Of a DNA stretch of 64,000 nt, positions 1 to 64,000 are shown piece after piece. Numbering within the stretch: position 1 is the stretch's first letter; every line of letters begins with the position of its first letter. The position numbers and the translations under genes are program-made. The notes under the pieces are model-generated. The model worked only from the letters and a program-made list of their open reading frames with translations, did not search any database and was not told the DNA's origin. This DNA is from Soonwooa buanensis (lineage in GTDB: Bacteria > Bacteroidota > Bacteroidia > Flavobacteriales > Weeksellaceae), in NCBI RefSeq assembly GCF_900167905.1, contig NZ_FUYZ01000010.1, positions 62,001 to 126,000 on the forward strand, given 5' to 3'.

Positions 1-23
1 TGTAAACCTAAATTTTAAAAGTC

Positions 24-929
24 ATGAAAAAGATATTTACATTTTTAATTTTAGCTATCAGCTTACAAACTTTTGCACAAGAAGCTGGACGATCTGGAGA
101 ATTGCTAAAAAATGAAGCAAGTACTTCCGAAATGCAACAACGAAATAATGTTGGAGAGATAAGTGGTGAAAGAGGTTCTTCAAAAAATAACGGACAACGA
201 AACTCTGAAAATAATAGTAATGATTATGGCCGAAGCAATGGATCTTCAGGAATAAGGTCGACAAATAATTATCGATGGAACCAAAACTACGGTTACTCTG
301 AAGTATTTTTAAGAATTCCTGAAAATGGCTATTTCACAGTAGAAGTTGGTGATCAAATGATAAGTAATTCTTCAGGAAAATACCGTTTCTTTGATTTAAG
401 TTCTGGTAAGATTCCGGTTTCAATTTATACGAATGGTTATTTAATCTATAGAACTCAGTTGAAAGTTGCGAATAACAGCAGAATGGTTTTGGATTTCTTC
501 ACCAATAAAGGTTTGTTTTTGCTAGATTCGTATCCTGTACAAGGACAAATGTATGGCTTTAACGAGTGGGACGATGTTTGGAATAATCCATATAATTCTG
601 GATGGAATCAACCTACTTCTCCAAATTTCAATAACAGTGGCGTTATGAACAATCAATTGTTTCAACAATTTTATAATGCAATGCTGAAAAATGCGGCTTT
701 TGATAAAGATAAAAAGGAATTCATTCTTCAACAAGTCCGAGCTTCGAATTTTACATCAAATCAAATTGCAATGTTACTAAAACCGTTTTCGTTTGATAGT
801 AATCGACTGGATGTGGCAAAAATATTATACAAAAATTGCGTTGATAAAAATCAATATTTCGTCGTTGGTGATGCATTTGATTTTGAGACAGGAAGACGAG
901 ATTTAATGAAGTTTATTTCTAATCAATAA
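24..929 (+). CDS. DUF4476 domain-containing secreted protein
   Basis: The 301-residue product starts with a clear signal peptide (MKKIFTFLILAISLQTFAQ, residues 1-19). A low-complexity Asn/Ser/Gly/Arg-rich linker follows (about 35-85), then a beta-rich middle domain (about 90-170). The C-terminal 95 residues (about 205-301) match my knowledge of DUF4476, a helical domain common in Bacteroidota exported proteins. Its function is unknown. The protein is probably periplasmic or outer-membrane associated. The gene stands alone and is closed by a strong hairpin terminator at 953-980. The start is supported by the signal peptide beginning exactly there. Confidence 0.8.
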   Translation: MKKIFTFLILAISLQTFAQEAGRSGELLKNEASTSEMQQRNNVGEISGERGSSKNNGQRNSENNSNDYGRSNGSSGIRSTNNYRWNQNYGYSEVFLRIPENGYFTVEVGDQMISNSSGKYRFFDLSSGKIPVSIYTNGYLIYRTQLKVANNSRMVLDFFTNKGLFLLDSYPVQGQMYGFNEWDDVWNNPYNSGWNQPTSPNFNNSGVMNNQLFQQFYNAMLKNAAFDKDKKEFILQQVRASNFTSNQIAMLLKPFSFDSNRLDVAKILYKNCVDKNQYFVVGDAFDFETGRRDLMKFISNQ

Positions 930-952
930 TTTTTTAGAACAGAATATAATAT

Positions 953-980
953 AAGAGGAAGTTAGCTTCCTCTTTTTTTG
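953..980 (+). terminator. Rho-independent terminator after the DUF4476 gene
   Basis: A perfect 9-bp stem (aagaggaag / cttcctctt) with a 4-nt loop, followed by a run of T. It lies 24 bp after the stop codon at 929. Confidence 0.85.
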
Positions 981-1003
981 TTTTTTAATACACCTTAAAT
1001 TGG

Positions 1004-2431
1004 TTAATGTGTTTTGTGTAAGTCGTTTTTCGCACGTTTTCGGCTTTTCATGTTTCTGACATTGATGCCATCGCGATCTGATAGTTTTAGATATTCATAA
1101 AGTGTTACCAAGCCAAGAACACCAATAATAGCGAAAGCTAAATGAAAATCTTTAACATTATAATGACCTTCTGTACCATGAAAAAGACTTGCTGTTTTTA
1201 ACGAGAATGCACCAAGCGTAATTCCCATCCCCAAAGTCATTTGTTGTGCTGTGCTATATAATGTATTGGCGTTGTTCATGCGCTCTTTCGGGATGTCAGC
1301 GTATGCTAAAGTATTAAGACTACTAAATTGCATCGACCGAACACATCCTGAAATAAACAATACGGTTATGGTCATCCAATGTGGTGTATCTGGGAAGAGT
1401 AGAAGCATTGCAAAAGATGTTAAACTAAGTAAAATAGTGTTGGCAACTAGAACTCTTCTAAACGAAAATTTCCGAGTGATCCAAACTGTTGCAGGCTTCA
1501 TTACCAAACTACCAACCATACTTGCCATTAGCAAACTTCCAGATTCGAAGGCTGTCAATCCAAATCCGACTTGAAACATTAATGGCATTAAAAAAGGCGC
1601 CATCCCAATAACCATTCTTGTTATAGAACCAGAGTAGATGGTGATTGCGTAAGTTTTGGTTTTTAATTCGGAAAAATCGAGTAGCGGATTATCAACTTTT
1701 TTGGTATGTAAATAAAAAATATAAAACACCAAAATACTAAATATCATCAATGGCACCGAATAATAAACAGGCAGCATATCATTCGTAAAACTTTCTAAAC
1801 CCAACATAAACCCAATCATCCCAATCGTACTTAACGCAAATCCTTTAACATCAAGTTTTCTGTCCGTTTTTTCGTTCGTATCGGGAATGTATTTCATGCT
1901 TAGAAAGAAGGCTAAAAGCCCCAACGGAATATTAATGAAAAAGATCCAGTGCCAACTGAAATAGGTTGTAATATAACCTCCTACAAAAGGACCCAAAATT
2001 GGTCCAATAAGTCCAGGCCAAGTAATAAATGCAATGGCGCTGACTAGATCATTTTTCTCAGTGTTTTTTAGAACCGAAAGTCGCCCTACAGGAACCATCA
2101 TCGCTCCAAAGAAGCCTTGTAAAGCTCTAGCAAGAGTGAATTCTGTCAAGTTTTGACTTATCCCACAAAGTGCAGAAGCCACTAAAAAACCAAGAATTGC
2201 CGTTCCGAAAACTTTTTTAACACCAAATTTTTCAGAGATCCAGCCGCTAATCGGGATAAAAACGGCTAACATTATAATATAGACAGAAACTCCAATACTC
2301 ATGTGAAGCGGATCGGCGCCAAAGGATTTTGCCATTTGTGGAAGTGCAGTCGTAATTACGGTGGAATCTAGATTTTCCATCAAAAAAGTGGCACCGACAA
2401 TCAACGAAACTCGAAGAGCTTTTGCTTCCAT
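1004..2431 (-). CDS. MFS transporter, DHA2 (EmrB/QacA-type) drug exporter
   Basis: The 475-residue protein has 12-14 hydrophobic segments. N-terminal features fit the DHA2 family of H+-coupled multidrug exporters: NLDSTVITTALPQM in TM1, and the antiporter motif C region with GPILGPFVGGY followed by WHWIFFINIPLG around residues 145-170. It should sit in the inner membrane and expel small hydrophobic or cationic compounds; the substrate cannot be read from sequence. No adjacent EmrA-type adaptor or TetR regulator is present. It converges with the DUF4476 gene upstream in the window and lies downstream of secG on the same strand, separated from it by the terminator at 2493-2523. Confidence 0.85.
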   Translation of the reverse strand: MEAKALRVSLIVGATFLMENLDSTVITTALPQMAKSFGADPLHMSIGVSVYIIMLAVFIPISGWISEKFGVKKVFGTAILGFLVASALCGISQNLTEFTLARALQGFFGAMMVPVGRLSVLKNTEKNDLVSAIAFITWPGLIGPILGPFVGGYITTYFSWHWIFFINIPLGLLAFFLSMKYIPDTNEKTDRKLDVKGFALSTIGMIGFMLGLESFTNDMLPVYYSVPLMIFSILVFYIFYLHTKKVDNPLLDFSELKTKTYAITIYSGSITRMVIGMAPFLMPLMFQVGFGLTAFESGSLLMASMVGSLVMKPATVWITRKFSFRRVLVANTILLSLTSFAMLLLFPDTPHWMTITVLFISGCVRSMQFSSLNTLAYADIPKERMNNANTLYSTAQQMTLGMGITLGAFSLKTASLFHGTEGHYNVKDFHLAFAIIGVLGLVTLYEYLKLSDRDGINVRNMKSRKRAKNDLHKTH

Positions 2432-2492
2432 ATTTATAATTAAAACAACTTTTCTTTGGTGCTAAAATAATGCCATCAACTATTTAAAAAAC

Positions 2493-2523
2493 AAAAAAGC
2501 GACTGAAAAAATCAATCGCTTTA
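2493..2523 (-). terminator. Terminator downstream of secG
   Basis: Read on the minus strand, a 7-bp stem (aaagcga / tcgcttt) is followed by a run of T. It lies 20-50 bp beyond the secG stop codon and before the MFS start. Confidence 0.75.
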
Positions 2524-2542
2524 TATATACTATGTAGATAGT

Positions 2543-2890
2543 TTATTTTTGAACAGGTACCTGTGTTGCAGGAGCCGTTTGATTAGCTGGTGCTTGACTT
2601 TGTGCAGGCGCTTCTTTCTTAGTTGGCGTTTTTGGCGCTTGGAAAGTTGTTGTTGGTTTACCAGTAACAACAATGCTTAAAATAATCATCACAGCGATGA
2701 AGATTCCTAATGTCCAAGTTGCTTTTTCCATAAAGTCATTGGTTCTTTGTACTCCAAAAGTTGCTGAAGAAGTACCACCAAATGTTCCTGAAAGACCGCC
2801 ACCTTTTGGGTTTTGAGCCATAATAATAATGATTAACAGCACGCATGCAATCATAATCAATACCATAAATAGCGTAAATATAGTGCCCAT
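2543..2890 (-). CDS. secG: Preprotein translocase subunit SecG
   Basis: A 115-residue protein with two membrane helices (about 4-24 and 55-75). The conserved SecG signature lies between them: QNPKGGGLSGTFGG and TNDFMEKATW. SecG is the small auxiliary subunit of the SecYEG channel. The last 35 residues form a soluble tail rich in Pro, Ala, Gln, Thr and Lys; extended tails of this kind occur in Bacteroidota SecG proteins. It is a single-gene unit ended by the hairpin at 2493-2523. Confidence 0.93.
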   Translation of the reverse strand: MGTIFTLFMVLIMIACVLLIIIIMAQNPKGGGLSGTFGGTSSATFGVQRTNDFMEKATWTLGIFIAVMIILSIVVTGKPTTTFQAPKTPTKKEAPAQSQAPANQTAPATQVPVQK

Positions 2891-2953
2891 GTAATTTTAA
2901 ATTTTGAGTGGCAAATATAATGATAAATATTTATTACTAAAAATATTAATTAC

Positions 2954-3790
2954 TTAATTTTTAATGAATTTAATATAATGTTGAACAGAATTATCTCCTA
3001 CCAGTTTTACAAGATAAGTTCCTTTTAATAATTGCGATACATTTAGGTCTTTTTTGAACTTACCTTGCGTTATTATTTTTCCTGAAAAATCTAAAATTTG
3101 ATAAGTCTCAAATTTTAAATCAGAGTTTACAAGTAAAACATCTTTCACTGGATTTTGAGCAAGTTTTACATTCGCAATTTTAGATGTTTCTTGCGTTGCA
3201 AGTAGACAAGCAGGCGGATTGGTAATTGGACCAGAAGACGCGTCATAATAGACCGTGTCTTCTGCTATAATTTGATAACGAGGAAAAGGACTTGGAGTCT
3301 GCCCAAAATCTGAACAGTTGTTAAAATTTATTTCCGCACTTCCATATAAGTATGCCATTTGATACCAACCTTCACATGCTTCAGTCATTTTTTGACCAGG
3401 TGGAAAAAAATCTATAGCATTTGATGGCTCAATCATATTAATAAATGAACATGGAACACCCCAACTGGCAGCAGGTTTAAAAAACACTTTTTTTTCTGGT
3501 AGTGTTGTATAGTAGTTTCTTTGATACACAGCAGATAATGTATTATCAGACAATTTCACACGTGCTTTTATCGTCAAATTGTGAGGGATCGGAATATTAA
3601 CATTACTATCAGTAATACTTAAAGAACTAAAATTTGGATCTGATCCATCTGTCGTATAATAAATTGTGCCAGGTCCATAAATTATAGACATAAATGGTGT
3701 AGGAGAATAATTAAAATATGGGTGGAAAGAAACTTGTGAGAATAAAGAAGTTGCAAAAACAAGGGCTAAAACTTGTAAAGATTTTTTCAT
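2954..3790 (-). CDS. T9SS type A sorting domain protein with chitobiase-like domain
   Basis: The 278-residue protein has an N-terminal signal peptide (to about residue 18). A stretch with YYTTDGSDPNFSS (about 45-58) is the hallmark of the chitobiase/beta-hexosaminidase C-terminal (CHB_HEX_C) domain. The last ~75 residues (QNPVKDVLLVNSDLKF..., ending YIKFIKN) form a Por secretion-system type A sorting domain. It is therefore probably exported by the Sec pathway and then by the type IX secretion system to the cell surface or medium. No catalytic domain was recognised. It is divergent from the peptidase gene at 3859. Confidence 0.78.
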   Translation of the reverse strand: MKKSLQVLALVFATSLFSQVSFHPYFNYSPTPFMSIIYGPGTIYYTTDGSDPNFSSLSITDSNVNIPIPHNLTIKARVKLSDNTLSAVYQRNYYTTLPEKKVFFKPAASWGVPCSFINMIEPSNAIDFFPPGQKMTEACEGWYQMAYLYGSAEINFNNCSDFGQTPSPFPRYQIIAEDTVYYDASSGPITNPPACLLATQETSKIANVKLAQNPVKDVLLVNSDLKFETYQILDFSGKIITQGKFKKDLNVSQLLKGTYLVKLVGDNSVQHYIKFIKN

Positions 3791-3858
3791 AGTTAATAAG
3801 TTTTGGGTTAATCGTTTTAAATTTAATAAATTCGTGCTTACAAAGAAAAAATAGTTTC

Positions 3859-5859
3859 ATGAAGTTAAAACATACTATCGTTGCGCTAATTGCGCCCTTT
3901 ATGATGAATGCACAGCAAAAATTAACGCCCGAAATCTTATGGACACTTAATAAATTAGGCGTTCAAGCAGTTTCTCCAGATCAATCTTCGCTAATCTACA
4001 AAGTCAGTAAAACGGATTTGAAAACTGAAAAATCAAATTCTTCTACTTATTTTATGAATTTGCTCAATCAATCGGCAGAGAAAGTTGATTTTGGAAAACG
4101 TGCTGTCATCCAATGGGATAAAAATGGCTTGTACGCGCAAGAAGCTGATAAAATTGTATTATCAAAAGATGCAGGAAAGACTTGGTCAGAATTCTATACA
4201 ATCGGAAATGATGCCGAGAATATTGTAATTTCTCCAGACGGAAAAAAAGTGGCGTTTAGCAAAGCTGTTTTAGTAGAGAATTTAATGGCGAAAGACAAAT
4301 ATGTTGATACGCCAAAATCTACAGGACAAATCTACACAGATCTTAACCACAGACATTGGGACGCTTGGAATGAGGGCAAATATAATCACGTCTTTGTAGT
4401 TAACACGTCCGATTCGTCCGATAAAGCAAAAGATTTATTAGAAAGCAAAAAGTTTGATTCGCCGCAGAAACCTTTTGGTGGAAGCGAAGATTTTGTTTGG
4501 AGTCCAGATTCTACAGAATTGCTTTATGTAACCAAAGCTAAAAGTGGTGCAGATTATGCGCAAAGTACCAATACAGATATTTTCGCTTACAACTTAGCAT
4601 CTGGTCAAACCACCAATTTGACAGAAGGAATGATGGGTTACGATGTTGCCCCGAGTTTTAGTAATGATGGTAAAAATTTACTTTGGTTAAGTATGAAACG
4701 CGATGGTTATGAAGCTGACAAAAATGACATCATTGTTATGGATTGGAAGTCTAAAACCAAAAAAAATCTAACGGAAGCTTGGGACGAAACCGTTTCTGGT
4801 TCAACGTTTTGGAGCGCAGATTCTAAAAGCATCTACTTTACAGCGGCTTATCGCGGGACAAAACAACTCTTTGTTGTCGATGCGAAAGGTGGAAAAGTAA
4901 GTCAAGTTACGAACGGACAATTTGATGTTAACGATGTTGTTGCACAGACTAAAAATGCTTTGGTCGTTTCAAAAGTGGATATCAATCACAATGCAGATCT
5001 TTTTAATGTTGAATTAAAAAAAGGACAATTGTCACAGATTACCGATGTTAACAAAGATAACTACGCAAAATTAACTTTCGGAAAGTCTGAACTTAAAATG
5101 GTTAAAACTTCGGATGGTAAAGAGATGGGCGTTTGGTTCCATTATCCACCGAATTTTGATCCTAACAAAAAATATCCAACACTTCTATATTGTCAAGGTG
5201 GTCCGCAATCGGCGTTAACGCAATACAATTCTGTAAGATGGAATTTCGCTTTGATGGCAGCTAATGATTATATCGTTGTAGCACCTAACCGTCGCGGTAT
5301 GCCAGGTTGGGGAACCAAATGGAATGAAGATATCTCTGGCGATTGGGGAGGACAACCTATTCGTGATTATCTTGCCGCAACGGATTTTGCAAAAACGCTT
5401 CCGTATGTAGATAAAGATCGTGTTGCGGCTGTTGGCGCTAGTTACGGTGGATATTCGGTGTTTATGTTGGCGGGTGTGCATGAGAATAGATTTAAAACTT
5501 TTATTGCACATGATGGCTTATTCGATATGACATCTTGGTACGGGACAACGGAAGAATTGTGGTTTGCAAACTGGGATTTGGGTGGACCTTATTGGAAAAA
5601 TCCAACGCCAAAGGCTTACACAGATTTTAACCCGATTAAAAAAGTAGCTAATTGGAACAAACCAATTATGGTTATCCAAGGAGGAATTGACTTCCGTGTG
5701 CCTTATGAGCAAGGTCAAGAGGCCTTCCAAGCTGCAAAATTAAAAGGTTTGAAAACTAAATTTTTATACTTCCCGAACGAAAATCACTGGGTGCTTCATC
5801 CTCAAAATGGATTGGTATGGCAACGTGAATTTTTTGATTGGTTGAAAGAGACTCTGTGA
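3859..5859 (+). CDS. Secreted S9 family prolyl oligopeptidase-type peptidase
   Basis: The 666-residue protein has a signal peptide (about 1-18), a beta-propeller of WD40/PD40-like repeats (about 30-390; e.g. SPDGKKVAFS, SNDGKNLLWLS), and a C-terminal alpha/beta hydrolase domain (about 420-666). The catalytic triad is visible: Ser528 in GASYGGYS, Asp611 in GGIDFRVP and His643 in NENHW. This architecture belongs to the S9B/S9C group (dipeptidyl or acylaminoacyl peptidases), which cleave short peptides in the periplasm. Which of these specificities applies cannot be decided here. The gene is monocistronic, and no hairpin terminator is obvious right after the stop. Confidence 0.88.
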   Translation: MKLKHTIVALIAPFMMNAQQKLTPEILWTLNKLGVQAVSPDQSSLIYKVSKTDLKTEKSNSSTYFMNLLNQSAEKVDFGKRAVIQWDKNGLYAQEADKIVLSKDAGKTWSEFYTIGNDAENIVISPDGKKVAFSKAVLVENLMAKDKYVDTPKSTGQIYTDLNHRHWDAWNEGKYNHVFVVNTSDSSDKAKDLLESKKFDSPQKPFGGSEDFVWSPDSTELLYVTKAKSGADYAQSTNTDIFAYNLASGQTTNLTEGMMGYDVAPSFSNDGKNLLWLSMKRDGYEADKNDIIVMDWKSKTKKNLTEAWDETVSGSTFWSADSKSIYFTAAYRGTKQLFVVDAKGGKVSQVTNGQFDVNDVVAQTKNALVVSKVDINHNADLFNVELKKGQLSQITDVNKDNYAKLTFGKSELKMVKTSDGKEMGVWFHYPPNFDPNKKYPTLLYCQGGPQSALTQYNSVRWNFALMAANDYIVVAPNRRGMPGWGTKWNEDISGDWGGQPIRDYLAATDFAKTLPYVDKDRVAAVGASYGGYSVFMLAGVHENRFKTFIAHDGLFDMTSWYGTTEELWFANWDLGGPYWKNPTPKAYTDFNPIKKVANWNKPIMVIQGGIDFRVPYEQGQEAFQAAKLKGLKTKFLYFPNENHWVLHPQNGLVWQREFFDWLKETL

Positions 5860-5912
5860 TCAAAGGAAGTTTGAAATTATGTATTAATCTTTAATTAGTA
5901 TATTCAAGTACA

Positions 5913-6371
5913 ATGGATATTTCAGAAGAAAAGAAAAATGAATATTTTAAGACGGTGAATGAGAATATTAAAACAAAAGGTTTTCATACAACTGCTGTTC
6001 TTGAAGATGTTGATTTTACGCCGTTTGCTTACTCAACTGGAATTTTTGAAAATTTTGAAATACCTGAATTAATTATTTCGGGATTAGGTCCAAATTTTTC
6101 TGGTGAGCTAATTGAGAATTATGTTGAGAAATATAAGTTTAATAAAGTTCCGATAAATACTAAAATAGAAAATTTAACAGATAGATTTCCTATTTTCTTT
6201 ATCGAGGTGGAAAATGAAAATTTAGTTGAAAATGTATTAAGTTCAATTAAATTCTACGAAAATAGAGAGTATAAGTATTTGCAGTTAATATTTCCAGATT
6301 TGAACCTGTATTTTCCTACGAACCCTAATTATGATTATGACCAAAAAATATTTGGAGAGTTTAAAATATAA
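5913..6371 (+). CDS. DUF4262 domain-containing protein
   Basis: The 152-residue soluble protein has no signal peptide. The N-terminal part contains HTTAVLEDVDFTPFAYSTGIFENFEIPELIISG, which fits the DUF4262 pattern (hydrophobic strand, YSTG, then PEL). The function of DUF4262 is unknown. Codon use is very AT-rich compared with the peptidase gene before it. A Flavo-1-like element follows at 6403. Confidence 0.7.
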   Translation: MDISEEKKNEYFKTVNENIKTKGFHTTAVLEDVDFTPFAYSTGIFENFEIPELIISGLGPNFSGELIENYVEKYKFNKVPINTKIENLTDRFPIFFIEVENENLVENVLSSIKFYENREYKYLQLIFPDLNLYFPTNPNYDYDQKIFGEFKI

Positions 6372-6402
6372 AACCAGCTCTTTTACTTTTTGTTAGTAAA
6401 AT

Positions 6403-6497
6403 AGCCCCGATAGAAGCGGCATCCTTTTGTGGATGCCGTTTTGCGTTTGGGATGGTGGCATCTACAAAAGATACAGCTGATAGCGGGATAAAGCTCC
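6403..6497 (+). ncRNA. Structured intergenic element, copy 1 (Flavo-1-like)
   Basis: The element begins AGCCCCGAT and ends GCGGGATAAAGCTCC. AGC pairs with GCT, and CCCG pairs with CGGG across a 4-nt bulge (ATAA). The apical stem is 14 bp (cttttgtggatgcc with ggcatctacaaaag, one G.U). Three further copies (24530, 49679, 58692) keep the ends and the bulge while the stem sequences differ. From memory this resembles the Flavo-1 RNA motif of Flavobacteriia. The family name is less certain than the structure. Confidence 0.65.
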
Positions 6498-6512
6498 TAA
6501 AAACAATTTTAA

Positions 6513-6590
6513 ATGGATAAATCACGTTTAATAAAACTCAGTGTTGTTGGTAGCTCCCGAATTTTTTCTAAATTAGTCAACGTTTTATGA
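6513..6590 (+). CDS. Possible 25-codon leader ORF overlapping the kinase start
   Basis: An ATG at 6513 opens a 25-codon frame ending in TGA at 6588-6590. The stop overlaps the kinase start codon as ATGA (ATG at 6587). The predicted peptide is short and basic with no known domain. Overlaps of this type often mean translational coupling, so it could be a leader peptide for the kinase. It could equally be a chance frame in the kinase 5' region. Confidence 0.3.
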   Translation: MDKSRLIKLSVVGSSRIFSKLVNVL

Positions 6591-7774
6591 AAAGGCTTTA
6601 TTTTTTTTCGAAGATTAATAAATGGATTATTTATACCATTTTGACGGCAGTTGTGATAGGGATCATTTTGTCGTCTTCGGTGATGATTAATTATCTGCGA
6701 GAAAAAGAAACTGGACGGATAAAGTCGATTGCGACGGCGATGAAGTACATGCAAGACGTGAATTTTGACTATCGTCTGAACGAGTTATCGCTGAACGTGA
6801 TTAATGAAAATGAAGATATTCCGTTTATCTTGACCGATAAAAAAGGTAACCTGATCGAAAGCCGAAATATTCCTGAAGAAGTTCGAAATGATCCCGCTCG
6901 ATTGAAGGCTGTGATGCGCCAAATGGAAAGTCGTTATCCGCCGTTTGAGATTCAGTTGCCCGAATTTAACAACCAATTTATTTATTACGACAATTCCGAA
7001 TTATTGAATAATTTGAGGTTTTATCCTTATGTTTTGGCATTATTTATTGGTGGTTATATTGCTTTTTCGTTTTGGTTTTTGAGAACTTTGAAGAAAACTG
7101 ATGAAGGTTTTGTCTGGGCTGGCTTGGCGAAAGAAACGGCACACCAAATTGGTACGCCATTGTCATCGATGATTGGTTGGGTCGAAATTATGAAAATGGA
7201 AGATGAAAATGGGATGGGCGTTAAAGAGCTGGAACAGGACGTTAATCGATTAAAAACGATTTCGGAAAGGTTTTCAAAAATTGGTTCGATACCAGATCTT
7301 AATGATTTGGACTTGACTGAAACCGTTCAGCAAAATTTTGATTATTTAAAGAAGCGAATTTCGACACGTGTTGAGTTTAGTTTGCAAAAAACTTACGAGG
7401 AAATAATGATTCCGCATAGTCGAATTTTGATGAGTTGGGTTATCGAAAACTTGGTGAAAAATGCGGTGGACGCGATGAAAGGCGAGGGCAAACTCGAAAT
7501 TTTACTGTATAAAAAGAACCGTACCATCTATATCGATGTTAAAGATAATGGTTCTGGAATGACGAAAGCCCAAGCGCGAAGTGTTTTCAAACCTGGATAT
7601 TCTACAAAAAAACGTGGTTGGGGATTAGGACTTTCGCTCGCAAACCGTGTCGTGAAAGAATATCACAACGGCGAAATAAAAGTCAGTCAAACCGAAATCG
7701 GAAAAGGCACAACTTTTAGAATTACTATGAAATTACCGAAAGAAACTAAAACCTTGCAAAATAAAATTTTGTGA
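6587..7774 (+). CDS. Membrane sensor histidine kinase (orphan)
   Basis: The 395-residue protein has a TM helix at about 14-34, an extracytoplasmic sensor domain of about 110 residues (35-145) and a second TM helix (146-166). The HisKA-like helix carries phospho-acceptor His186 in AKETAHQIGTPLSSMIGW. The HATPase_c domain follows: N-box ENLVKNAVDAM (287-297), G1 DNGSGM (320-325) and G2 WGLGLSLANR. There is no HAMP domain, and no response regulator gene is adjacent, so the partner is unknown. The start codon overlaps a 25-codon upstream frame. The gene lies downstream of a Flavo-1-like element. Confidence 0.87.
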   Translation: MKRLYFFSKINKWIIYTILTAVVIGIILSSSVMINYLREKETGRIKSIATAMKYMQDVNFDYRLNELSLNVINENEDIPFILTDKKGNLIESRNIPEEVRNDPARLKAVMRQMESRYPPFEIQLPEFNNQFIYYDNSELLNNLRFYPYVLALFIGGYIAFSFWFLRTLKKTDEGFVWAGLAKETAHQIGTPLSSMIGWVEIMKMEDENGMGVKELEQDVNRLKTISERFSKIGSIPDLNDLDLTETVQQNFDYLKKRISTRVEFSLQKTYEEIMIPHSRILMSWVIENLVKNAVDAMKGEGKLEILLYKKNRTIYIDVKDNGSGMTKAQARSVFKPGYSTKKRGWGLGLSLANRVVKEYHNGEIKVSQTEIGKGTTFRITMKLPKETKTLQNKIL

Positions 7775-7828
7775 GATTTTATTGCTCCACCGCAGGTTTT
7801 AGCGTTTAACGAAATTGTTTTAGCGGGT

Positions 7829-8248
7829 CTATTTAATTCTCATCATGGTTACAAGCGAGGTTGCAACATGCGATTCTTTTTGATTTTCGGAGATGCAATA
7901 GATTTCGGTGCGGACAACGCTGATGCTTTTTCCACCTTTTATGACATAGGATTTACTAAGAAGTGCGTCGCCAATTGCAGGTCTTAGATAATTAACTTTT
8001 AGTTCAACCGTTACGACATAACAATCGTCGTCATAATGTGTGACCGCCGCATAACCCGAGGAAACATCGACCAAAGACGCCATCATTGCACCGTTAAACA
8101 TTCCAGCTTTGCGCGTCATGATGTCTTGTTTGGGGATTTTAATAGAGATATAATCGGTGTCCAATTCTTCCAAAGTTGCTTTGTAGAACTTTAAAGTTTC
8201 GGAATTGTTAAAACTTTTCTCGACCAATTGTCGTTTTTCGGGTGTCAT
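7829..8248 (-). CDS. PaaI-type hotdog fold thioesterase
   Basis: The 139-residue protein has the hotdog thioesterase layout. RKAGMFNGAMMASLVDVSSGYAA (about 45-70) corresponds to the helix with the catalytic loop of PaaI/YiiD-like enzymes, followed by VTVELKVNYLRPA, the usual central strands. It probably hydrolyses an acyl- or aryl-CoA thioester in the cytoplasm. The substrate is not predictable. It is a single gene converging with the kinase gene. Confidence 0.75.
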   Translation of the reverse strand: MTPEKRQLVEKSFNNSETLKFYKATLEELDTDYISIKIPKQDIMTRKAGMFNGAMMASLVDVSSGYAAVTHYDDDCYVVTVELKVNYLRPAIGDALLSKSYVIKGGKSISVVRTEIYCISENQKESHVATSLVTMMRIK

Positions 8249-8358
8249 AATTTTAATTTAAGTTTTCCTAATTTCTGAAAAAAAATCAAAACAAGACCAA
8301 TTGTCTTTTAATGAAAAATTGTCGACCTTTGTTTGTTCAAATTTAGAACTGAAAATCT

Positions 8359-10467
8359 ATGAAGTTGTGCATTGCCGAAAAACCAAGTGTTGCCCGAGAT
8401 ATCGCCAAAGTTTTGGGCGCAGATATGCCTAAACAAGGCTATTACGAAGGTAACGGCTATTGCGTAACTTGGACTTTTGGACATCTTTGTACACTAAAAG
8501 AACCACACGATTATAGTCCGCATTTCAAATCTTGGGATTTGGTTTTTTTACCGATTATTCCTCAGAATTTCGGCATTAAATTAATCCCAAATAACGGTGT
8601 TGAAAAACAATTTAAAACCATTGAAAAATTAGTTGAAGACTGCGATGAAGTCATCAACTGTGGGGATGCTGGGCAAGAAGGAGAGTTGATACAACGTTGG
8701 GTTCTACAAAAAGCAAAATGTAAAAAACCAATGAAACGTCTTTGGATTTCGTCTTTGACGGAAGATGCGATCAAAGAAGGTTTTGAAACGTTGAAACCTG
8801 CCGAAGATTATCAAAATCTTTATTTGGCGGGAAATGCGCGAGCGATTGGCGATTGGCTTTTAGGAATTAACGCGACAAGACTGTTCACAAAAAAATATGG
8901 TGGTAATAAAGCGGTTTTATCAATTGGACGTGTACAGACGCCGACTTTAGCGATGCTGGTGCAACGTCAAAAAGAGATTGATGCCTTTCAAACAGAGGAA
9001 TATTGGGAGCTGAAAACCAAATACAGAGATGTTGTTTTTAATGCTGCAATTGATCGCTTAAAATCTTTGGATAAAGCTGAAAAAGGTTTAGAATATCTTA
9101 AACAACATCTGTTCGAAATTTTATCTTTTGAAATAAAAGAAGGTCGCGAAAAAAATCCTAGATTGTTTGACTTGACGGCTTTGCAGGTCGAAGCCAACAA
9201 AAAATATGGTTTTTCTGCGGAGAATACGCTTAAATATATCCAAAGTCTTTACGAGAAAAAACATACGACCTATCCGAGAGTTGACACGACTTATCTATCC
9301 GATAGTTTGTATCCCAAAATTGCAGGAATCCTTGCATCGATGAAGTTTTATACCGAATGGACAAATGTTTTGCTAAGTCAGCCAATTCCGAAGTCTAAAG
9401 CGGTTTTTGATGATTCTAAAGTGACAGATCACCACGCAATTATCCCGACCGAAATTCCGCCAACGTCAAATCTTAGCAAAGAAGAAAAGCTGATTTATGA
9501 TTTGGTAGCGAAACGTTTTATCGCTGTTTTTTATCCCGAATGTAAAATTTCGAACACTTTGGTTGAAGCGCAAGTTGGGACAATTCCTTTTAAAGCATCA
9601 GGACGACAAATCCTCGAAATGGGTTGGCGCGAAGTCTATGCAAAAGACAAAAAAGACGACTCTGAAAAGAAAGAAAAAGACGAAGAACAATCGATTCCAG
9701 AATTTGTTATTGGCGAAAAAGGGGAGCACGAACCTTTAATTCATCAAGGAAAAACGAGTCCGCCAAAACCTTATACCGAAGCGACTTTGTTGCGCGCGAT
9801 GGAAACTGCGGGCAAGCAAGTGGAAGATGAAGAACTTCGTGAAATGCTCAAAAACAATGGTATTGGACGACCTTCAACGCGTGCCAATATTATTGAAACT
9901 TTATTTAAAAGAAAATATATCGATCGCAAAAAAAAGAATATTTTTGCAACAACAGTCGGCATTGAGTTAATTGACACGATCGAAGATGAACTTCTGAAAA
10001 GTCCCGAATTAACTGGAGAATGGGAGTCCAAACTTCGTAAAATTGAAAAAGGGGAGTACGAGGCCAACCATTTCAAAGATGAGTTGATACAAATGGTGAC
10101 AGATTTGACAAGGAAAGTTATTCATGAGAAGCCAAAAGTTATTGCGCATCAAGAAGTTGAAGTTCCAAAAGAGAAAAAAGAACGAGCGCCGCGAAAACCG
10201 ACAAGCATAATTTGGGAAGATGAAGATTGTCCAAAATGCAAAAAAAGCAAACTAATGAAAGGGAAAACCGCAATTGGTTGCTCGGATTTTAAAGTTTGTG
10301 GCTTCAAAGTTGGATTTGAAGTTTTTGGAAAGAAGCTGACCGAAAAACAGATTTTTGATTTAATTAAAAAAGGAAAAACCTCGAAGCTAAAAGGTTTTAC
10401 AACTCATCCTGAAAATATTGAAGAAGGTGTTTTAAGTTTTGATGAAAATTTTAGTTTAATTTTATAA
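8359..10467 (+). CDS. topB: DNA topoisomerase III (type IA)
   Basis: The 702-residue protein has an N-terminal TOPRIM domain starting MKLCIAEKPSVARDIAKVLG, with the acidic motif DAGQEGELIQRW (103-114) typical of TopB. The type IA core has the predicted active-site tyrosine Tyr305 in TYPRVDTTYL. A charged Lys/Glu linker lies near 430-450. A C-terminal zinc-binding-like module holds CPKC (about 630-650) and two later cysteines. The enzyme passes single DNA strands, resolving recombination and replication intermediates. A small membrane protein gene follows after only 2 bp, so the two are probably cotranscribed. Confidence 0.92.
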   Translation: MKLCIAEKPSVARDIAKVLGADMPKQGYYEGNGYCVTWTFGHLCTLKEPHDYSPHFKSWDLVFLPIIPQNFGIKLIPNNGVEKQFKTIEKLVEDCDEVINCGDAGQEGELIQRWVLQKAKCKKPMKRLWISSLTEDAIKEGFETLKPAEDYQNLYLAGNARAIGDWLLGINATRLFTKKYGGNKAVLSIGRVQTPTLAMLVQRQKEIDAFQTEEYWELKTKYRDVVFNAAIDRLKSLDKAEKGLEYLKQHLFEILSFEIKEGREKNPRLFDLTALQVEANKKYGFSAENTLKYIQSLYEKKHTTYPRVDTTYLSDSLYPKIAGILASMKFYTEWTNVLLSQPIPKSKAVFDDSKVTDHHAIIPTEIPPTSNLSKEEKLIYDLVAKRFIAVFYPECKISNTLVEAQVGTIPFKASGRQILEMGWREVYAKDKKDDSEKKEKDEEQSIPEFVIGEKGEHEPLIHQGKTSPPKPYTEATLLRAMETAGKQVEDEELREMLKNNGIGRPSTRANIIETLFKRKYIDRKKKNIFATTVGIELIDTIEDELLKSPELTGEWESKLRKIEKGEYEANHFKDELIQMVTDLTRKVIHEKPKVIAHQEVEVPKEKKERAPRKPTSIIWEDEDCPKCKKSKLMKGKTAIGCSDFKVCGFKVGFEVFGKKLTEKQIFDLIKKGKTSKLKGFTTHPENIEEGVLSFDENFSLIL

Positions 10468-10469
10468 AC

Positions 10470-10874
10470 ATGAAAAAGAATTTTCTTGCTTTTAGCATCA
10501 TAAGTTACGTCATTAGTTTGGTGACGCCTGTGTTTTCATATATTCCGCCAGATTTTACGAGATCAGAAACATTTGGTTATCAGTATGTGGGTTTGGGTTG
10601 GATGGCATTTGAGTCAGCGCCAGATTTTGTAACATGGTTATGTAATTTTACTTTAATAATTTCTTGGATGCTTTATACTGCGAATTTTGGAAAATATTTA
10701 GCTTATTTTACAATAATTCCGATGTTGGTTTATGGTCTAGATTATATTTTAAAACTAGATTTTTATGCAATGACAGAATATCACAAAGTGCCAGTAGGTT
10801 TTCTATTTTGGTTGATTTCAGGATTGTTAAATGCTTATTATTTTTATCGAAAAAGTACAGTAGCAAAAGCTTAG
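10470..10874 (+). CDS. Small integral membrane protein, unknown function
   Basis: The 134-residue protein is strongly hydrophobic, with about four predicted membrane helices (5-24, 55-75, 80-100, 108-128). I recognise no domain. It starts 2 bp after the topB stop codon, so it is likely translated from the same transcript, but no functional link to topoisomerase is evident. Codon usage and the regular helix spacing support a real gene rather than chance. Confidence 0.6.
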   Translation: MKKNFLAFSIISYVISLVTPVFSYIPPDFTRSETFGYQYVGLGWMAFESAPDFVTWLCNFTLIISWMLYTANFGKYLAYFTIIPMLVYGLDYILKLDFYAMTEYHKVPVGFLFWLISGLLNAYYFYRKSTVAKA

Positions 10875-10888
10875 TTTTAATTTAATCA

Positions 10889-10929
10889 AAAAAAAAAGAA
10901 GCTTATCAAACTAAGTTTAATAAGCTTCC
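10889..10929 (-). terminator. Terminator of the T9SS protein gene at 10978-12375
   Basis: A perfect 9-bp stem (gaagcttat / ataagcttc) with a 13-nt loop is followed, on the minus strand, by ten T. It lies about 50 bp past the stop codon of the minus-strand gene. Confidence 0.85.
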
Positions 10930-10977
10930 TATAGTATCAAAATAAATAGTAATAATTCTACGTGAAGACTTTAAATA

Positions 10978-12375
10978 TTATTGTTTAACAATTTTAAAGT
11001 TTTTAGAAGTTCCATCTTCGAATTTTACATCTACAATGTACATTCCGTTTGCGATTGATGATAGATTTACTCTGTCGTTGTTAGCTTTAATAGTCTTGGT
11101 AACAATAAGTTTAGCATCAGGAGAATAAATTGAAACACTGTTTATTTTCTTTTCAGACTTTAGGTCCAAGAAGTTTTTAACAGGATTTGGATAATATTTA
11201 AAATCAAAAGATTTAGTGTCGTTAGTTGCAAGAGATGCCTTACATTCCCCAAATACAAAAAGTCCTGTTTCGTAACCTGCACCAAACGTAGACCAAGTAG
11301 CACTGGCAACGTCATCGCGACTCACAGCAGGTTTTGAATTAATACCCGAATTATAAGAATAGGTCATCCATCTTATACCTGGATTTGTATTATCCGAATT
11401 GTCGCTAATTGATCTAAGACCAATCCAATATCTTGTACCATTGCTACCACCTGATAAAGTCAAGGGTTGTGGTAATGTAATATCTGCATAATACATTGGC
11501 GTAAAAGCATCTACAAAAATTCCAGAAATTGTCAAGTTGGTTGGTGTAATATTTTTATAGCTTGCAATTAACTGATCTGGAGCATCATTTTTATCTGAAT
11601 ATACAACGACATCAAAGTCAAGAGGTTTTAAAAACTGATGTTCAACAATAACTTCAGCTTTTAATTTATTCATTACAAATTCACGGTCTTTTTCTACGAA
11701 AATATCATTTGCAGCTTCAGACGTACCACGTTTGATAGATGGAGAGTCAAAAGGGCTGTTAGGCGTAACACCTGTAAAAGCGTGAGTTGTACAGTCATAA
11801 TTAATAATGTCTGATGAACAAAGAAGCTCAAAAGCCATTTCTGTCGGGGTACTACGTTTTGTCCATTCACCGTTTTCTAGGAAGGCAGCTTCACCACCAA
11901 CAACGGTTTCTGTTACAGCCCAAGTATCTCTTTTTGTAGAAATCCAATAAGTTTTGCCACCTGCAAGTTCTAGAGGCGTATCAAACATCACAGTAATTTC
12001 TGAGACGTAAGCAGAACCGCCACCTAATCTACTCATAACAACATTCCTAGTTAATGTCCCAGAAAATTCTTTGATAACTTGTCCAGGAAGCCCGTTGTTG
12101 TCCTCATACAAAACATAATCTAATGCACCTGCGCCATCTTCTAGGTATAGGTAAGTCGTCTTTAGACCATAGTACTTGTAATTTTGTCCAGCAGGAACTT
12201 CTACATCAACAGCAGCTTTTTCCATTGCGGCACCGCGCCAACCAGCAAATGGAGATTTTTGTTCGCACTCGTTTGGTGCTACTTTGTTAGAATTAGTTTG
12301 TGCAAGAATTGCATTACTACTAGAGCCAATAACAACTGTAGATAGTAAAACAGTTAGAAAATTGAAATTTTTCAT
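10978..12375 (-). CDS. T9SS type A sorting domain protein
   Basis: The 465-residue protein has a signal peptide (about 1-25) and two similar beta-rich modules (about 45-190 and 215-375). Each contains a segment about a device-like display (YVLYEDNNGLPGQVIKEFSG; VVYSDKNDAPDQLIASYKNI) and a later YWI pattern, so they look like an internal duplication. A C-terminal Por sorting domain begins at YYPNPVKNFLDLKS (about 390-465). It is probably a surface or secreted T9SS cargo protein; the function is unknown. A plausible promoter on the minus strand combines TTTG (12411-12414) and TATCTTTA (12388-12395). Confidence 0.78.
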   Translation of the reverse strand: MKNFNFLTVLLSTVVIGSSSNAILAQTNSNKVAPNECEQKSPFAGWRGAAMEKAAVDVEVPAGQNYKYYGLKTTYLYLEDGAGALDYVLYEDNNGLPGQVIKEFSGTLTRNVVMSRLGGGSAYVSEITVMFDTPLELAGGKTYWISTKRDTWAVTETVVGGEAAFLENGEWTKRSTPTEMAFELLCSSDIINYDCTTHAFTGVTPNSPFDSPSIKRGTSEAANDIFVEKDREFVMNKLKAEVIVEHQFLKPLDFDVVVYSDKNDAPDQLIASYKNITPTNLTISGIFVDAFTPMYYADITLPQPLTLSGGSNGTRYWIGLRSISDNSDNTNPGIRWMTYSYNSGINSKPAVSRDDVASATWSTFGAGYETGLFVFGECKASLATNDTKSFDFKYYPNPVKNFLDLKSEKKINSVSIYSPDAKLIVTKTIKANNDRVNLSSIANGMYIVDVKFEDGTSKNFKIVKQ

Positions 12376-12718
12376 TTTTTTTGTGGCTAAAGATAGGAAT
12401 GAATACTAACCAAAGTTTATGTAATGAATGAATGTAAACAGATTGTATACACCTAGATAAATGTAAAACGCTATAAATCAGTTTTTTTAATTAAATTTAT
12501 TATCTGGATATAAAGAATATTATTAATGTAAAATGTATTGTTTTTCATTAATTCTGCTAATTTTTATAAAAAAACAACAACAGTTTTTAGTCTTTATAAA
12601 AAAAATAACCCATAAAATTTTTTATGGGTTTTATAATATTCGGAAAATAATTTAAGTTCCTTTTGACAATTGCTTCTCAAAAACTATTTATGCTTGTTCT
12701 GTTTTTTATTTAAAAGAA
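12376..12718. other. AT-rich gap between two minus-strand genes
   Basis: This 343-bp stretch holds the probable minus-strand promoter of the T9SS gene (TTTG at 12411-12414, TATCTTTA at 12388-12395) and the symmetrical hairpin at 12607-12630 that closes the cob genes. The rest is AT-rich, with a repeated tttataaaaaaa motif near 12565 and 12594. I see no gene in it. Confidence 0.6.
12607..12630 (-). terminator. Hairpin terminator downstream of the cob genes
   Basis: A 24-bp nearly perfect palindrome (aacccataaaa ... ttttatgggtt), flanked by A-runs on the left that read as T-runs on the minus strand. It lies about 90 bp past the cobC stop and could work in both directions. Confidence 0.65.
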
Positions 12719-13273
12719 TTAAATAAACCATTGGTCCATTTGCGAATCGTCTTTAAGGTCAAATTTGTAAACCTTTCCAAAGCCAACTTGGATTTTAAAA
12801 ATGTTCTCCAACGGAATTTGTAACATGTAAGCTATCATGCATCGGATAACGCCAGCATGCGCAACAATCACAATATCTTGATCATCATACATTCTTAAAG
12901 TATCAAAAAATTGACTGGTACGTTCAAACAATTTTAGTAGATTTTCTCCCTTTGGAGGTTTTTCGGTAACAAAATTTTCACCCCAAATTTTTAGTTCATG
13001 TTCTGGGATATCTTGCCAAAGCATGCCTTCCCAATCTCCAAAATTGAGTTCTAGGAGTGCTTTTTCAGTTTTAAAATTAGGATTTAAAAATTTAGCTAAT
13101 TCTGTACAACGTTGACTAGGACTGCTGTATACAACATCGTAAGACTTCGGTAAAAGTCGTTTTAATTTCGCAAACTCTTTCTCTGCATTTTTCTTCAAAG
13201 GCACATCTTTTTGCCCATAACAAGTCCCTTTCGGAACATCCACTTCTGTGTGACGAATTAAATATATCGACAT
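12719..13273 (-). CDS. cobC: Alpha-ribazole phosphatase-like histidine phosphatase
   Basis: The 184-residue protein has the phosphoglycerate-mutase fold signature. LIRHTEV carries the phospho-acceptor His8, and the second active-site His is in VIVAHAGVIRC (about 137). Its position after cobT and cobS, with its start overlapping the cobS end by 16 bp, identifies it as the CobC that removes the phosphate from alpha-ribazole phosphate or adenosylcobalamin phosphate. Without this context it could be any small-molecule phosphatase. It is the last gene of the cob unit. Confidence 0.83.
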   Translation of the reverse strand: MSIYLIRHTEVDVPKGTCYGQKDVPLKKNAEKEFAKLKRLLPKSYDVVYSSPSQRCTELAKFLNPNFKTEKALLELNFGDWEGMLWQDIPEHELKIWGENFVTEKPPKGENLLKLFERTSQFFDTLRMYDDQDIVIVAHAGVIRCMIAYMLQIPLENIFKIQVGFGKVYKFDLKDDSQMDQWFI

Positions 13274-14043
13274 ACTGCAACAATCGTTAATAAAATAAAT
13301 ACTTCCGCAAACTGCTCAACAGCACCCAAACAATCGCCTGTAAAGCCATCTATCCATTTGTTAAAATAGTATTTGGCATACATAACCAACATCATTAAAA
13401 CGGGAATAATTGCGAAAAAATATAAAGAGAAAGATACTAAAAATAACAACGTTAAACAACCAAAAAAATAAGCACCAAAAACTTCCTTCCAAGTATAAGA
13501 AACTGCCAAAGGTTTACTTTTGCTGCTCGCATCTTCGCGAGAATAGGGTATAAGGAAACTTAATGTAATACCTGCAGTTCTTGCCAAGGCATGATAACAA
13601 ATAAATCCAACAAAAATTAAAAACCAATCTGTATTTGCAAATTCAACAAACTTAAGAAGTGCATAAAACTTAAGAGCAAACATTAGTAAAAGTGCCACTG
13701 TACCGTAAGTTCCGAGGCGACTGTCTTTCATAATGTCAAGGATTTTGGTCTTCGTCCAGCCACCGCCAAATCCGTCAAAAACATCAGCAAATCCATCTTC
13801 GTGAAAAGCGCCTGTGGTCAAAACACCAACAACGAAAGAGAAAATAACGGCTATTTCTATTGGGAAAAATAAACTCGAAATCCAAAAAGCTAAAAATGAA
13901 ATACTTCCCACCAAAATCCCTATCAACGAAAAAAATCGTGTGCATTGATTAAGTAGTTTTTCATCGTAGTTTTTGAAACTCGGAATCGGAATCCTAGTGA
14001 AAAACATTAAAGCCGTTAAAAATATATGGAATTCTCTTTTCAT
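13258..14043 (-). CDS. cobS: Adenosylcobinamide-GDP ribazoletransferase
   Basis: The 261-residue integral membrane protein has about seven helices and the CobS signature: MFFTRIPIP near the start, and the metal-binding GAFHEDGFADVFDGFGGG around 87-104. It also has GDCLGAVEQFAE near the C-terminus. It joins adenosylcobinamide-GDP and alpha-ribazole to form cobalamin at the inner membrane. The gene lies 84 bp after cobT and overlaps cobC by 16 bp, so translation of cobC is probably coupled to it. Confidence 0.92.
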   Translation of the reverse strand: MKREFHIFLTALMFFTRIPIPSFKNYDEKLLNQCTRFFSLIGILVGSISFLAFWISSLFFPIEIAVIFSFVVGVLTTGAFHEDGFADVFDGFGGGWTKTKILDIMKDSRLGTYGTVALLLMFALKFYALLKFVEFANTDWFLIFVGFICYHALARTAGITLSFLIPYSREDASSKSKPLAVSYTWKEVFGAYFFGCLTLLFLVSFSLYFFAIIPVLMMLVMYAKYYFNKWIDGFTGDCLGAVEQFAEVFILLTIVAVCRYI

Positions 14044-14127
14044 TGATTAAAATAACGATTTACGAATTTTGAATTTCGATTTATAAATTTATCATAAAAG
14101 ATAAGGACACAATCGTAAATCAAAAAT

Positions 14128-15132
14128 CTATTTATTGCTGACACCAGCGCTTTCAAAACTCGCCATGTCATTTAAAAAATTAACAGCAGCCTCGATCAAA
14201 GGATAGGCGAGAGCACAGCCTGTCCCTTCACCCAAACGTAAATCCAAATCTAGCAAAGCTTTTTCTTCAAAATAATCGAGTAATAATCGATGCCCAACTT
14301 CCTGACTTTGATGACAAAAAATAGCATTGTTTTTTATTTCAGGATTGATTTTGTAAGCGACTAAAAAAGCGGCACTTGCAATAAAGCCATCTACCATTAA
14401 AAGCATATTCTTTTCAAATGCAGCCAACATTGCGCCTGTAATTTGGGCAACTTCATAACCTCCAAATGTTTGCAAAACTTCTTTGGGATCAGAAATATTC
14501 CCGTGAAAATCTCTAGCTTTCGTAAGGATTTCCAGTTTTTTAGTAACGCCTTCATTATCCAAACCAGTTCCTCTACCAACACAGTTCTCCAACGAAATAT
14601 CTGTCAAAGCGTTAACAATCATCGAAGCGGAAGAAGTGTTACCAATACCCATTTCGCCAAAACCGATAATATTGGTACCTTGTTTTGCAATGTCGTTGAC
14701 TAAGTTTTTCGAATATTCAAAACATTGTTCTAAATCTTCGATTGACATTGCTTTATCAGACGAAAAACTCTTTGTGCCTTTTGCAATTTTATGATGAATA
14801 AGATTTTTATTTCCGTCAAAATCTCCATTAACGCCAGCATCAACAATCGATAAATTGATATTATTTTGTTTACAAAAAATATTAATTGCCGCGCCATTAT
14901 TTAAAAAATTTAAAATCATTTGATAAGTCACTTCTGGCGGGTATGCGCTGACACCTTCTTGTGCAATGCCGTGATCTCCAGCGAAGACAATTAAATGGGG
15001 ATTTTTAAGTTTTGGTGTTAAAGTATTTTGTGCTAAACCAATTTTTAAAGTTAAATTTTCCAATTGTCCCAAAGCACCTAAAGGCTTGGTTTTAAAATCT
15101 ATTTTATGTTGAAGATCTTCTTTTAAAGACAT
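14128..15132 (-). CDS. cobT: Nicotinate-nucleotide--dimethylbenzimidazole phosphoribosyltransferase
   Basis: The 334-residue protein matches CobT across its length. It has the early VFAGDHGIAQEGVSAYPPEVT (about 51-71), the GFGEMGIGNTSSAS loop (about 157-170), and the C-terminal LGEGTGCALA with Glu302, which corresponds to the catalytic Glu of characterised CobT. It makes alpha-ribazole phosphate from the lower-ligand base and nicotinate mononucleotide. The cobT-cobS-cobC order fits lower-ligand assembly. No CobU/CobP-type cobinamide kinase is adjacent, and I see no cobalamin riboswitch in the 58 bp before it. Confidence 0.93.
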   Translation of the reverse strand: MSLKEDLQHKIDFKTKPLGALGQLENLTLKIGLAQNTLTPKLKNPHLIVFAGDHGIAQEGVSAYPPEVTYQMILNFLNNGAAINIFCKQNNINLSIVDAGVNGDFDGNKNLIHHKIAKGTKSFSSDKAMSIEDLEQCFEYSKNLVNDIAKQGTNIIGFGEMGIGNTSSASMIVNALTDISLENCVGRGTGLDNEGVTKKLEILTKARDFHGNISDPKEVLQTFGGYEVAQITGAMLAAFEKNMLLMVDGFIASAAFLVAYKINPEIKNNAIFCHQSQEVGHRLLLDYFEEKALLDLDLRLGEGTGCALAYPLIEAAVNFLNDMASFESAGVSNK

Positions 15133-15190
15133 TTTTTACGAATTGAATTATGAATTAGGAATTAATTTTACTAAAATCTAAAAACTAAAA

Positions 15191-15637
15191 TTATTTTATC
15201 CCAATAAAAATTTCGATTTCGGCATTGTTTGGATCTTGAGCTTTTTCGCCATAGACTTCATAATCGTGAAGATAAGTTCTGTTAAGTTCTTTATCTTTTG
15301 CCCAAATTTCACCCCAAGTTTCACCAACTGCTTTATGGATTTCACCTTTTGCAACAAACTTTTCAGATTTTCGAGCAGCAAATTCTCTTCCGATCAATCC
15401 ATCGGGGATGTTGTCTAAGTTCTCAACTTCACAACCAATAATTGTCGTGTATTTTCCTTTGTAATCGCTTTCATAATCGGTGTAGACTGCGTAGATATTA
15501 TCAGAAATTTTGTTCGGAATTTTAGACGCAATATTTTCGCCGAAGAATTGTCCCCATAATTTTCCTAAGTCCTCGATAGCAACGCCATTTTCGTTAGAAG
15601 TTCGAGTTTCAATACCGATAATTTTTAAAGCTTTCAT
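15191..15637 (-). CDS. GyrI-like / AraC effector-binding domain protein
   Basis: The 148-residue single-domain protein resembles the GyrI-like small-molecule binding (SRPBCC-related AraC_E_bind) domain. It has an early IIGIETRTSN strand, the WGQFF helix, YAVYTDYESDYKGKYTTIIGCEV in the middle and WGEIWAKD near the C-terminus. There is no DNA-binding domain. Standalone members can sequester or bind amphipathic ligands. It lies 58 bp upstream of cobT on the same strand and may be cotranscribed with it, but no link to cobalamin is evident. Confidence 0.72.
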   Translation of the reverse strand: MKALKIIGIETRTSNENGVAIEDLGKLWGQFFGENIASKIPNKISDNIYAVYTDYESDYKGKYTTIIGCEVENLDNIPDGLIGREFAARKSEKFVAKGEIHKAVGETWGEIWAKDKELNRTYLHDYEVYGEKAQDPNNAEIEIFIGIK

Positions 15638-16423
15638 AACAATGTAATTTTTACAAATTTAAGCTTTATCAATCGCGTTTACCAAGCTTTTCATCATGGA
15701 ATTTTTATATTTAATAAAAATAAAATAAGCTTGAATAATATATTAACATTCAAGGTTAAAATTTGCGACATTACTATTTAACATAATATTTACTCACGAA
15801 ATTTAAAGAGATTTTAACAATAATTAATCATTGAATTTGGAACCAAATTTATTGTTTAGAATCATTTATAAAGTATAATATTAATTTAATACAACAGATT
15901 AACCAGGTAACATTTAATTTAAAATAATGATTTAATAGTTTAGCATAAAATTTTGATTTTTAGAATCTAAAATAGCAATCTTGTAAAATCTGATTTATTT
16001 AATATTGAAGACTATAAATTTCAATGAACATATAATAAATTTATTTTTAGAGGATTGTCACAATGTAAAGATTTAGTTTTTAAGCCTAGTTTAATAATTT
16101 TCTCAGATCTCATAGATTTTCTTGTAATTAACATTAGTAAAGTAGTTACGCCAAAACAAATGCTCCTCCTCCGCACAACTTTAAAAAATATCCTATAATT
16201 TATATTATGTTAAATTGTATTTATTTCGGAACACATTATATGATTGTAAATGCCGTATTTTAATTCTTATTATCATCTTTAACATTTAATTATGTAGTTA
16301 TTGATTAGCCGATACATCAGCAAATTGTACTTATTTAATCTAAAATTAATAAATAATTTTTCGGATTGCTAAGAAAAGCCTATTTTCGGGAAACAAATAT
16401 TTAATTAACCAAAACTACAAAAT
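15638..16423. other. 786-bp AT-rich gene-free region
   Basis: The region separates the divergent GyrI-like gene and glutaryl-CoA dehydrogenase gene. It is about 75% A+T by eye. Stops in all frames leave no credible coding sequence, and I see no tRNA-like fold, strong hairpin or repeat array. It must hold two divergent promoters. The length is unusual for this otherwise compact window. Confidence 0.6.
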
Positions 16424-17602
16424 ATGTCATATTATCCACTTTCAAGCATTCCTGATTATTACATGATGGATGAGCTTTTAAGCGACGAACACAAACTTAT
16501 TAGACAATCTGTTAGAGATTGGGTTGAAAGTTTTGTCATGCCACAAATTGACAAAGCTGCTCAAGAACATCGCGATATTCCTAACTTGATGAAAGAATTA
16601 GGAAGCATCGGCGCTCTAGGTCCGTATATTCCTGAAGAATATGGTGGCGCTGGATTGGATCAAATATCTTATGGACTTATCATGCAAGAACTTGAGCGTG
16701 GCGATTCTGCAGTACGTTCTGCGGCGTCTGTGCAATCTTCATTGGTTATGTTCCCAATTAATGAATTCGGTTCTGAAGAACAAAAAAGAAAATATCTTCC
16801 AAAGTTAGCTGCTGGTGACATGATCGGTAGTTTTGGATTGACAGAGCCTAACCACGGTTCTGATCCAGGTTCTATGGAAACAACGATTAAAGATATGGGC
16901 GACCATTTCTTGTTAAACGGTGCTAAAATGTGGATTACCAATGCGCCACTTTGTGACATCGCTGTTGTTTGGGCAAAAAATGAAGCTGGTAAAGTACGTG
17001 GTGTTATTGTAGAACGTGGTATGGAAGGTTTTACAACACCAGAAACTACTGATAAATGGTCTCTACGTGCATCTAAAACTGGTGAGTTGGTGTTTGATAA
17101 TGTTAAGATTCCGAAAGATAATCTTCTTCCAGGTGTTGAAGGTCTTAAAGGTCCTTTATCTTGCCTTAACTCAGCGCGTTATGGTATCTCTTGGGGTGTT
17201 ATTGGTGCTGCAATCGACTGTTATTGTACAGCAGTCCAATATGCTAAAGAGCGTAAACAATTCGGAAAACCAATTGCATCTTTCCAATTGCAACAAAAGA
17301 AATTAGCTGAATATTTAACTGAAATCACAAAAGCGCAATTGCTTTGTTTACAGTTAGGAAAGCTTAAAAATGATCATAAGGCCTCTCCTGCTCAAATATC
17401 GATGGCTAAGCGTAACAACGTAAGAATGGCAATCGATATCGCTAGAGAATCTCGTCAAATCCTTGGCGGAATGGGCATTATGGGAGAATTCCCGATGATG
17501 CGTCACGCTGCAAACCTAGAGTCTGTTATCACTTATGAAGGTACACACGACATCCATTTACTAATCACTGGATTGGATATTACAGGGATCAATGCTTTTT
17601 AA
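16424..17602 (+). CDS. gcdH: Glutaryl-CoA dehydrogenase (acyl-CoA dehydrogenase family)
   Basis: The 392-residue flavoenzyme has the acyl-CoA dehydrogenase layout: an N-terminal helical domain, FGLTEPNHGSDPGS, and WITNAP for the flavin-binding middle. The C-terminal catalytic base Glu372 lies in ITYEGTHDIHLLITG. The ending ITGINAF, together with VRSAASVQSSLVM near residue 97, is specific to glutaryl-CoA dehydrogenases, which oxidise and decarboxylate glutaryl-CoA to crotonyl-CoA in lysine/tryptophan breakdown. It is monocistronic, ending in the terminator at 17641-17677. Confidence 0.87.
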   Translation: MSYYPLSSIPDYYMMDELLSDEHKLIRQSVRDWVESFVMPQIDKAAQEHRDIPNLMKELGSIGALGPYIPEEYGGAGLDQISYGLIMQELERGDSAVRSAASVQSSLVMFPINEFGSEEQKRKYLPKLAAGDMIGSFGLTEPNHGSDPGSMETTIKDMGDHFLLNGAKMWITNAPLCDIAVVWAKNEAGKVRGVIVERGMEGFTTPETTDKWSLRASKTGELVFDNVKIPKDNLLPGVEGLKGPLSCLNSARYGISWGVIGAAIDCYCTAVQYAKERKQFGKPIASFQLQQKKLAEYLTEITKAQLLCLQLGKLKNDHKASPAQISMAKRNNVRMAIDIARESRQILGGMGIMGEFPMMRHAANLESVITYEGTHDIHLLITGLDITGINAF

Positions 17603-17640
17603 ATAGTTTTTTTAGGTTAAATCCTATCAATTTTAAAATT

Positions 17641-17677
17641 AAAACCAGTATAATAATAAAAATTATACTGGTTTTTT
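17641..17677 (+). terminator. Terminator after gcdH
   Basis: A perfect 14-bp stem (aaaaccagtataat / attatactggtttt) with a 7-nt loop and a trailing T-run, about 40 bp after the gcdH stop. Confidence 0.9.
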
Positions 17678-17886
17678 GTTACTTGTAAATAATGATTTTT
17701 TAATTATTTTTTGTTTTAAAATCATCGTTTTTTTTAAGAATTTTTGAAACTAATAATTAAAAATTATTAACTTTTTTTAACAAATAAATACTAAATACAT
17801 CTTTTTATTAGGATATTATTTACTTATTATTAAAATATATAAAACATAGCGAATTTGATAAAAATATAAAGTATCTATTTTTCATG

Positions 17887-17961
17887 ACTAAACATGTAAG
17901 CGTTTAGTTTTCAGTATAGTATAAAAAGTTTTGATTTTATTTAACTTTACTGAAAACTAAA
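17887..17961 (+). promoter_or_regulatory. 5' leader with two mutually exclusive hairpins
   Basis: The 14-bp inverted repeat tttagttttcagta (17903-17916) / tactgaaaactaaa (17948-17961) encloses 31 nt and ends 13 nt before the start codon at 17975. The left arm also overlaps a shorter hairpin, actaaac (17887-17893) / gtttagt (17902-17908). The two cannot form together. A TTTG...TATCTATT promoter-like pair at 17854-17878 would start transcription right before the first hairpin. This layout suits a conditional leader; the trigger is unknown. Confidence 0.5.
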
Positions 17962-17974
17962 AACAATCTTAATC

Positions 17975-19057
17975 ATGAAAAAAATCTACACAGTTCTACT
18001 GATGGCGTTATTGCAGCCATTGGTAGATGCACAGGTAACTTATACCTCTGCAGATTATGCAAATGCTGGTGATCAAGCCGATTACTTCTTGGGAAATGCC
18101 TCTACTAATATTGATTTTGATCTTTCTGGTCCTAATTATCAATGGAACTTCTCAAGTATTCAAAATCAATCTAGTAAATCAGTTAGTTATGTTGATCCCA
18201 ATATTACAGGATATAAGAGCTTATGGTGTTTATCGGAAGGTTACATAACAGATTGTGACACACAATTTAACGATAATTATAGTGCTGCAATACAACTTCT
18301 TGAAGCACCATATACAGCTGGCCCCAATACAGTTTTAGAAAATGTTTATGCTCATTTTAATAAAACTTCGACAGATTTTACACTCAAAATGATTGGAGTG
18401 AAGGTCGTTTCGTTTGGTACCACTTTTAACATGGTTCTCAATTATCAACAGCCCGACTTTGTATACAAATTTCCTATGAATTATAATGATGCTTACACTG
18501 AAGCTTTTTCATATAGCGGAAATGTGCAACCTCAAGGTTTCAATCTTCAGGTAAGTGGCGTTGGGACGAGAAGCAACACTGTTGATGGTTTCGGCGATCT
18601 TGTTATTGCAGATCAAACTTTTAGAAACGTTCTTAGATTAAAAACGGTATCAGAACAAGTGTTAACTACGACGCAGAATGGCACTAATCAGCAACGAAAC
18701 GTTAAGCTAATTAATTATCAATGGTTTAGCCCCGATTTTAAATTCCCAGTTCTAGATGTAACCGCTGTTGAAACTAATGCTGGCATAGCACCCACCGAAA
18801 TTCGCTATCTAGAAAATTCTTCAACTTTGGCCACTTCATCAACTAAAGTAAAAACAAACTTCATATATCCAAATCCATCGCAAGGAAATTTTAAAACAAA
18901 TATTCCACAGACTGATATTAAAGGTATTGAGGTGTATAATCAAAATGGACAACTGGTTTCAAAATCTTTGAATTTAACGCATTTAAATAAAGGAAACTAT
19001 GTGATAAAAATTAAAACTGCAACCGAAACTCTCACTCAGAAAGTCATTAAAGAATAA
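17975..19057 (+). CDS. T9SS type A sorting domain protein
   Basis: The 360-residue protein has a signal peptide (about 1-19), a beta-rich body of unknown function (about 20-280), and a Por type A sorting domain starting FIYPNPSQGNFKTN and ending TLTQKVIKE (about 290-360). It is likely exported by Sec and T9SS and anchored at or released from the cell surface. The leader contains competing hairpins (17887-17961), unusual for the other T9SS genes here. The gene ends in a 16-bp bidirectional terminator shared with the nuclease gene. Confidence 0.8.
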   Translation: MKKIYTVLLMALLQPLVDAQVTYTSADYANAGDQADYFLGNASTNIDFDLSGPNYQWNFSSIQNQSSKSVSYVDPNITGYKSLWCLSEGYITDCDTQFNDNYSAAIQLLEAPYTAGPNTVLENVYAHFNKTSTDFTLKMIGVKVVSFGTTFNMVLNYQQPDFVYKFPMNYNDAYTEAFSYSGNVQPQGFNLQVSGVGTRSNTVDGFGDLVIADQTFRNVLRLKTVSEQVLTTTQNGTNQQRNVKLINYQWFSPDFKFPVLDVTAVETNAGIAPTEIRYLENSSTLATSSTKVKTNFIYPNPSQGNFKTNIPQTDIKGIEVYNQNGQLVSKSLNLTHLNKGNYVIKIKTATETLTQKVIKE

Positions 19058-19061
19058 ACAA

Positions 19062-19099
19062 AAACCGCCTTTTCAATCTTATTGAAAAGGCGGTTTCTT
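19062..19099. terminator. Bidirectional terminator between convergent genes
   Basis: A perfect 16-bp stem (aaaccgccttttcaat / attgaaaaggcggttt) with a 3-nt loop. It sits between the plus-strand T9SS gene and the minus-strand nuclease gene, starting 4 bp after the former's stop and ending 3 bp before the latter's. Confidence 0.9.
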
Positions 19100-21802
19100 T
19101 TACCAACTCACTTGTTCCTTCTCTTCAAAAGGAACATTTGGATCTAGGATGAGATTGATTAATGAAGCGATTGCAAACTCGATTTCGGAGTCGTCAAAAT
19201 CAACAACATCCAAAGCAGCAACGCCTTTGTTGACTTCTGCAAACGACCAAATCCCCGACTCTAACGGATTTCGGTTGTAGTCTTCATCTTGTTGAAGGAC
19301 ATATTTGTAAATAGATAATTGCAGTGCTTGTTTGTAATCCTCATTATAAAACAAAGTCTCAAGTTGCTCTTCCCTATCTTTTTTAGAATTTGATTTTATC
19401 TGAAGCCTTTTAGTCTTCGCGGTTTTATAATCGATAATCCTAATAACGCCGTCCAGACGGTCTATCCTATCCACAAATCCGTTAAACATGACAGAATCTG
19501 TTTTGTCCTCATTAATAAAAAACTCCGCTTTTACATTCTTTTCGAGTTCTAAGATTTCTAACGACGAGCCATTTTTCACTAAATCTTCATCGTATTGAAG
19601 AATGCTTCTAATCACACGTTCTGCAATTTGACGATGCACATAATTCATACCGCGATCATAGAATTCTTTTTGATGATTTAGTGTTTCGATGGCATGGATA
19701 ATAGAAGCTTCTACCCTATCTTTTAACACTTTGAAATCTTCCAAAGTCAAGATTTTATTTTTTAAATCTTCATATAAATATTGAACGGCAAAATGCACAA
19801 GATTCCCGTAGTTACGCACCGAAAGTTCCTCTTCTATTTCGTCGGTATCTCGGACTTTAAGAACATATCGAAGATAAAAATCGATCGGATTATAAAGATA
19901 ACTTGTAAGATGTGATGCAGACACCGACTTTTTCCATTCTTGCAATTTAGCGAGAACAGATTCGGTTTTCTCGATGCACATCAATTCTTGAATGATAGGT
20001 TCTGACGCATTGTCAACTACAATATGATTGATGTTATGCGAACTTTCCATTTCGATTTGAGTAATGAAACGGCTCTTTTCGCCAGTATTAACGCCAGAAC
20101 TTAATGCATTAAACAGCAAATGTACATTCTTGGAATCTTGAATTAAACGATAAAAATGGTAAGCGTAAATACTATCATTTTCAAGGAAAGTATTTAATCC
20201 AAAATTCTTTCGAACATCAAAAGGTAAATAGGTGTTTTGAGTGTTTCCTAAAGGTAATTTTCCTTCGTTAACAGAAAGCAAAATGATGTTTTCAAAATTG
20301 AGAAGTCGGCTTTCCAAAAGTCCCATAACTTGCAAACCTGCTAAAGGTTCTCCTTGAAAATCTATCGATTCCGAATTGACCAATTGGTTGATAAGCACTT
20401 CCAGAGTCTCTATTTTAATAGGAATCTTGTAAGGCTGAAGTTGATTTTTTAAGATTTTAAAAGTTGTTTCAAAATGGCTGATATTCTCATAAAGAATGTC
20501 GTCATCTGTAATTCGGAATTTGATATCGATGCAAAAATGGATTAAATCATCCAAATATTTAATAACATCTTTCGGGTATTTTAATAACGAAAAATAGCTT
20601 AGTTTTCCTAACAATTCATCGAACATCTTAGCGGAAATGTAGACAATATTTCGACTTTCGATATTGCTAATAAATTCGTTGACAATCTTTTGGTCGTCGG
20701 CAGAATTTGGAAGTTCTTGCAAAATCGGGAATACATCAGCATAATAATAAGAGCTCGACTTTTTCTCTAATTGTTTTTGAAGGTAAAATAACTTTTTGAT
20801 GGCATTACTAAACGACATATTCTTCAACGGAAAACCCATTGTAATATTGAGATTCGGGACCATTGTCAAGGCATCAAGACTCGCTGGTAAAAGGTTTTCG
20901 TCCAACAAAACAACGGCAGTTTTAGAAATATCTTCAATTGGAATATTTGCAAAAATCTTTGGAAGCACTTTGGTCTGTACAACATTGCCAGAAACTTCGT
21001 ACACATTGATGTTTTTTTCTTGTCGGAAGTCGTCTTCAATCCAATTAAAACTACGATGATCATTGAATTCTTTCCATTTGAGATGTTCTCTCAAAAACTT
21101 GCCAGCTTCTTGTCGCGTATCATCAATATAGTATCGATCAGCTTGGAAGTAACATATCGCTTTGTCCCAATGCAAAAGGTTTTTGACCAAGCTCTCCTCA
21201 ATCGGTGTAAACGCATTGAAACCGCAAAACACAAATTGCGAATTGCTATTTTTTGCGAAGTTTTCGATTTTATCATGCGCTGCAACGTGTATCATTCCTG
21301 AAGTTGCCCAGTTTTTAGCATTTAATTCTTGTTTAAGAAGAGGAAGAAACTCGTTCATTTTGCGCCAGAAATTAAGGTTTCTTTTGCGGGCGTTATCTTC
21401 TTCACCAAGATCATCGCCCCAGTTTTTGATACGTTCTTCGTCCAACATCCATTGCAAAACCTTCTCGTCATTATCCGTAAATTTTAGCATGTCGTCCCAA
21501 TCTTTTTGCAAAGTCGGAAACCACTTTAAAAAACCTCCAAAGTCCTCAGAATTATCCACTTTTTGATAAACTCGATAAGCGAACAAATGCAAAGCAACAC
21601 CTTGCAAATGCTGCTTGCCAGCCAAATCTTGGATAAGATCTTCGATGGTTAAAAACTGTGGTAACATCCCAGAATAGGCGTTTTGCTTTAAGATTTTACT
21701 GATGAAAACCAAAGGGCGCTTGCCGGGAAGGATAATATTTAGATTAGATAAATCTGAAAATTTTGATAATAAATCTTCAACAATTTTCTCAAGAAACTTC
21801 AT
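19100..21802 (-). CDS. AddB-like PD-(D/E)XK exonuclease/helicase-type protein
   Basis: The 900-residue protein resembles the AddB/RexB half of the AddAB double-strand-break resection complex. The N-terminal segment NIILPGKRPLVFISKIL lies where the Walker A-like region of AddB is found. The middle is an inactive helicase-like body, with VMGLLESRLLNFENIILLSVNEG around 490-512. A C-terminal RecB-family nuclease follows: NYGNLVHFAVQ, then FNGFVDRID (Asp778) and IDYKT (Asp791, Lys793). No addA-like helicase gene lies in the window. The start codon directly follows a terminator-like hairpin and T-run at 21806-21828, an odd arrangement. Confidence 0.75.
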   Translation of the reverse strand: MKFLEKIVEDLLSKFSDLSNLNIILPGKRPLVFISKILKQNAYSGMLPQFLTIEDLIQDLAGKQHLQGVALHLFAYRVYQKVDNSEDFGGFLKWFPTLQKDWDDMLKFTDNDEKVLQWMLDEERIKNWGDDLGEEDNARKRNLNFWRKMNEFLPLLKQELNAKNWATSGMIHVAAHDKIENFAKNSNSQFVFCGFNAFTPIEESLVKNLLHWDKAICYFQADRYYIDDTRQEAGKFLREHLKWKEFNDHRSFNWIEDDFRQEKNINVYEVSGNVVQTKVLPKIFANIPIEDISKTAVVLLDENLLPASLDALTMVPNLNITMGFPLKNMSFSNAIKKLFYLQKQLEKKSSSYYYADVFPILQELPNSADDQKIVNEFISNIESRNIVYISAKMFDELLGKLSYFSLLKYPKDVIKYLDDLIHFCIDIKFRITDDDILYENISHFETTFKILKNQLQPYKIPIKIETLEVLINQLVNSESIDFQGEPLAGLQVMGLLESRLLNFENIILLSVNEGKLPLGNTQNTYLPFDVRKNFGLNTFLENDSIYAYHFYRLIQDSKNVHLLFNALSSGVNTGEKSRFITQIEMESSHNINHIVVDNASEPIIQELMCIEKTESVLAKLQEWKKSVSASHLTSYLYNPIDFYLRYVLKVRDTDEIEEELSVRNYGNLVHFAVQYLYEDLKNKILTLEDFKVLKDRVEASIIHAIETLNHQKEFYDRGMNYVHRQIAERVIRSILQYDEDLVKNGSSLEILELEKNVKAEFFINEDKTDSVMFNGFVDRIDRLDGVIRIIDYKTAKTKRLQIKSNSKKDREEQLETLFYNEDYKQALQLSIYKYVLQQDEDYNRNPLESGIWSFAEVNKGVAALDVVDFDDSEIEFAIASLINLILDPNVPFEEKEQVSW

Positions 21803-21828
21803 AAAAAAAGACCTTAATAATAAGGTCT
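21803..21828 (-). terminator. Terminator-like hairpin abutting the AddB-like start codon
   Basis: On the minus strand, an 8-bp stem (agacctta / taaggtct) with a short loop is followed by T7 that runs directly into the ATG at 21802. It lies about 28 bp after the stop of the upstream lipoprotein gene (21856). It may end that transcript or act as an attenuator or RBS-masking structure for the nuclease gene. Confidence 0.65.
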
Positions 21829-21855
21829 CAATTTAGTTAAATTTTTATGTAAAAG

Positions 21856-22266
21856 CTACTCAACAACGATTTGTTTTTCTAGCCAAATATTATTACCACT
21901 TGCGTCTTTGCCTTGCCAAAACTTAAAATAGTAAGTTCCCGTTTTTTGAGGTTCAAAACGGATTAAGTTAAATGCGCGATAAGTCCCCGACTGACAAGTT
22001 TGGTTGTTTTTGTAGGCATAATTAACGACCGTTCTTATAGAATCTTTTGGGATATAATCCATACCATAAAAGCCTTCGCACTCTTTATTGTAGGTTGAGA
22101 ACACTTTTATCGGCTGCATATTAAACACAGTCATCGTATCGTTATCAATCTTAACGCTGTCAATTTTTCGTTCTTCATAGCTTTTTAGCTCGTAGGCATC
22201 GTTGTTACAAGACTGCAAAAACATGATACCTAAGACAGCAATTCCAAATTTTGTGAAATTTTTCAT
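21856..22266 (-). CDS. Small lipoprotein, unknown function
   Basis: The 136-residue protein has a lipoprotein signal ending at Cys20 (GIMFLQSCNND). The Asp at +4 and the acidic context are compatible with outer-membrane retention. The rest is a beta-rich domain of about 110 residues with two further Cys pairs (CEGFYG; NQTCQSGTYRAF) that could form a disulfide. I recognise no family. It starts 15 bp after rsmG and is probably cotranscribed with it. Confidence 0.65.
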   Translation of the reverse strand: MKNFTKFGIAVLGIMFLQSCNNDAYELKSYEERKIDSVKIDNDTMTVFNMQPIKVFSTYNKECEGFYGMDYIPKDSIRTVVNYAYKNNQTCQSGTYRAFNLIRFEPQKTGTYYFKFWQGKDASGNNIWLEKQIVVE

Positions 22267-22281
22267 AGCGGTATTTTTAGG

Positions 22282-22911
22282 TTAAACATTTCCTTTAGAA
22301 ATATACACAACTTTTTTGGTTTCGAAAAAGTCTTCCTCAAAGAAGTTTTTCAATTGAAAAAGTTCACATTTGATACCTGCTAATTCTTCACCTAAATCAC
22401 CGCCTTTTAGATACAAAATCCCATTATGTTTTGCGTTGAATTGTTCTTTCTCAAACTTACCATGCAACCAACGAAGGAAAACAGGCATCTGCGTCACAGC
22501 GCGACTTACCACGAAATGAAACTTGTCTTTTACTTTCTCCGCACGACCATGGATCGCCGTAACATTGGTCAGTCCAACGCCCTCGGCAACAGCTTGTACA
22601 ACTGTAATCTTTTTTCCGATACTATCAATTAGCGTAAACTGACTTTCTGGAAATAAAATAGCTAACGGAATACCTGGAAAACCGCCACCAGTGCCAATAT
22701 CCAAAACCTTGGTATCTGGTGCGAAATCCATAACTTTTGCAATTCCTAAAGAATGCAGAATATGCTTCTCATAAAGACTTTCCATATCTTTTCGTGAGAT
22801 AACATTTATTTTCTCATTCCATTCGTTATAGAGGTCTTCTAGTTTTGCGAATTGCTTTTTCTGCGTCTCCGTGATGTTCGGAAAGTATTTTAAAATAAGT
22901 TCTAAAGACAT
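22282..22911 (-). CDS. rsmG: 16S rRNA (guanine-N7)-methyltransferase RsmG
   Basis: The 209-residue protein matches RsmG (GidB). It has an N-terminal helical region with NEWNEKINVISRKD, the SAM-binding loop VLDIGTGGGFPGIPLA (about 69-84), and VVSRAVTQMPVFL (about 134-146). It methylates N7 of G527 (E. coli numbering) of 16S rRNA in the cytoplasm. It is the first gene of a short minus-strand unit with the lipoprotein gene. Confidence 0.95.
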   Translation of the reverse strand: MSLELILKYFPNITETQKKQFAKLEDLYNEWNEKINVISRKDMESLYEKHILHSLGIAKVMDFAPDTKVLDIGTGGGFPGIPLAILFPESQFTLIDSIGKKITVVQAVAEGVGLTNVTAIHGRAEKVKDKFHFVVSRAVTQMPVFLRWLHGKFEKEQFNAKHNGILYLKGGDLGEELAGIKCELFQLKNFFEEDFFETKKVVYISKGNV

Positions 22912-23003
22912 GCTGCGAAATTAGGAAAAAGAAATAATAGTTTTAGGTCAAGTTTTAAAGCTTTTTAAAAAAGATTAATCTAATTTCTATTCCTTTTAAA
23001 TAT

Positions 23004-23011
23004 TATCTTTG
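23004..23011 (+). promoter_or_regulatory. Predicted -7 box of the aminotransferase gene
   Basis: TATCTTTG matches the Bacteroidota TAnnTTTG -7 consensus exactly and sits 20 bp before the ATG at 23031. A clear -33 TTTG is not visible. Confidence 0.55.
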
Positions 23012-23030
23012 TCCGATAATTAATTTTATC

Positions 23031-24221
23031 ATGGAAAAATATTCTGACCGTCTTAATAGATTAAGCTATTCTCAAACTTTTGTAATGAGTAATAAAGTGC
23101 GAGAAATGAAAGCTAATGGTATAGATGTTATCAGTCTTACTCTTGGAGAACCCGATTTTGACGTTCCCGAAAAAATAAAACAAGCGGCGTTTGACGCTAT
23201 TAATGAAAACTACAGCCACTACTCTCCTGTTCCTGGTTTTTTGGAATTAAGACAAGCCGTCGCTAACAAACTAAAAAGAGATAATAATCTCGATTATAAA
23301 CCAACACAAATTTGCGTTTCTAATGGTGCTAAGCAATCTATCATTAATGTTTTGGCTTCTATTATTAATGATGGTGATGAAGTGATTTTGCCAGCGCCAT
23401 ATTGGGTGAGTTACGACGAAATGGTAAAAATGATGGGCGGAAAGTCTGTCTTTATCGAAACCAGCATCGACACCGAGTTTAAAATGACTGCAGAACAATT
23501 AGAACAAGCCATCACGCCAAAAACAAAAGCTATTCTTTACAGTTCGCCATGTAATCCGTCGGGAAGTTTTTATACTTATGATGAGCTAAAAGCGATTGCA
23601 GCGGTTGTTGCAAAATATCCGCAAATCACGATAATCTCCGACGAAATCTACGAATACATTAATTATACAGGAAAGCATACTTCGATTGCGGAATTTCCTG
23701 AAGTTTATGAGCAAACAGCGGTCATCAACGGGATGAGTAAAGCTTTTGCGATGACTGGCTGGAGAATCGGTTATTCGGCGTGTCCAGAATGGTTGGCGAA
23801 AGCTTGTGATAAAATCCAAGGTCAAATGACGAGCGGCGCAAATACCGTGGCACAACGTGCGTCTATTACTGCTTTGGAAATGCCAAAATCTGATCTTAAC
23901 TATATGATTGATGCTTTCCATAAACGTCGTGACTTGGTTTACGATCTAATGAAAGACATCAACGGTTTCAAATGTAATCTTCCAAAAAGTGCATTCTACT
24001 TCTTCCCAGATATTTCTTATTTCATTGGGAAAACAATTGAAGGAACATTAATAAAAGATGCTGACGATTTTGCAATGTGCCTTTTAGAACATGCGCATGT
24101 TGGTTGTATTGGCGGAACATCGTTCGGGAATCCTAATTGCATTAGATTCTCGTATGCAACCTCTGAAGCCGATCTTATTGAAGCGATGCGAAGAATAAAG
24201 GAGTTTGTGAAAGATTTATAG
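23031..24221 (+). CDS. PLP-dependent aminotransferase, class I/II (aspartate-type)
   Basis: The 396-residue fold-type I enzyme has SNGAKQSIINVLASI (about 98-112), SSPCNPSGSFY (about 171-181), SDEIYEYINY (about 203-212) and the PLP-lysine loop NGMSKAFAMTGWRIGY, with the Schiff-base Lys around 235. The early segment SLTLGEPDFDVP is typical of aspartate/prephenate-type aminotransferases (AspC/PatA subgroup). It transfers the amino group from an amino acid to 2-oxoglutarate or oxaloacetate; the exact substrate is not decided by sequence. The gene has an exact TAnnTTTG -7 box at 23004 and is followed by a repeat-rich gap. Confidence 0.88.
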   Translation: MEKYSDRLNRLSYSQTFVMSNKVREMKANGIDVISLTLGEPDFDVPEKIKQAAFDAINENYSHYSPVPGFLELRQAVANKLKRDNNLDYKPTQICVSNGAKQSIINVLASIINDGDEVILPAPYWVSYDEMVKMMGGKSVFIETSIDTEFKMTAEQLEQAITPKTKAILYSSPCNPSGSFYTYDELKAIAAVVAKYPQITIISDEIYEYINYTGKHTSIAEFPEVYEQTAVINGMSKAFAMTGWRIGYSACPEWLAKACDKIQGQMTSGANTVAQRASITALEMPKSDLNYMIDAFHKRRDLVYDLMKDINGFKCNLPKSAFYFFPDISYFIGKTIEGTLIKDADDFAMCLLEHAHVGCIGGTSFGNPNCIRFSYATSEADLIEAMRRIKEFVKDL

Positions 24222-24233
24222 TTATTAATTATT

Positions 24234-24421
24234 GAAGGATTAAAGGATTAAAAAATTAAAAGATTGAAAGATTGAAAGATTGAAAGATTAAAGAATTATG
24301 AATTATGAATTATGAATTATTTTAATTTATGATTTTGGATTATGTATTTAAGATTTTTGATTAATCAAATCGCACTCTGAATTTTTAAATATTTCATTTT
24401 TTAAATTTTTAAATTTTTAAA
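24234..24421. repeat. Clustered short tandem repeats (7- and 8-bp units)
   Basis: Three tracts are visible. The unit gattgaaa occurs three times exactly (24262-24285), flanked by degenerate gattaaa units from 24234. The unit gaattat occurs four times (24293-24320). The unit tttttaaa occurs three times (24398-24421). They lie between the aminotransferase stop and its terminator. Confidence 0.9.
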
Positions 24422-24456
24422 TGTTTTAATATTTAAAACAACCTAACAAATATCAT

Positions 24457-24490
24457 AGAAAACCAAGTTGTATAAGCTTGGTTTTCTTTT
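24457..24490 (+). terminator. Terminator after the aminotransferase gene and repeats
   Basis: A perfect 11-bp stem (agaaaaccaag / cttggttttct) with a 9-nt loop and a trailing T-run. It is 235 bp after the stop codon, so the tandem repeats are probably transcribed in the 3' UTR. Confidence 0.85.
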
Positions 24491-24529
24491 GTTTAAGTTG
24501 TAAATTTATATAACAAAAAGATAGTCAAA

Positions 24530-24634
24530 GCGCTCCGGATTGAACGGCATGTTTGAGCTCTTTTTACATGGTGGCTGAGCGGAGTCGAAGCTACCTTGCA
24601 AAAAAAGCGAGTAGTGAAAGCCGGTTAAAGCGCC
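24530..24634 (+). ncRNA. Structured intergenic element, copy 2 (divergent, Flavo-1-like)
   Basis: The closing stem is GCGCT with AGCGC, then CCGG with CCGG across the same 4-nt bulge position (TTAA). These base pairs differ from the other copies but are still complementary. It shares the internal GTTTGAGCTC and AGCGAGT segments with copy 4. The apical hairpin (ggtggct / agctacc, 24574-24597) carries TGAGCGGAGTCGAAG, a repetitive motif widespread in Flavobacteriia. Confidence 0.6.
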
Positions 24635-24714
24635 CAAATAATTTAGAATAATTTCAAATTTAGAGTGATAGATTTTATAAATTGATTTTAATTTTTTAAT
24701 TCACAAAATCTTAT

Positions 24715-24722
24715 TACCTTTG
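24715..24722 (+). promoter_or_regulatory. Predicted -7 box of the peroxiredoxin gene
   Basis: TACCTTTG matches TAnnTTTG exactly, 46 bp before the ATG at 24769. This implies a leader of about 40 nt. Confidence 0.6.
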
Positions 24723-24768
24723 TACTACAAAATTTGAAACAAGAGTTTAACTTTAAAAATATAAAATT

Positions 24769-25401
24769 ATGTCATTAGTAGGAAGACAATTCCCGAATGT
24801 AACAATCGATGCAATGAGCGAAATGGGTGATAATCTTAGAATTAACATCCTAAATGAGGCAGTTGAAAATCAACAAAAAGTATTATTATTCTGGTATCCA
24901 AAAGATTTTACTTTTGTATGTCCTACAGAATTACACGCTTTCCAAGATGCTTTGGATGAGTTCAAAAAAAGAAATACAATCGTAATTGGTGCGTCTTGCG
25001 ATACTAACGAAGTACACTTCGCATGGTTGAACACGCCAAAAGATAACGGTGGTATCGAAGGTGTAACTTACCCTATCCTAGCGGATACACACAGACACCT
25101 TTCTAACCTATTAGGTATTGTTGACCAAGATATCGATTTTGATGATGAAGGTAACGAAATCTACACAGGATCTAACGTAACTTACAGAGCGACTTACCTA
25201 ATCGACGAGACTGGAAAAATCTTCCACGAAGCGGTTAACGATATGCCATTAGGTAGAAATGTAAGCGAGTTCTTAAGACTTATCGATGCTTACACACACG
25301 TACAAAAACACGGAGAAGTTTGTCCAGCTAACTGGGAAGAAGGTAAAGACGCTATGAAAGCTGACAGAACTTCGACTGCAGAATACTTAGCAAAACACTA
25401 A
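24769..25401 (+). CDS. 2-Cys peroxiredoxin (AhpC/Prx1 type)
   Basis: The 210-residue protein has the peroxidatic Cys51 in the PxxxTxxC-type motif KDFTFVCPTE and the resolving Cys185 in GEVCPANW. This makes it a typical 2-Cys peroxiredoxin that reduces H2O2 and organic peroxides in the cytoplasm. Codon use looks optimised (many AAC, TTC, ATC and GGT codons), suggesting high expression. A thioredoxin gene follows after 100 bp, the probable electron donor; there is no AhpF. A 16-bp inverted repeat lies between them. Confidence 0.93.
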   Translation: MSLVGRQFPNVTIDAMSEMGDNLRINILNEAVENQQKVLLFWYPKDFTFVCPTELHAFQDALDEFKKRNTIVIGASCDTNEVHFAWLNTPKDNGGIEGVTYPILADTHRHLSNLLGIVDQDIDFDDEGNEIYTGSNVTYRATYLIDETGKIFHEAVNDMPLGRNVSEFLRLIDAYTHVQKHGEVCPANWEEGKDAMKADRTSTAEYLAKH

Positions 25402-25419
25402 TTGTCCTAAAATAATCTA

Positions 25420-25481
25420 ATGTGATAATTTGTAATGCTGAGGGTGACTGAAGATGATTATTTACAAATTATCACATTTTT
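25420..25481 (+). terminator. Large hairpin between peroxiredoxin and thioredoxin genes
   Basis: A perfect 16-bp stem (atgtgataatttgtaa / ttacaaattatcacat) encloses a 26-nt loop with GCTGAGGGTGACTGAAG, followed by T5. It may terminate or partly attenuate the peroxiredoxin transcript, or stabilise its 3' end. Confidence 0.65.
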
Positions 25482-25501
25482 AATACCCAAAATCCAAGAA
25501 A

Positions 25502-25813
25502 ATGTTTTTAGAATTAAAAGAAGATAACCTACAACAAATCTTAAGTGAAAACCCAAAAGTGATGGTACAATACGGCGCTTCTTGGTGTGGAAATTGTAGA
25601 ATTATGAAGCCTAAATTCAAGAAATTGGCTTCGGAAAATGAAGATATTCCTTTCTATTATGTAGATGCGGAAAAACTTCCTGAAAGTAGAAAAATGGCAA
25701 ACGTGGATAACCTACCAACTTTTGCAGCTTTCGAAAATGGCGCTTTGAAAAACCAAGTGCAAACCAATCAAGCGGATAGCTTGAACACTTTATTCGACGA
25801 ATTGAAAGCTTAA
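25502..25813 (+). CDS. Thioredoxin family protein
   Basis: The 103-residue single thioredoxin domain has the active site WCGNCR (Cys29, Cys32) and the cis-Pro segment VDNLPTFAAF (about 74-83). The CGNC dipeptide differs from the classical CGPC, so its redox potential may differ from that of housekeeping thioredoxin. There is no signal peptide, so it is cytoplasmic. Its place directly after the peroxiredoxin gene suggests that it re-reduces that enzyme. Confidence 0.88.
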   Translation: MFLELKEDNLQQILSENPKVMVQYGASWCGNCRIMKPKFKKLASENEDIPFYYVDAEKLPESRKMANVDNLPTFAAFENGALKNQVQTNQADSLNTLFDELKA

Positions 25814-25926
25814 TTGTTTTTCGATTTTAATAATAATCTGAAACTTTAAGTAAGATTAGTCAGTTTTAGTAATTTTTCGAGAACTAATTAATTTTAAGTA
25901 AAAGTTTCTAAACCAAATAGTAAGAC

Positions 25927-26175
25927 ATGAAATTACCTATCATAAGACAATTTTATCAAACACAAACGCCTGAGCAACTTAATACTGCTTTGGAAGTTTT
26001 GGAAAGCTTCTGCGAATTCCGTAGTGTGAAGGAAGAAGAATTGGATGTTGTTGGTGAGATGATTACCAATATCTGCGGTGCTTTGGAGGTACACAACGAA
26101 GTTAGCAACGGATTATCCGAAAAAGATGCCCTTAACGCTTTTGCACAAAAAGTGATGGGTTCTATTGATAAATAA
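25927..26175 (+). CDS. DUF6952 family small protein
   Basis: The 82-residue acidic helical protein (starts MKLPIIRQFYQ, ends AFAQKVMGSIDK) fits my recollection of the DUF6952 family of Bacteroidota. Its function is unknown. It follows the thioredoxin gene by 113 bp and is closed by a terminator at 26197-26222, so peroxiredoxin, thioredoxin and this protein form a likely unit. There are no obvious metal or redox motifs: only two cysteines (FCEF, ICGA). Confidence 0.7.
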   Translation: MKLPIIRQFYQTQTPEQLNTALEVLESFCEFRSVKEEELDVVGEMITNICGALEVHNEVSNGLSEKDALNAFAQKVMGSIDK

Positions 26176-26196
26176 TTAGCGATTTTTTATCGTACT

Positions 26197-26222
26197 AAAG
26201 ACCGTTTTTAACGGTCTTTTTT
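26197..26222 (+). terminator. Terminator after DUF6952 gene
   Basis: A perfect 10-bp stem (aaagaccgtt / aacggtcttt), 3-nt loop, then a T-run. It lies directly before the HAD gene at 26236. Confidence 0.9.
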
Positions 26223-26235
26223 ATATTTTGCATAC

Positions 26236-26844
26236 ATGAAACTTAAAAATATAATATTCGATTTTGGTGGTGTGTTGATGGATTGGGATCCGCGATACTA
26301 CTTCAAAACACACTTCGACAACGAAGCCGACATGGATTTTTTTCTAAAAAATATTGCAACCAACGCTTGGAATATTGAACAAGATCGTGGCAGAACACTC
26401 GAACGTGGCACCGAAAAATTGGTTAAAGAACATCCACTTTTCGAAAAAGATATCCGCGCTTATTACGATAACTGGACAACAATGTTGCGAGGCGAGATTC
26501 CTCAAAATGTCGCTGTACTTCGTCAGTTAGAAGGCAAATATCCTTTGTATGGATTGACCAATTGGTCTGCCGAGACGTTTCCTTATGCTTTGGAACATTA
26601 TGATTTTTTCCAATTATTTGAAGGTAAAATAGTTGTTTCGGGAGACGAAAAATTAATAAAACCTGATCCAAAAATTTTTCGTGTTTTATTGAAGCGTTAT
26701 GATCTAAAAGCTGAAGAATCAGTTTTTATTGATGATAACATTGACAATATCAAAACAGCAAAAGATTTAGGTTTTGCTACAATTCATGTGACGCCAGAAA
26801 CGGATTTAGCAAAGGAACTTCATAACTTAGGATATGAGTTTTAA
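26236..26844 (+). CDS. HAD-superfamily hydrolase (subfamily IA)
   Basis: The 202-residue protein has the HAD motif I FDFGGVLMDWD with nucleophile Asp9, motif II YGLTNWS (about 105), motif III Lys in DEKLIKPDPKIF, and motif IV FIDDNIDN (about 169-176). This pattern fits YihX/epoxide-hydrolase-N-like sugar-phosphate or nucleotide phosphatases. The substrate is not predictable. Its start is only 14 bp after the preceding terminator, so its promoter must overlap that region. The FrnE-like gene follows after 54 bp. Confidence 0.85.
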   Translation: MKLKNIIFDFGGVLMDWDPRYYFKTHFDNEADMDFFLKNIATNAWNIEQDRGRTLERGTEKLVKEHPLFEKDIRAYYDNWTTMLRGEIPQNVAVLRQLEGKYPLYGLTNWSAETFPYALEHYDFFQLFEGKIVVSGDEKLIKPDPKIFRVLLKRYDLKAEESVFIDDNIDNIKTAKDLGFATIHVTPETDLAKELHNLGYEF

Positions 26845-26898
26845 ACTTTAATTGTTGCAACTTTGTATAGGTTTTAGTCTAAATAAAATTTAAAAAAT

Positions 26899-27627
26899 AT
26901 GAATCAAAATAAAATGAAAATAGAAATCTGGAGCGATATCATGTGCCCTTTTTGCTACATTGGAAAAAGACATTTCGAGGCTGCTCTAGCGCAATTTGAT
27001 CACAAAGATCGGGTTGAAGTCGAATGGAAATCTTTCCAACTAGATCCTACAATTCCAGAGGAAGTTAAAATCCGAACGACGATGGCCGAATACATCGCCA
27101 ACCGCAAAGGGATGAACATTAACGATGTTAATGTGATGTTCGAAAATGTAACTGAAATGGCAAAAAATGCTGGATTAGATTTCGATTTTGAAACGCAATT
27201 ACTTGCAAATTCCATCAAAGCGCACAGAATTATTCAGTTTGCAAAAGAGAAAGGATTGGGCGATCAAGCCGAAGAAGTTTTCTTTAAAGCGCATTTCACC
27301 GATGGAAAAGATTTAGCTGACGAAGCTACTCTACTCGATTTGGGACAACTAATTGGACTTTCTGCAGATGATGTTAACCAAGCACTGCAACAAGATGAGT
27401 TTCTAAAATATGCCAAAGATGATATTGCGGAAGCTTCTGATCTTGGTGTTGACTCGGTTCCGTTTTTTGTGTTTAACAGAAAATATGCTGTTAAAGGTGC
27501 GCAACCAGTTCATCATTTCTTAGATGCACTTAAGCAATCTTACGCCGATTTTAATAAAGATTCGGGTTTTAAAACTTTAGAGTCTAATGATGCTGCAAGT
27601 TGCGATATCGACGGGAAATGTGATTAA
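26899..27627 (+). CDS. DsbA family oxidoreductase (FrnE-like)
   Basis: The 242-residue protein has a thioredoxin-like DsbA domain with the active-site motif CPFC (Cys16, Cys19) and the cis-Pro region GVDSVPFFVF (about 188-197). There is no signal peptide, as in the cytoplasmic FrnE group linked to disulfide chemistry and oxidative stress in other bacteria. A second start at Met6 is possible. The C-terminus carries an additional Cys pair (SCDIDGKC), as reported for FrnE proteins. It lies near the peroxiredoxin/thioredoxin genes. Confidence 0.87.
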   Translation: MNQNKMKIEIWSDIMCPFCYIGKRHFEAALAQFDHKDRVEVEWKSFQLDPTIPEEVKIRTTMAEYIANRKGMNINDVNVMFENVTEMAKNAGLDFDFETQLLANSIKAHRIIQFAKEKGLGDQAEEVFFKAHFTDGKDLADEATLLDLGQLIGLSADDVNQALQQDEFLKYAKDDIAEASDLGVDSVPFFVFNRKYAVKGAQPVHHFLDALKQSYADFNKDSGFKTLESNDAASCDIDGKCD

Positions 27628-27644
27628 ATTAATCCAGAAATCAT

Positions 27645-27676
27645 AAAAAAACCTCCAGAATATTGGAGGTTTTTTT
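27645..27676. terminator. Bidirectional terminator between DsbA-like and antiporter genes
   Basis: A perfect 12-bp stem (aaaaaacctcca / tggaggtttttt) with a 6-nt loop between two convergent genes. Confidence 0.9.
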
Positions 27677-27698
27677 GTTTTTGAAATTAAATTTAAAA

Positions 27699-29291
27699 TC
27701 AAACATATCGAATTCTTTCCTCTTCTAAATCGATTTGATACACTTGCATACGGATAATTTCTTCATCAATTTTTGGATCTTTATTCAGTTCATGAAGGTA
27801 ATTTCGCTGCAACTCAAACATTTCTAAAAGAACAGCTTTAATATCATCATCAATCCATCGAATATCTTGTGTATTGGCTTGATTTTCCCAATGCTTCAAA
27901 ACCTTCTCCATCCCAGCATGACCTTGCCAACGTTCTTCACTTTCAAATTTGTTTTTGATATGATCGTAAACATGCTGTTTCAAACCTTTTTTGATATGTT
28001 GACGCGTTTCTTGTTCATCATGCTCCAAATTGGCTAATCCAGAAAAAGGCTTAAATTTTGAAATCACCCACGGTAAAGTCAATCCTTGCACCACCAAGGT
28101 TAATAAAATGGCTTCAAAAGTGATAAACAAAATTAAATTTCGATGCGGAAAAGGCTCACCATTTAATTGTAACGGAATAGAAAGTGCTGCAGCCAAAGAA
28201 ACAACGCCTCGCATTCCTGTCCAACCCATGGCTAAAGGCGCCCACCAACTTCTTCCCTGCTGTTGCATATTATGAGCCACTTTGGGGCGAAAAATGATCG
28301 TAGCAAAAATCGCAATATATGAACTCACCATTCTCGCCAATATCAAAACAAGCGTGACAATCGCACCGTAAATAATTGCTGTTTCTAGAGGAATTCCATT
28401 GGCTTTAATGCCATCAACAATTTCGGGAAGTTCAAGCCCAATGATGAGAAATACGATTCCATTTAAGATAAAAACAAAGCTTTGCCACACACTGAAACCA
28501 GTTATTCTACTGCTGCTACTTAAAAAACTTAATCGTTGAGACGACAGAAACAATCCGCCACTTACGACCGCCAGAACTCCCGAGCAATGCGCTTGTTCTG
28601 CCAGCCAATACATAAAATATGGTGCAATTAGCGTTAGCGCCGTATCAGAAACACGATCTGTAGACCATTTTTTATGAATTTTCATAAAAATGAAACCCAC
28701 AATCAAACCAGTTCCAACGCCGCCAACTAACATCCACAAAAAGTCTTTTATCGCCGTTTGCCAGATAAATTGTCCCGTTCCCACGGCAACCAAAGCAAAG
28801 CGAAAAACAATTAACGAAGACGCATCATTTAACAAACTTTCCCCTTCTAGAATCGCAGATGTCGATTTCGGAATTTTCACAAACTTGGTGATAGCCCCTG
28901 TACTCACAGCGTCCGGAGGCGAGACAATTCCACCCAAAACAAAACCCAATGCGATACTAAATCCTGGAATGAAATGATTGGCTGTAATAGCTACCAAAAA
29001 AGCAGTAAAAAACACCACGAGAAAAGCAAAACTTCCAATAATACGCCACCATTTTTTCATTTCCTTAAAAGAAACCGTCCACGAGGCTTCATACAAAAGA
29101 GGCGGTAAAAAGATTAAAAATATCATATCGGGATCGATACGAATCACGGGTAAACCTGGAATAAAACTGATGCCCAATCCTGCCAAAACCAGCAAAATGG
29201 GATAGGCTATTTTGAGTTTTGTCGCCCAAATATTGAGCAGCACAATGATGAAAACCATGATTAAACCAAATGGTAAAAGCTCGTGCAACAT
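27699..29291 (-). CDS. Na+/H+ antiporter, CPA1 family
   Basis: The membrane part (about 400 residues, 10-12 helices) has SPPDAVSTGAI and GESLLNDASSLIVFR, the ion-binding and NhaP/NHE signatures of CPA1 exchangers. A charged C-terminal cytoplasmic tail of about 110 residues follows. It exports Na+ (or K+) for H+ across the inner membrane for pH and salt balance. I place the start at MLHELLPF (29291); an upstream in-frame ATG at 29339 would add 16 hydrophobic residues. It is monocistronic. Confidence 0.87.
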   Translation of the reverse strand: MLHELLPFGLIMVFIIVLLNIWATKLKIAYPILLVLAGLGISFIPGLPVIRIDPDMIFLIFLPPLLYEASWTVSFKEMKKWWRIIGSFAFLVVFFTAFLVAITANHFIPGFSIALGFVLGGIVSPPDAVSTGAITKFVKIPKSTSAILEGESLLNDASSLIVFRFALVAVGTGQFIWQTAIKDFLWMLVGGVGTGLIVGFIFMKIHKKWSTDRVSDTALTLIAPYFMYWLAEQAHCSGVLAVVSGGLFLSSQRLSFLSSSSRITGFSVWQSFVFILNGIVFLIIGLELPEIVDGIKANGIPLETAIIYGAIVTLVLILARMVSSYIAIFATIIFRPKVAHNMQQQGRSWWAPLAMGWTGMRGVVSLAAALSIPLQLNGEPFPHRNLILFITFEAILLTLVVQGLTLPWVISKFKPFSGLANLEHDEQETRQHIKKGLKQHVYDHIKNKFESEERWQGHAGMEKVLKHWENQANTQDIRWIDDDIKAVLLEMFELQRNYLHELNKDPKIDEEIIRMQVYQIDLEEERIRYV

Positions 29292-29480
29292 AAAAATAAT
29301 CGTTGTAAAAAAAGGGTTGAATTGTAAAGAAATAATCACTCGATTTTGAAAATCAAAACCTTGAAATCTTTAATCAAAATGCTGATGATGAATGTCTAGC
29401 AATATGCTTTGCAGACGAAAATAGAAAATCATGTGTTGTGTTTTATGCAGCAAATATAAATCAATTTTAACCAAAATGAA

Positions 29481-29513
29481 AAAACCTTGCAATCAAAATA
29501 ATCGCAAGGTTTT
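29481..29513 (-). terminator. Terminator after the GH31 gene
   Basis: A 10-bp stem (aaaaccttgc / gcaaggtttt) with T-rich flank on the minus strand, about 20 bp after the GH31 stop at 29535. Confidence 0.85.
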
Positions 29514-29534
29514 CTATAATTTAAATATAAAATA

Positions 29535-31133
29535 CTAGTATTTTCCTAATCTTTCGTAATACGGTAATCGACTTAGCGGAACATCAATTTCGATAGTTTT
29601 TCCACCTTGAATTACATTTCCTAAATCATCTTTCCATTTTCCTTTCGGAAGTTTCACCGTTCGTTTATCTTCCGTTGTCAAAATTGGCGCAACCATATAT
29701 TTGTCACCCAACATAAATTGCTCCTTTGTTAAATCAAAGCCTTGATTCGGAAAAACATAATCCATGTGACGAACAATTGGCTCTCCATTTTTAGATGAAG
29801 ATTGTGCATATTTCAAAATATAAGGGCCGAATTTCTCGTGTAATCTCGCAGCGTTCTTTGCAATCTCAAGATTCTGAGCGCTTAAAATTCTCCAAGGCGC
29901 AACAGAAAACTGCATCATCGGCATCAACGCATGAACTTGAGCTGATCGAATGATTAATTTTTGATCAAAATCACCTTCTTTTAGATTTAAAAATGCAGCG
30001 AAAGAACCGCCACCAATCATATCAGGACACGTGTAGGCATAACCTAAAAGTCCAGCTGCAATCATATCTGGAATCAACATTTGAACGGCTTTCCAAGAAT
30101 AAGCTTTGTCGCCAAGTCTCTGAACCAACGGTTGTCCGCCCATTTGCCATCCCGCACGATATTCATTAAACGGAAACTCCAAACCAATTTCGCTCCAAGC
30201 TTTGGTGTGATCTACAGAAATCGCGTCTTTTTTATAACTATCAATGTATTTCGGATTGTAAAATTGATTATCTCCCGCATCAAATTTGAACCCATCAATC
30301 CCATATTCCGCTTGCATCTTTTTTAATTGAGCTACGAAATAGGCTTTCGCTTCAGGATTTGTTAAGTCGAAACACGCACTTTTCCCATTCCACCACGAAA
30401 TAATTGCTGGCGAGTTTTTCCCTTTTTCTTTGATTAAATAGCCTTTTTCTTCCAACATTCTGTACTCTGGACTATCCGAACTCACAAATGGACAAACCCA
30501 TAACATCACTTTAAAGCCCATCGAATGGAGTTTTTCAACCATTTGTTTGGGATCAGGAAACTTTTCAGCTTTAAACTCAAAATTACCGTAGTATTTCTGC
30601 CAGTTATCATCAATCATCAAAACGCCTTTCGGAAAGTTATTATCCGCAATTCCTTGGGCATATTTTAATATATCATGTTGATTTTGGTTGTATATCAACT
30701 CAATCCATGTATTGTATTGCGGCATCGAGAAAAATAAAGGATCTGGAAGCGTTCCCGTTGCTGGAAAATATTTTTTACTAGATTCCAAATAAGCAGATTT
30801 TAACGTAGAACCCGATTGTTGAATTTTGATTTCTTCGAAATCGGATTTAATTTGTATCGCTTTATCTTGAACTTCAAATTTGAAAGGCTTTTCGCTCCAG
30901 ATAAAACGTCCTTTATTAGACAAAAACAAAGGCACCACCTGATTATTATAGTTCTGAGTCGCTAGATTGAATTCCTTCAAAGGCTTTACATAAGGCATCT
31001 GAGAACCCAAGGCAACCGCGCCACCCCACCATTGTTCATTTTCTAAAAATTTAACCTCTGTGGTATGTTCGTTTTGAGCAAAAATTGAATTGGTACAAAC
31101 CAAAATCAGAAAAAAAGAAAATAATTTTAACAT
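29535..31133 (-). CDS. Glycoside hydrolase family 31 protein, secreted
   Basis: The 532-residue protein has a signal peptide (about 1-19), an N-terminal beta-sandwich (20-125) and a GH31 TIM barrel. VLMIDDNWQKYYGNFEF (about 171-187) and GFKVMLWVCPFVSSDSPEY (206-224) are characteristic. The nucleophile is predicted as Asp285 in GFKFDAGDNQF and the acid/base as Asp371 in CPDMIGGG. The KFDAG form resembles the MYORG-like branch rather than classical alpha-glucosidases with WxDMNE. It is periplasmic and acts on an alpha-linked sugar that cannot be specified. The gene stands alone, away from the starch locus. Confidence 0.85.
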   Translation of the reverse strand: MLKLFSFFLILVCTNSIFAQNEHTTEVKFLENEQWWGGAVALGSQMPYVKPLKEFNLATQNYNNQVVPLFLSNKGRFIWSEKPFKFEVQDKAIQIKSDFEEIKIQQSGSTLKSAYLESSKKYFPATGTLPDPLFFSMPQYNTWIELIYNQNQHDILKYAQGIADNNFPKGVLMIDDNWQKYYGNFEFKAEKFPDPKQMVEKLHSMGFKVMLWVCPFVSSDSPEYRMLEEKGYLIKEKGKNSPAIISWWNGKSACFDLTNPEAKAYFVAQLKKMQAEYGIDGFKFDAGDNQFYNPKYIDSYKKDAISVDHTKAWSEIGLEFPFNEYRAGWQMGGQPLVQRLGDKAYSWKAVQMLIPDMIAAGLLGYAYTCPDMIGGGSFAAFLNLKEGDFDQKLIIRSAQVHALMPMMQFSVAPWRILSAQNLEIAKNAARLHEKFGPYILKYAQSSSKNGEPIVRHMDYVFPNQGFDLTKEQFMLGDKYMVAPILTTEDKRTVKLPKGKWKDDLGNVIQGGKTIEIDVPLSRLPYYERLGKY

Positions 31134-31570
31134 TATAAAATTTTAACGAAAATAAAAAATATTTCACCATTGAAATAGTTTTTAAATATAAAACGTTTAT
31201 TAAAATCGTATAGAAAACAGTTTATTAACGATCTCCGACGTCATCGAAATCATTATTGATTGTAGAGTAAGTGAAGTGGATTTTAAAAAATAAATACTTA
31301 TTCGTTCTTAATTATAGTCGCAAAAAAATAAAATTTAGAGAGCAGATAGCAATACTAAAATTAAGAAAGAAGTTTACAAATATCTGGTGGTTATACACTT
31401 TGATATTGACAAAAAAGTTGTTTTTAGAAGTATTAATTTTTAGTCTGTATTTTAAAAATGACAAATTAAGTTATTTTTAATAAAATCCTATCAATAGGTA
31501 TTTGCTAATCTAGAAATTTTGAATATTTTAGCAAGTATTACGAAAAAACGCCATCGAAAATAAAAATTAA
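31134..31570. other. 437-bp divergent intergenic region
   Basis: AT-rich DNA between the divergent GH31 and DUF4199 genes. A 69-codon frame at 31271-31480 is Lys/Ile/Leu/Phe-rich, as expected of translated AT-rich DNA, and I do not accept it as a gene. No hairpin or repeat stands out. Confidence 0.55.
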
Positions 31571-32083
31571 ATGAAAAGCATTAAGATTGAGATAAAATGG
31601 GCAATACTTTTTAGCATAGTGGCCTTAGCCTGGATGTTTCTAGAAAAACTTACAGGTCTACATGATAAATATATTGATTATCAAATGTATCTGACCAATC
31701 TTTTTGCGATTCCTGCAACGATAATGGTTTATCTAGCGCTTCGTGACAAAAAGAAAAACTACTATAAAGGGCAAATGGATTTTAAACAAGGTGTGACTTC
31801 GGGGATCGTCTTGTCATTATTTATTGCTTTTCTAAGTCCTTTTGTACAATGGATAGTCTCTTTTGTGATATCGCCAGACTTCTTTAAAAATGCTATTCAG
31901 AATGGTTTGAATCATGGTTACTATGGAACTTTTGATGAAGCAAAAGCACAATATAATTTTGCTAATTATGTGCGACAAGGGACTTTCGGGGCATTAGCTT
32001 TGGGAGTAATTACATCCGCTATTTTAATGGTGTTTTTACAAACCAAACCCAAGAAAAATAAACAATCCGAAACCAGCTTTTAA
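31571..32083 (+). CDS. DUF4199 domain-containing membrane protein
   Basis: The 170-residue protein has four predicted membrane helices (about 10-27, 40-58, 78-103, 140-160). The layout MKSIKIEIKWAILFS at the N-terminus and KAQYNFANYVRQGTFGALALGVITSAI near the end fits DUF4199, a Bacteroidota inner-membrane family of unknown function. The serine hydrolase gene follows after 12 bp, so the two are probably cotranscribed. Confidence 0.8.
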   Translation: MKSIKIEIKWAILFSIVALAWMFLEKLTGLHDKYIDYQMYLTNLFAIPATIMVYLALRDKKKNYYKGQMDFKQGVTSGIVLSLFIAFLSPFVQWIVSFVISPDFFKNAIQNGLNHGYYGTFDEAKAQYNFANYVRQGTFGALALGVITSAILMVFLQTKPKKNKQSETSF

Positions 32084-32095
32084 AATCATAAAAAG

Positions 32096-33151
32096 ATGCT
32101 TGCTACACAAAGTCGTTTGTCTTTAATTATTGTATTTTCGATTTTGAGTCTACAGTATTCCGCACAACAATTTTCGTCCATTTATTCGAAAATAGATTCG
32201 GTGATGCATCAAGATTCACCAATTAAGTTTAATGGAAATATTTTAATAACAAAAGGAAAACAGAATCTTTATCAATCGAGTTTTGGTGTACAAAATTTTA
32301 ATACTAAAACCGCACTTAAAAATACTAACCGTTTTGAAGTAATGTCCATTACAAAGCAGTTGACAGCAGTTATGATGCTGAAAGCGGTTGAAGATTCGAA
32401 GCTAAATCTAGAAGATTCAATTTCTAAATATCTTCCTGACTTAAAAATGGCTTGGAAAGATTCTGTAAAAGTTTATCAATTACTGAATCATACACATGGT
32501 ATTGTAAAATTGGATCAAAAACTGGCTTATCCCGCAGGTTCAGAATTTCGATATGGAAATTTGTCATTTGCGCTTGCTGGTCAGATTTTAGAACAGATTT
32601 ATAAAAAACCTTATGCAGAACAAGCTACGACGTTTTTGAAATCTTTAGGTTTTAAAAATCCAGAAATTTTTACAAATAATAGCGGTTTGTCCAATGTTAA
32701 AGGACATTTAATCAACAATGAAAAAATTGAAGTTTTAGAAAAAAGTGGTATTCGACCAGATTTTGCTGCGGCTGATGGTTGGTTGGCGTCAACAAGCGAG
32801 TTAAGCTTTTGGAATCAATTACTTTATTCTGGTAAGATTTTGAAAAATAAAAGTCTACAAGAGTTTTTAAAAGGAAAAGCCCTGTCTCAACATGATGTTT
32901 TCGGAAAAGAAAAACAGCCTTACGGTTACGGAATTCGTGTTGTAAATGAGCAAAATATTAAATATTATGGACATACTGGTTTAGGTGACGGTTTTAGCGC
33001 ACTTAATATTTACATTCCGAAATATGATTTGAGTCTTGTTATCCTCGAAAATCAAATGCCTGAAAACAGCGATTATTATTACAATATTGAAACAAAAATC
33101 AAAAATTTATTAATTGATTTTTTAAGTAAAAATCCTAATCCAAAGTTTTAA
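32096..33151 (+). CDS. Serine hydrolase, beta-lactamase/PBP-like (class C fold)
   Basis: The 351-residue protein has a signal peptide (about 1-23). It carries the active-site SxxK motif Ser84-Ile-Thr-Lys87, the YxN motif Tyr153-Gly-Asn155, and HTG in YYGHTGLGDGF (about 295), which replaces KTG. This set belongs to the class C beta-lactamase-related esterase/peptidase family (COG1680), which usually acts as a D-aminopeptidase, esterase or carboxypeptidase. It should not be read as a resistance gene. It lies in the periplasm and is cotranscribed with the DUF4199 gene. Confidence 0.85.
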   Translation: MLATQSRLSLIIVFSILSLQYSAQQFSSIYSKIDSVMHQDSPIKFNGNILITKGKQNLYQSSFGVQNFNTKTALKNTNRFEVMSITKQLTAVMMLKAVEDSKLNLEDSISKYLPDLKMAWKDSVKVYQLLNHTHGIVKLDQKLAYPAGSEFRYGNLSFALAGQILEQIYKKPYAEQATTFLKSLGFKNPEIFTNNSGLSNVKGHLINNEKIEVLEKSGIRPDFAAADGWLASTSELSFWNQLLYSGKILKNKSLQEFLKGKALSQHDVFGKEKQPYGYGIRVVNEQNIKYYGHTGLGDGFSALNIYIPKYDLSLVILENQMPENSDYYYNIETKIKNLLIDFLSKNPNPKF

Positions 33152-33177
33152 AAACCTGATTTTACGGTTAACCGTAT

Positions 33178-33206
33178 TTTTGAAAGGTTTAACAAAACTA
33201 TCTTTG
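33178..33206 (+). promoter_or_regulatory. Predicted promoter of the candidate small RNA
   Basis: TTTTG (33178-33182) and an exact TAnnTTTG box, TATCTTTG (33199-33206), are 16 bp apart, with the expected start near 33213. No coding start follows on this strand. Confidence 0.55.
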
Positions 33207-33212
33207 GAAAAG

Positions 33213-33288
33213 TAAGTTTGAAGCTTACCTACCGAACTAAATATTGTATTGTTAAAGGCTTTTGCTGTTGTGGCGAACGCCTTTTTTT
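33213..33288 (+). ncRNA. Candidate small RNA of about 75 nt
   Basis: A predicted transcript runs from about 33213 to a terminator at 33254-33288 (12-bp stem with one mismatch: aaaggcttttgc / gcgaacgccttt, 7-nt loop, T7). A small 5' hairpin (gtaag / cttac) precedes a single-stranded middle part of about 30 nt. No open frame of useful length is inside, and the next gene on this strand is 1.4 kb away. The family is not recognised; it could also be a short leader remnant. Confidence 0.5.
33254..33288 (+). terminator. Terminator of the candidate small RNA
   Basis: The 12-bp stem (one T.C mismatch and one wobble pair) around a 7-nt loop is followed by T7. It could also end the serine hydrolase transcript, whose stop is 103 bp upstream. 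Confidence 0.8.
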
Positions 33289-33293
33289 AATTA

Positions 33294-33327
33294 AAAAAAC
33301 TGCTTCGGTTTCGCAAAGCAGTTTTTT
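33294..33327. terminator. Bidirectional terminator, end of VOC gene
   Basis: A perfect 12-bp stem (aaaaaactgctt / aagcagtttttt) with a 10-nt loop, 13 bp after the stop of the minus-strand VOC gene. The symmetric A/T runs suit both directions. Confidence 0.88.
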
Positions 33328-33339
33328 GTTTTAATAAAA

Positions 33340-33786
33340 TTAATGAGGTTGAACCTTGCTAGGATCGTCATAATTCATCATCCAGTTGATATTGAATTTA
33401 TCAACGAACATTCCAAAATAAGCGCCCCAAAACGTCTCCTGTAAAGGCATTGTAACCGTTCCGCCTTCTGACAGTCCATTGAATAATTTGTCAGCTTCTT
33501 CACGAGAATCTGCATTAATAGCAATCGAAAAGTTGTTACCAATTGTCAATCCTTTTCCCCAATCTGTGCCAGCGTCACTGCCCATTAACACAGTTTCTTT
33601 ACTAATTGGAAGTGTGATGTGCATAATTTTCTCTTTGTCTTCTTCAGAGATTGGTTTACCGTCCGTTTCGGGCATATCTCCGAATTTCCCAACGTGTGGG
33701 AAATCACCACCGAAAACTGATTTGTAAAAGTCAAAAGCCGCTTTGCAATTGCCTTCAAAAGTTAAATAAATGTTAGTTGTTGCCAT
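33340..33786 (-). CDS. VOC family protein, PhnB-like
   Basis: The 148-residue protein has the glyoxalase/VOC fold pattern of the PhnB (YjdN-like) branch. It has NIYLTFEGNCKAAFDFYKSVFGG at the N-terminus, MHITLPISKETVLMGSD in the middle, and a C-terminal WGAYFGMFVDKFNINWM. Such proteins are small metal-dependent dioxygenase- or glyoxalase-like enzymes; for this branch no reaction is established. It lies 100 bp downstream of the DUF4287/DUF5655 gene on the same strand. Confidence 0.8.
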   Translation of the reverse strand: MATTNIYLTFEGNCKAAFDFYKSVFGGDFPHVGKFGDMPETDGKPISEEDKEKIMHITLPISKETVLMGSDAGTDWGKGLTIGNNFSIAINADSREEADKLFNGLSEGGTVTMPLQETFWGAYFGMFVDKFNINWMMNYDDPSKVQPH

Positions 33787-33886
33787 TTTTCGTTTATGTT
33801 TATGATTATTTTGTTGATTCGTGTTTTTCTGAAATATAATTATCGCTTTCTTATATTTTTATAAACTTTTTCTTTTCTGTCATCTT

Positions 33887-34444
33887 CTAAAGTGCTTTAT
33901 CAAAAGCTTTTTTAAACCAGTTAAGAACTTCATTGTTTAGATTTTCTTTTTTGCTGATTTTTATTTTGTGTGTACACATTGTATTTGGTTTTTCAGCTTC
34001 CAAAATATCCGTCGCTTCTACACCTTTCAAGATCAGACCGATTTCGAATCTAGTTTTTGTCGCAGGTGTCAAAGTTGCAAATTGCTTGTTACGACGCAGA
34101 CTAACATAAGCTTTTTTTGGCGCAATTTCTAAGTCTTTACTCCAAGTTTTTATTTCGTTGACAAGTTGGTCATAGATTGGTTTTAGACTTTCCTTTCCTT
34201 TGTACTGCTCAGTAATTAGATCGTCTTTATTTTCTACAGAGGCTGCATCAGAAGCTTTTGAACGATGCGCAACGAGGTTTGCAAAACCGTGGGTAAACTC
34301 ATGTTTATCTTTTAAGAATTTAATGATTTCGCCGTGTTTTACAAGATTTTCTTTTTTGACAATTTCGATCCACTCTTCCAAAGTTTTTCCTGAGTTTTTG
34401 TGAAGATTATCAATCATCGTTTGTGTCGCCTTATCGATGTCCAT
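33887..34444 (-). CDS. DUF4287 / DUF5655 domain protein
   Basis: The 185-residue soluble protein has two parts. Residues about 5-65 (MIDNLHKNSGKTLEEWIEIV..., HEFTHGFANLVAHR) fit DUF4287. Residues about 85-185 (YDQLVNEIKTW..., KKAYVSLRRNKQFATLTP) fit DUF5655, a domain often placed near DNA-binding or transport-associated proteins. The function is unknown. It lies upstream of the VOC gene, probably in the same transcript. Confidence 0.78.
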   Translation of the reverse strand: MDIDKATQTMIDNLHKNSGKTLEEWIEIVKKENLVKHGEIIKFLKDKHEFTHGFANLVAHRSKASDAASVENKDDLITEQYKGKESLKPIYDQLVNEIKTWSKDLEIAPKKAYVSLRRNKQFATLTPATKTRFEIGLILKGVEATDILEAEKPNTMCTHKIKISKKENLNNEVLNWFKKAFDKAL

Positions 34445-34635
34445 TTACTTTAAATTTTTAAATTAAATCTTAAACTGAATTTAGCATTGATAAGCTTGTC
34501 TAAGGATATCAAATCGATTTTCAATTCAGGATTCTAAATTATAAAAATATCAGATGCTACAAGACTTTTTTATTGAATTTGATGAAGTTTTAAAACTAAG
34601 ATTTTTAATAAATTTGAAGTAAATATTATAGCAAA

Positions 34636-35031
34636 ATGGATTTAGTTTATTCCAAGGAAATAAAAATAACAGAAGAACATCTTGATAAAATTCGACATGT
34701 CAACAACGTGCAATATGTCCATTGGGTTGAAGAAATCGCAGCAGAACATTGGGAGGTTTTGAAAGATAAGACCAATTATTCCAAAGATTATTGGGTGTTA
34801 ATGGATCATCATATTCAGTACAAAAAACAATTATTTCTTGATGATATTTTAATTATTAAAACTTATCCGCTTCCGCCAATTGGCATTAAACAACCTCGTA
34901 AAGTGGAATTCTATTGTAATGATGAATTGGTAGTTTTGTCTGATACGCTTTGGATTTTATTCGATTCTGAAACTCAAAAAATCAAAAGAATTGATAATAA
35001 TTGGTTAGAAGATTTAAAAACAAATATGTAA
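34636..35031 (+). CDS. Acyl-CoA thioesterase, 4-HBA/YbgC-type hotdog
   Basis: The 131-residue single hotdog domain contains LDKIRHVNNVQYVHWVEEIAAEHW (about 18-41), the typical helix where 4-hydroxybenzoyl-CoA/YbgC-type thioesterases carry their catalytic region. Here His22, Asn24 and Asn25 occupy the place of the usual D/N residue. It probably hydrolyses acyl-CoA or acyl-ACP in the cytoplasm. It is a single gene converging with the UbiB-like gene. Confidence 0.8.
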   Translation: MDLVYSKEIKITEEHLDKIRHVNNVQYVHWVEEIAAEHWEVLKDKTNYSKDYWVLMDHHIQYKKQLFLDDILIIKTYPLPPIGIKQPRKVEFYCNDELVVLSDTLWILFDSETQKIKRIDNNWLEDLKTNM

Positions 35032-35113
35032 TTTTTTATTTAAAGCATTAATACAAATAAAATATATAAACCACAATAATATAATTACTTATAAAAATAG
35101 ATTAAGGTAAAAT

Positions 35114-36739
35114 TCACCTTCTTAAAACTCTTAATAAAAGAACGATAATCATCACAAGCGAAACCACAAATCCTAAAATTGGGAAAATATGAAGGTCGCC
35201 AATTTGAGGTCCTATTTTCGCAGCCCAAAGAACGGAAGTCCCGATGATATTTGCAGCGAGTACAATTCCTAAAATCAGATTAACAATACTCGATTTAATC
35301 ACCACTTCTAGTCGATCCATGTTCTTAATTTCGGTTTGGAGACTCAATTGGTTTTCGTCCAATTTATGCAAAACTGATCGCAATTCGTTCGGGATTTCCT
35401 CAAAATGATCGCTTAAATCTGTTAGTTTATTAAATCCTTTTTTAGCAAGTTTTTCGGGATTTAACTTTTTAAAAAATATCTTTTTGCTATAAGGTTTTAG
35501 ACTACTGACAACATCCAAATCTGGATTTATCGTGCGTCCAACGCCGTCTATCAAAGAAATTCCTTTAAACAACAAATAAAAATAGTCTGGCATCACAAGA
35601 CGATTTTCTTTAAGAACATCTTTCATTTTGGACATTATCGCTGCCACATTGATGTCTTTTAACGAGCTGTTATGGATGGTATTTAGGATTTCTAAAACAT
35701 CATTTTCGAATTGTCGATCATTCGGAATACTGTAATATATCGCAAGCTTTTTGAGATTTCTGATGATTTTATCAGGCTTTCGTGCAACGAAATTCAGAAT
35801 TAAACTTTCTAAAATTGATTGATCACTTTCCGGAATTGCACCAACCGCGCCAAAATCTATGAACACAATTTGACCTTCTTTGTTGACCAAAATATTGCCT
35901 GCATGCGGATCTGCATGGAAAAATCCGTAATCCAAAATCTGCGAAACAAAAAGCTGATAACCTTTTTCTGCTAATATTTTAACATCAATATTTTGTGCGA
36001 CTAAAGAAGTGATATCGGTAATTTTTGTGCCCTCAACAAATTCCATTGTAAGGATTTGATTGTCACAATAATCTTCAAAAACCTTAGGAACATAAGTGTC
36101 TTTATCGTTTTTAAAATTCTTTTGAAACCTCAGAATATTGTTCTTTTCATTACTCAAAGACAATTCTTCCAACAAAGACTTTTCGAACGCGAACAAAGCA
36201 TTTTTAAGATTGATTTGATCGCCAATATCAGAATAAGTGTCGATTAAATTCACTAAATCTTTTAAGAGCAAAAGATCCGCTTGTATGGTTTTCTCAATGT
36301 TGGGACGTTTAATTTTTAGGATAACATCCTGACCGTTTTTAAGTTGCGATTTATAAACTTGCGCGATAGATGCTGCGGCAATCGGCGTTGTATCGATGTA
36401 ATTAAAATGCTCATCAACAACGATATCTAAAGACTTTTGTAGAATCATCTTGACATCCATATCGACAACTTCTACCCGATCTTGTAATTTTTGAAGTTCA
36501 AGAATTAAATCCTTAGGCAACAGATCATCGCGATTACTAAAAGATTGTCCCAATTTAACAAAACTCGGTCCCAACTCTTCCAAAGCTAAACGAAGTCTTT
36601 CGTAACCAGCTTTATTCTTCTCAGAATCTGAATCTGAACCATTTGAGATTCGGCTCAACATATCCTGAAGTCCATATTTGCTAATAACTTGAAGAAGCTT
36701 TGCCGATCGTTTTATTTTTTTTTGTTGCTTGTCAAACAT
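35114..36739 (-). CDS. ABC1/UbiB-family atypical kinase
   Basis: The protein shows the UbiB/ADCK marks: the KxGQ motif in FVKLGQSFSNRDDLLP, the Ala-rich loop AAASIAQVYKSQ, the catalytic HADPHAGNILV and the metal-binding DFGAVG. Two C-terminal membrane helices follow. Relatives support ubiquinone or menaquinone/lipid metabolism through ATPase activity. I place the start at MFDKQQKK (36739). An ATG at 36796 would add 19 residues, but it sits 2 bp from the terminator of the upstream gene, leaving no room for a leader. Confidence 0.85.
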   Translation of the reverse strand: MFDKQQKKIKRSAKLLQVISKYGLQDMLSRISNGSDSDSEKNKAGYERLRLALEELGPSFVKLGQSFSNRDDLLPKDLILELQKLQDRVEVVDMDVKMILQKSLDIVVDEHFNYIDTTPIAAASIAQVYKSQLKNGQDVILKIKRPNIEKTIQADLLLLKDLVNLIDTYSDIGDQINLKNALFAFEKSLLEELSLSNEKNNILRFQKNFKNDKDTYVPKVFEDYCDNQILTMEFVEGTKITDITSLVAQNIDVKILAEKGYQLFVSQILDYGFFHADPHAGNILVNKEGQIVFIDFGAVGAIPESDQSILESLILNFVARKPDKIIRNLKKLAIYYSIPNDRQFENDVLEILNTIHNSSLKDINVAAIMSKMKDVLKENRLVMPDYFYLLFKGISLIDGVGRTINPDLDVVSSLKPYSKKIFFKKLNPEKLAKKGFNKLTDLSDHFEEIPNELRSVLHKLDENQLSLQTEIKNMDRLEVVIKSSIVNLILGIVLAANIIGTSVLWAAKIGPQIGDLHIFPILGFVVSLVMIIVLLLRVLRR

Positions 36740-36797
36740 AAGATTTATTCTAGTTTTCTTGGACGCAAAAATTGTTCCTTGCTTGTTTTGAAACAAA

Positions 36798-36827
36798 AAA
36801 GCAACCTATCAAATGACAAGTTGCTTT
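36798..36827 (-). terminator. Terminator after the agmatinase-family gene
   Basis: An 8-bp stem (aaagcaac / gttgcttt) that can extend through further pairs, followed on the minus strand by a T-run. It lies 25 bp after the stop at 36852. Confidence 0.8.
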
Positions 36828-36851
36828 ATATTTTTTTGAATTTATAATTTC

Positions 36852-37931
36852 TTAAAACCGAACTGGCTCGCCAACATTCAGTTTGTTATTCTTCGCCAAA
36901 ACACCACACATGTGGAACAACATTCTTGCACCAACATTTCCGTCCCATTCGTCAGTTTCGCTAGGCGCAACTTCTACAAGGTCGATTCCGATGATGTTTT
37001 TGTCAGATTCCGCCAAACGACTTAACGCATACACCGCTTGTTCGTACGACAAACCTCCCGGAACTGGCGTTCCTGTATTCGGGCAATACCATTGATAAAG
37101 CGCATCGATATCAAAACTTACTGCAACATTATTTGGTAACAACTCGATGATTTCGTCCACTTGTTGCTTCCAAGTTTTACCTTCAAACTGCGCTTTTTTA
37201 AGATCAGTATCAGTAAAAACTTTCACTTTATCCGTTGATTTTATTACACCAACTTCTTCCTCGCTAAAATCACGAATGCCGACTTGTACCAACTTTGACA
37301 CTTGCGGAAGCTGAATCGTGTTATACATAATAGACGCGTGGGAATAAGTAAAACCTTCGTAGGCAATTCTCAGATCCATGTGTGCATCAAAATGCAAAAT
37401 ACCAAAATTGTCGTATTGAGACGCCAAAGCTTGATAATATCCAAAAGGCGTTGAATGATCACCACCTAACAAAATTACTTTTTTCCCTTTTGAATGCCAA
37501 TCCAAAACACGCTCTTTCAACTCTGCATTCAATTTAGTGGAAGCTTCATTTATCGTTTTTAAACTTTGACTTAAAGCTTCATTTTCAGCGATAACTTCTC
37601 CATTTTCTAAAGCTTCGATAATTGGTTGTGCCAAAGCTTTATGTTCATCACTTGTCGATTTCCAATGTTCGGCTCCAGCATCAAAATAAATCCCTTGCTT
37701 CCACAATCCTGGAAATTCTTGATGCAACAAATCCACTTGAAAAGAAGCATCCAAAATAGCATCTGGACCTTCCGAAGCGCCAGCGCCATAACTTACCGTA
37801 ACTTCCCAAGGCACTGCCACAACAACAATTTCTGACTCGTCTGCGGTAAAAGGTAACCCAAAAATTGTCCCATCAGCTAAGCCTGGTTGCGATGGATCGA
37901 AGTTGTTTATTTTATCTTGTTTTGTTGACAT
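36852..37931 (-). CDS. Agmatinase/arginase (ureohydrolase) family protein
   Basis: The ureohydrolase signature blocks are present: GGDHSTPFG, FDAHMDLR and SFDID, which supply the His/Asp ligands of the two-manganese centre, and TGTPVPGG near the substrate pocket. Enzymes of this family split agmatine, arginine or formiminoglutamate. In the third block the usual DxxDP turn reads DALYQW, so the specificity may differ. The start is set at MSTKQDKINN (37931). A longer frame to 38006 adds a basic, poorly supported N-terminus. Confidence 0.82.
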   Translation of the reverse strand: MSTKQDKINNFDPSQPGLADGTIFGLPFTADESEIVVVAVPWEVTVSYGAGASEGPDAILDASFQVDLLHQEFPGLWKQGIYFDAGAEHWKSTSDEHKALAQPIIEALENGEVIAENEALSQSLKTINEASTKLNAELKERVLDWHSKGKKVILLGGDHSTPFGYYQALASQYDNFGILHFDAHMDLRIAYEGFTYSHASIMYNTIQLPQVSKLVQVGIRDFSEEEVGVIKSTDKVKVFTDTDLKKAQFEGKTWKQQVDEIIELLPNNVAVSFDIDALYQWYCPNTGTPVPGGLSYEQAVYALSRLAESDKNIIGIDLVEVAPSETDEWDGNVGARMLFHMCGVLAKNNKLNVGEPVRF

Positions 37932-38085
37932 TTTTAATTGTTTTAATTTTCGGTGCAAAGATAATTTTTCTTTTTTAAAAGATCGACTGCAAGCCATTTT
38001 CCACAAGTTAATTTATCTTAAAATTTCTCGAAGTTTTTTTGGTTTAAACTAAATTTGTTTTCATTAAATGAATTAATACAGAAAT

Positions 38086-38925
38086 ATGAAAAATTTTGTT
38101 TTAAATAATGGATTAGAAATTCCAGAAATTGGATTCGGAACATGGCAAATCCCTGATGGTGACGATGTTAAAAATGCAGTGACTTTTGCTTTAGAAAATG
38201 GATATACGCATATCGACACCGCAAAAATCTATGAAAACGAAAAAGGCGTTGGTGATGCGATCAAAGAAAGTCAATTGGACAGAAAAGATATTTTCCTGAC
38301 GACTAAAGTTTGGAATACAAGTCGCGGTTATCAATCAACTTTGGATGCTTTCGAGAAGTCATTGGAGCTTTTGCAAACCGATTATATTGATTTATATTTG
38401 ATCCATTGGCCCGCAAATGCTAAACAGTTTGATAATTGGAAAGAACTGAATTCCGAAACTTGGCGCGCGATGGAAGATCTTTATAACCAAGGAAAAATAA
38501 AGGCAATTGGTGTTTGCAATTTCCTTGTTCATCATCTCGAAAGCTTAGCAGAAACTGCAAAAATACCGCCGATGGTTAACCAAATCGAATATCATCCAGG
38601 TTATCTACAAAATAATGTTGTAGACTATTGCAAAAAGAATAATATTTTGGTAGAAGCTTGGAGCCCAATTGGTTCGGGACGAATTCTTGACAACGAATTA
38701 TTAAAAAACATTGCTGGAAAGTACAATGTTTGGGTTGCGCAACTTTGTATTAAATTTTGTCTTCAAAACGGGATTTTACCACTTCCAAAATCTGTAACGC
38801 CGAAGAATATTCTTGCCAATATTGATGTTAATGCTTTTACAATCGATAATGACGATATGCAAAGGATTAGCGCTATGGAAGAAGCAGGATTTTCTGGTCT
38901 TAATCCAGATTTTATTGATTTCTAA
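38086..38925 (+). CDS. Aldo/keto reductase
   Basis: The 279-residue protein has the full aldo/keto reductase pattern. The catalytic tetrad shows Asp in HIDTAKIYENEKGVG with Tyr in the same segment, Lys in LTTKVWN, and His in LIHWP. The NADPH-binding C-terminus is PLPKSVTPKNILANIDV. It belongs to the AKR5-like bacterial branch (YtbE/2,5-diketo-gluconate reductase type), which reduces aldehydes and ketones. The physiological substrate is unknown. It converges with the nitronate monooxygenase gene across a hairpin at 38954-38983. Confidence 0.9.
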   Translation: MKNFVLNNGLEIPEIGFGTWQIPDGDDVKNAVTFALENGYTHIDTAKIYENEKGVGDAIKESQLDRKDIFLTTKVWNTSRGYQSTLDAFEKSLELLQTDYIDLYLIHWPANAKQFDNWKELNSETWRAMEDLYNQGKIKAIGVCNFLVHHLESLAETAKIPPMVNQIEYHPGYLQNNVVDYCKKNNILVEAWSPIGSGRILDNELLKNIAGKYNVWVAQLCIKFCLQNGILPLPKSVTPKNILANIDVNAFTIDNDDMQRISAMEEAGFSGLNPDFIDF

Positions 38926-38953
38926 ATTAAGTTTTTTCTCGATAATAGATTCT

Positions 38954-38983
38954 AAATCCTCTATTAACAATGGAGGATTTTTG
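38954..38983. terminator. Bidirectional hairpin between AKR and nitronate monooxygenase genes
   Basis: An 8-bp stem (aaatcctc / gaggattt) with an 11-nt loop and T-run on the plus side, 28 bp after the aldo/keto reductase stop. Confidence 0.7.
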
Positions 38984-38991
38984 GTTTATGA

Positions 38992-40044
38992 TTAAATGCT
39001 CTTAATCAAATTTTGAAGAATATCTTTGGTGCTTTTTTCACTGAAATGACCAATCGATTGACCTGTCCAAATATTCGAAAAATTAACATTAGATTGCGAT
39101 TTAGCAACTTTTCGCAAGTTTGCTGTTAACTTATTTTGATACGGATACGGAAGCACGTATTCTGAGTTTTCAAAAGCATCCGTAAAAGTGTTTTGCAATC
39201 CTCGTGCGTAGCGCCCAGAAAAGCTTTTAATCAACATAATATCTTGTTCGGAAGCTGATTTTAATTTTTGTTTTTCGGCTAAATTTAATTGACTTTCTTC
39301 GGAACAAAGCAACATCGAGCCAATTTGAAAAGCTTGCGCGCCCAAAGTTTTAGCAGCTAAAATAGTTTGCGAATTACAAAGTCCACCAGCATAGATAATT
39401 GGTTTCTTCACCTTTTCAAAAACACTATTTAACAAAGACAAACCTCCAATTTTTGGAATGTTTTCGTCAACAAAACTTCCTCGATGGCCGCCCGCTTCAA
39501 GTCCTTGAACACAAATTAAGTCAACATCATTTTTTTCGAGTTCTAAAGCTTCATGAAGTGATGTACAAGTTCCGATGATATTAATATTTTTTGATTTAAG
39601 CTTTTCAATACTTTCTGCATCGATGTTTCCAAAAGTGAAACTAAAAATCTTAGCTTTTGCATCAATAATTGCATTAATTTGTTCTTGGTAAGGATGAAGT
39701 TTTATCGATTCAAAATCTGGAAATTCAACTTCTAAATTCTGGTTTTTTGCGAAATTCTCAAGAAATAATTTTGTTTTTTCGTAATGAAATTTTAATTCAT
39801 CATTCACTTTTGGAAGTTGGTGAACAAAAATATTTGCAGCAAAACTTCGGTCGGTCATTTGTTGAACCTGATGAATATTTTTAAGACAAGTTTCGGCATC
39901 CAAATCACCCAAAGCCAAACTTCCTAAACAGCCAGCTTCGCCAGCAGCAACTAACATTTCTGGTGTCGAAACACCGAGCATTGGTGCTTGTATGAAAGGA
40001 TATTTTATTTGTAAAAGTTCTGTGATTTGATTATTCCAATTCAT
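38992..40044 (-). CDS. Nitronate monooxygenase (2-nitropropane dioxygenase type)
   Basis: The 350-residue FMN-binding TIM-barrel protein starts with IKYPFIQAPMLGVSTPEML. It has the FMN-phosphate segments GLEAGGHRGSF (about 185-195) and PIIYAGGLCNSQTI (about 215-230), then GAQAFQIGSMLLCSEES. These are typical of class I nitronate monooxygenases, which oxidise toxic nitronates such as propionate-3-nitronate. Some relatives are enoyl-reductase-like, so the exact substrate is open. Confidence 0.83.
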   Translation of the reverse strand: MNWNNQITELLQIKYPFIQAPMLGVSTPEMLVAAGEAGCLGSLALGDLDAETCLKNIHQVQQMTDRSFAANIFVHQLPKVNDELKFHYEKTKLFLENFAKNQNLEVEFPDFESIKLHPYQEQINAIIDAKAKIFSFTFGNIDAESIEKLKSKNINIIGTCTSLHEALELEKNDVDLICVQGLEAGGHRGSFVDENIPKIGGLSLLNSVFEKVKKPIIYAGGLCNSQTILAAKTLGAQAFQIGSMLLCSEESQLNLAEKQKLKSASEQDIMLIKSFSGRYARGLQNTFTDAFENSEYVLPYPYQNKLTANLRKVAKSQSNVNFSNIWTGQSIGHFSEKSTKDILQNLIKSI

Positions 40045-40360
40045 AATCTAGATTTTTGTATTGCTAAATTAATTAAAAAGAGTTTTTGTTGTTTTCAATT
40101 TCGGTGTAATTATGAGACTTTTGTTTTGAATTTTTCATCAACTATTTTCGTCTAAACTTTTCTTTAATTTATTTATTTTTCATTTTAAAATTTCAGTCTA
40201 AAATCAAAAAAATAAATTGAAAGTTGAATCTTAAATTTTTAACTTTACAACTATCCTAATGTTAGCGGATTATTGCTGTTGTTTATACTTTTTGACATTT
40301 GTCAAAGGAAGGAGGTTTTAATTGTCTCAACTTTGTACCACAAACAAACAACATACAAAA
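40045..40360. other. 316-bp gap upstream of the efflux operon
   Basis: AT-rich divergent region between the nitronate monooxygenase and tolC-like genes. It holds a perfect palindrome at 40291-40306, directly followed by GGAAGGAGG, an unusually strong purine-rich sequence for this genome, about 50 bp before the tolC-like start. No other structure was seen. Confidence 0.6.
40291..40306. promoter_or_regulatory. Palindromic putative operator of the efflux operon
   Basis: TTTGACATTTGTCAAA is a perfect 7-2-7 inverted repeat, 55 bp before the tolC-like start at 40361. Such sites typically bind dimeric TetR- or Crp/Fnr-type regulators. A Crp/Fnr-type gene lies just after this operon (44095). Confidence 0.5.
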
Positions 40361-41764
40361 ATGAAAAACAGAAATAAGAAATGGGCGGGGATTCTGCTTT
40401 TGCTACCATCGCTTATTTTTTCGCAAACTTCTGCGCCAACATTGCAAGAGCTTATCAACAGCGCACTTCGTAATGATGCGACGCTTAACGAACAAGTTCT
40501 GCAAAACAAAATCACACATCTCGACGACGAAAAACTGAAAGACATTTTTCTACCGAAAGTCGAAATTTCGGGGAAAGGAGGTTACATGTACACATCAGCT
40601 CAGTTTTCGACGCCAGAAGTCAATGTGCCAGCAATTCCGAATGTTTTTCCAGGATTGACAGTGCCAGAACGAAGCAACAATCTTAATATCTCTGGGATTT
40701 CTGCAATGGCGAAAGCTGAAGCTTCGGTCTTGCTTTATTCTGGTGGAAAAGTGAAATATCTAAAAGAAGCCAACCGTGAAAAAAATCTATCAGAACAAAT
40801 GTTGATGGAGAAAAGCAAAGACGATGTTGTATCGATGATTTCGCAAGCTTACGATCAATTTGCACTTTTGGAAGAATCTCGAAAAGTTCTAGACGAGAGT
40901 AAAAAGAGATTAGACATCAACAGAAAAACTGCTGATAAAGCGCTTGGTTACGGACTTATTACACCTTATGATCATAAAAAAATTGAATTAGCACAAGCGA
41001 CTTTAGATTCAAAAATTGTTGAATATGAAGGTAAAAAGCAACTTTTGATAACACAACTCGAAGTATTAACAGGCATCGAGCGCGAAAGAATTGCGGAGAT
41101 TAAACCTAATCTTAAACCCATTTCGTACGCTGTTACTGACAAAAATATTGATCAACGTGCAGAAGTTCAGGCTTTAGATCATGGGATTAAAGCTACTGAA
41201 TTCAAAATAGAAGCCGAGAAAAAATGGTGGGTTCCGAAGGTGCAAGCGCAGACATCACTCTCCTACTTTGGACTTTATGACAATCATATTTCGACTTCCA
41301 AAGATTTAATTCAAGGTTTAAATACCAAACTCAACATCAACCCATCTAACTTAAATATTTTACCAATTTTCCAAGCGGGTGTTGGTTTCAAGTGGGATGT
41401 TTTTGATGGTAACGAAGGTAAAGTTGCGGTCGAAAGTGCCAAAATAAATAAAGAAATTTTAGAGAATAAAAAACGTGAAGCACAGAAAAAATTAAAGTTA
41501 AATTTAGCGAACAATCAAACCAATTACGACATTGCTGATGCACAGATTACTCTGAAAGCTAAAGCAAAAAGTATTGCAAGTATTGCTTTGCAAAATGTAG
41601 AGAAAGAATTCCGTTACGGGACTAAAAAATCATCAGATCTTATCGATGCCGAAAACGATTTGCAAACTGCAGAACTCGAGTATCAAACCGCCATCTACAA
41701 CCAAAGACGTAGCGCTATAGAACTGATGAAAGCCACACAAAATCTTGACATTAACCAACTTTAA
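40361..41764 (+). CDS. TolC family outer membrane efflux protein
   Basis: The protein has a signal peptide (MKNRNKKWAGILLLLPSLIFS) and two repeated helical-hairpin halves typical of TolC/OprM-like outer membrane factors. Examples are APTLQELINSALRNDATL near the start and AQITLKAKAKSIASIALQNVEKEFRYG near the end. It forms the trimeric outer-membrane channel for the adaptor and permease encoded behind it. I place the start at the ATG 40361; an upstream TTG at 40322 would add 13 residues before the signal peptide. The next gene starts 13 bp after the stop. Confidence 0.87.
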   Translation: MKNRNKKWAGILLLLPSLIFSQTSAPTLQELINSALRNDATLNEQVLQNKITHLDDEKLKDIFLPKVEISGKGGYMYTSAQFSTPEVNVPAIPNVFPGLTVPERSNNLNISGISAMAKAEASVLLYSGGKVKYLKEANREKNLSEQMLMEKSKDDVVSMISQAYDQFALLEESRKVLDESKKRLDINRKTADKALGYGLITPYDHKKIELAQATLDSKIVEYEGKKQLLITQLEVLTGIERERIAEIKPNLKPISYAVTDKNIDQRAEVQALDHGIKATEFKIEAEKKWWVPKVQAQTSLSYFGLYDNHISTSKDLIQGLNTKLNINPSNLNILPIFQAGVGFKWDVFDGNEGKVAVESAKINKEILENKKREAQKKLKLNLANNQTNYDIADAQITLKAKAKSIASIALQNVEKEFRYGTKKSSDLIDAENDLQTAELEYQTAIYNQRRSAIELMKATQNLDINQL

Positions 41765-41777
41765 ACATCACAAAACA

Positions 41778-42734
41778 ATGAATAATCTATCAAAAATATT
41801 AGGTCTAGCGACAATTTTAACTTTAACAGCTTGTAACGACACCAAAGTCCAAAAAGGTTTTGAAGGAAAAACTAAAAAAGACGTCATTTCTTTTTCACCA
41901 AAAGTAACCGGCAGAATTTTAGAAATCTATGTTGAGGAAGGACAAACTGTAAAAGCTGGTGATACGTTAGCAAAACTCGATGTACCCGAAGTTTCTGCAA
42001 AAATAGCACAAGCAAAAGGAGCAACAGCGGCAGCGCAAGCACAAGCTCAAATGGCTAAAAACGGTGCAACAGCCGATCAATTACGACAATTAAAAGCCAA
42101 ACAAAAAGGTCTTAGAGAGCAATATGATTTTGCTAATAAATCTTATAATCGAGCAAGAAATATGTTCCGTGATAGTCTAATGTCACCGCAAAGTTATGAC
42201 GAAGTTTTCGCAAAATATCAAGGTGCAAAAGCGCAACTAGACGCCGTTAATGCAGAGTTACACGACGTAGAATTAGGAACGCGTTACGAAAAAATAAATA
42301 TGGCAGAAGGCCAAGCTAGCCAAGCGATGGGCGCATTGCAAGAAGCCAATGTTGCCTACTCTGAACGTTATATTATTGCCACCAACGACATGGAAATCGA
42401 GACCATTGCTTTACACAAAGGCGAATTAGCTACTGCGGGTTATGCGTTGTTCAATGGTTATGTGCCGAATACAACTTACTTCAGATTTACAGTTCCCGAA
42501 AGTTTGATTTCTAAATATCAGAAAGGTCAAGCTGTACAAATGAAAACAACTTATGGCGATAAAGAATTTAGTGGAAAAATAGTTAGCATCAAACAGTTGA
42601 CAAAGTATGCTGATATTACAACGGCTTTCCCAGATTATAATCCCGAAGATGCCGTGTACGAAGTGAAAGTTATCCCAAATGATAACACCGTTACTAAAGG
42701 ATTATTGGTGAACTCTAGTGTTGTTTTACAATAA
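41778..42734 (+). CDS. HlyD-family membrane fusion lipoprotein
   Basis: The periplasmic adaptor has a lipoprotein signal ending at Cys19 (TLTLTACND). The lipoyl/barrel-sandwich half is VTGRILEIYVEEGQTVKAGDTLAKLDVPEV (about 42-71). A long helical hairpin (about 75-185) and beta-barrel segments follow. It links the ABC-2 permease to the TolC-like channel. I set the start at 41778 because the signal peptide begins there; a frame from 41745 overlaps the end of the tolC-like gene. The permease starts 10 bp after the stop. Confidence 0.87.
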   Translation: MNNLSKILGLATILTLTACNDTKVQKGFEGKTKKDVISFSPKVTGRILEIYVEEGQTVKAGDTLAKLDVPEVSAKIAQAKGATAAAQAQAQMAKNGATADQLRQLKAKQKGLREQYDFANKSYNRARNMFRDSLMSPQSYDEVFAKYQGAKAQLDAVNAELHDVELGTRYEKINMAEGQASQAMGALQEANVAYSERYIIATNDMEIETIALHKGELATAGYALFNGYVPNTTYFRFTVPESLISKYQKGQAVQMKTTYGDKEFSGKIVSIKQLTKYADITTAFPDYNPEDAVYEVKVIPNDNTVTKGLLVNSSVVLQ

Positions 42735-42744
42735 AAACAAGGCG

Positions 42745-43938
42745 ATGAAACAAATATTATTTTTAATAAGGAGAGAATTCAAACTCTTTCTATCGAATAG
42801 TACATTACGATCTGTTTTCTTCTTGGCACCTTTGGTTTATGCATTATTAATGGGCTTTACCTACCAACAAGGAAAAGTAACCGACATCCCAGTCATTGTC
42901 GTTAATCAGGACAAAACGCCTCTGTCACAGCAGGTTGTTGATATGCTTGACGATAACTCTTCTATCAAAGTTCTCAATTATCTTGAGCAACCTTTGGATT
43001 TAAAAGATGAAGTGATTAAAAAAGATGCAGCGGCTGTGGTTATTATTCCTGAGCGTTTTGAAGCCATGATGTTGCAAAAAAAGTATCCAGAAATTAATGT
43101 TTTTGTAAACACTTCCAATGTCTTAACCGCCAATTTTGCGAGTAAAGCGATACAAGTTACTTTAGGAAGTTTTTCGGCTGGCGCAGAGATGAAAGCTTTA
43201 CAAAAGAAAGGTCTTTCTGCCACTGAAGCGAGTTCGCAATACGAGCCTTTTAAAGCCAATTACATCACACTTTTTAATACGACGAGTAATTATTTAATTT
43301 TCATGTGGCCTGCTTTAATGGCAGTTGTTCTACAACAAGTTATTCTGTTGGCGATGGCGGTGACTTTTTCAGAAGAGTTTAAAAGAGAAAGTTTTAAAAG
43401 AGATTTTGCAGGTAAAGAAAAATATGCCGCTTTAATAATGGCGATTAAATGTCTTCCGATTTGGGTGTTTTCAATATTTAATATTTTGATGTTTTACGCA
43501 TTAAGTATTTACTTCAAAGTGCCTGCACCAGACAATGTGATGAACTTTTTGTGGGTGACAAGTTTCTTTGTTTTAGCATCAACCAACTTGGGAGTATTGT
43601 TCAGTATTATTCTTCCTGACGCGCTAAAAGCGACACAAATTTTGATGGTTATTGCGTCACCTGCATTCATCATCAGCGGTTTTACATGGCCGACTTATGC
43701 GATGCCAACAGCAATACGTGCATTAACAGACATTATTCCGTTAACGCCATATCTGGAAGCGCTTAAAATTATGGTGATACAACATGGTTCAGATTATTTA
43801 ACGGACAAATATTTTTGGCATCTATTTACGCTAGCAACCGTTTATTTTGTATTGGGTTGGGTAGCATTAAAAATTAAATTAAAATTCATTTTTAAAAATG
43901 ATAAACCTAAAGAGGTTATTGAAGAAAAAATAGATTAA
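42745..43938 (+). CDS. ABC-2 type transporter permease
   Basis: The protein has an N-terminal TM helix (about 18-36), a large extracytoplasmic domain (about 40-170) with VIVVNQDKTPLSQQVVDML, and five TM helices in the C-terminal half (about 180-380). This matches the YhhJ/YbhS-like ABC-2 membrane components. It should form the inner-membrane part of a tripartite exporter. Related Bacteroidota operons usually carry a second permease, and an ATPase is needed for an ABC pump; neither is here. The start at 42745 follows the HlyD stop by 10 bp. Confidence 0.85.
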   Translation: MKQILFLIRREFKLFLSNSTLRSVFFLAPLVYALLMGFTYQQGKVTDIPVIVVNQDKTPLSQQVVDMLDDNSSIKVLNYLEQPLDLKDEVIKKDAAAVVIIPERFEAMMLQKKYPEINVFVNTSNVLTANFASKAIQVTLGSFSAGAEMKALQKKGLSATEASSQYEPFKANYITLFNTTSNYLIFMWPALMAVVLQQVILLAMAVTFSEEFKRESFKRDFAGKEKYAALIMAIKCLPIWVFSIFNILMFYALSIYFKVPAPDNVMNFLWVTSFFVLASTNLGVLFSIILPDALKATQILMVIASPAFIISGFTWPTYAMPTAIRALTDIIPLTPYLEALKIMVIQHGSDYLTDKYFWHLFTLATVYFVLGWVALKIKLKFIFKNDKPKEVIEEKID

Positions 43939-43972
43939 CTGTCTAGGCAGTTTTTCATTTTTGTGTTTGTTG

Positions 43973-44014
43973 ATAAGGCTTTTCCGTTAGTTCGGGAAGG
44001 TCTTATTTTTTTTT
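43973..44014 (+). terminator. Terminator of the TolC-HlyD-permease operon
   Basis: A 14-bp stem with three G.U pairs and a 6-nt loop (43973-43986 with 43993-44006), then T8. A smaller hairpin at 43937-43952 overlaps the permease stop. Both separate the operon from the Crp/Fnr gene. Confidence 0.82.
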
Positions 44015-44094
44015 GAATCATTAAAAAAGTGTATTTTTAAAACCAATTTTAATTAAGTAAATAATAGATTCTCCATTTTTTAAAACTAAACGCC

Positions 44095-44655
44095 ATGATA
44101 TTCCAAAAAATAATATCTCAGTTTTTCCCTAACGATACCGAAATTCAGGATTTCATCATAAATAATATTAGAAGTTTAGAAGTGAAAAAAGGCGATGTTA
44201 TTAGCCGAAATGGAAGTTACAATCGTAATATTTATTTTGTTGAAAATGGTTTATTACGAGCTTTTTATTTAGAAAATGGAAAAGATATTACCACCAATTT
44301 TTATCCCGAAGGAAAGCTTGTTGCCAATATCGATACGCTTTTCCAAGAGCAACCAACACGTTTCAATATTGAGGCTTTAGAAAATTCGAGTATTGTGTAT
44401 TGCGATTACGAAAAACTCGAAATGTTATGTAAAGAATCTTTACCTGCGGCTAATTTTAGTCGTTATATTCTCGGGAATCTCATGGTGCAAATGTCCAACA
44501 GAATGACTTCTTTGCAATATATGACAGCGAAAGAAAAATATGAAGATCTAATGCAAGACCACAAAGATATTATTCTTCGTGCACCGCTTGGGACTATCGC
44601 AACTTACCTTGGCATTTCGCCAGAAACTTTGAGCAGAATCCGAAGTAGTATTTAA
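44095..44655 (+). CDS. Crp/Fnr family transcriptional regulator
   Basis: The 186-residue protein has a cyclic-nucleotide-binding beta-barrel domain (about 10-120; VKKGDVISRNGSYNRNIYFVENGLLRAFY) and a short C-terminal winged-helix region whose recognition helix reads GISPETLSRIRSS. The ligand is unknown, and the cAMP-binding Arg/Ser pocket is not conserved, as in many Bacteroidota members. It follows the efflux operon across a terminator and could be a local regulator. No Fe-S cysteine cluster as in Fnr is present. Confidence 0.85.
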   Translation: MIFQKIISQFFPNDTEIQDFIINNIRSLEVKKGDVISRNGSYNRNIYFVENGLLRAFYLENGKDITTNFYPEGKLVANIDTLFQEQPTRFNIEALENSSIVYCDYEKLEMLCKESLPAANFSRYILGNLMVQMSNRMTSLQYMTAKEKYEDLMQDHKDIILRAPLGTIATYLGISPETLSRIRSSI

Positions 44656-44759
44656 TTTTTTTACTTCTTTTTTAAATTGATTCATCATCAGAATTATCGA
44701 AACTTTCCGTAAACAACTTTTAAATCTTAGAAAAACTTTATTTTCAGCATACAAATCAT

Positions 44760-44767
44760 TAGCTTTG
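44760..44767 (+). promoter_or_regulatory. Predicted -7 box of gcvT
   Basis: TAGCTTTG matches TAnnTTTG exactly, 26 bp before the ATG at 44794. Confidence 0.55.
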
Positions 44768-44793
44768 CGTATCACGAATTTTAGAATTTAAAA

Positions 44794-45873
44794 ATGAAAA
44801 AAACAGCATTATACGACAAGCATGTAGCTTTGGGTGCAAAGATGGTTCCGTTCGCAGGATTTGATATGCCTGTACAATATTCTGGCGTTACAGAAGAACA
44901 TTTCGCTGTGCGCGAGAAAGTTGGACTTTTTGATGTGTCACACATGGGACAATTTTTTGTGGAAGGTCCTCAAGCTAAAGCGCTTTTACAAAAGGTTACA
45001 ACCAACAATCTTGATACTTTAGAAGACGGAAAAGCGCAATATACTTGTCTTCCTAACGAAACTGGTGGTATTGTTGACGACCTTATTATTTACAAAATGA
45101 ATGACGAAAAGTACTTCGTTGTGGTTAATGCTTCTAACATCGATAAAGATTGGAATCATATTTCTAAATACAATGCAGAAATTGGTGCGACGATGACTAA
45201 CGCTTCCGACGATATGTCGTTACTTGCAATCCAAGGTCCAAAAGCTGTTGAAACTTTACAAAAATTGACCGAGGTTAATCTTTCTGAGATTCCTTATTAT
45301 CACTTTACAGTTGGTACGGTTGCTGGCGTTAACGATGTGATTATTTCTAACACGGGTTACACTGGATCTGGAGGTTTCGAAATTTATTTTAAAAACGATG
45401 CTGCCGAAACACTTTGGAATGCGGTTATCGAAGCTGGCGAAGCATTCGGAATTGTGCCTTGTGGATTGGCGTCTAGAGATACTTTAAGACTAGAAAAAGG
45501 TTTTTGTCTTTACGGTAACGACATCGACGATACAACTTCTCCCCTAGAAGCTGGTCTTGGTTGGATTACTAAATTTGATAAAGATTTTGTATCAAAAGAA
45601 ATCTTCGCAAAACAAAAAGAAGAAGGTGTTACTAGAAAATTAGTTGGTTTCGAATTAACGGACAAAGGTGTGCCAAGACACGATTATCCTGTCGTTGACG
45701 CTGAGGGTAATGTTATCGGAAAAGTAACTTCTGGTACGCAATCACCAATGAAGAAAATCGGAATTGGACTTGCCTACGTTGACAAATCGCACAATAAAGT
45801 TGGTACAGAGATTTTCATCCAAGTGAGAAATAAAAACATTCCTGCAAAAGTTGTGAAAACACCTTTCGTTTAA
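44794..45873 (+). CDS. gcvT: Aminomethyltransferase, glycine cleavage T protein
   Basis: The 359-residue protein is GcvT throughout. It has [24 protein letters not shown] at the start, FDVSHMGQF (about 47-55) with the catalytic Asp region at [14 protein letters not shown] (about 88-101), [14 protein letters not shown] (about 188-201), and the C-terminal [21 protein letters not shown]. It transfers the aminomethyl carbon from the H protein to tetrahydrofolate. The other glycine-cleavage genes are not in the window. It is a single gene with its own terminator at 45895-45932. Confidence 0.95.
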
Positions 45874-45894
45874 GAAATAGTTTTTAAAAATATT

Positions 45895-45932
45895 AAAACC
45901 GATTGACACTAATTTGTTAATCGGTTTTTTTT
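45895..45932 (+). terminator. Terminator after gcvT
   Basis: A 10-bp stem (aaaaccgatt / aatcggtttt), 14-nt loop, and T8. Confidence 0.88.
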
Positions 45933-45956
45933 ATATATTTAATTAAAATAAAAACT

Positions 45957-46781
45957 ATGAAGAAAATTATTCTCGTCGGCTCTATTTTATTTGCACAACT
46001 TTTCTTTTCGCAAGATTATCAGATCACTTATAATTTAAGGTATCGAGAAGACTCTTTGTCAACCAATTATATAAACAAAAATTTTGTTTTACAAGTCGAA
46101 AAAGATCAAACCAAATTCATTTTTAAAAGTCTTATAGATGGCAACAAAATTCTAGATGCCAATACACGTATGTTTTACGATTTGCCAATGGAACAAATTG
46201 TACAGCATAAAAGGAACGCCGATGATTACACCAATTATGAGGTTATTTTTCAAAACTATTACAGTTATCCGTCATCAAATCCTATAAGTTGGACCATTGA
46301 AAAAGATACTAAAACCGAAAATACTTATAAACTTCAAAAAGCGACAAGCAACTTTATTGGGCGTCAATGGGAAGCTTGGTTTATCCCAGACATCCCGATT
46401 ATGGAAGGACCTTACAAATTCCGTGGACTTCCTGGTTTAATCTATGAAGTTAAAGACAGTAAAGATAATTTCACTTACGAACTTATTGAAGTTAAAAAAT
46501 TGGATAAAACTTACGATACTTCCAATATTATCGAAACCCATTTCGGCACAAAACCAATTGCAATTACTCGAAAAAAATATGAAGAATTAAAATTGAATGA
46601 CTACAAAAATCCTTATGCAGATTATAGAAGTATGAGTGCTGGTACTTGGAGCATAAGCCCTAGTGAAGGCCGCGTTATTAATACAATCGCTCAGCTTGAT
46701 CAATATGCGAAAGAAGTTCAGGAACGGATAAAGCGTCAAAATAATCCTGTAGATTTAGCTACTGCGATTAAATATCCATAA
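45957..46781 (+). CDS. GLPGLI family protein
   Basis: The 274-residue exported protein has a signal peptide (about 1-19). The family-defining motif appears in GPYKFRGLPGLIYEVKDSKDNFTYEL (about 156-181). GLPGLI proteins are Bacteroidota-specific periplasmic or outer-membrane proteins of unknown function, often near TonB-dependent receptors; none is adjacent here. The upstream segment WEAWFIPDIPI is also typical. It converges with the TerC gene across a 12-bp stem terminator. Confidence 0.88.
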   Translation: MKKIILVGSILFAQLFFSQDYQITYNLRYREDSLSTNYINKNFVLQVEKDQTKFIFKSLIDGNKILDANTRMFYDLPMEQIVQHKRNADDYTNYEVIFQNYYSYPSSNPISWTIEKDTKTENTYKLQKATSNFIGRQWEAWFIPDIPIMEGPYKFRGLPGLIYEVKDSKDNFTYELIEVKKLDKTYDTSNIIETHFGTKPIAITRKKYEELKLNDYKNPYADYRSMSAGTWSISPSEGRVINTIAQLDQYAKEVQERIKRQNNPVDLATAIKYP

Positions 46782-46784
46782 AAC

Positions 46785-46819
46785 AAAAATCCGACTCAGT
46801 TTTCTAAGTCGGATTTTTT
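46785..46819. terminator. Bidirectional terminator between GLPGLI and TerC genes
   Basis: A perfect 12-bp stem (aaaaatccgact / agtcggattttt) with a 10-nt loop, directly after the GLPGLI stop and before the TerC stop. Confidence 0.9.
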
Positions 46820-46834
46820 TATGTTTAAACTAAA

Positions 46835-47872
46835 TTAATGATGTTCTTCTACTTTTGGCTTCTCTGGAAACAATAATGATAAACCAACAGCAATCACCAA
46901 TATTCCGCCAACAATTCCTAAAGAAACAGGCGATGGAATATGAAGCCAAGGTGCAATAATCATTTTAACACCAATAAAGGCTAAGATAATTGCTAAACCA
47001 TAAGACAATTTGCTGAACATATAGATGAAATTCGCTAGTAAAAAATACAACGAACGCAGTCCCAAAATCGCAAAAATATTAGAGGTATAAAGGATAAATG
47101 GATCATCCGAAATTGCAAAAATCGCAGGGATAGAATCCACTGCAAAAATAACATCTGTGAACTCGATAACCGCGACAACAACTAACAAAGGTGTCGCCAT
47201 TTTAATACCATTTTCGATGGTGAAAAACTTGTCGCCATCATAGGTTTTAGAAACTTTATAGAATTTTTTAACCAATCGTGCGCCAGCGTTATCCGCGAAA
47301 TCTTCCGCCGAATCGTCGTCATGATTATGTCCGCCCCAAGATTTAATCCCAGAATACACCAAGAAAAATCCGAAAATAGTCATAACAGCATTTATTTTCA
47401 CCATATGACCAAACAGCTCAAACTCTGGCAAATACGTCATATTAATGATCTCAACACCTGCAAAAATAAATATCGCACGGAAAATTAAAGCACCAATAAT
47501 TCCCCAAAATAAAACTTTATGATGAAGATGTTTCGGAACTCTAAAGAAGTTGAAAACCATGATAAATACGAACAAATTGTCGACAGACAAGGCTTTCTCT
47601 ATCCAATACGCCGCTTGGAATTCTGTAAATTTTTCGATGGCAAGTTTGTGACCACCTGCATCCTGATTGAAAACCCAATAGACAACGCCAGAAAATATCA
47701 TCGCTAGGGAAATCCAAACGATGGACCACGTCGTTGCTTCTTTGGAAGACACAACATGCGCTTTTTTGTTAAAGATGCCCAAATCGAGCAATAGCATAAT
47801 AAGTACGACCACTGCAAATCCCCAGATTAATCCGGGATGCAATTCCATTATGCTTTGGTGTGGATGATGCAT
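46835..47872 (-). CDS. TerC/Alx family integral membrane protein
   Basis: The 345-residue protein has about nine membrane helices and the TerC signature segments ALSVDNLFVFIMVFNFF (about 90-106) and FTDVIFAVDSIPAIFAIS (about 238-255), whose acidic residues bind metal. Family members are implicated in manganese export and metal loading of exported proteins, and in tellurite resistance when part of ter operons. No other ter gene is present, so a housekeeping Mn2+ role (Alx/MeeY-like) is more likely. It is a single gene. The start may be at Met9. Confidence 0.88.
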   Translation of the reverse strand: MHHPHQSIMELHPGLIWGFAVVVLIMLLLDLGIFNKKAHVVSSKEATTWSIVWISLAMIFSGVVYWVFNQDAGGHKLAIEKFTEFQAAYWIEKALSVDNLFVFIMVFNFFRVPKHLHHKVLFWGIIGALIFRAIFIFAGVEIINMTYLPEFELFGHMVKINAVMTIFGFFLVYSGIKSWGGHNHDDDSAEDFADNAGARLVKKFYKVSKTYDGDKFFTIENGIKMATPLLVVVAVIEFTDVIFAVDSIPAIFAISDDPFILYTSNIFAILGLRSLYFLLANFIYMFSKLSYGLAIILAFIGVKMIIAPWLHIPSPVSLGIVGGILVIAVGLSLLFPEKPKVEEHH

Positions 47873-47992
47873 TGTTTTAAAGAAATTTATTTTTAGCTAT
47901 ATTTTAAGATTACAAAATTAGACATAAATAAGATGCCTAGGTTTAGTTTTTTGAAAATCTTTGAGGTCTTGCAAAAATTATACAATAACAAA

Positions 47993-48021
47993 AAAACTCT
48001 TAGAAAAAATCTAAGAGTTTT
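47993..48021 (-). terminator. Terminator after guaA
   Basis: A perfect 12-bp stem (aaaactcttaga / tctaagagtttt) with a 5-nt loop and T-run on the minus strand, 14 bp after the guaA stop. Confidence 0.9.
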
Positions 48022-48034
48022 ATCATGTTTTTTT

Positions 48035-49564
48035 TTATTCCCACTCGATGGTTGCAGGTGGTTTACTCGAAATATCGTAAGCCACACGGTTAATCCCGCG
48101 CACTTCGTTGATAATTCGGCTAGACACCGTATCCAAAAATTCGTAAGGAAGTCTACTCCAAGTTGCCGTCATAAAGTCGATCGTATTCGCTGATCTAACA
48201 ACTGCTGTATATTCGTAAGTTCTCTCGTCGCCCATGACGCCAACAGATTTTACTGGAAGCAATACAACAAATGCCTGAGAAACTTTTTCGTAAAGATCAT
48301 TTTTGTAAAGTTCTTCAATAAAAATATCGTCTGCTTCTTGTAAGATTCTTACTTTATCGGCATCTACAGCGCCCAAAACTCGAATTCCTAAACCTGGACC
48401 TGGGAAGGGATGACGATACACTAAATGATGCGGAATACCAAGCTCCTCGCCCACTTTTCTAACTTCGTCTTTGAAAAGCTCACGAAGTGGCTCCAACAAT
48501 TCGAAGTCCATATCTTCTGGAAGTCCACCAACATTATGATGCGATTTGATCACCGCAGAAGGTCCTTTTACAGATTGAGATTCTATAACGTCAGGATAGA
48601 TTGTACCTTGTGCTAAAAATTTTGCACCTTCTATTTTGTGAGACTCTTCATCGAAAACGGCTATAAACTCGTTACCGATAATTTTTCGTTTTTGTTCTGG
48701 ATCGTCAACACCAGCCAATTTTGAAAGGAAACGATCAGCAGCATCCACCAACTTGATGTTCATATTAAAATGCTCACCGTAGTTTTCCATTACTTTTTTA
48801 GCTTCGTCTTTTCTCAAAAGTCCTGTATCTACAAAAATACAAGTCAACTGATCACCAATTGCTTTTTGGATTAAAACCGCAGCAACAGAAGAATCTACAC
48901 CACCAGATAAACCAAGAATTACTTTTTGGTCACCAACTTTTTCTTTAATGGCAGCAACAGTCGTATCGATATAACTGGTTAATTTCCAGTTTTTTTCAGC
49001 TTTACAGATGTTGAAAACGAAATTCTCCAACATCTTTCCTCCTTCTTCGCTGTGCGAAACTTCTGGATGGAATTGTACGCCGTAAATATTTTTTTCAGGA
49101 TTTGAAATTCCTGCGATAACGCCAGATTTAGCATTAAGTTCAAAACCTTCAGGTAAAGCCGAAACTTCGTCGAAGTGACTCATCCAAACTACAGAATTTT
49201 GAGACACGCCATTAAGCAAAGCATTCTCTTTTACGATTTCTAAATTCGCTTTTCCGTATTCTCCTTTTTGACCTTTGTCAACTTTTCCACCTAAAAGATG
49301 CGCCGTTAACTGCATACCATAACAAATCCCAAAAACTGGAATACCTTGCTCGAACAAAGCTTTCTCCACAAGATTTGCGTCTTCTGCATTAACAGAACTT
49401 GGTCCTCCAGAAAGGATAATTCCTTTTGGTTGTTTTGCTAAGATGTCTTCTAAAGGTGTGTTGAATGGGATGATTTCTGAATAAACTTCCATCTCGCGAA
49501 TACGACGTCCAATAAGTTGATTGTATTGCGAACCGAAGTCTAATATGATAATTCCGTTTTGCAT
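48035..49564 (-). CDS. guaA: GMP synthase (glutamine-hydrolysing)
   Basis: The 509-residue protein has an N-terminal class I glutamine amidotransferase (Cys81 in FGICYGMQL; FHPEVSHSEEG) and the ATP-pyrophosphatase P-loop LSGGVDSSV (about 220-228). The C-terminal dimerisation domain contains RHPFPGPGLGIRVLG and ends IEWE. It converts XMP to GMP. The gene lies downstream of purD on the same strand, but a Flavo-1-like element and the purD terminator at 49776-49803 lie between them, so they are probably separate transcripts. Confidence 0.96.
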   Translation of the reverse strand: MQNGIIILDFGSQYNQLIGRRIREMEVYSEIIPFNTPLEDILAKQPKGIILSGGPSSVNAEDANLVEKALFEQGIPVFGICYGMQLTAHLLGGKVDKGQKGEYGKANLEIVKENALLNGVSQNSVVWMSHFDEVSALPEGFELNAKSGVIAGISNPEKNIYGVQFHPEVSHSEEGGKMLENFVFNICKAEKNWKLTSYIDTTVAAIKEKVGDQKVILGLSGGVDSSVAAVLIQKAIGDQLTCIFVDTGLLRKDEAKKVMENYGEHFNMNIKLVDAADRFLSKLAGVDDPEQKRKIIGNEFIAVFDEESHKIEGAKFLAQGTIYPDVIESQSVKGPSAVIKSHHNVGGLPEDMDFELLEPLRELFKDEVRKVGEELGIPHHLVYRHPFPGPGLGIRVLGAVDADKVRILQEADDIFIEELYKNDLYEKVSQAFVVLLPVKSVGVMGDERTYEYTAVVRSANTIDFMTATWSRLPYEFLDTVSSRIINEVRGINRVAYDISSKPPATIEWE

Positions 49565-49678
49565 AGGTTTTATAATTGTTTTGAAATAATTTTATTTTTA
49601 GGTTTTTCTAAACTTTCTCGATTTAACTTGATATTATTTATCAAACTAAAAATTTAGTTTAGCGGTATTTTGTAAACT

Positions 49679-49768
49679 AGCCCCGATTGCAGTGGAAATC
49701 CTTTTTGGATGAAATGGCATAAAGCTTTGGCATCCAAAAAGATTGCAACGAAAAGCGGGATTAGCTCC
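49679..49768 (+). ncRNA. Structured intergenic element, copy 3 (Flavo-1-like)
   Basis: It begins AGCCCCGATTGCA and ends GCGGGATTAGCTCC. Paired segments: AGC/GCT, CCCG/CGGG with bulge ATTA, TTGCA/TGCAA, and an 11-bp apical stem (ctttttggatg / catccaaaaag). It lies between purD and guaA, both on the opposite strand, so it is antisense to any read-through. Confidence 0.68.
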
Positions 49769-49775
49769 AAATAAA

Positions 49776-49803
49776 AAGAGACATTGGTTGCCCAACATCT
49801 CTT
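49776..49803 (-). terminator. Terminator after purD
   Basis: A 12-bp stem including two wobble pairs (aagagatgttgg / ccaatgtctctt on the minus strand) followed by T5, 10 bp after the purD stop. Confidence 0.8.
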
Positions 49804-49812
49804 ATTCTGTAT

Positions 49813-51051
49813 TTAGAATTTGCCAATATCGTCTCTGTAAAAGCCGTAGTCGAAGTCAACCGGCACGGCATCTTCGTAGACTTTCTTTCGAGCCTCGTCG
49901 TAAGTGTCGCCCGTCGCCACGATGTTAAGCACACGTCCGCCATCCGAAAGGATCTTGTCGCCTTGCATTCTCGCACCAGCGAAAAGTATTTGGCTGTGTT
50001 TAACTTTCTCGGTACCACGGATTTCGAAACCTGTTTCGAAGTTCTTCGGATAACCGCCAGAACACATCACAAGACAAACTGCTTTTTGGTTTTTGAACTT
50101 TAAGTCAACATTTTTGCCATCGATACAATCTTGGATAACGTCCAACAAGTTGTTCTCCAAAAGTGGTAACAAAACTTGCGTTTCTGGATCGCCCAATCTC
50201 ATGTTGTATTCTAACAGATAAGTTCCGTTTTTGGTCACCATTAATCCAAAGAAAATAAATCCTTTGAAGCTAAGACCTTCCTTCTTAAGACCTTCCACTG
50301 TTGGTGCAAGGATATTTTTTTCGAAGTCAGCTTGGTGCTCAGCCGTATATTCTGGACTTGGCGCCACAGATCCCATACCGCCTGTGTTAGCACCTTTGTC
50401 GCCGTTTCCTACTTTTTTGTAATCTTTTGCAGAGATGCAAGGGAACAATTTTTCGCCATTCGAAAATGCGATAATTGACGCTTCGAAACCTTTAAGATGT
50501 TCTTCGATTACCACTTGGATACCCGCATCACCAAAGATTCTTTTGATCATGAAATCGTGCAAAGTTGCTTCTGCCTCTTGTTCGTTCTCACAAATTACAA
50601 CACCTTTACCACCAGCAAGTCCACTTGCTTTGATAACTAAAGGATATTTTTCGTCTTTTACATACTCTACTGCTTCGTTATAAGCATCAAATGTTTTTGC
50701 TCTCGCAGTTTTGATGTTATAAGTCTGCATGAATTTTTTAGAAAAAGCTTTTGAACCTTCTAAAGAAGCCGCCTTTTTTGATGGACCAAAAACACATAAG
50801 TCAGCTTTTTTGAACTCATCAACAAGACCATCAACAAGAGGCGCCTCTGGCCCTACAATTGTCATGTCTACTTTATGTTGGATAGCAAAATGCTTAAGTT
50901 TATCAATATCTTTTTCGTAAATGTTTTCTCCTAATTGCTCTGTTGTAGCGTTACCATGTGCAAAATACATTTTTGTAATACGCTGATCTTCACTAAGTTT
51001 TTGTGCAATTGCAGATTCACGACCTCCGTTTCCAACGATAAGTACTCTCAT
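49813..51051 (-). CDS. purD: Phosphoribosylamine--glycine ligase
   Basis: The 412-residue ATP-grasp enzyme has MRVLIVGNGGRESAIAQKL at the start, the ATP-grasp segments YPLVIKASGLAGGKGVVIC (about 136-154) and ANTGGMGSVAPSPEYT (about 215-230), and EYNMRLGDPETQVLLPLL (about 280-297). It is the second step of de novo purine synthesis. The gene is alone on this strand, upstream of guaA. Confidence 0.96.
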   Translation of the reverse strand: MRVLIVGNGGRESAIAQKLSEDQRITKMYFAHGNATTEQLGENIYEKDIDKLKHFAIQHKVDMTIVGPEAPLVDGLVDEFKKADLCVFGPSKKAASLEGSKAFSKKFMQTYNIKTARAKTFDAYNEAVEYVKDEKYPLVIKASGLAGGKGVVICENEQEAEATLHDFMIKRIFGDAGIQVVIEEHLKGFEASIIAFSNGEKLFPCISAKDYKKVGNGDKGANTGGMGSVAPSPEYTAEHQADFEKNILAPTVEGLKKEGLSFKGFIFFGLMVTKNGTYLLEYNMRLGDPETQVLLPLLENNLLDVIQDCIDGKNVDLKFKNQKAVCLVMCSGGYPKNFETGFEIRGTEKVKHSQILFAGARMQGDKILSDGGRVLNIVATGDTYDEARKKVYEDAVPVDFDYGFYRDDIGKF

Positions 51052-51115
51052 TGTGTTATTTGTTATTTTACTATTATAAATTTATTCTGCCAAAAATAAT
51101 ACTTTTTCGGCAAAA

Positions 51116-51145
51116 AAGCCTCATAATAATTAAATTACAAGGCTT
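51116..51145 (-). terminator. Terminator after the pirin gene
   Basis: On the minus strand, aagcct pairs with aggctt, with further AT/GU pairs inside, followed by T6. It is 15 bp after the stop at 51161. Confidence 0.75.
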
Positions 51146-51160
51146 AAATATTTCTTAAAA

Positions 51161-51880
51161 TTATTGTGGTAAATCCATTGGGACTTCCATTAATAAGACT
51201 TCTGTGCCTTTTTGGAATTTTAATTCGACATTGTTGGTATCCCAAATACCAATTGAATCGCGTCTGTCTAATTGTTGCGCATCAACTATTGCGCCACCTT
51301 CCAAAACAAAAACATAAAGTCCATTTCCTTCTTTATGGAATTTGTAATCAACCGTTGTATCTTCTGTGAATTTACCCCAATTGAACCAAGCATCTTGGTG
51401 AATCCAAACGCCATCATCATCGGCATTAGGAGACAAAATCTGCAATAATTGATTCGGAACTAATTTTTCTTCAAAATTAAGATCATCATAACGCGGCGTA
51501 ACATCTTGCTTATTAGGAATCACCCAAATTTGTAAAAATTTAACAGCTTCGGTATCGCTACCGTTTTCTTCGCTGTGCATTACACCTGTCCCAGCTGACA
51601 TCACTTGGATATCGCCTTTTTCAACAACGCCAACACTTCCCATGTTGTCACCATGTTTCAATTTTCCTTCTAATGGAATTGAAATAATCTCCATATCGCG
51701 ATGCGGATGACGACCAAATCCCATTCCGCCTTCTACGAAGTCATCGTTGATAACACGAAGAACTCCGAAGTTCATACGTTCTGGATTGTAATAATTTGCG
51801 AAACTAAATGTATGGCTACTTTTTAACCAACCATGATCGGCGTAACCTCTGCTATCTGCTTTATAAAATATTGTTTTCAT
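51161..51880 (-). CDS. Pirin family protein
   Basis: The 239-residue bicupin protein has the pirin N-terminal metal site GMGFGRHPHRDMEIISI (about 54-70; His58, His60) and the second part VMSAGTGVMHSEENGS (about 93-108; His101, Glu103). Bacterial pirins of the YhhW type can act as quercetin dioxygenases, but most have no assigned reaction. It is a single gene, probably cytoplasmic. Confidence 0.9.
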   Translation of the reverse strand: MKTIFYKADSRGYADHGWLKSSHTFSFANYYNPERMNFGVLRVINDDFVEGGMGFGRHPHRDMEIISIPLEGKLKHGDNMGSVGVVEKGDIQVMSAGTGVMHSEENGSDTEAVKFLQIWVIPNKQDVTPRYDDLNFEEKLVPNQLLQILSPNADDDGVWIHQDAWFNWGKFTEDTTVDYKFHKEGNGLYVFVLEGGAIVDAQQLDRRDSIGIWDTNNVELKFQKGTEVLLMEVPMDLPQ

Positions 51881-51969
51881 AATAATTCTATTTTGTTAGG
51901 ACAAATTTCTGCAAAAAAATCAGCCTCTGCATTGATGTGTGATAAGAACGATAATTCACGTTTCCGAAA

Positions 51970-53160
51970 CTAAAAAGCTTCTTTAATTTTAGACTTTAAA
52001 CTTATTTTAAATATCAACATGAATATCAGAACGCAAACCAAGATCAAACCAAAAATAATTGGACTTCCAATAATCTCATTTTGAAATATACCTAAAACAT
52101 TGGTAACAATGCCCGTACCTGTTTGATTCGCTGCCATCAAAACACCAGAAACCAGAACAGCGAGATTCGGAAATTCGACGGTTGCCCAACCAATGGATCC
52201 GGGAAAAATACTTCCCATAAAGAATCCAATTAGAAAGAAACTAACTATTATTACAAGATTGGTATTTACTAAAAGAAACAGTACTAAAGCCAGCGCCAAA
52301 ACCAAAGGTGAGAAAATAAAAATTTTGGACAAATCTTTTAAAGGTGTAAAAATGCCGAATAACAATCTATTAAGTGCCATTCCCGCCCAGAACAAGGATA
52401 ATCCCAGTGAAGCTTCTTGACTTGTTAAACCCTTGCTTATTAAAATTGGAATGCCAAAACTCCCAAAGCTACCTTCCAAAAAACCATACATAATAATGAT
52501 GATGATAAACATCCAAAGTTTGTGTGGAATCTGGATACTGTTTGGTAGTTTGAAAAAGTCGCCTTCTTCAATTTTGGTTAAAGCCAAAGCCAAAATTAGG
52601 ACAAACATTACAACAGCGATACAACTCGGGATCCAATACCAGTCGCTTAAGTCTTTTAATAAAAACATTAAAAAAGGCGCAACCGAAGTTCCTAAACCAA
52701 CCAAAAACTGCAACATCAAAATTGCTGATGCTTTATTATTTTGGAAAAAGCTTGCTGCCAATGGATTGAGAACAGTAACACTTGTACCAAATCCGAATCC
52801 CATTAAACCAACTAAGCATAGCAAAATTTTGTACAAACTATCCTTTGAAAAATTTTGAAAAACCGAATCTCGAAAACCTAAAAATCCAAGAACGAATGTC
52901 ACCAAAAGCATTAAAATGAGTCCGCTAATCAGTATCAATTTTGCACCGAATTTATTTGCTAAAAATGGTGCAAACATACAACCCAAAGCAATAAAAATAA
53001 CCTGTGGCGCAAATAGAAATCCGAATGCAGAAGCTTTTAATGCAAAGTAAGTAGGACTCATCAAAACAGGCGACAAAGCAGGAAACATAACAAAGTTAAG
53101 TCCCGTCAAAAAAGCCAAGGCAAAAACAATCCTTATTTTTAATCGGTTATCAGAAATCAC
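51970..53160 (-). CDS. MFS transporter coupled to the GMC oxidoreductase
   Basis: The 396-residue protein has 12 hydrophobic helices and the two-halves layout of the major facilitator superfamily, e.g. FGFLFAPQVIFIALGCMFAPFLANKFGAKLI after TM2. The substrate is unknown; the overall look resembles FucP/NarK-like sugar or organic-acid permeases. Its start codon overlaps the stop of the GMC oxidoreductase gene by 4 bp (53157-53160), implying translational coupling. The transporter may therefore move the substrate or product of that enzyme. Confidence 0.8.
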   Translation of the reverse strand: MISDNRLKIRIVFALAFLTGLNFVMFPALSPVLMSPTYFALKASAFGFLFAPQVIFIALGCMFAPFLANKFGAKLILISGLILMLLVTFVLGFLGFRDSVFQNFSKDSLYKILLCLVGLMGFGFGTSVTVLNPLAASFFQNNKASAILMLQFLVGLGTSVAPFLMFLLKDLSDWYWIPSCIAVVMFVLILALALTKIEEGDFFKLPNSIQIPHKLWMFIIIIIMYGFLEGSFGSFGIPILISKGLTSQEASLGLSLFWAGMALNRLLFGIFTPLKDLSKIFIFSPLVLALALVLFLLVNTNLVIIVSFFLIGFFMGSIFPGSIGWATVEFPNLAVLVSGVLMAANQTGTGIVTNVLGIFQNEIIGSPIIFGLILVCVLIFMLIFKISLKSKIKEAF

Positions 53161-54686
53161 TTTAAGACAGAATTTTTAAGATATTCACCAACACGAAGCG
53201 CCATCGCGATAATCGTCAAAGCAGGATTAACCGCACCACTCGACACGAAAAATCCACCATCGACGATGTACAAATTATCCAAATCGTGGGCTTTGCAATT
53301 GCTATCGACAACAGAAGTCAACGGATCGGTGCCCATTCTGGTTGTTCCGTTTTGGTGCGCTGGCGACGCAATATTCATCCCTTTGCTAAAATAAAATCCT
53401 TTGAACAAAAAGCTATCAAACTTTCCAGAAGCTTTAAGAGCCTTTATTAGCTCGTCTTTTAAAAGTTCGTGTCCTTTTTGATTATTTGGTTTATATGTAA
53501 TTTTAATTTTGCCGTTTTCGACAGTAATGCGATTATTTTCGTCAGGTAAATCTTCAGAAGTTAACCAAAAATCTACTGCATGTTGTGCCATCATTTCGAA
53601 AGTAAATCCTGGTGCAGGCACAGGACTGTCGGCCGCAATCTGCTTTTCGTCGGACTTTCCAAGCATTTGGATGTGACCAAGCGGGAATTCGTAGTCTTTA
53701 GTTGCACGATAGAAATCATTTATTCCAAAAGTTTTTCCAAACTTAGTAGGATTCGGTTCTGTATAAAGTGCGATTAAAGCGGTATTTTGGTGAAACATAT
53801 AATTGCGCCCAACCTGATCCGATCGATTGGCTAAACCTCGCGTAAAATGAACATTAGCACTATTCAAAAGTAGCGCGGCAGAATTAACAGCACCAGCAGA
53901 TAAAATAAATAAATCTGCTTGTAGTTTTTTCTGTTCTCCATTTTGCTCAATCACAACTTCTGAAACTTTAACACCATTTTCATCCGTTAACAATTGAATC
54001 ACCTTTGCATTGGTTAGCAATTCTACATTCGGATGTTGCAAAGCTTTGGATAAGGCACAAATATGCGCATCAGCTTTTCGTTCTGCCGCATCTGGAAATC
54101 CGTCAAATCTATCCAAAGTATAAGGCGCATTCGCTGCAGAATGTGGATTAAAATTAACACCAATCGGCAGTTCAAAAGGATGCAAACCGTAATCTTTTAA
54201 TTCATCAAAAATCTCTTGAATTCTTGGTTCGTGTGGCAAAGGCATCAATGGATAAGCCTCAGATTCTGGCGGTTCTGTAGGATCGCTTCCGCGCCACCCA
54301 TGCACCGAGTAAAGCTTTTCTGCTTCTAGGTAATATTTTTGCAGATCATTATATTTGATTGGCCACGCTGGAGAAACACCACCAAAATGTTGGATTTCGT
54401 TAAAGTCATCTTCTCTCAAACGGAATAAAGCGGCACCATAAAATTTGGTATTGCCGCCAACATTATAATGCACCCCAGGACGAAACTCTTTGTTATGTTC
54501 GTCCAACCAAGTTTCAGTTGTGGTGTATCGATTCTTTACAAAAACTTCTTCGGAATCCCAATTTTCTTTTTCGATGGGGACAAAATCACCTCTTTCGATA
54601 ACTAAAATTTTCTTCCCCGAATCTGCCAATTTGTAAGCCATTGTTGAACCTCCAGCGCCACTTCCAATAATGATGATGTCGTACAT
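53157..54686 (-). CDS. GMC family FAD-dependent oxidoreductase
   Basis: The 509-residue protein begins with the FAD-binding MYDIIIIGSGAGGSTMAYKLADSG. It continues with NVGGNTKFYGAALFRLRE (about 74-91) and has the C-terminal catalytic block HQNGTTRMGTDP, with the catalytic His, and NPALTI. There is no signal peptide. GMC enzymes oxidise primary or secondary alcohols and sugars. Many bacterial membrane-linked forms need a gluconate-2-dehydrogenase subunit 3 partner and a cytochrome c; neither is encoded here. It is coupled to the downstream MFS gene. Confidence 0.87.
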   Translation of the reverse strand: MYDIIIIGSGAGGSTMAYKLADSGKKILVIERGDFVPIEKENWDSEEVFVKNRYTTTETWLDEHNKEFRPGVHYNVGGNTKFYGAALFRLREDDFNEIQHFGGVSPAWPIKYNDLQKYYLEAEKLYSVHGWRGSDPTEPPESEAYPLMPLPHEPRIQEIFDELKDYGLHPFELPIGVNFNPHSAANAPYTLDRFDGFPDAAERKADAHICALSKALQHPNVELLTNAKVIQLLTDENGVKVSEVVIEQNGEQKKLQADLFILSAGAVNSAALLLNSANVHFTRGLANRSDQVGRNYMFHQNTALIALYTEPNPTKFGKTFGINDFYRATKDYEFPLGHIQMLGKSDEKQIAADSPVPAPGFTFEMMAQHAVDFWLTSEDLPDENNRITVENGKIKITYKPNNQKGHELLKDELIKALKASGKFDSFLFKGFYFSKGMNIASPAHQNGTTRMGTDPLTSVVDSNCKAHDLDNLYIVDGGFFVSSGAVNPALTIIAMALRVGEYLKNSVLK

Positions 54687-54773
54687 AAAATAATTTTCTA
54701 AAACTAATTTAGCTTTTTTCGAAAATCAATAATCAAAATTAACATTAATTATGTTTTATTAAAATGAAATAAA

Positions 54774-54801
54774 AAAAGTCAACATTACGCTGACTTTTCT
54801 T
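54774..54801 (-). terminator. Terminator at the end of the starch locus
   Basis: An 8-bp stem (aaaagtca / tgactttt) with a 9-nt loop and a long T-run on the minus strand, about 25 bp after the sugar MFS stop. Confidence 0.85.
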
Positions 54802-54822
54802 TATTTTTTAGTTTTAAAATTT

Positions 54823-56202
54823 TTAAAAATGAACTTGCTCTATTTCTTGTTCTATTTCTTTAGGTGTTTCTTTCTCTTCTTTAATTAAGAAAAAAGTTAT
54901 CAAACCTCCTAAAACCATACACACACCACCAACAACGATGTAATCAACAGCATAATTGTTGAAAAACTTCTTAACAATTGGTCCTCCAAAAAATCCGTTA
55001 ATAATCTGTGGTAATACAATAAAGAAATTAAAAATCCCCATGTACACGCCCATTTTTCGTTGCGGAATACTTTCTATCAACATGGCGTAAGGCATTGCTA
55101 AAATACTGGCCCATGCGAATCCTAAACCTAGCATCGAGATCCAAAGCATCTTGACATCTTGGATGAAATAAAACGAAATTAAACCACAACCTCCTGCCAA
55201 CAAAGCAATCGCATGCGTATTCTTCTTCCCTATTCTTTTTGCAATGGGTGTTAACAAAAACGCAAACGGAATGGCGAATAAGTTGTACAATCCAAACAAA
55301 TAACCCGTCGTATCACCAGCGTCATTAAAAGCTTGTGATGATGTATCACTAGGTGAAAGTCCGAAATGATGTGTTGCCAAAGCACTCGTAGTATAAACCC
55401 ACATCGTAAACAACGCAAACCATGAGAAGAATTGTACAATTCCTAATTTTTTCATTTGGTTTGGAATCTTCGCAAAATCACGGAACATATCAGAAAATTT
55501 GGATTTTTCTGGCACAATGTCATCGTTTTCAAAAGAAGCGAATTCTTCTGGCGAATATTCTTTAGTAGAAATAATGGTATAAATAATGGAAATTAACAAC
55601 ACCGCCGCACCAATATAAAATGCGTAGATCACATTATCTGCAACTTGACCTTTTTCCGCAACATTCGAAACGCCTAACTTGGTTAACCAACGTGGCAAAT
55701 CTGATCCGATAACTGCACCAATCCCAATTAAAATAGTCTGTACCGAGAAGCCAATAGTCGCTTGATGTTTTGGCAACATATCACCAACCAAAGCCCGAAA
55801 AGGCTCCATTGCGATATTGACAGAAACGTCCATTATTGCTAGGAAAACAACTGCAAGAAGCAAAACATTGGCTGCGAAAAAAGTTGTCGCAGAAGCCGAA
55901 TTTGGTAGCAAAACCAAACCAAGAGCACACAAAATTGCGCCTATTAAAAAATAAGGCTTTCGACGTCCCAATGGGCTCCAGGTATTATCGCCCATGTGAC
56001 CAATAATCGGTTGAACAATAAGTCCCGTGATTGGCGCTACCAACCAGAAAAATGATAATTTATCAACATCGGCACCTAGGTTTTGTAAGATGCGACTGGC
56101 ATTTCCGTTTTGTAATCCGAACGCCATTTGTATTCCCAAAAATCCCATACTCATGTTGATAATCTGAGCCATGGAGAGATTTGGTTTTATTTTTTTTGCC
56201 AT
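54823..56202 (-). CDS. MFS sugar permease of the starch locus (MalT/SLC45-like)
   Basis: The 459-residue protein has 12 TM helices. The segment LFWLVAPITGLIVQPIIGHMGDNTWSPLGRRKPYFLIGA (about 50-88) is characteristic of the GPH/SLC45-like maltose and sucrose permeases. In Flavobacteriia such a permease imports maltose or short maltodextrins across the inner membrane next to SusC/D-type genes. It is the last gene of the minus-strand starch locus. Confidence 0.87.
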   Translation of the reverse strand: MAKKIKPNLSMAQIINMSMGFLGIQMAFGLQNGNASRILQNLGADVDKLSFFWLVAPITGLIVQPIIGHMGDNTWSPLGRRKPYFLIGAILCALGLVLLPNSASATTFFAANVLLLAVVFLAIMDVSVNIAMEPFRALVGDMLPKHQATIGFSVQTILIGIGAVIGSDLPRWLTKLGVSNVAEKGQVADNVIYAFYIGAAVLLISIIYTIISTKEYSPEEFASFENDDIVPEKSKFSDMFRDFAKIPNQMKKLGIVQFFSWFALFTMWVYTTSALATHHFGLSPSDTSSQAFNDAGDTTGYLFGLYNLFAIPFAFLLTPIAKRIGKKNTHAIALLAGGCGLISFYFIQDVKMLWISMLGLGFAWASILAMPYAMLIESIPQRKMGVYMGIFNFFIVLPQIINGFFGGPIVKKFFNNYAVDYIVVGGVCMVLGGLITFFLIKEEKETPKEIEQEIEQVHF

Positions 56203-56250
56203 TTTTTAAATATTGTTTTAAAATGTACGATGTACTTTAATTGTGTAAGT

Positions 56251-56775
56251 TTATTTCGCTTTCAATGTCTGAATTAAAACCTCTTCTATCGGCGCTTTAA
56301 CTTTGATAACCTCGTTAGTAACATCATTCGGAATCGTCATCGACAACACATATTGCTTGACTTTCCACTGTCCTTTTATTTTTTCTAAAACGCCCGAACC
56401 ACGACAAATCTTCATTTGTGTGTCCAAAACCTCATCAAACCAAGCATAATTACCATCTGCGCTGAAGTATATATTTCGCTTTAAAGATGTGAAATTCCAA
56501 GTTTTTTTTGATTCAAAAAAAGGTTTTGCCCAAGCCATAAATTCTTTCTTGTTCCAAACTTCTGTTGCATCTGTCCCAATAAATGTTGATTCTTCTGCGA
56601 AACACGCAAAATATTTGTCATAATCAGCTTGCGCCGCAAACAGGTTGAAATCGTCCAGTAACTTGTTGATGTTTTTCTTCTGAACATTTTCATAAAATCC
56701 TTTCTTCTGCGCATTGATGCTTTGAAACGAAAACAAACTTAATAGCAAAACGAAATAAAAAATTTTGTGCTTCAT
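56251..56775 (-). CDS. NTF2-like (SnoaL/DUF4440-type) secreted protein
   Basis: The protein has a signal peptide (MKHKIFYFVLLLSLFSFQSINA) and a cone-like NTF2 fold domain (about 30-170) with LDDFNLFAAQADYDKYFACFAEESTFIGTD, typical of nuclear-transport-factor-2-like bacterial proteins. Its role in a starch locus is unknown: it could bind a ligand or act as an accessory factor. The start is set at 56775, where the signal peptide begins; a frame to 56802 adds 9 residues. It is 38 bp after the GH13 stop. Confidence 0.8.
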   Translation of the reverse strand: MKHKIFYFVLLLSLFSFQSINAQKKGFYENVQKKNINKLLDDFNLFAAQADYDKYFACFAEESTFIGTDATEVWNKKEFMAWAKPFFESKKTWNFTSLKRNIYFSADGNYAWFDEVLDTQMKICRGSGVLEKIKGQWKVKQYVLSMTIPNDVTNEVIKVKAPIEEVLIQTLKAK

Positions 56776-56813
56776 AATTGAGTTATTTGGGTTAAACCTC
56801 ATCGATTTTAAAA

Positions 56814-58664
56814 CTAATTTAATTCTATAATCATTGCGGATTTTCCTTTAATATCAAGGTTTCCTGACAAAGATATTTCGGTATTAGAAAGAATATCTTT
56901 CCCTTTTGTAAATTTATCAAGACCTTCAGAAAAGCGTTTTAAATCCAATTTTTGGTCTAGTTTGTTATTGTTTAAAACAACCATAACACGCTTTTTATCA
57001 TCATAACGGAAATAAACATAGACATTATTTTCTGGAACATAATGTAAGGTTTTCCCTGTGTGAATCACGTTTTGCGTTTTTCTCCAGTTCAGTAGTTTCT
57101 TTGTAAAATCAAAGTATTTGCTTTGGTCGGCAGTTCTTCCAGCAGATGTAAACGCATTGTTGGAGTCACCAGCCCAACCACCTGGAAAATCTCTTCGGAT
57201 ATCGCCGTCACCTTTGTTTTTATCACCTTTCATGCCGATTTCGGAGCCGTAATAGATTTGCGGAATTCCGCGGATTGTCATCAGCAAACTCATTGCTAAT
57301 TGATAATCTTTGAAATCTGGATAAAGCTCATTAAACCTTTGTGTATCGTGGTTTTCAGCAAAAACTAAAATATTATCAATATTGGGATAAAGGAAATCGT
57401 TTGTAAAATTATCATAGACTTTTTGCATCCCAGAATCCCAGCCCGATTCTTCTTTGAAAACTTGTCCAATAGCATCGTGCAAAGTAAAATCCATCACTGA
57501 TGGTAAATGAGAATTGTAGTTCTGAATGGCAGCGATCTTACTATCTTTTTGCCAATACGACATTTGCGCTTGATCATGCATCCAGACCTCACCTACGATA
57601 TTAAATTTTGGATATTCGTCGGTGATTCTTTTTGTCCATTCTGCAATTCCTTTTTTGTCATTGTAAGAATAAGTATCTACGCGAAGTCCGTCCAATCCTG
57701 CATATTCGATCCACCAAATCGCATTCTGAACCATATAATTTAAAACCAAAGGATTACTTTGATTCATGTCTGGCATTGTGGTATCGAACCAGCCATCCAT
57801 ACAATTTTCAGCATCAATTTTCGAAGCATTGGTATCAAACTGAGAGGTCATTCGGTAGTTACTTCTTTTGAAACCGTTTTCCTTCTCGCCTTCCTTCCAA
57901 TAATGAATCCAATCTTTTGCCGGTAAATCCTTTATCAGCCAATGTTTAGAACCCCAATGATTGGTAACATAATCCATCACCAACTTCATGTCACGTTTGT
58001 GAAGTTCGTCACCTAACTTTTTATAATCTTCGTTGGAACCATAACGCGGATCTATTCTGTAATAATCGCTTTGCGCATAACCATGATACGAGGTTTTTGG
58101 TTCATTATCTTCCAAAAGTGGCGTGCTCCAAATCGTGGTGATACCAAGCTCATTAAGATAATCTAGATTCTTGATAATGCCAGCAATATCGCCACCATGA
58201 CGACCGTCTTTATCTTGTCGATTGGCTTTGTCAAAGGTGTCTTTGGTATTATCATTTTTTGGATCACCATTAGCGAAACGGTCTGGCATTAGTAAATAGA
58301 ATACATCTTTTGAGGAAAATGAATCCCTATTCGCAGAATTAGTTGCTCTATTTTTCAACTCGTAAGTATAAGAATTGATGAGCTTTTTTCCGTTTTTTAA
58401 ATTGATATTAAATTTCGGAACGTTAATTTCGTTGGTATTAACTGTTACAAAAACGTAATTTGGATTTTCGGTTTTTGTAATTTTTTTGATTTGAACATTG
58501 TCAGAAAGTTCGATTTCATTTTTAGCGATGTCTTTTCCGTAAACTAAAATCTGAAGCTCAGGATTCTTCATGCCTTTCCACCAAAAAGCAGGCTCGACCT
58601 TCTGTATCTGACCAAAATATAAGGTCGCCACGGAAATGCTAAGTACAGTAAATATTTTTTTCAT
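56814..58664 (-). CDS. GH13 alpha-amylase / neopullulanase-like enzyme
   Basis: The 616-residue protein has a signal peptide (about 1-19), an N-terminal beta domain of the cyclomaltodextrinase type (about 22-105) and a GH13 TIM barrel (about 120-530). Catalytic residues are visible: nucleophile Asp330 in GLDGLRVDTY, acid/base Glu359 in IVGEVWM and Asp440 in FAENHDTQR. A C-terminal beta domain follows (about 540-616). It resembles periplasmic SusA-type neopullulanases that cut maltodextrins to maltose or short units. It lies downstream of GH97 across a Flavo-1-like element. Confidence 0.9.
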   Translation of the reverse strand: MKKIFTVLSISVATLYFGQIQKVEPAFWWKGMKNPELQILVYGKDIAKNEIELSDNVQIKKITKTENPNYVFVTVNTNEINVPKFNINLKNGKKLINSYTYELKNRATNSANRDSFSSKDVFYLLMPDRFANGDPKNDNTKDTFDKANRQDKDGRHGGDIAGIIKNLDYLNELGITTIWSTPLLEDNEPKTSYHGYAQSDYYRIDPRYGSNEDYKKLGDELHKRDMKLVMDYVTNHWGSKHWLIKDLPAKDWIHYWKEGEKENGFKRSNYRMTSQFDTNASKIDAENCMDGWFDTTMPDMNQSNPLVLNYMVQNAIWWIEYAGLDGLRVDTYSYNDKKGIAEWTKRITDEYPKFNIVGEVWMHDQAQMSYWQKDSKIAAIQNYNSHLPSVMDFTLHDAIGQVFKEESGWDSGMQKVYDNFTNDFLYPNIDNILVFAENHDTQRFNELYPDFKDYQLAMSLLMTIRGIPQIYYGSEIGMKGDKNKGDGDIRRDFPGGWAGDSNNAFTSAGRTADQSKYFDFTKKLLNWRKTQNVIHTGKTLHYVPENNVYVYFRYDDKKRVMVVLNNNKLDQKLDLKRFSEGLDKFTKGKDILSNTEISLSGNLDIKGKSAMIIELN

Positions 58665-58691
58665 TTAGTTATTGTTTATGTAGTAGTCACT

Positions 58692-58780
58692 AGCCCCGAT
58701 TGTAGCAATTGTTTGAGCTCGTTGTAAAGCTTGGAAAAGCCGAGGCTACAACAGCGAGTGCGGAAAGCGGGAATAGCTCC
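58692..58780 (+). ncRNA. Structured intergenic element, copy 4 (Flavo-1-like)
   Basis: It begins AGCCCCGATTGTAGC and ends GCGGGAATAGCTCC, with AGC/GCT, CCCG/CGGG (bulge AATA) and ttgtagc/gctacaa pairing. It shares GTTTGAGCTC and AGCGAGT with copy 2. It sits between the GH97 and GH13 genes, both read on the opposite strand. Confidence 0.65.
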
Positions 58781-58791
58781 AAAAAAATTAT

Positions 58792-58820
58792 AAGAATCCG
58801 ACTTTTACAAATCGGATTTC
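58792..58820 (-). terminator. Hairpin after the GH97 gene
   Basis: Complementary gaatccga and tcggatttc surround an internal A/T-rich loop 5 bp after the GH97 stop, with a T-run (58781-58787 as A on the plus strand) a few bases further. This suggests termination or processing between GH97 and GH13. Confidence 0.6.
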
Positions 58821-58824
58821 TTGA

Positions 58825-60984
58825 TTATTTCGAAACAGGCTTAATGCTAATGGCAAAACCGCCACTTCGCACCATGTTCATTTTGATTTTGTCTTTGCTT
58901 GTAATAACTTTTTTCGTGATTTTGTAAGCTTGTGGATTATTCACGTAATCGGCATCAGCAGCATCTTCGTAGAAAATAGCTTCGTACTTTTTGTCTTTAT
59001 CTAAGAATGAAAAATCGAGGTCAAAATTTCGTTTGTTTTCATCTGTAATACCACCAACAAACCAATTGTCTGTCGCTTTTGCTTTACGCGCTGTCACAAT
59101 AAAATCGCCAGGTTCGGCTCCCAAAATTTTGGAATCGTCCCAATCTGCCGCCACATCTTTGATAAACTGAAAAGCGTCCATGTGTTTTGCGTAATTCTCA
59201 GGAAGATCCGCTGCCATCTGCAACGGCGAATACATCACAACATACAACGCCAACTGCTTCACCAAAGTCGTTTTCACAAAACGCGTATCGTTCGGGAAGT
59301 AATAATCCAATTTTGTTTGGAAAATCCCCGGCGTATAATCCATCGGACCGCCCATAAATCTTGTAAATGGCAAGATGGTATGATGATCTGGATTGTTACC
59401 TCCGAATGCGTCAAACTCGGTTCCGCGAGCGGCTTCTGCGGCAATCCAATTAGGATAAGTTCTTGACAAACCAGTTGGACGAACAGATTCGTGCGAGTTA
59501 ACCATGATTTTGTAATCGTTAGCTTTCTCCGCAATTCGGCGATAATGGTTGATCATCCATTGGCTGTAATGGTGCTCGCCACGCGGAATAATATTACCAA
59601 CATAACCTGTCTTTACAGACGGATAATTGTATTTATTCATCAATTGGAAAGCTTTATCTGCCCACAATTCGTAATTGGTCGCTGAACCCGAAGTCTCGTG
59701 GTGCATCATCAACTTTATGTTTTTGCTGTGTGCATAATCGTTCAGCATTTTGATATCGAAATCTGGATAAGGGCTCACAAAATCGAAAACAAATTCTTTA
59801 GAATGTCCAAACCAATCTTCCCAACCTTCGTTCCAACCTTCGATAAGTAAAGCATCAAAACCGTTAGCAGAAGCGAAATCAATGTATTCTTTAACCTTCG
59901 TATTGTTAGCTGCGTGTTTTCCGTTTGGCGTTAAAGTTTTAAAATCTGTTTTTCCAAGATGGACATTATCCGCTGTCGAATATGCCCATTGCGATTTACC
60001 AATAATCATCTCCCACCAAACGCCCATGTATTTTGTAGGTTTGATGTAAGACGTGTCTTTATACTTGGTAGGCTCGTTAAGGTTAAACATCATTTTTGAA
60101 TCTAAAACTTCTTCTGCTTTGTTAGAAACAATTACAGTTCTCCATGGTGTGTTAAAAGGTGTTTGGATATAGCCTTTTGCGCCTTGTCCATCTGGCGTAA
60201 GATGTGTTTTAAATTTAAAATTCTTAGCATCAACCTCAAGGTGCGAGGCTGGGTAATCGATAAGTGCTGCTTCGCCAAGGTTAACATAAAGTGGTTGTTT
60301 TCCTTCTTTCTTCAACATCAAAGGTGATTGTACGGCATCTTTAACTGGCGTCTGCGATGCATTGCTATCGTAACTTGTTGCCCATTTCGCAGGAATTTCT
60401 GACACATTGGAAGTTTGGTATTGGTATTCTTGCGAATCGTAATCGCCCGCAATCCACCAAGCCTTCATATCTGTTGGAAAATCGAAATCCGAATCTTCCT
60501 CTTTTACTACAAAATAATTGAGATTCTTCTGTTGCGGAAACTCATATCTAAAGCCTAAACCATCGTTAAATAATCGAAATTTAATAACGATATTTCGGTC
60601 TGTTGCTTTTTGGTTAAGGCTTACTGCAAGCTCGTTATAGTTGTTGATGTAGTTTTTCTTTTCGCCAAGAATTGGCTGCCAAGTTTCATTTTTAGAATCT
60701 CTTTTGTCTGATACTTTTTCGAAACCGTAGTTAAGATCTTGCGCTTTGTCATTGGCGTTGCTAAGATCTGTATTGAATTTGATATTTGAATCTTTGAAAA
60801 GTCTTAAACCTAATTTTGAATCTTCAAGAACTGTTTCTCCTTTATATTTAAGATTATAAAAAGGCACTCCATTTTTGAGACTGAAATTCATTTCGAATTG
60901 TCCATCTGGTGACTTTAGCGATTGCGCTGTAAGTCCAGTAAACATCATTGAAAAACATAATATCCCAAAGCTAATTTTCCGCAT
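58825..60984 (-). CDS. GH97 alpha-glucosidase, SusB-like
   Basis: The 719-residue periplasmic enzyme has a signal peptide (about 1-20), an N-terminal beta-super-sandwich (about 22-300), a TIM barrel (about 310-610) and a C-terminal beta domain. By recalled numbering of Bacteroides SusB (Glu194, 439, 508, 526, 532), equivalents are present with a nearly constant offset: Glu186, Glu430 (MHHET), Glu499 (NSHES), Glu517 and Glu523. It therefore looks like an inverting, Ca2+-dependent alpha-glucosidase releasing glucose from maltooligosaccharides. Confidence 0.9.
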   Translation of the reverse strand: MRKISFGILCFSMMFTGLTAQSLKSPDGQFEMNFSLKNGVPFYNLKYKGETVLEDSKLGLRLFKDSNIKFNTDLSNANDKAQDLNYGFEKVSDKRDSKNETWQPILGEKKNYINNYNELAVSLNQKATDRNIVIKFRLFNDGLGFRYEFPQQKNLNYFVVKEEDSDFDFPTDMKAWWIAGDYDSQEYQYQTSNVSEIPAKWATSYDSNASQTPVKDAVQSPLMLKKEGKQPLYVNLGEAALIDYPASHLEVDAKNFKFKTHLTPDGQGAKGYIQTPFNTPWRTVIVSNKAEEVLDSKMMFNLNEPTKYKDTSYIKPTKYMGVWWEMIIGKSQWAYSTADNVHLGKTDFKTLTPNGKHAANNTKVKEYIDFASANGFDALLIEGWNEGWEDWFGHSKEFVFDFVSPYPDFDIKMLNDYAHSKNIKLMMHHETSGSATNYELWADKAFQLMNKYNYPSVKTGYVGNIIPRGEHHYSQWMINHYRRIAEKANDYKIMVNSHESVRPTGLSRTYPNWIAAEAARGTEFDAFGGNNPDHHTILPFTRFMGGPMDYTPGIFQTKLDYYFPNDTRFVKTTLVKQLALYVVMYSPLQMAADLPENYAKHMDAFQFIKDVAADWDDSKILGAEPGDFIVTARKAKATDNWFVGGITDENKRNFDLDFSFLDKDKKYEAIFYEDAADADYVNNPQAYKITKKVITSKDKIKMNMVRSGGFAISIKPVSK

Positions 60985-61018
60985 AATTTTCTTTTTAATT
61001 TCTAAAAACTAATAAATA

Positions 61019-61052
61019 TAAAAAAAGTGCTGCGGTAATGCAACACTTTTTT
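61019..61052. terminator. Hairpin between the SusE-like and GH97 genes
   Basis: A 9-bp stem (aaaaaagtg / cacttttttt) that extends inward through tg/ca. It lies 25 bp after the SusE-like stop and probably reduces read-through from the outer-membrane genes into the hydrolase genes. Confidence 0.8.
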
Positions 61053-61076
61053 TGGCTTTTATAATGTTGAACTTAC

Positions 61077-62186
61077 TTATTGTTTAACAACTTTGAAAGT
61101 TCCACGTTTGATGTTAGCAGTAATCTTGTAAGAAGCACCTCCTCCATCGATTTTAATATTATTGTTATCTCCTTTTGGACCTAAGAAACCTGTGTTACCA
61201 GCTTCTGTAATGTTAGCCCACTCTAGATCGCCCCAAGATTTTTGTCCAATAAATTTGAACTCTGAGCCGTCAGGAAGAGATTGTACAACTTCGAAAACGC
61301 CTTCCCCAACCTTGGTCATTGGGATTGCATTATCTGCACTCCATCCATTGATAGAACCAACAACATAAAGATTCGACACGTTATAAGTCGGAATTGCCGA
61401 TGGTGTAACTGTCAACGATTTTTTGGTTGCATCTGCATCAATTACAATTTTGTAAATACCTGTTGCACCATTGAATTTGATATTCTCATCTGGCGAAGCT
61501 TCCATGTTGGTTGACCAAGTTTTAAAGTATTTGTAAGCATCCTTGATCCCTGCTGCATCTAGACTGTAATTGGTTGGTCCCCAATCTTGTTGTCCTAAGA
61601 ATCTGAAATTCTTCCCATTCTCAAGATAAGTATATATCGTTGAAAGGTTTTCAACTTTATTTAACAATTGTGCATCAGCTGCATTCCACCCTGGTGCAGA
61701 AGCATCTCCAACAATATAAAAACTTGGGAAAGCAGTCATGTAAGCCGTCACATTAAGATTAATAACATTAGAATAAAGCGCAGTACCTGCTCCTAAAGTC
61801 GAAGCTAATCTAACCTCAACATCAGTTGCTACATCAGGCGTAAGACCTGCATCCAACATGATTTTATTAAACTCAGCCACTGTAAATGTTAGTGTTGATG
61901 TACCATCTTGAACTTCTACAATTTTAGCACCTGCAAAGTTTCCTCCCTTTTTAGCAAATTGAAGTTGACTTTTTTGAGCCACAGAAACACCATAATCTGG
62001 TCTAGCCCAAGTAAAAGTAATAAGCTTATCCGCCTCATGATCTTTTGTCAAAACTACATTTGTCTTGTCAGCTTGCAACTTGGAATCTGAAGGTGTATTA
62101 AGAACCGCACGTTCTTCGTCCTTCTCACAAGAAATAACAAGAAGTGCTACGAAACTCGCAATTAATATTTTGAATATATTTTTCAT
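61077..62186 (-). CDS. SusE/SusF-like starch-binding lipoprotein
   Basis: The 369-residue surface lipoprotein has a signal ending at Cys20 (VISCEKDEE), the usual surface-export type acidic context. An N-terminal SusE domain follows (about 30-150; LTFTVAEFNKIMLDAGL), then two similar starch-binding modules (about 152-265, FYIVGDASAPGWNAADAQ; about 270-369, NLYVVGSINGWSADNAIP). It helps to hold starch chains at the cell surface for SusC/D. The gene follows susD by 23 bp. Confidence 0.87.
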   Translation of the reverse strand: MKNIFKILIASFVALLVISCEKDEERAVLNTPSDSKLQADKTNVVLTKDHEADKLITFTWARPDYGVSVAQKSQLQFAKKGGNFAGAKIVEVQDGTSTLTFTVAEFNKIMLDAGLTPDVATDVEVRLASTLGAGTALYSNVINLNVTAYMTAFPSFYIVGDASAPGWNAADAQLLNKVENLSTIYTYLENGKNFRFLGQQDWGPTNYSLDAAGIKDAYKYFKTWSTNMEASPDENIKFNGATGIYKIVIDADATKKSLTVTPSAIPTYNVSNLYVVGSINGWSADNAIPMTKVGEGVFEVVQSLPDGSEFKFIGQKSWGDLEWANITEAGNTGFLGPKGDNNNIKIDGGGASYKITANIKRGTFKVVKQ

Positions 62187-62209
62187 CTTTAATCTATATA
62201 AAATTATGA

Positions 62210-63790
62210 TTAGTAACCAGGATTTTGAATCAAATTAGGGTTAGCATTAAGATCACTCGCTGGGATTGGATAAAGATTTCTATAATCTTCAACACCTTTA
62301 CCATCTTTAACACCGCCTTTGAAAGGCCATAGATAAGATGCAGATGTGAATTTATTAAATCTAATTAAATCCGTTCTTCTTGTTGCTTCCCACGCCAATT
62401 CTCTAGCTCTTTCATCCAAAATAAAATCCAAGTTAATGCTTGTTACATTTCCACTTGTATTACCATAAGCTCTTGTACGAAGTGCATTAACATAAGTCAA
62501 AGCTTGTGATTGACTACCGCCGCCACCTCTAAGCACTGCTTCAGCATACATCAAATAAGCATCTGCTAATCTAAACAATGGGAAATCTGTATCTACAAAA
62601 TCACCTGCAGAATCTGATCCTTGCTGACCAGTTTTAGTTACATTTTTAAATTTAATTAAAGGGAAGCCATCCGTAAATGCTGTAACATTATTGATGTCTA
62701 AATTTTGACCATCCGTATGGAAAACGCCTCTTTTATCTTGGCTACCGTCTGTTGAAGGGAAAAGATTTACTAAATTTTTAGTAGTTCTAAGTCCACCCCA
62801 ACCACTGTTGATTCCCAAAGACCCCGGATTCATTGTTCCTCCCGTACCAGCATGAATAATGTAAGTTGTACCTCCGAAAGTACGTGTACGCACACCATCA
62901 AAATTAACAGAGAAAATAGTCTCTGTATTCCCAACATTATTATCTGCTAAGAATAACTCACCATAGTTTGGTTTTAAGCTATAGCCAGCACTAATCACTT
63001 TTTCAGCATATACTCTTGCATCATTATAACGACCTTGTCCTGTGTATACTTCTGCATTAAGATATAATTTAGCCAATAACATCCAAACTGCAGCTTTATC
63101 CGCTCTTCCGTACTCGTTGGTCTTCGGATCTTTTAAAAGACTTTCTAATTCTTTAAGCTCCGACTCTACATAAGTGAAAAGTTGTTTTCTATCTGATCTT
63201 GGTGGTGGTTTAATACCTACTTCGTCCTTCTCCGTTGTAAAAGGCCCACTTCCGAACAAATCTAAAGCATGATAATAAGATAATGCTCTCATAAATCTAG
63301 CTTCATTTCGGTACAACCTCGCTTCATCCGCGTTAGCTCCAGAGATATTACGTGATGCCAATTTATCATCAGCAGTCTCACGGATAAACTCATTAGCAAC
63401 TGCAACTTGATAATAAATTCTGTAATAAAGCGCTGTAATAAACTCGTTGTTAGCAGCCCAAGTCATGTTATGCAAATCTGGTAAAGAACCATCGTTCCAC
63501 GCGATAACAGCTTCGTCCGTCGGTAACTCTTGTAACTGAAAATATTGTCTTAGATAGTTAGATGTACCGCCATCGATACCACTAATATCGGGATTACCGT
63601 CACCTCCTTCTTGGCCGGATACAGCCATACCTGCATATATTTTAGCAAGCACACCTTTATAATTAGCGAAGTCACCATATACTGTATTAGATGCAACTTC
63701 TGTCTCTGGCATCCTGTCAAGATCCTTCTCACAAGAAATTAAGAAAAGACTTGCAGCAACGCCTATTGTAAATATATTTTTAAATTTCAT
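62210..63790 (-). CDS. RagB/SusD family nutrient-binding lipoprotein
   Basis: The 526-residue protein has a lipoprotein signal ending at Cys20 (FLISCEKDL). The SusD fold has TPR-like helices (NEARFMRALSYYHALDLFGSGPF, about 166-188; DKAAVWMLLAKLYLNAEVYTG) and a C-terminal LDFILDERARELAWEATRRTDLIRF (about 465-489), typical of the family. It caps the SusC barrel and binds the oligosaccharide, here probably maltodextrin given its neighbours. It starts 12 bp after the SusC stop. Confidence 0.93.
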   Translation of the reverse strand: MKFKNIFTIGVAASLFLISCEKDLDRMPETEVASNTVYGDFANYKGVLAKIYAGMAVSGQEGGDGNPDISGIDGGTSNYLRQYFQLQELPTDEAVIAWNDGSLPDLHNMTWAANNEFITALYYRIYYQVAVANEFIRETADDKLASRNISGANADEARLYRNEARFMRALSYYHALDLFGSGPFTTEKDEVGIKPPPRSDRKQLFTYVESELKELESLLKDPKTNEYGRADKAAVWMLLAKLYLNAEVYTGQGRYNDARVYAEKVISAGYSLKPNYGELFLADNNVGNTETIFSVNFDGVRTRTFGGTTYIIHAGTGGTMNPGSLGINSGWGGLRTTKNLVNLFPSTDGSQDKRGVFHTDGQNLDINNVTAFTDGFPLIKFKNVTKTGQQGSDSAGDFVDTDFPLFRLADAYLMYAEAVLRGGGGSQSQALTYVNALRTRAYGNTSGNVTSINLDFILDERARELAWEATRRTDLIRFNKFTSASYLWPFKGGVKDGKGVEDYRNLYPIPASDLNANPNLIQNPGY

Positions 63791-63802
63791 TTGGTCTTTT
63801 AA

Positions 63803-64000
63803 TTAAAATTGAAAGTTAAATCCTACTGAATACACTCTTGGTCTTTGATACAAATTGTTATCAATTCCGTTAAATACTTCTGGATCCAAACCTGAATATT
63901 TAGTAATGATAAACGCATTCTGAACAGATCCGAATACACGTAATCTTGATGAATCAGAGATAAAATTCGGGAAGTTATAACCTACATTAATGTTATCCAT
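63803..64000 (-). CDS. SusC-like TonB-dependent receptor, C-terminal end (partial)
   Basis: Only the last 65 residues lie in the window; the gene continues past the right edge. The segment LRVFGSVQNAFIITKYSGLDPEV and the final beta strand VYSVGFNFQF with terminal Phe are typical of SusC/RagA-type outer-membrane transporters. Paired with the adjacent susD-type gene, it imports oligosaccharides with TonB energy. Confidence 0.88.
   Translation of the reverse strand: MDNINVGYNFPNFISDSSRLRVFGSVQNAFIITKYSGLDPEVFNGIDNNLYQRPRVYSVGFNFQF

Follow-up and report, generated by a model that had tools for sequence, protein, structure and literature searches.

A candidate response-regulator-activated small RNA predicted to pair with the lrp leader in Soonwooa buanensis

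Response regulators of the NarL/FixJ class, RcsB and GacA/UvrY among them, activate small non-coding RNAs through a site that lies upstream of them, and the regulator CiaR is of the OmpR type. To our knowledge, few small RNAs have been characterized in Flavobacteriia, and few from this bacterial class have a known controller or target. A palindromic upstream sequence has been reported at the Rsm RNA genes (PMC2375449; PMC7911923). MicF, GcvB, and DsrA of Escherichia coli and ArcZ of Erwinia amylovora reduce Lrp post-transcriptionally, and Lrp has been described as a hub for small-RNA control (PMC6538786). Within the Bacteroidota, which are said to be without classical sRNA chaperones (PMC11697453), deletion of Rfp18 lowers two metalloprotease mRNAs (PMC9723704).

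Here, we analyzed a 64,000-nucleotide stretch of Soonwooa buanensis DNA (the window). We propose that positions 33211 to 33288 encode a trans-acting RNA, sRNA1, that is activated by a response regulator and represses Lrp, and from the sequence comparisons below we give this reading a probability of about 0.7. From comparative sequence data, we infer that a TPR kinase and a NarL/RcsB-like regulator act as a pair, that the palindrome TACGGTTAACCGTA at -41.5 would be bound, and that polymerase would be recruited to TATCTTTG. The resulting short transcript would consist of a 5' hairpin, a single-stranded linker, and an intrinsic terminator, a layout that can be read from the sequence. Its linker would pair over 19 nt with the lrp/asnC leader (-26 to -8), the step for which the sequence support is strong. 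Pairing would block translation initiation, and the sensor's signal would lower Lrp. The regulator would, in addition, raise expression of its own gene through a promoter that lies within the kinase gene, and it would activate a second small RNA encoded directly behind the regulator gene.

The features of the locus are collected in Table 1. An exact -7 box with an upstream TTTTG had been pointed out in the initial annotation, and both elements were found. Since TAnnTTTG is located at -12 to -5 in Flavobacterium psychrophilum (PMC9723704), the same placement here predicts a start at 33211 and an RNA of about 78 nt, which slightly revises the earlier estimate of a start near 33213 and a length of about 75 nt. 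The annotation had also described a small 5' hairpin, an unpaired middle, and a terminator hairpin, and the single-sequence fold (-17.8 kcal/mol; z = -1.76) returned that layout. Taken alone, this fold says little, because 13 of 200 shuffles folded at least as well. The linker is predicted to be mostly unpaired (0.77), and the last three bases of the seed are also the first bases of the terminator stem. A terminator scan of the window did not list the sRNA1 terminator, probably owing to the unpaired U/C that breaks its stem. Directly behind sRNA1, a second hairpin lies between A and T runs (33293 to 33327); it is probably the terminator of the VOC-type gene on the minus strand, with a backup function on the plus strand.

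Table 1. Coordinates of sRNA1, its promoter and neighbors, and sRNA2 (window positions unless indicated)
Feature	Position	Strand	Remarks
Palindromic activator box TACGGTTAACCGTA (putative)	33163..33176	+	Center 33169.5, i.e., -41.5 from predicted start 33211
TTTTG upstream of -7 box	33178-33182	+	Read directly, located by script
-7 box TATCTTTG, consensus TAnnTTTG	33199..33206	+	Read directly, located by script
sRNA1 (predicted small RNA, ~78 nt)	33211..33288	+	Start inferred from -7 box, end from T-run
5' hairpin GUAAGUU-UGA-AGCUUAC	33212..33228	+	Single-sequence fold
Seed in unpaired linker, UAAAUAUUGUAUUGUUAAA	33238..33256	+	All 19 nt complementary to lrp mRNA (-26 to -8)
Intrinsic terminator AAAGGC...GCCUUU + T7	33254..33288	+	Hairpin 33254-33284, T7 to 33288; fold
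Serine-hydrolase-like gene (putative)	32096-33151	+	Upstream neighbor; name from initial annotation
VOC-type gene (putative)	33340-33786	-	Other neighbor; name from initial annotation
sRNA2	L073 4225-4335 (G000:C7, outside window)		Predicted; behind response-regulator gene; same operator and layout as sRNA1

Conservation was assessed by comparing the window species (G000) with G001, the only other species of the genus examined. A DNA search found the sRNA1 element in G001 at 76% identity (E = 2e-6), with TAGTTTTG as its -7 box and an extended match around the palindrome (ATTTTACGGTTwACCGTATTTT, 33159 to 33180). The 12-nt linker core AUAUUGUAUUGU (ATATTGTATTGT in the alignment) is identical in the two species, and the G001 copy has one A more than the exact G000 DNA pattern. 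The G001 homologue adopts the same three-part fold (z = -3.65), none of 200 shuffles being as good, and its linker is likewise predicted to be mostly unpaired (0.73). The 5' hairpin is closed by G-C in G000 and by A-U in G001, both sides having changed, and the inner stem of the terminator is built from different bases in G001 with pairing kept. A covariance model of sRNA1 gave E values of ~1e-16 in G000 and G001 only, among 296 genomes of the family; 27 of the other 294 genomes gave matches at E = 0.002 to 0.1, about the number that chance predicts. Because only two species carry sRNA1, the covariation evidence is limited to two positions in the target and a small number of pairs in the stems. 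Five DNA matches in genus g21 were taken as chance: L012 and L014 lie inside genes, L013 and L015 resemble the L012 gene, and L016 resembles a hairpin.

Proteins of at least 100 amino acids encoded in the 10 kb around the G001 copy had no counterpart in the window by tblastn (E = 1e-5). Since the RNA and its promoter are kept in G001 at this non-syntenic place, sRNA1 is not tied to either neighbor, and the retention there of both promoter and intrinsic terminator is what would be expected of a transcription unit of its own. Conservation away from both neighbors thus favors the free-standing trans-acting RNA that the initial annotation had envisaged and agrees with its view that the element is not a leader of the serine hydrolase or VOC gene. 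The outcome that it had named as counterevidence, loss from relatives while the flanking genes stay, is the reverse of what we found: in G001, the RNA and promoter stay and the flanks differ. The further statement that the locus encloses no open frame held for ATG frames, as no ATG occurs in 33207 to 33290 or in the G001 copy, and failed for one TTG-initiated frame that stays open in the window species. Given this frame, and a hydrolase frame that ends 59 nt ahead of the predicted start, the locus might, in place of a free-standing RNA, encode a short peptide or be read through from the serine hydrolase gene. We consider this extremely improbable, since neither species has an ATG, the shared frame has no shared start codon, and the promoter is kept in G001 next to a different upstream gene; a non-coding RNA fits these observations.

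Rfam searches of 33100 to 33400 yielded nothing that reaches its cut-off (28 matches at E values up to 10, the lowest being 0.084). Flavo-1 (RF01705; cut-off, 42 bits) was absent from this interval, and GibS (RF04182) scored 21.5 bits at the sRNA1 locus against a gathering score of 115. Elsewhere in the window, two Flavo-1 elements were observed (6399 to 6494 and 49675 to 49766). The G000 genome contains at least 60 Flavo-1 matches at E ≤ 0.001 and at least 41 over the cut-off (150 of 797 candidates scored), a copy number so high that Flavo-1 looks like a dispersed repeat and not like one small-RNA gene.

The interpretation given in the initial annotation is supported, yet it is incomplete in that the palindromic box, the regulon, and the target are absent from it. 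The pattern ACGGN4CCGT-N{21,25}-TAnnTTTG occurs four times in G000 and six times in G001, and the reversed pattern does not occur (0). Three of these sites correspond between the two species: one at sRNA1, one inside the TPR histidine-kinase gene just ahead of the response-regulator gene, and one just behind the regulator gene. We then sampled 34 genomes drawn over 33 genera of the family for TACGGN4CCGTA followed, with 8 to 38 nt allowed, by TAnnTTTG. This combination gave 34 matches in 12 genomes and 1 match in the reversed control, and the spacing was 22 nt in 27 cases, 21 nt in 4, and 20, 23, and 27 nt in 1 case each. The 10 genomes with a spacing of 21 to 23 nt are exactly the 10 that encode the response regulator (Fisher P = 7.6e-9, a value that overstates independence because the genomes are related); the outliers at 20 nt (G016) and 27 nt (G010) both come from genomes without it. 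The box alone is uninformative, because near-boxes with up to two mismatches are rarer in the whole genome (11 and 12 by strand) than in the reversed control (31 and 32), whereas the box combined with its spacing and a -7 box is informative. TACGG-N4-CCGTA followed by 20 to 24 nt and TAnnTTTG was absent from both strands of 100 window versions generated with a first-order Markov model. The box at -41.5, its constant spacing, and its occurrence together with the regulator make it a predicted operator of sRNA1, whose promoter thus seems to be part of a regulon under a response regulator.

Boxes were also observed at other genes. One precedes a DUF4011 gene in G000 (L020, G000:C8:240317-240360), for which there is a weak PADLOC match (E = 1e-4), and one with a spacing of 23 precedes a type I methyltransferase (hsdM) gene in G001 (L076 1598); these two may reflect a link between the regulon and defense genes. 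Another G000 box has TTACTTTG replacing TAnnTTTG and lies before a gene whose product has a signal-like N terminus. This gene and the DUF4011 gene are the further members of the putative regulon seen in G000, and neither points to a particular signal. Finally, boxes precede look-alike genes in two genera (L024 on G000:C18 and L126 in G009), whose products have in common, by eye, a KVGDTLxLGxPT-like stretch and which are perhaps a conserved regulon member.

The candidate activator pair, in which a histidine kinase with TPRs is combined with a response regulator of NarL/RcsB-like type, is encoded outside the window, at C7 of G000. A profile of the regulator found it in 10 of the 34 family genomes at E ≤ 1e-20. 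Its receiver domain scores above the Pfam Response_reg cut-off, and residues E9, D10, D59, and K117 are invariant in all 16 sequences aligned, which represent 16 of the 18 regulator loci described below. The predicted structure (mean pLDDT, 87; pTM, 0.65) has a helical C-terminal domain with helices spanning residues 157 to 218, and RcsB structures are its top matches in the PDB (E = 9e-13), one of them being RcsB on the rprA promoter. The Pfam GerE model does not detect this C-terminal domain. A receiver with an acidic pocket and lysine, joined to a modeled four-helix HTH, is the arrangement expected of NarL/FixJ (LuxR-type) regulators. G000 has a second copy of the regulator (C22:49105-49767), which may share the job. 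A two-component pair that its authors named PhoP/PhoR has been described in Riemerella (PMC5399024).

To the 13 regulator loci from the profile search, we added 5 named loci (Chryseobacterium gregarium, three Elizabethkingia, and Halpernia humi) and scored boxes that have 8 or more matches out of 10 and a spacing of 21 to 23. Of these 18 loci, 15 have such a box behind the regulator gene, and the remaining three are second copies; 11 of 18 have one ahead of the gene, and in 10 of 18 it is at -97 to -109 before the regulator start. Operator and -7 box were observed inside the kinase coding sequence (L073 3394-3437, that is, G000:C7:142893-142936; L072 around 2105, minus strand), from where they could direct transcription of the regulator gene. 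Position -41.5 is used by several activator classes, CRP/FNR-type regulators among them, and it is co-occurrence that connects the response regulator with the palindrome; a protein of another class might bind there instead. This seems very unlikely to us given that a correctly spaced box is present in 10 of 10 genomes with the response regulator and in 0 of 24 without it, and given the boxes behind the regulator gene itself. We thus favor the NarL/RcsB-like regulator as the putative activator of sRNA1.

Behind the regulator gene, both species of the genus are predicted to encode sRNA2, again with a 5' hairpin, a linker, and a terminator. Its linker contains a 45-column stretch that differs between G000 and G001 by one change and one gap and ends in TTAAAATACACACACACTTTACATTTTTTGCG. 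No clear target common to both species was found for sRNA2, and Rfam gave three matches to it, all below cut-off. As raw energies, the calculated duplexes of sRNA1 with sRNA2 and of sRNA2 with the lrp leader came to -17.1 and -15.3 kcal/mol. At 9 of the 15 loci with a box behind the regulator, including those of both species of the genus, the transcript has no ATG frame of at least 25 codons starting in its first 120 nt, and at the other 6 it encodes proteins of 49 to 291 residues. A terminated RNA of about 80 nt is predicted behind the regulator at three Elizabethkingia loci; the terminator finder used at the regulator loci misses interrupted stems, including that of sRNA2 in G000.

Target prediction, which the initial annotation had suggested for the unpaired segment, pointed to a specific candidate, the lrp/asnC leader. 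In the whole genome, the best non-self match of sRNA1 and its promoter is an antisense match to the linker (19/19; E = 0.007). It falls at -26 to -8 of a gene for a 156-residue Lrp/AsnC regulator with Pfam HTH_AsnC-type and AsnC_trans_reg domains. The 12-mer ACAATACAATAT occurs four times per genome, counting sRNA1 itself (its reversed control occurs 0 times in one genome and once in the other), and one of the three non-self places is the same lrp leader in both species. Between G000 and G001, sRNA1 changes from CTAAATATTG to CTTTATATTG and the lrp leader from CAATATTTA to CAATATAA, so that two pairs are kept by matched changes. The G001 linker and leader form 14 continuous pairs, followed by a one-base bulge and then more pairs. 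We searched 34 genomes for lrp and read 30 leaders (two matches had no locus, and two genomes had no match). The exact site is present in 2 of the 30, which are the two species with sRNA1, and each of the other 28 leaders, one of which is truncated to 23 nt, has at least 3 differences in the 12 places.

Duplex energies were compared with a sample of start regions, not with all genes. The linker and lrp leader of G000 reach -19.5 kcal/mol, and none of 225 sampled start regions is as good (best, -16.0); in G001 the value is -16.3, and none of 143 is as good (best, -13.8). Swapping the linkers between species gives -17.7 and -14.6, so the own leader is better by 1.7 to 1.8 kcal/mol. The case is weaker with full-length sRNA1, for which 0 of 225 start regions in G000 and 1 of 143 in G001 equal or surpass lrp. 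Covariation is not visible in the full-length energies, because swapping the RNAs between species costs no strength (-29.8 and -27.0, against -29.4 and -26.4 for the matching pairs). The lrp site itself is predicted to be mostly unpaired (0.75 in G000 and 0.78 in G001). By these predictions, sRNA1 has a conserved single-stranded seed complementary to its candidate target mRNA.

The lrp complementarity could still be an inherited accident, with a real and regulator-controlled sRNA1 acting mainly on other mRNAs or on a protein. The lrp leader is generally alike in the two species, so the G001 site is partly a matter of shared ancestry, weak matches are numerous in AT-rich leaders, a single G001 start region beats lrp with the full-length RNA, and the cross-species pairs of the full-length RNA are equally strong. 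Other partial antisense matches to the linker exist at seven loci in G000, three of them at 15 to 16 of 19 positions inside genes (L183, L187, and L005) and the rest at 13 to 14 of 19; at L185, a 14/19 match lies just before another ATG. We nonetheless hold an accident to be unlikely: the 19/19 complementarity is the best in the genome and falls immediately upstream of a gene, the core is conserved, two changes are matched, and the exact site is missing from the other 28 leaders.

If sRNA1 does pair with lrp, pairing might activate or stabilize the mRNA. The duplex stops 8 nt (G000) or, for its continuous part, 14 nt (G001) short of the start codon on a mostly unpaired site, where protection from a nuclease is conceivable, and a small hairpin is predicted over the lrp start codon in G001. 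That hairpin lies outside the paired stretch, however, and the G000 fold has no start hairpin that pairing would open. The known lrp-targeting RNAs repress, as far as they are described in PMC6538786, and Bacteroides FopS-10, which pairs near -6, suppresses translation initiation (PMC11697453). Activation is thus decidedly unlikely in our estimation, and repression of Lrp is the outcome that we would predict.

Titles and abstracts among the matches listed from the open-licence literature describe neither the box nor the regulator nor sRNA1. We lean, with some reserve, toward the view that part of the family (Chryseobacterium gregarium, Elizabethkingia, and Halpernia humi carry the regulator) runs an undescribed circuit that resembles Rcs/RprA and Gac/Rsm. 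It would comprise a TPR kinase and a NarL-like regulator, a TACGG-N4-CCGTA box ahead of the regulator gene (in this genus, within the kinase gene), a box behind it that drives a fast-evolving, often non-coding RNA, and, in this genus, a box driving an RNA that silences the Lrp hub. A single sequence gives access to every part of the circuit (sensor pair, RNA, and target), with predictions at the level of single bases, so that a few mutants would be enough to test the proposal. The operator also allows the regulon of a response regulator without an assigned function to be listed in Elizabethkingia, Chryseobacterium, and their relatives. If the proposal is true, Lrp would count among the targets of small RNAs in a phylum that is said to be without classical sRNA chaperones (PMC11697453).

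In kind, the proposed mechanism is ordinary, because enterobacterial small RNAs that lower Lrp and a Bacteroides RNA that suppresses initiation have already been reported. MicF, GcvB, DsrA, and ArcZ are the nearest parallels on the target side; they are Hfq dependent (PMC6538786), and the sRNA1 locus matches no Rfam family at its cut-off. An RRM-domain RNA-binding protein (Pfam RRM_1) is encoded on the minus strand in G000 (L187 74-400, G000:C11); RRM proteins are the class to which Bacteroides RbpB belongs (PMC11697453), and this one might assist RNAs of this kind. Bacteroides FopS and GibS and F. psychrophilum Rfp18 resemble sRNA1 as small regulatory RNAs of Bacteroidota; the passages cited here for FopS and Rfp18 do not link them to a response-regulator box (PMC11697453; PMC9723704). 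The CiaR-controlled csRNAs of streptococci likewise place several small RNAs under one two-component regulator (PMC8186281), but their regulator class, operator, and RNAs are unrelated to those described here. The closest likeness in design is to RcsB-RprA and to GacA/UvrY with RsmX/Y/Z and CsrB/C in Gammaproteobacteria, where a NarL/FixJ-class regulator and a small RNA with an upstream site are combined. Membership in the Rsm/Csr RNA family requires repeated GGA motifs; none is present between 33211 and 33288, so sRNA1 is not a CsrA/RsmA sponge. Compared with these systems, sRNA1 has a different operator, phylum, and -7 box, and its predicted target is an mRNA leader.
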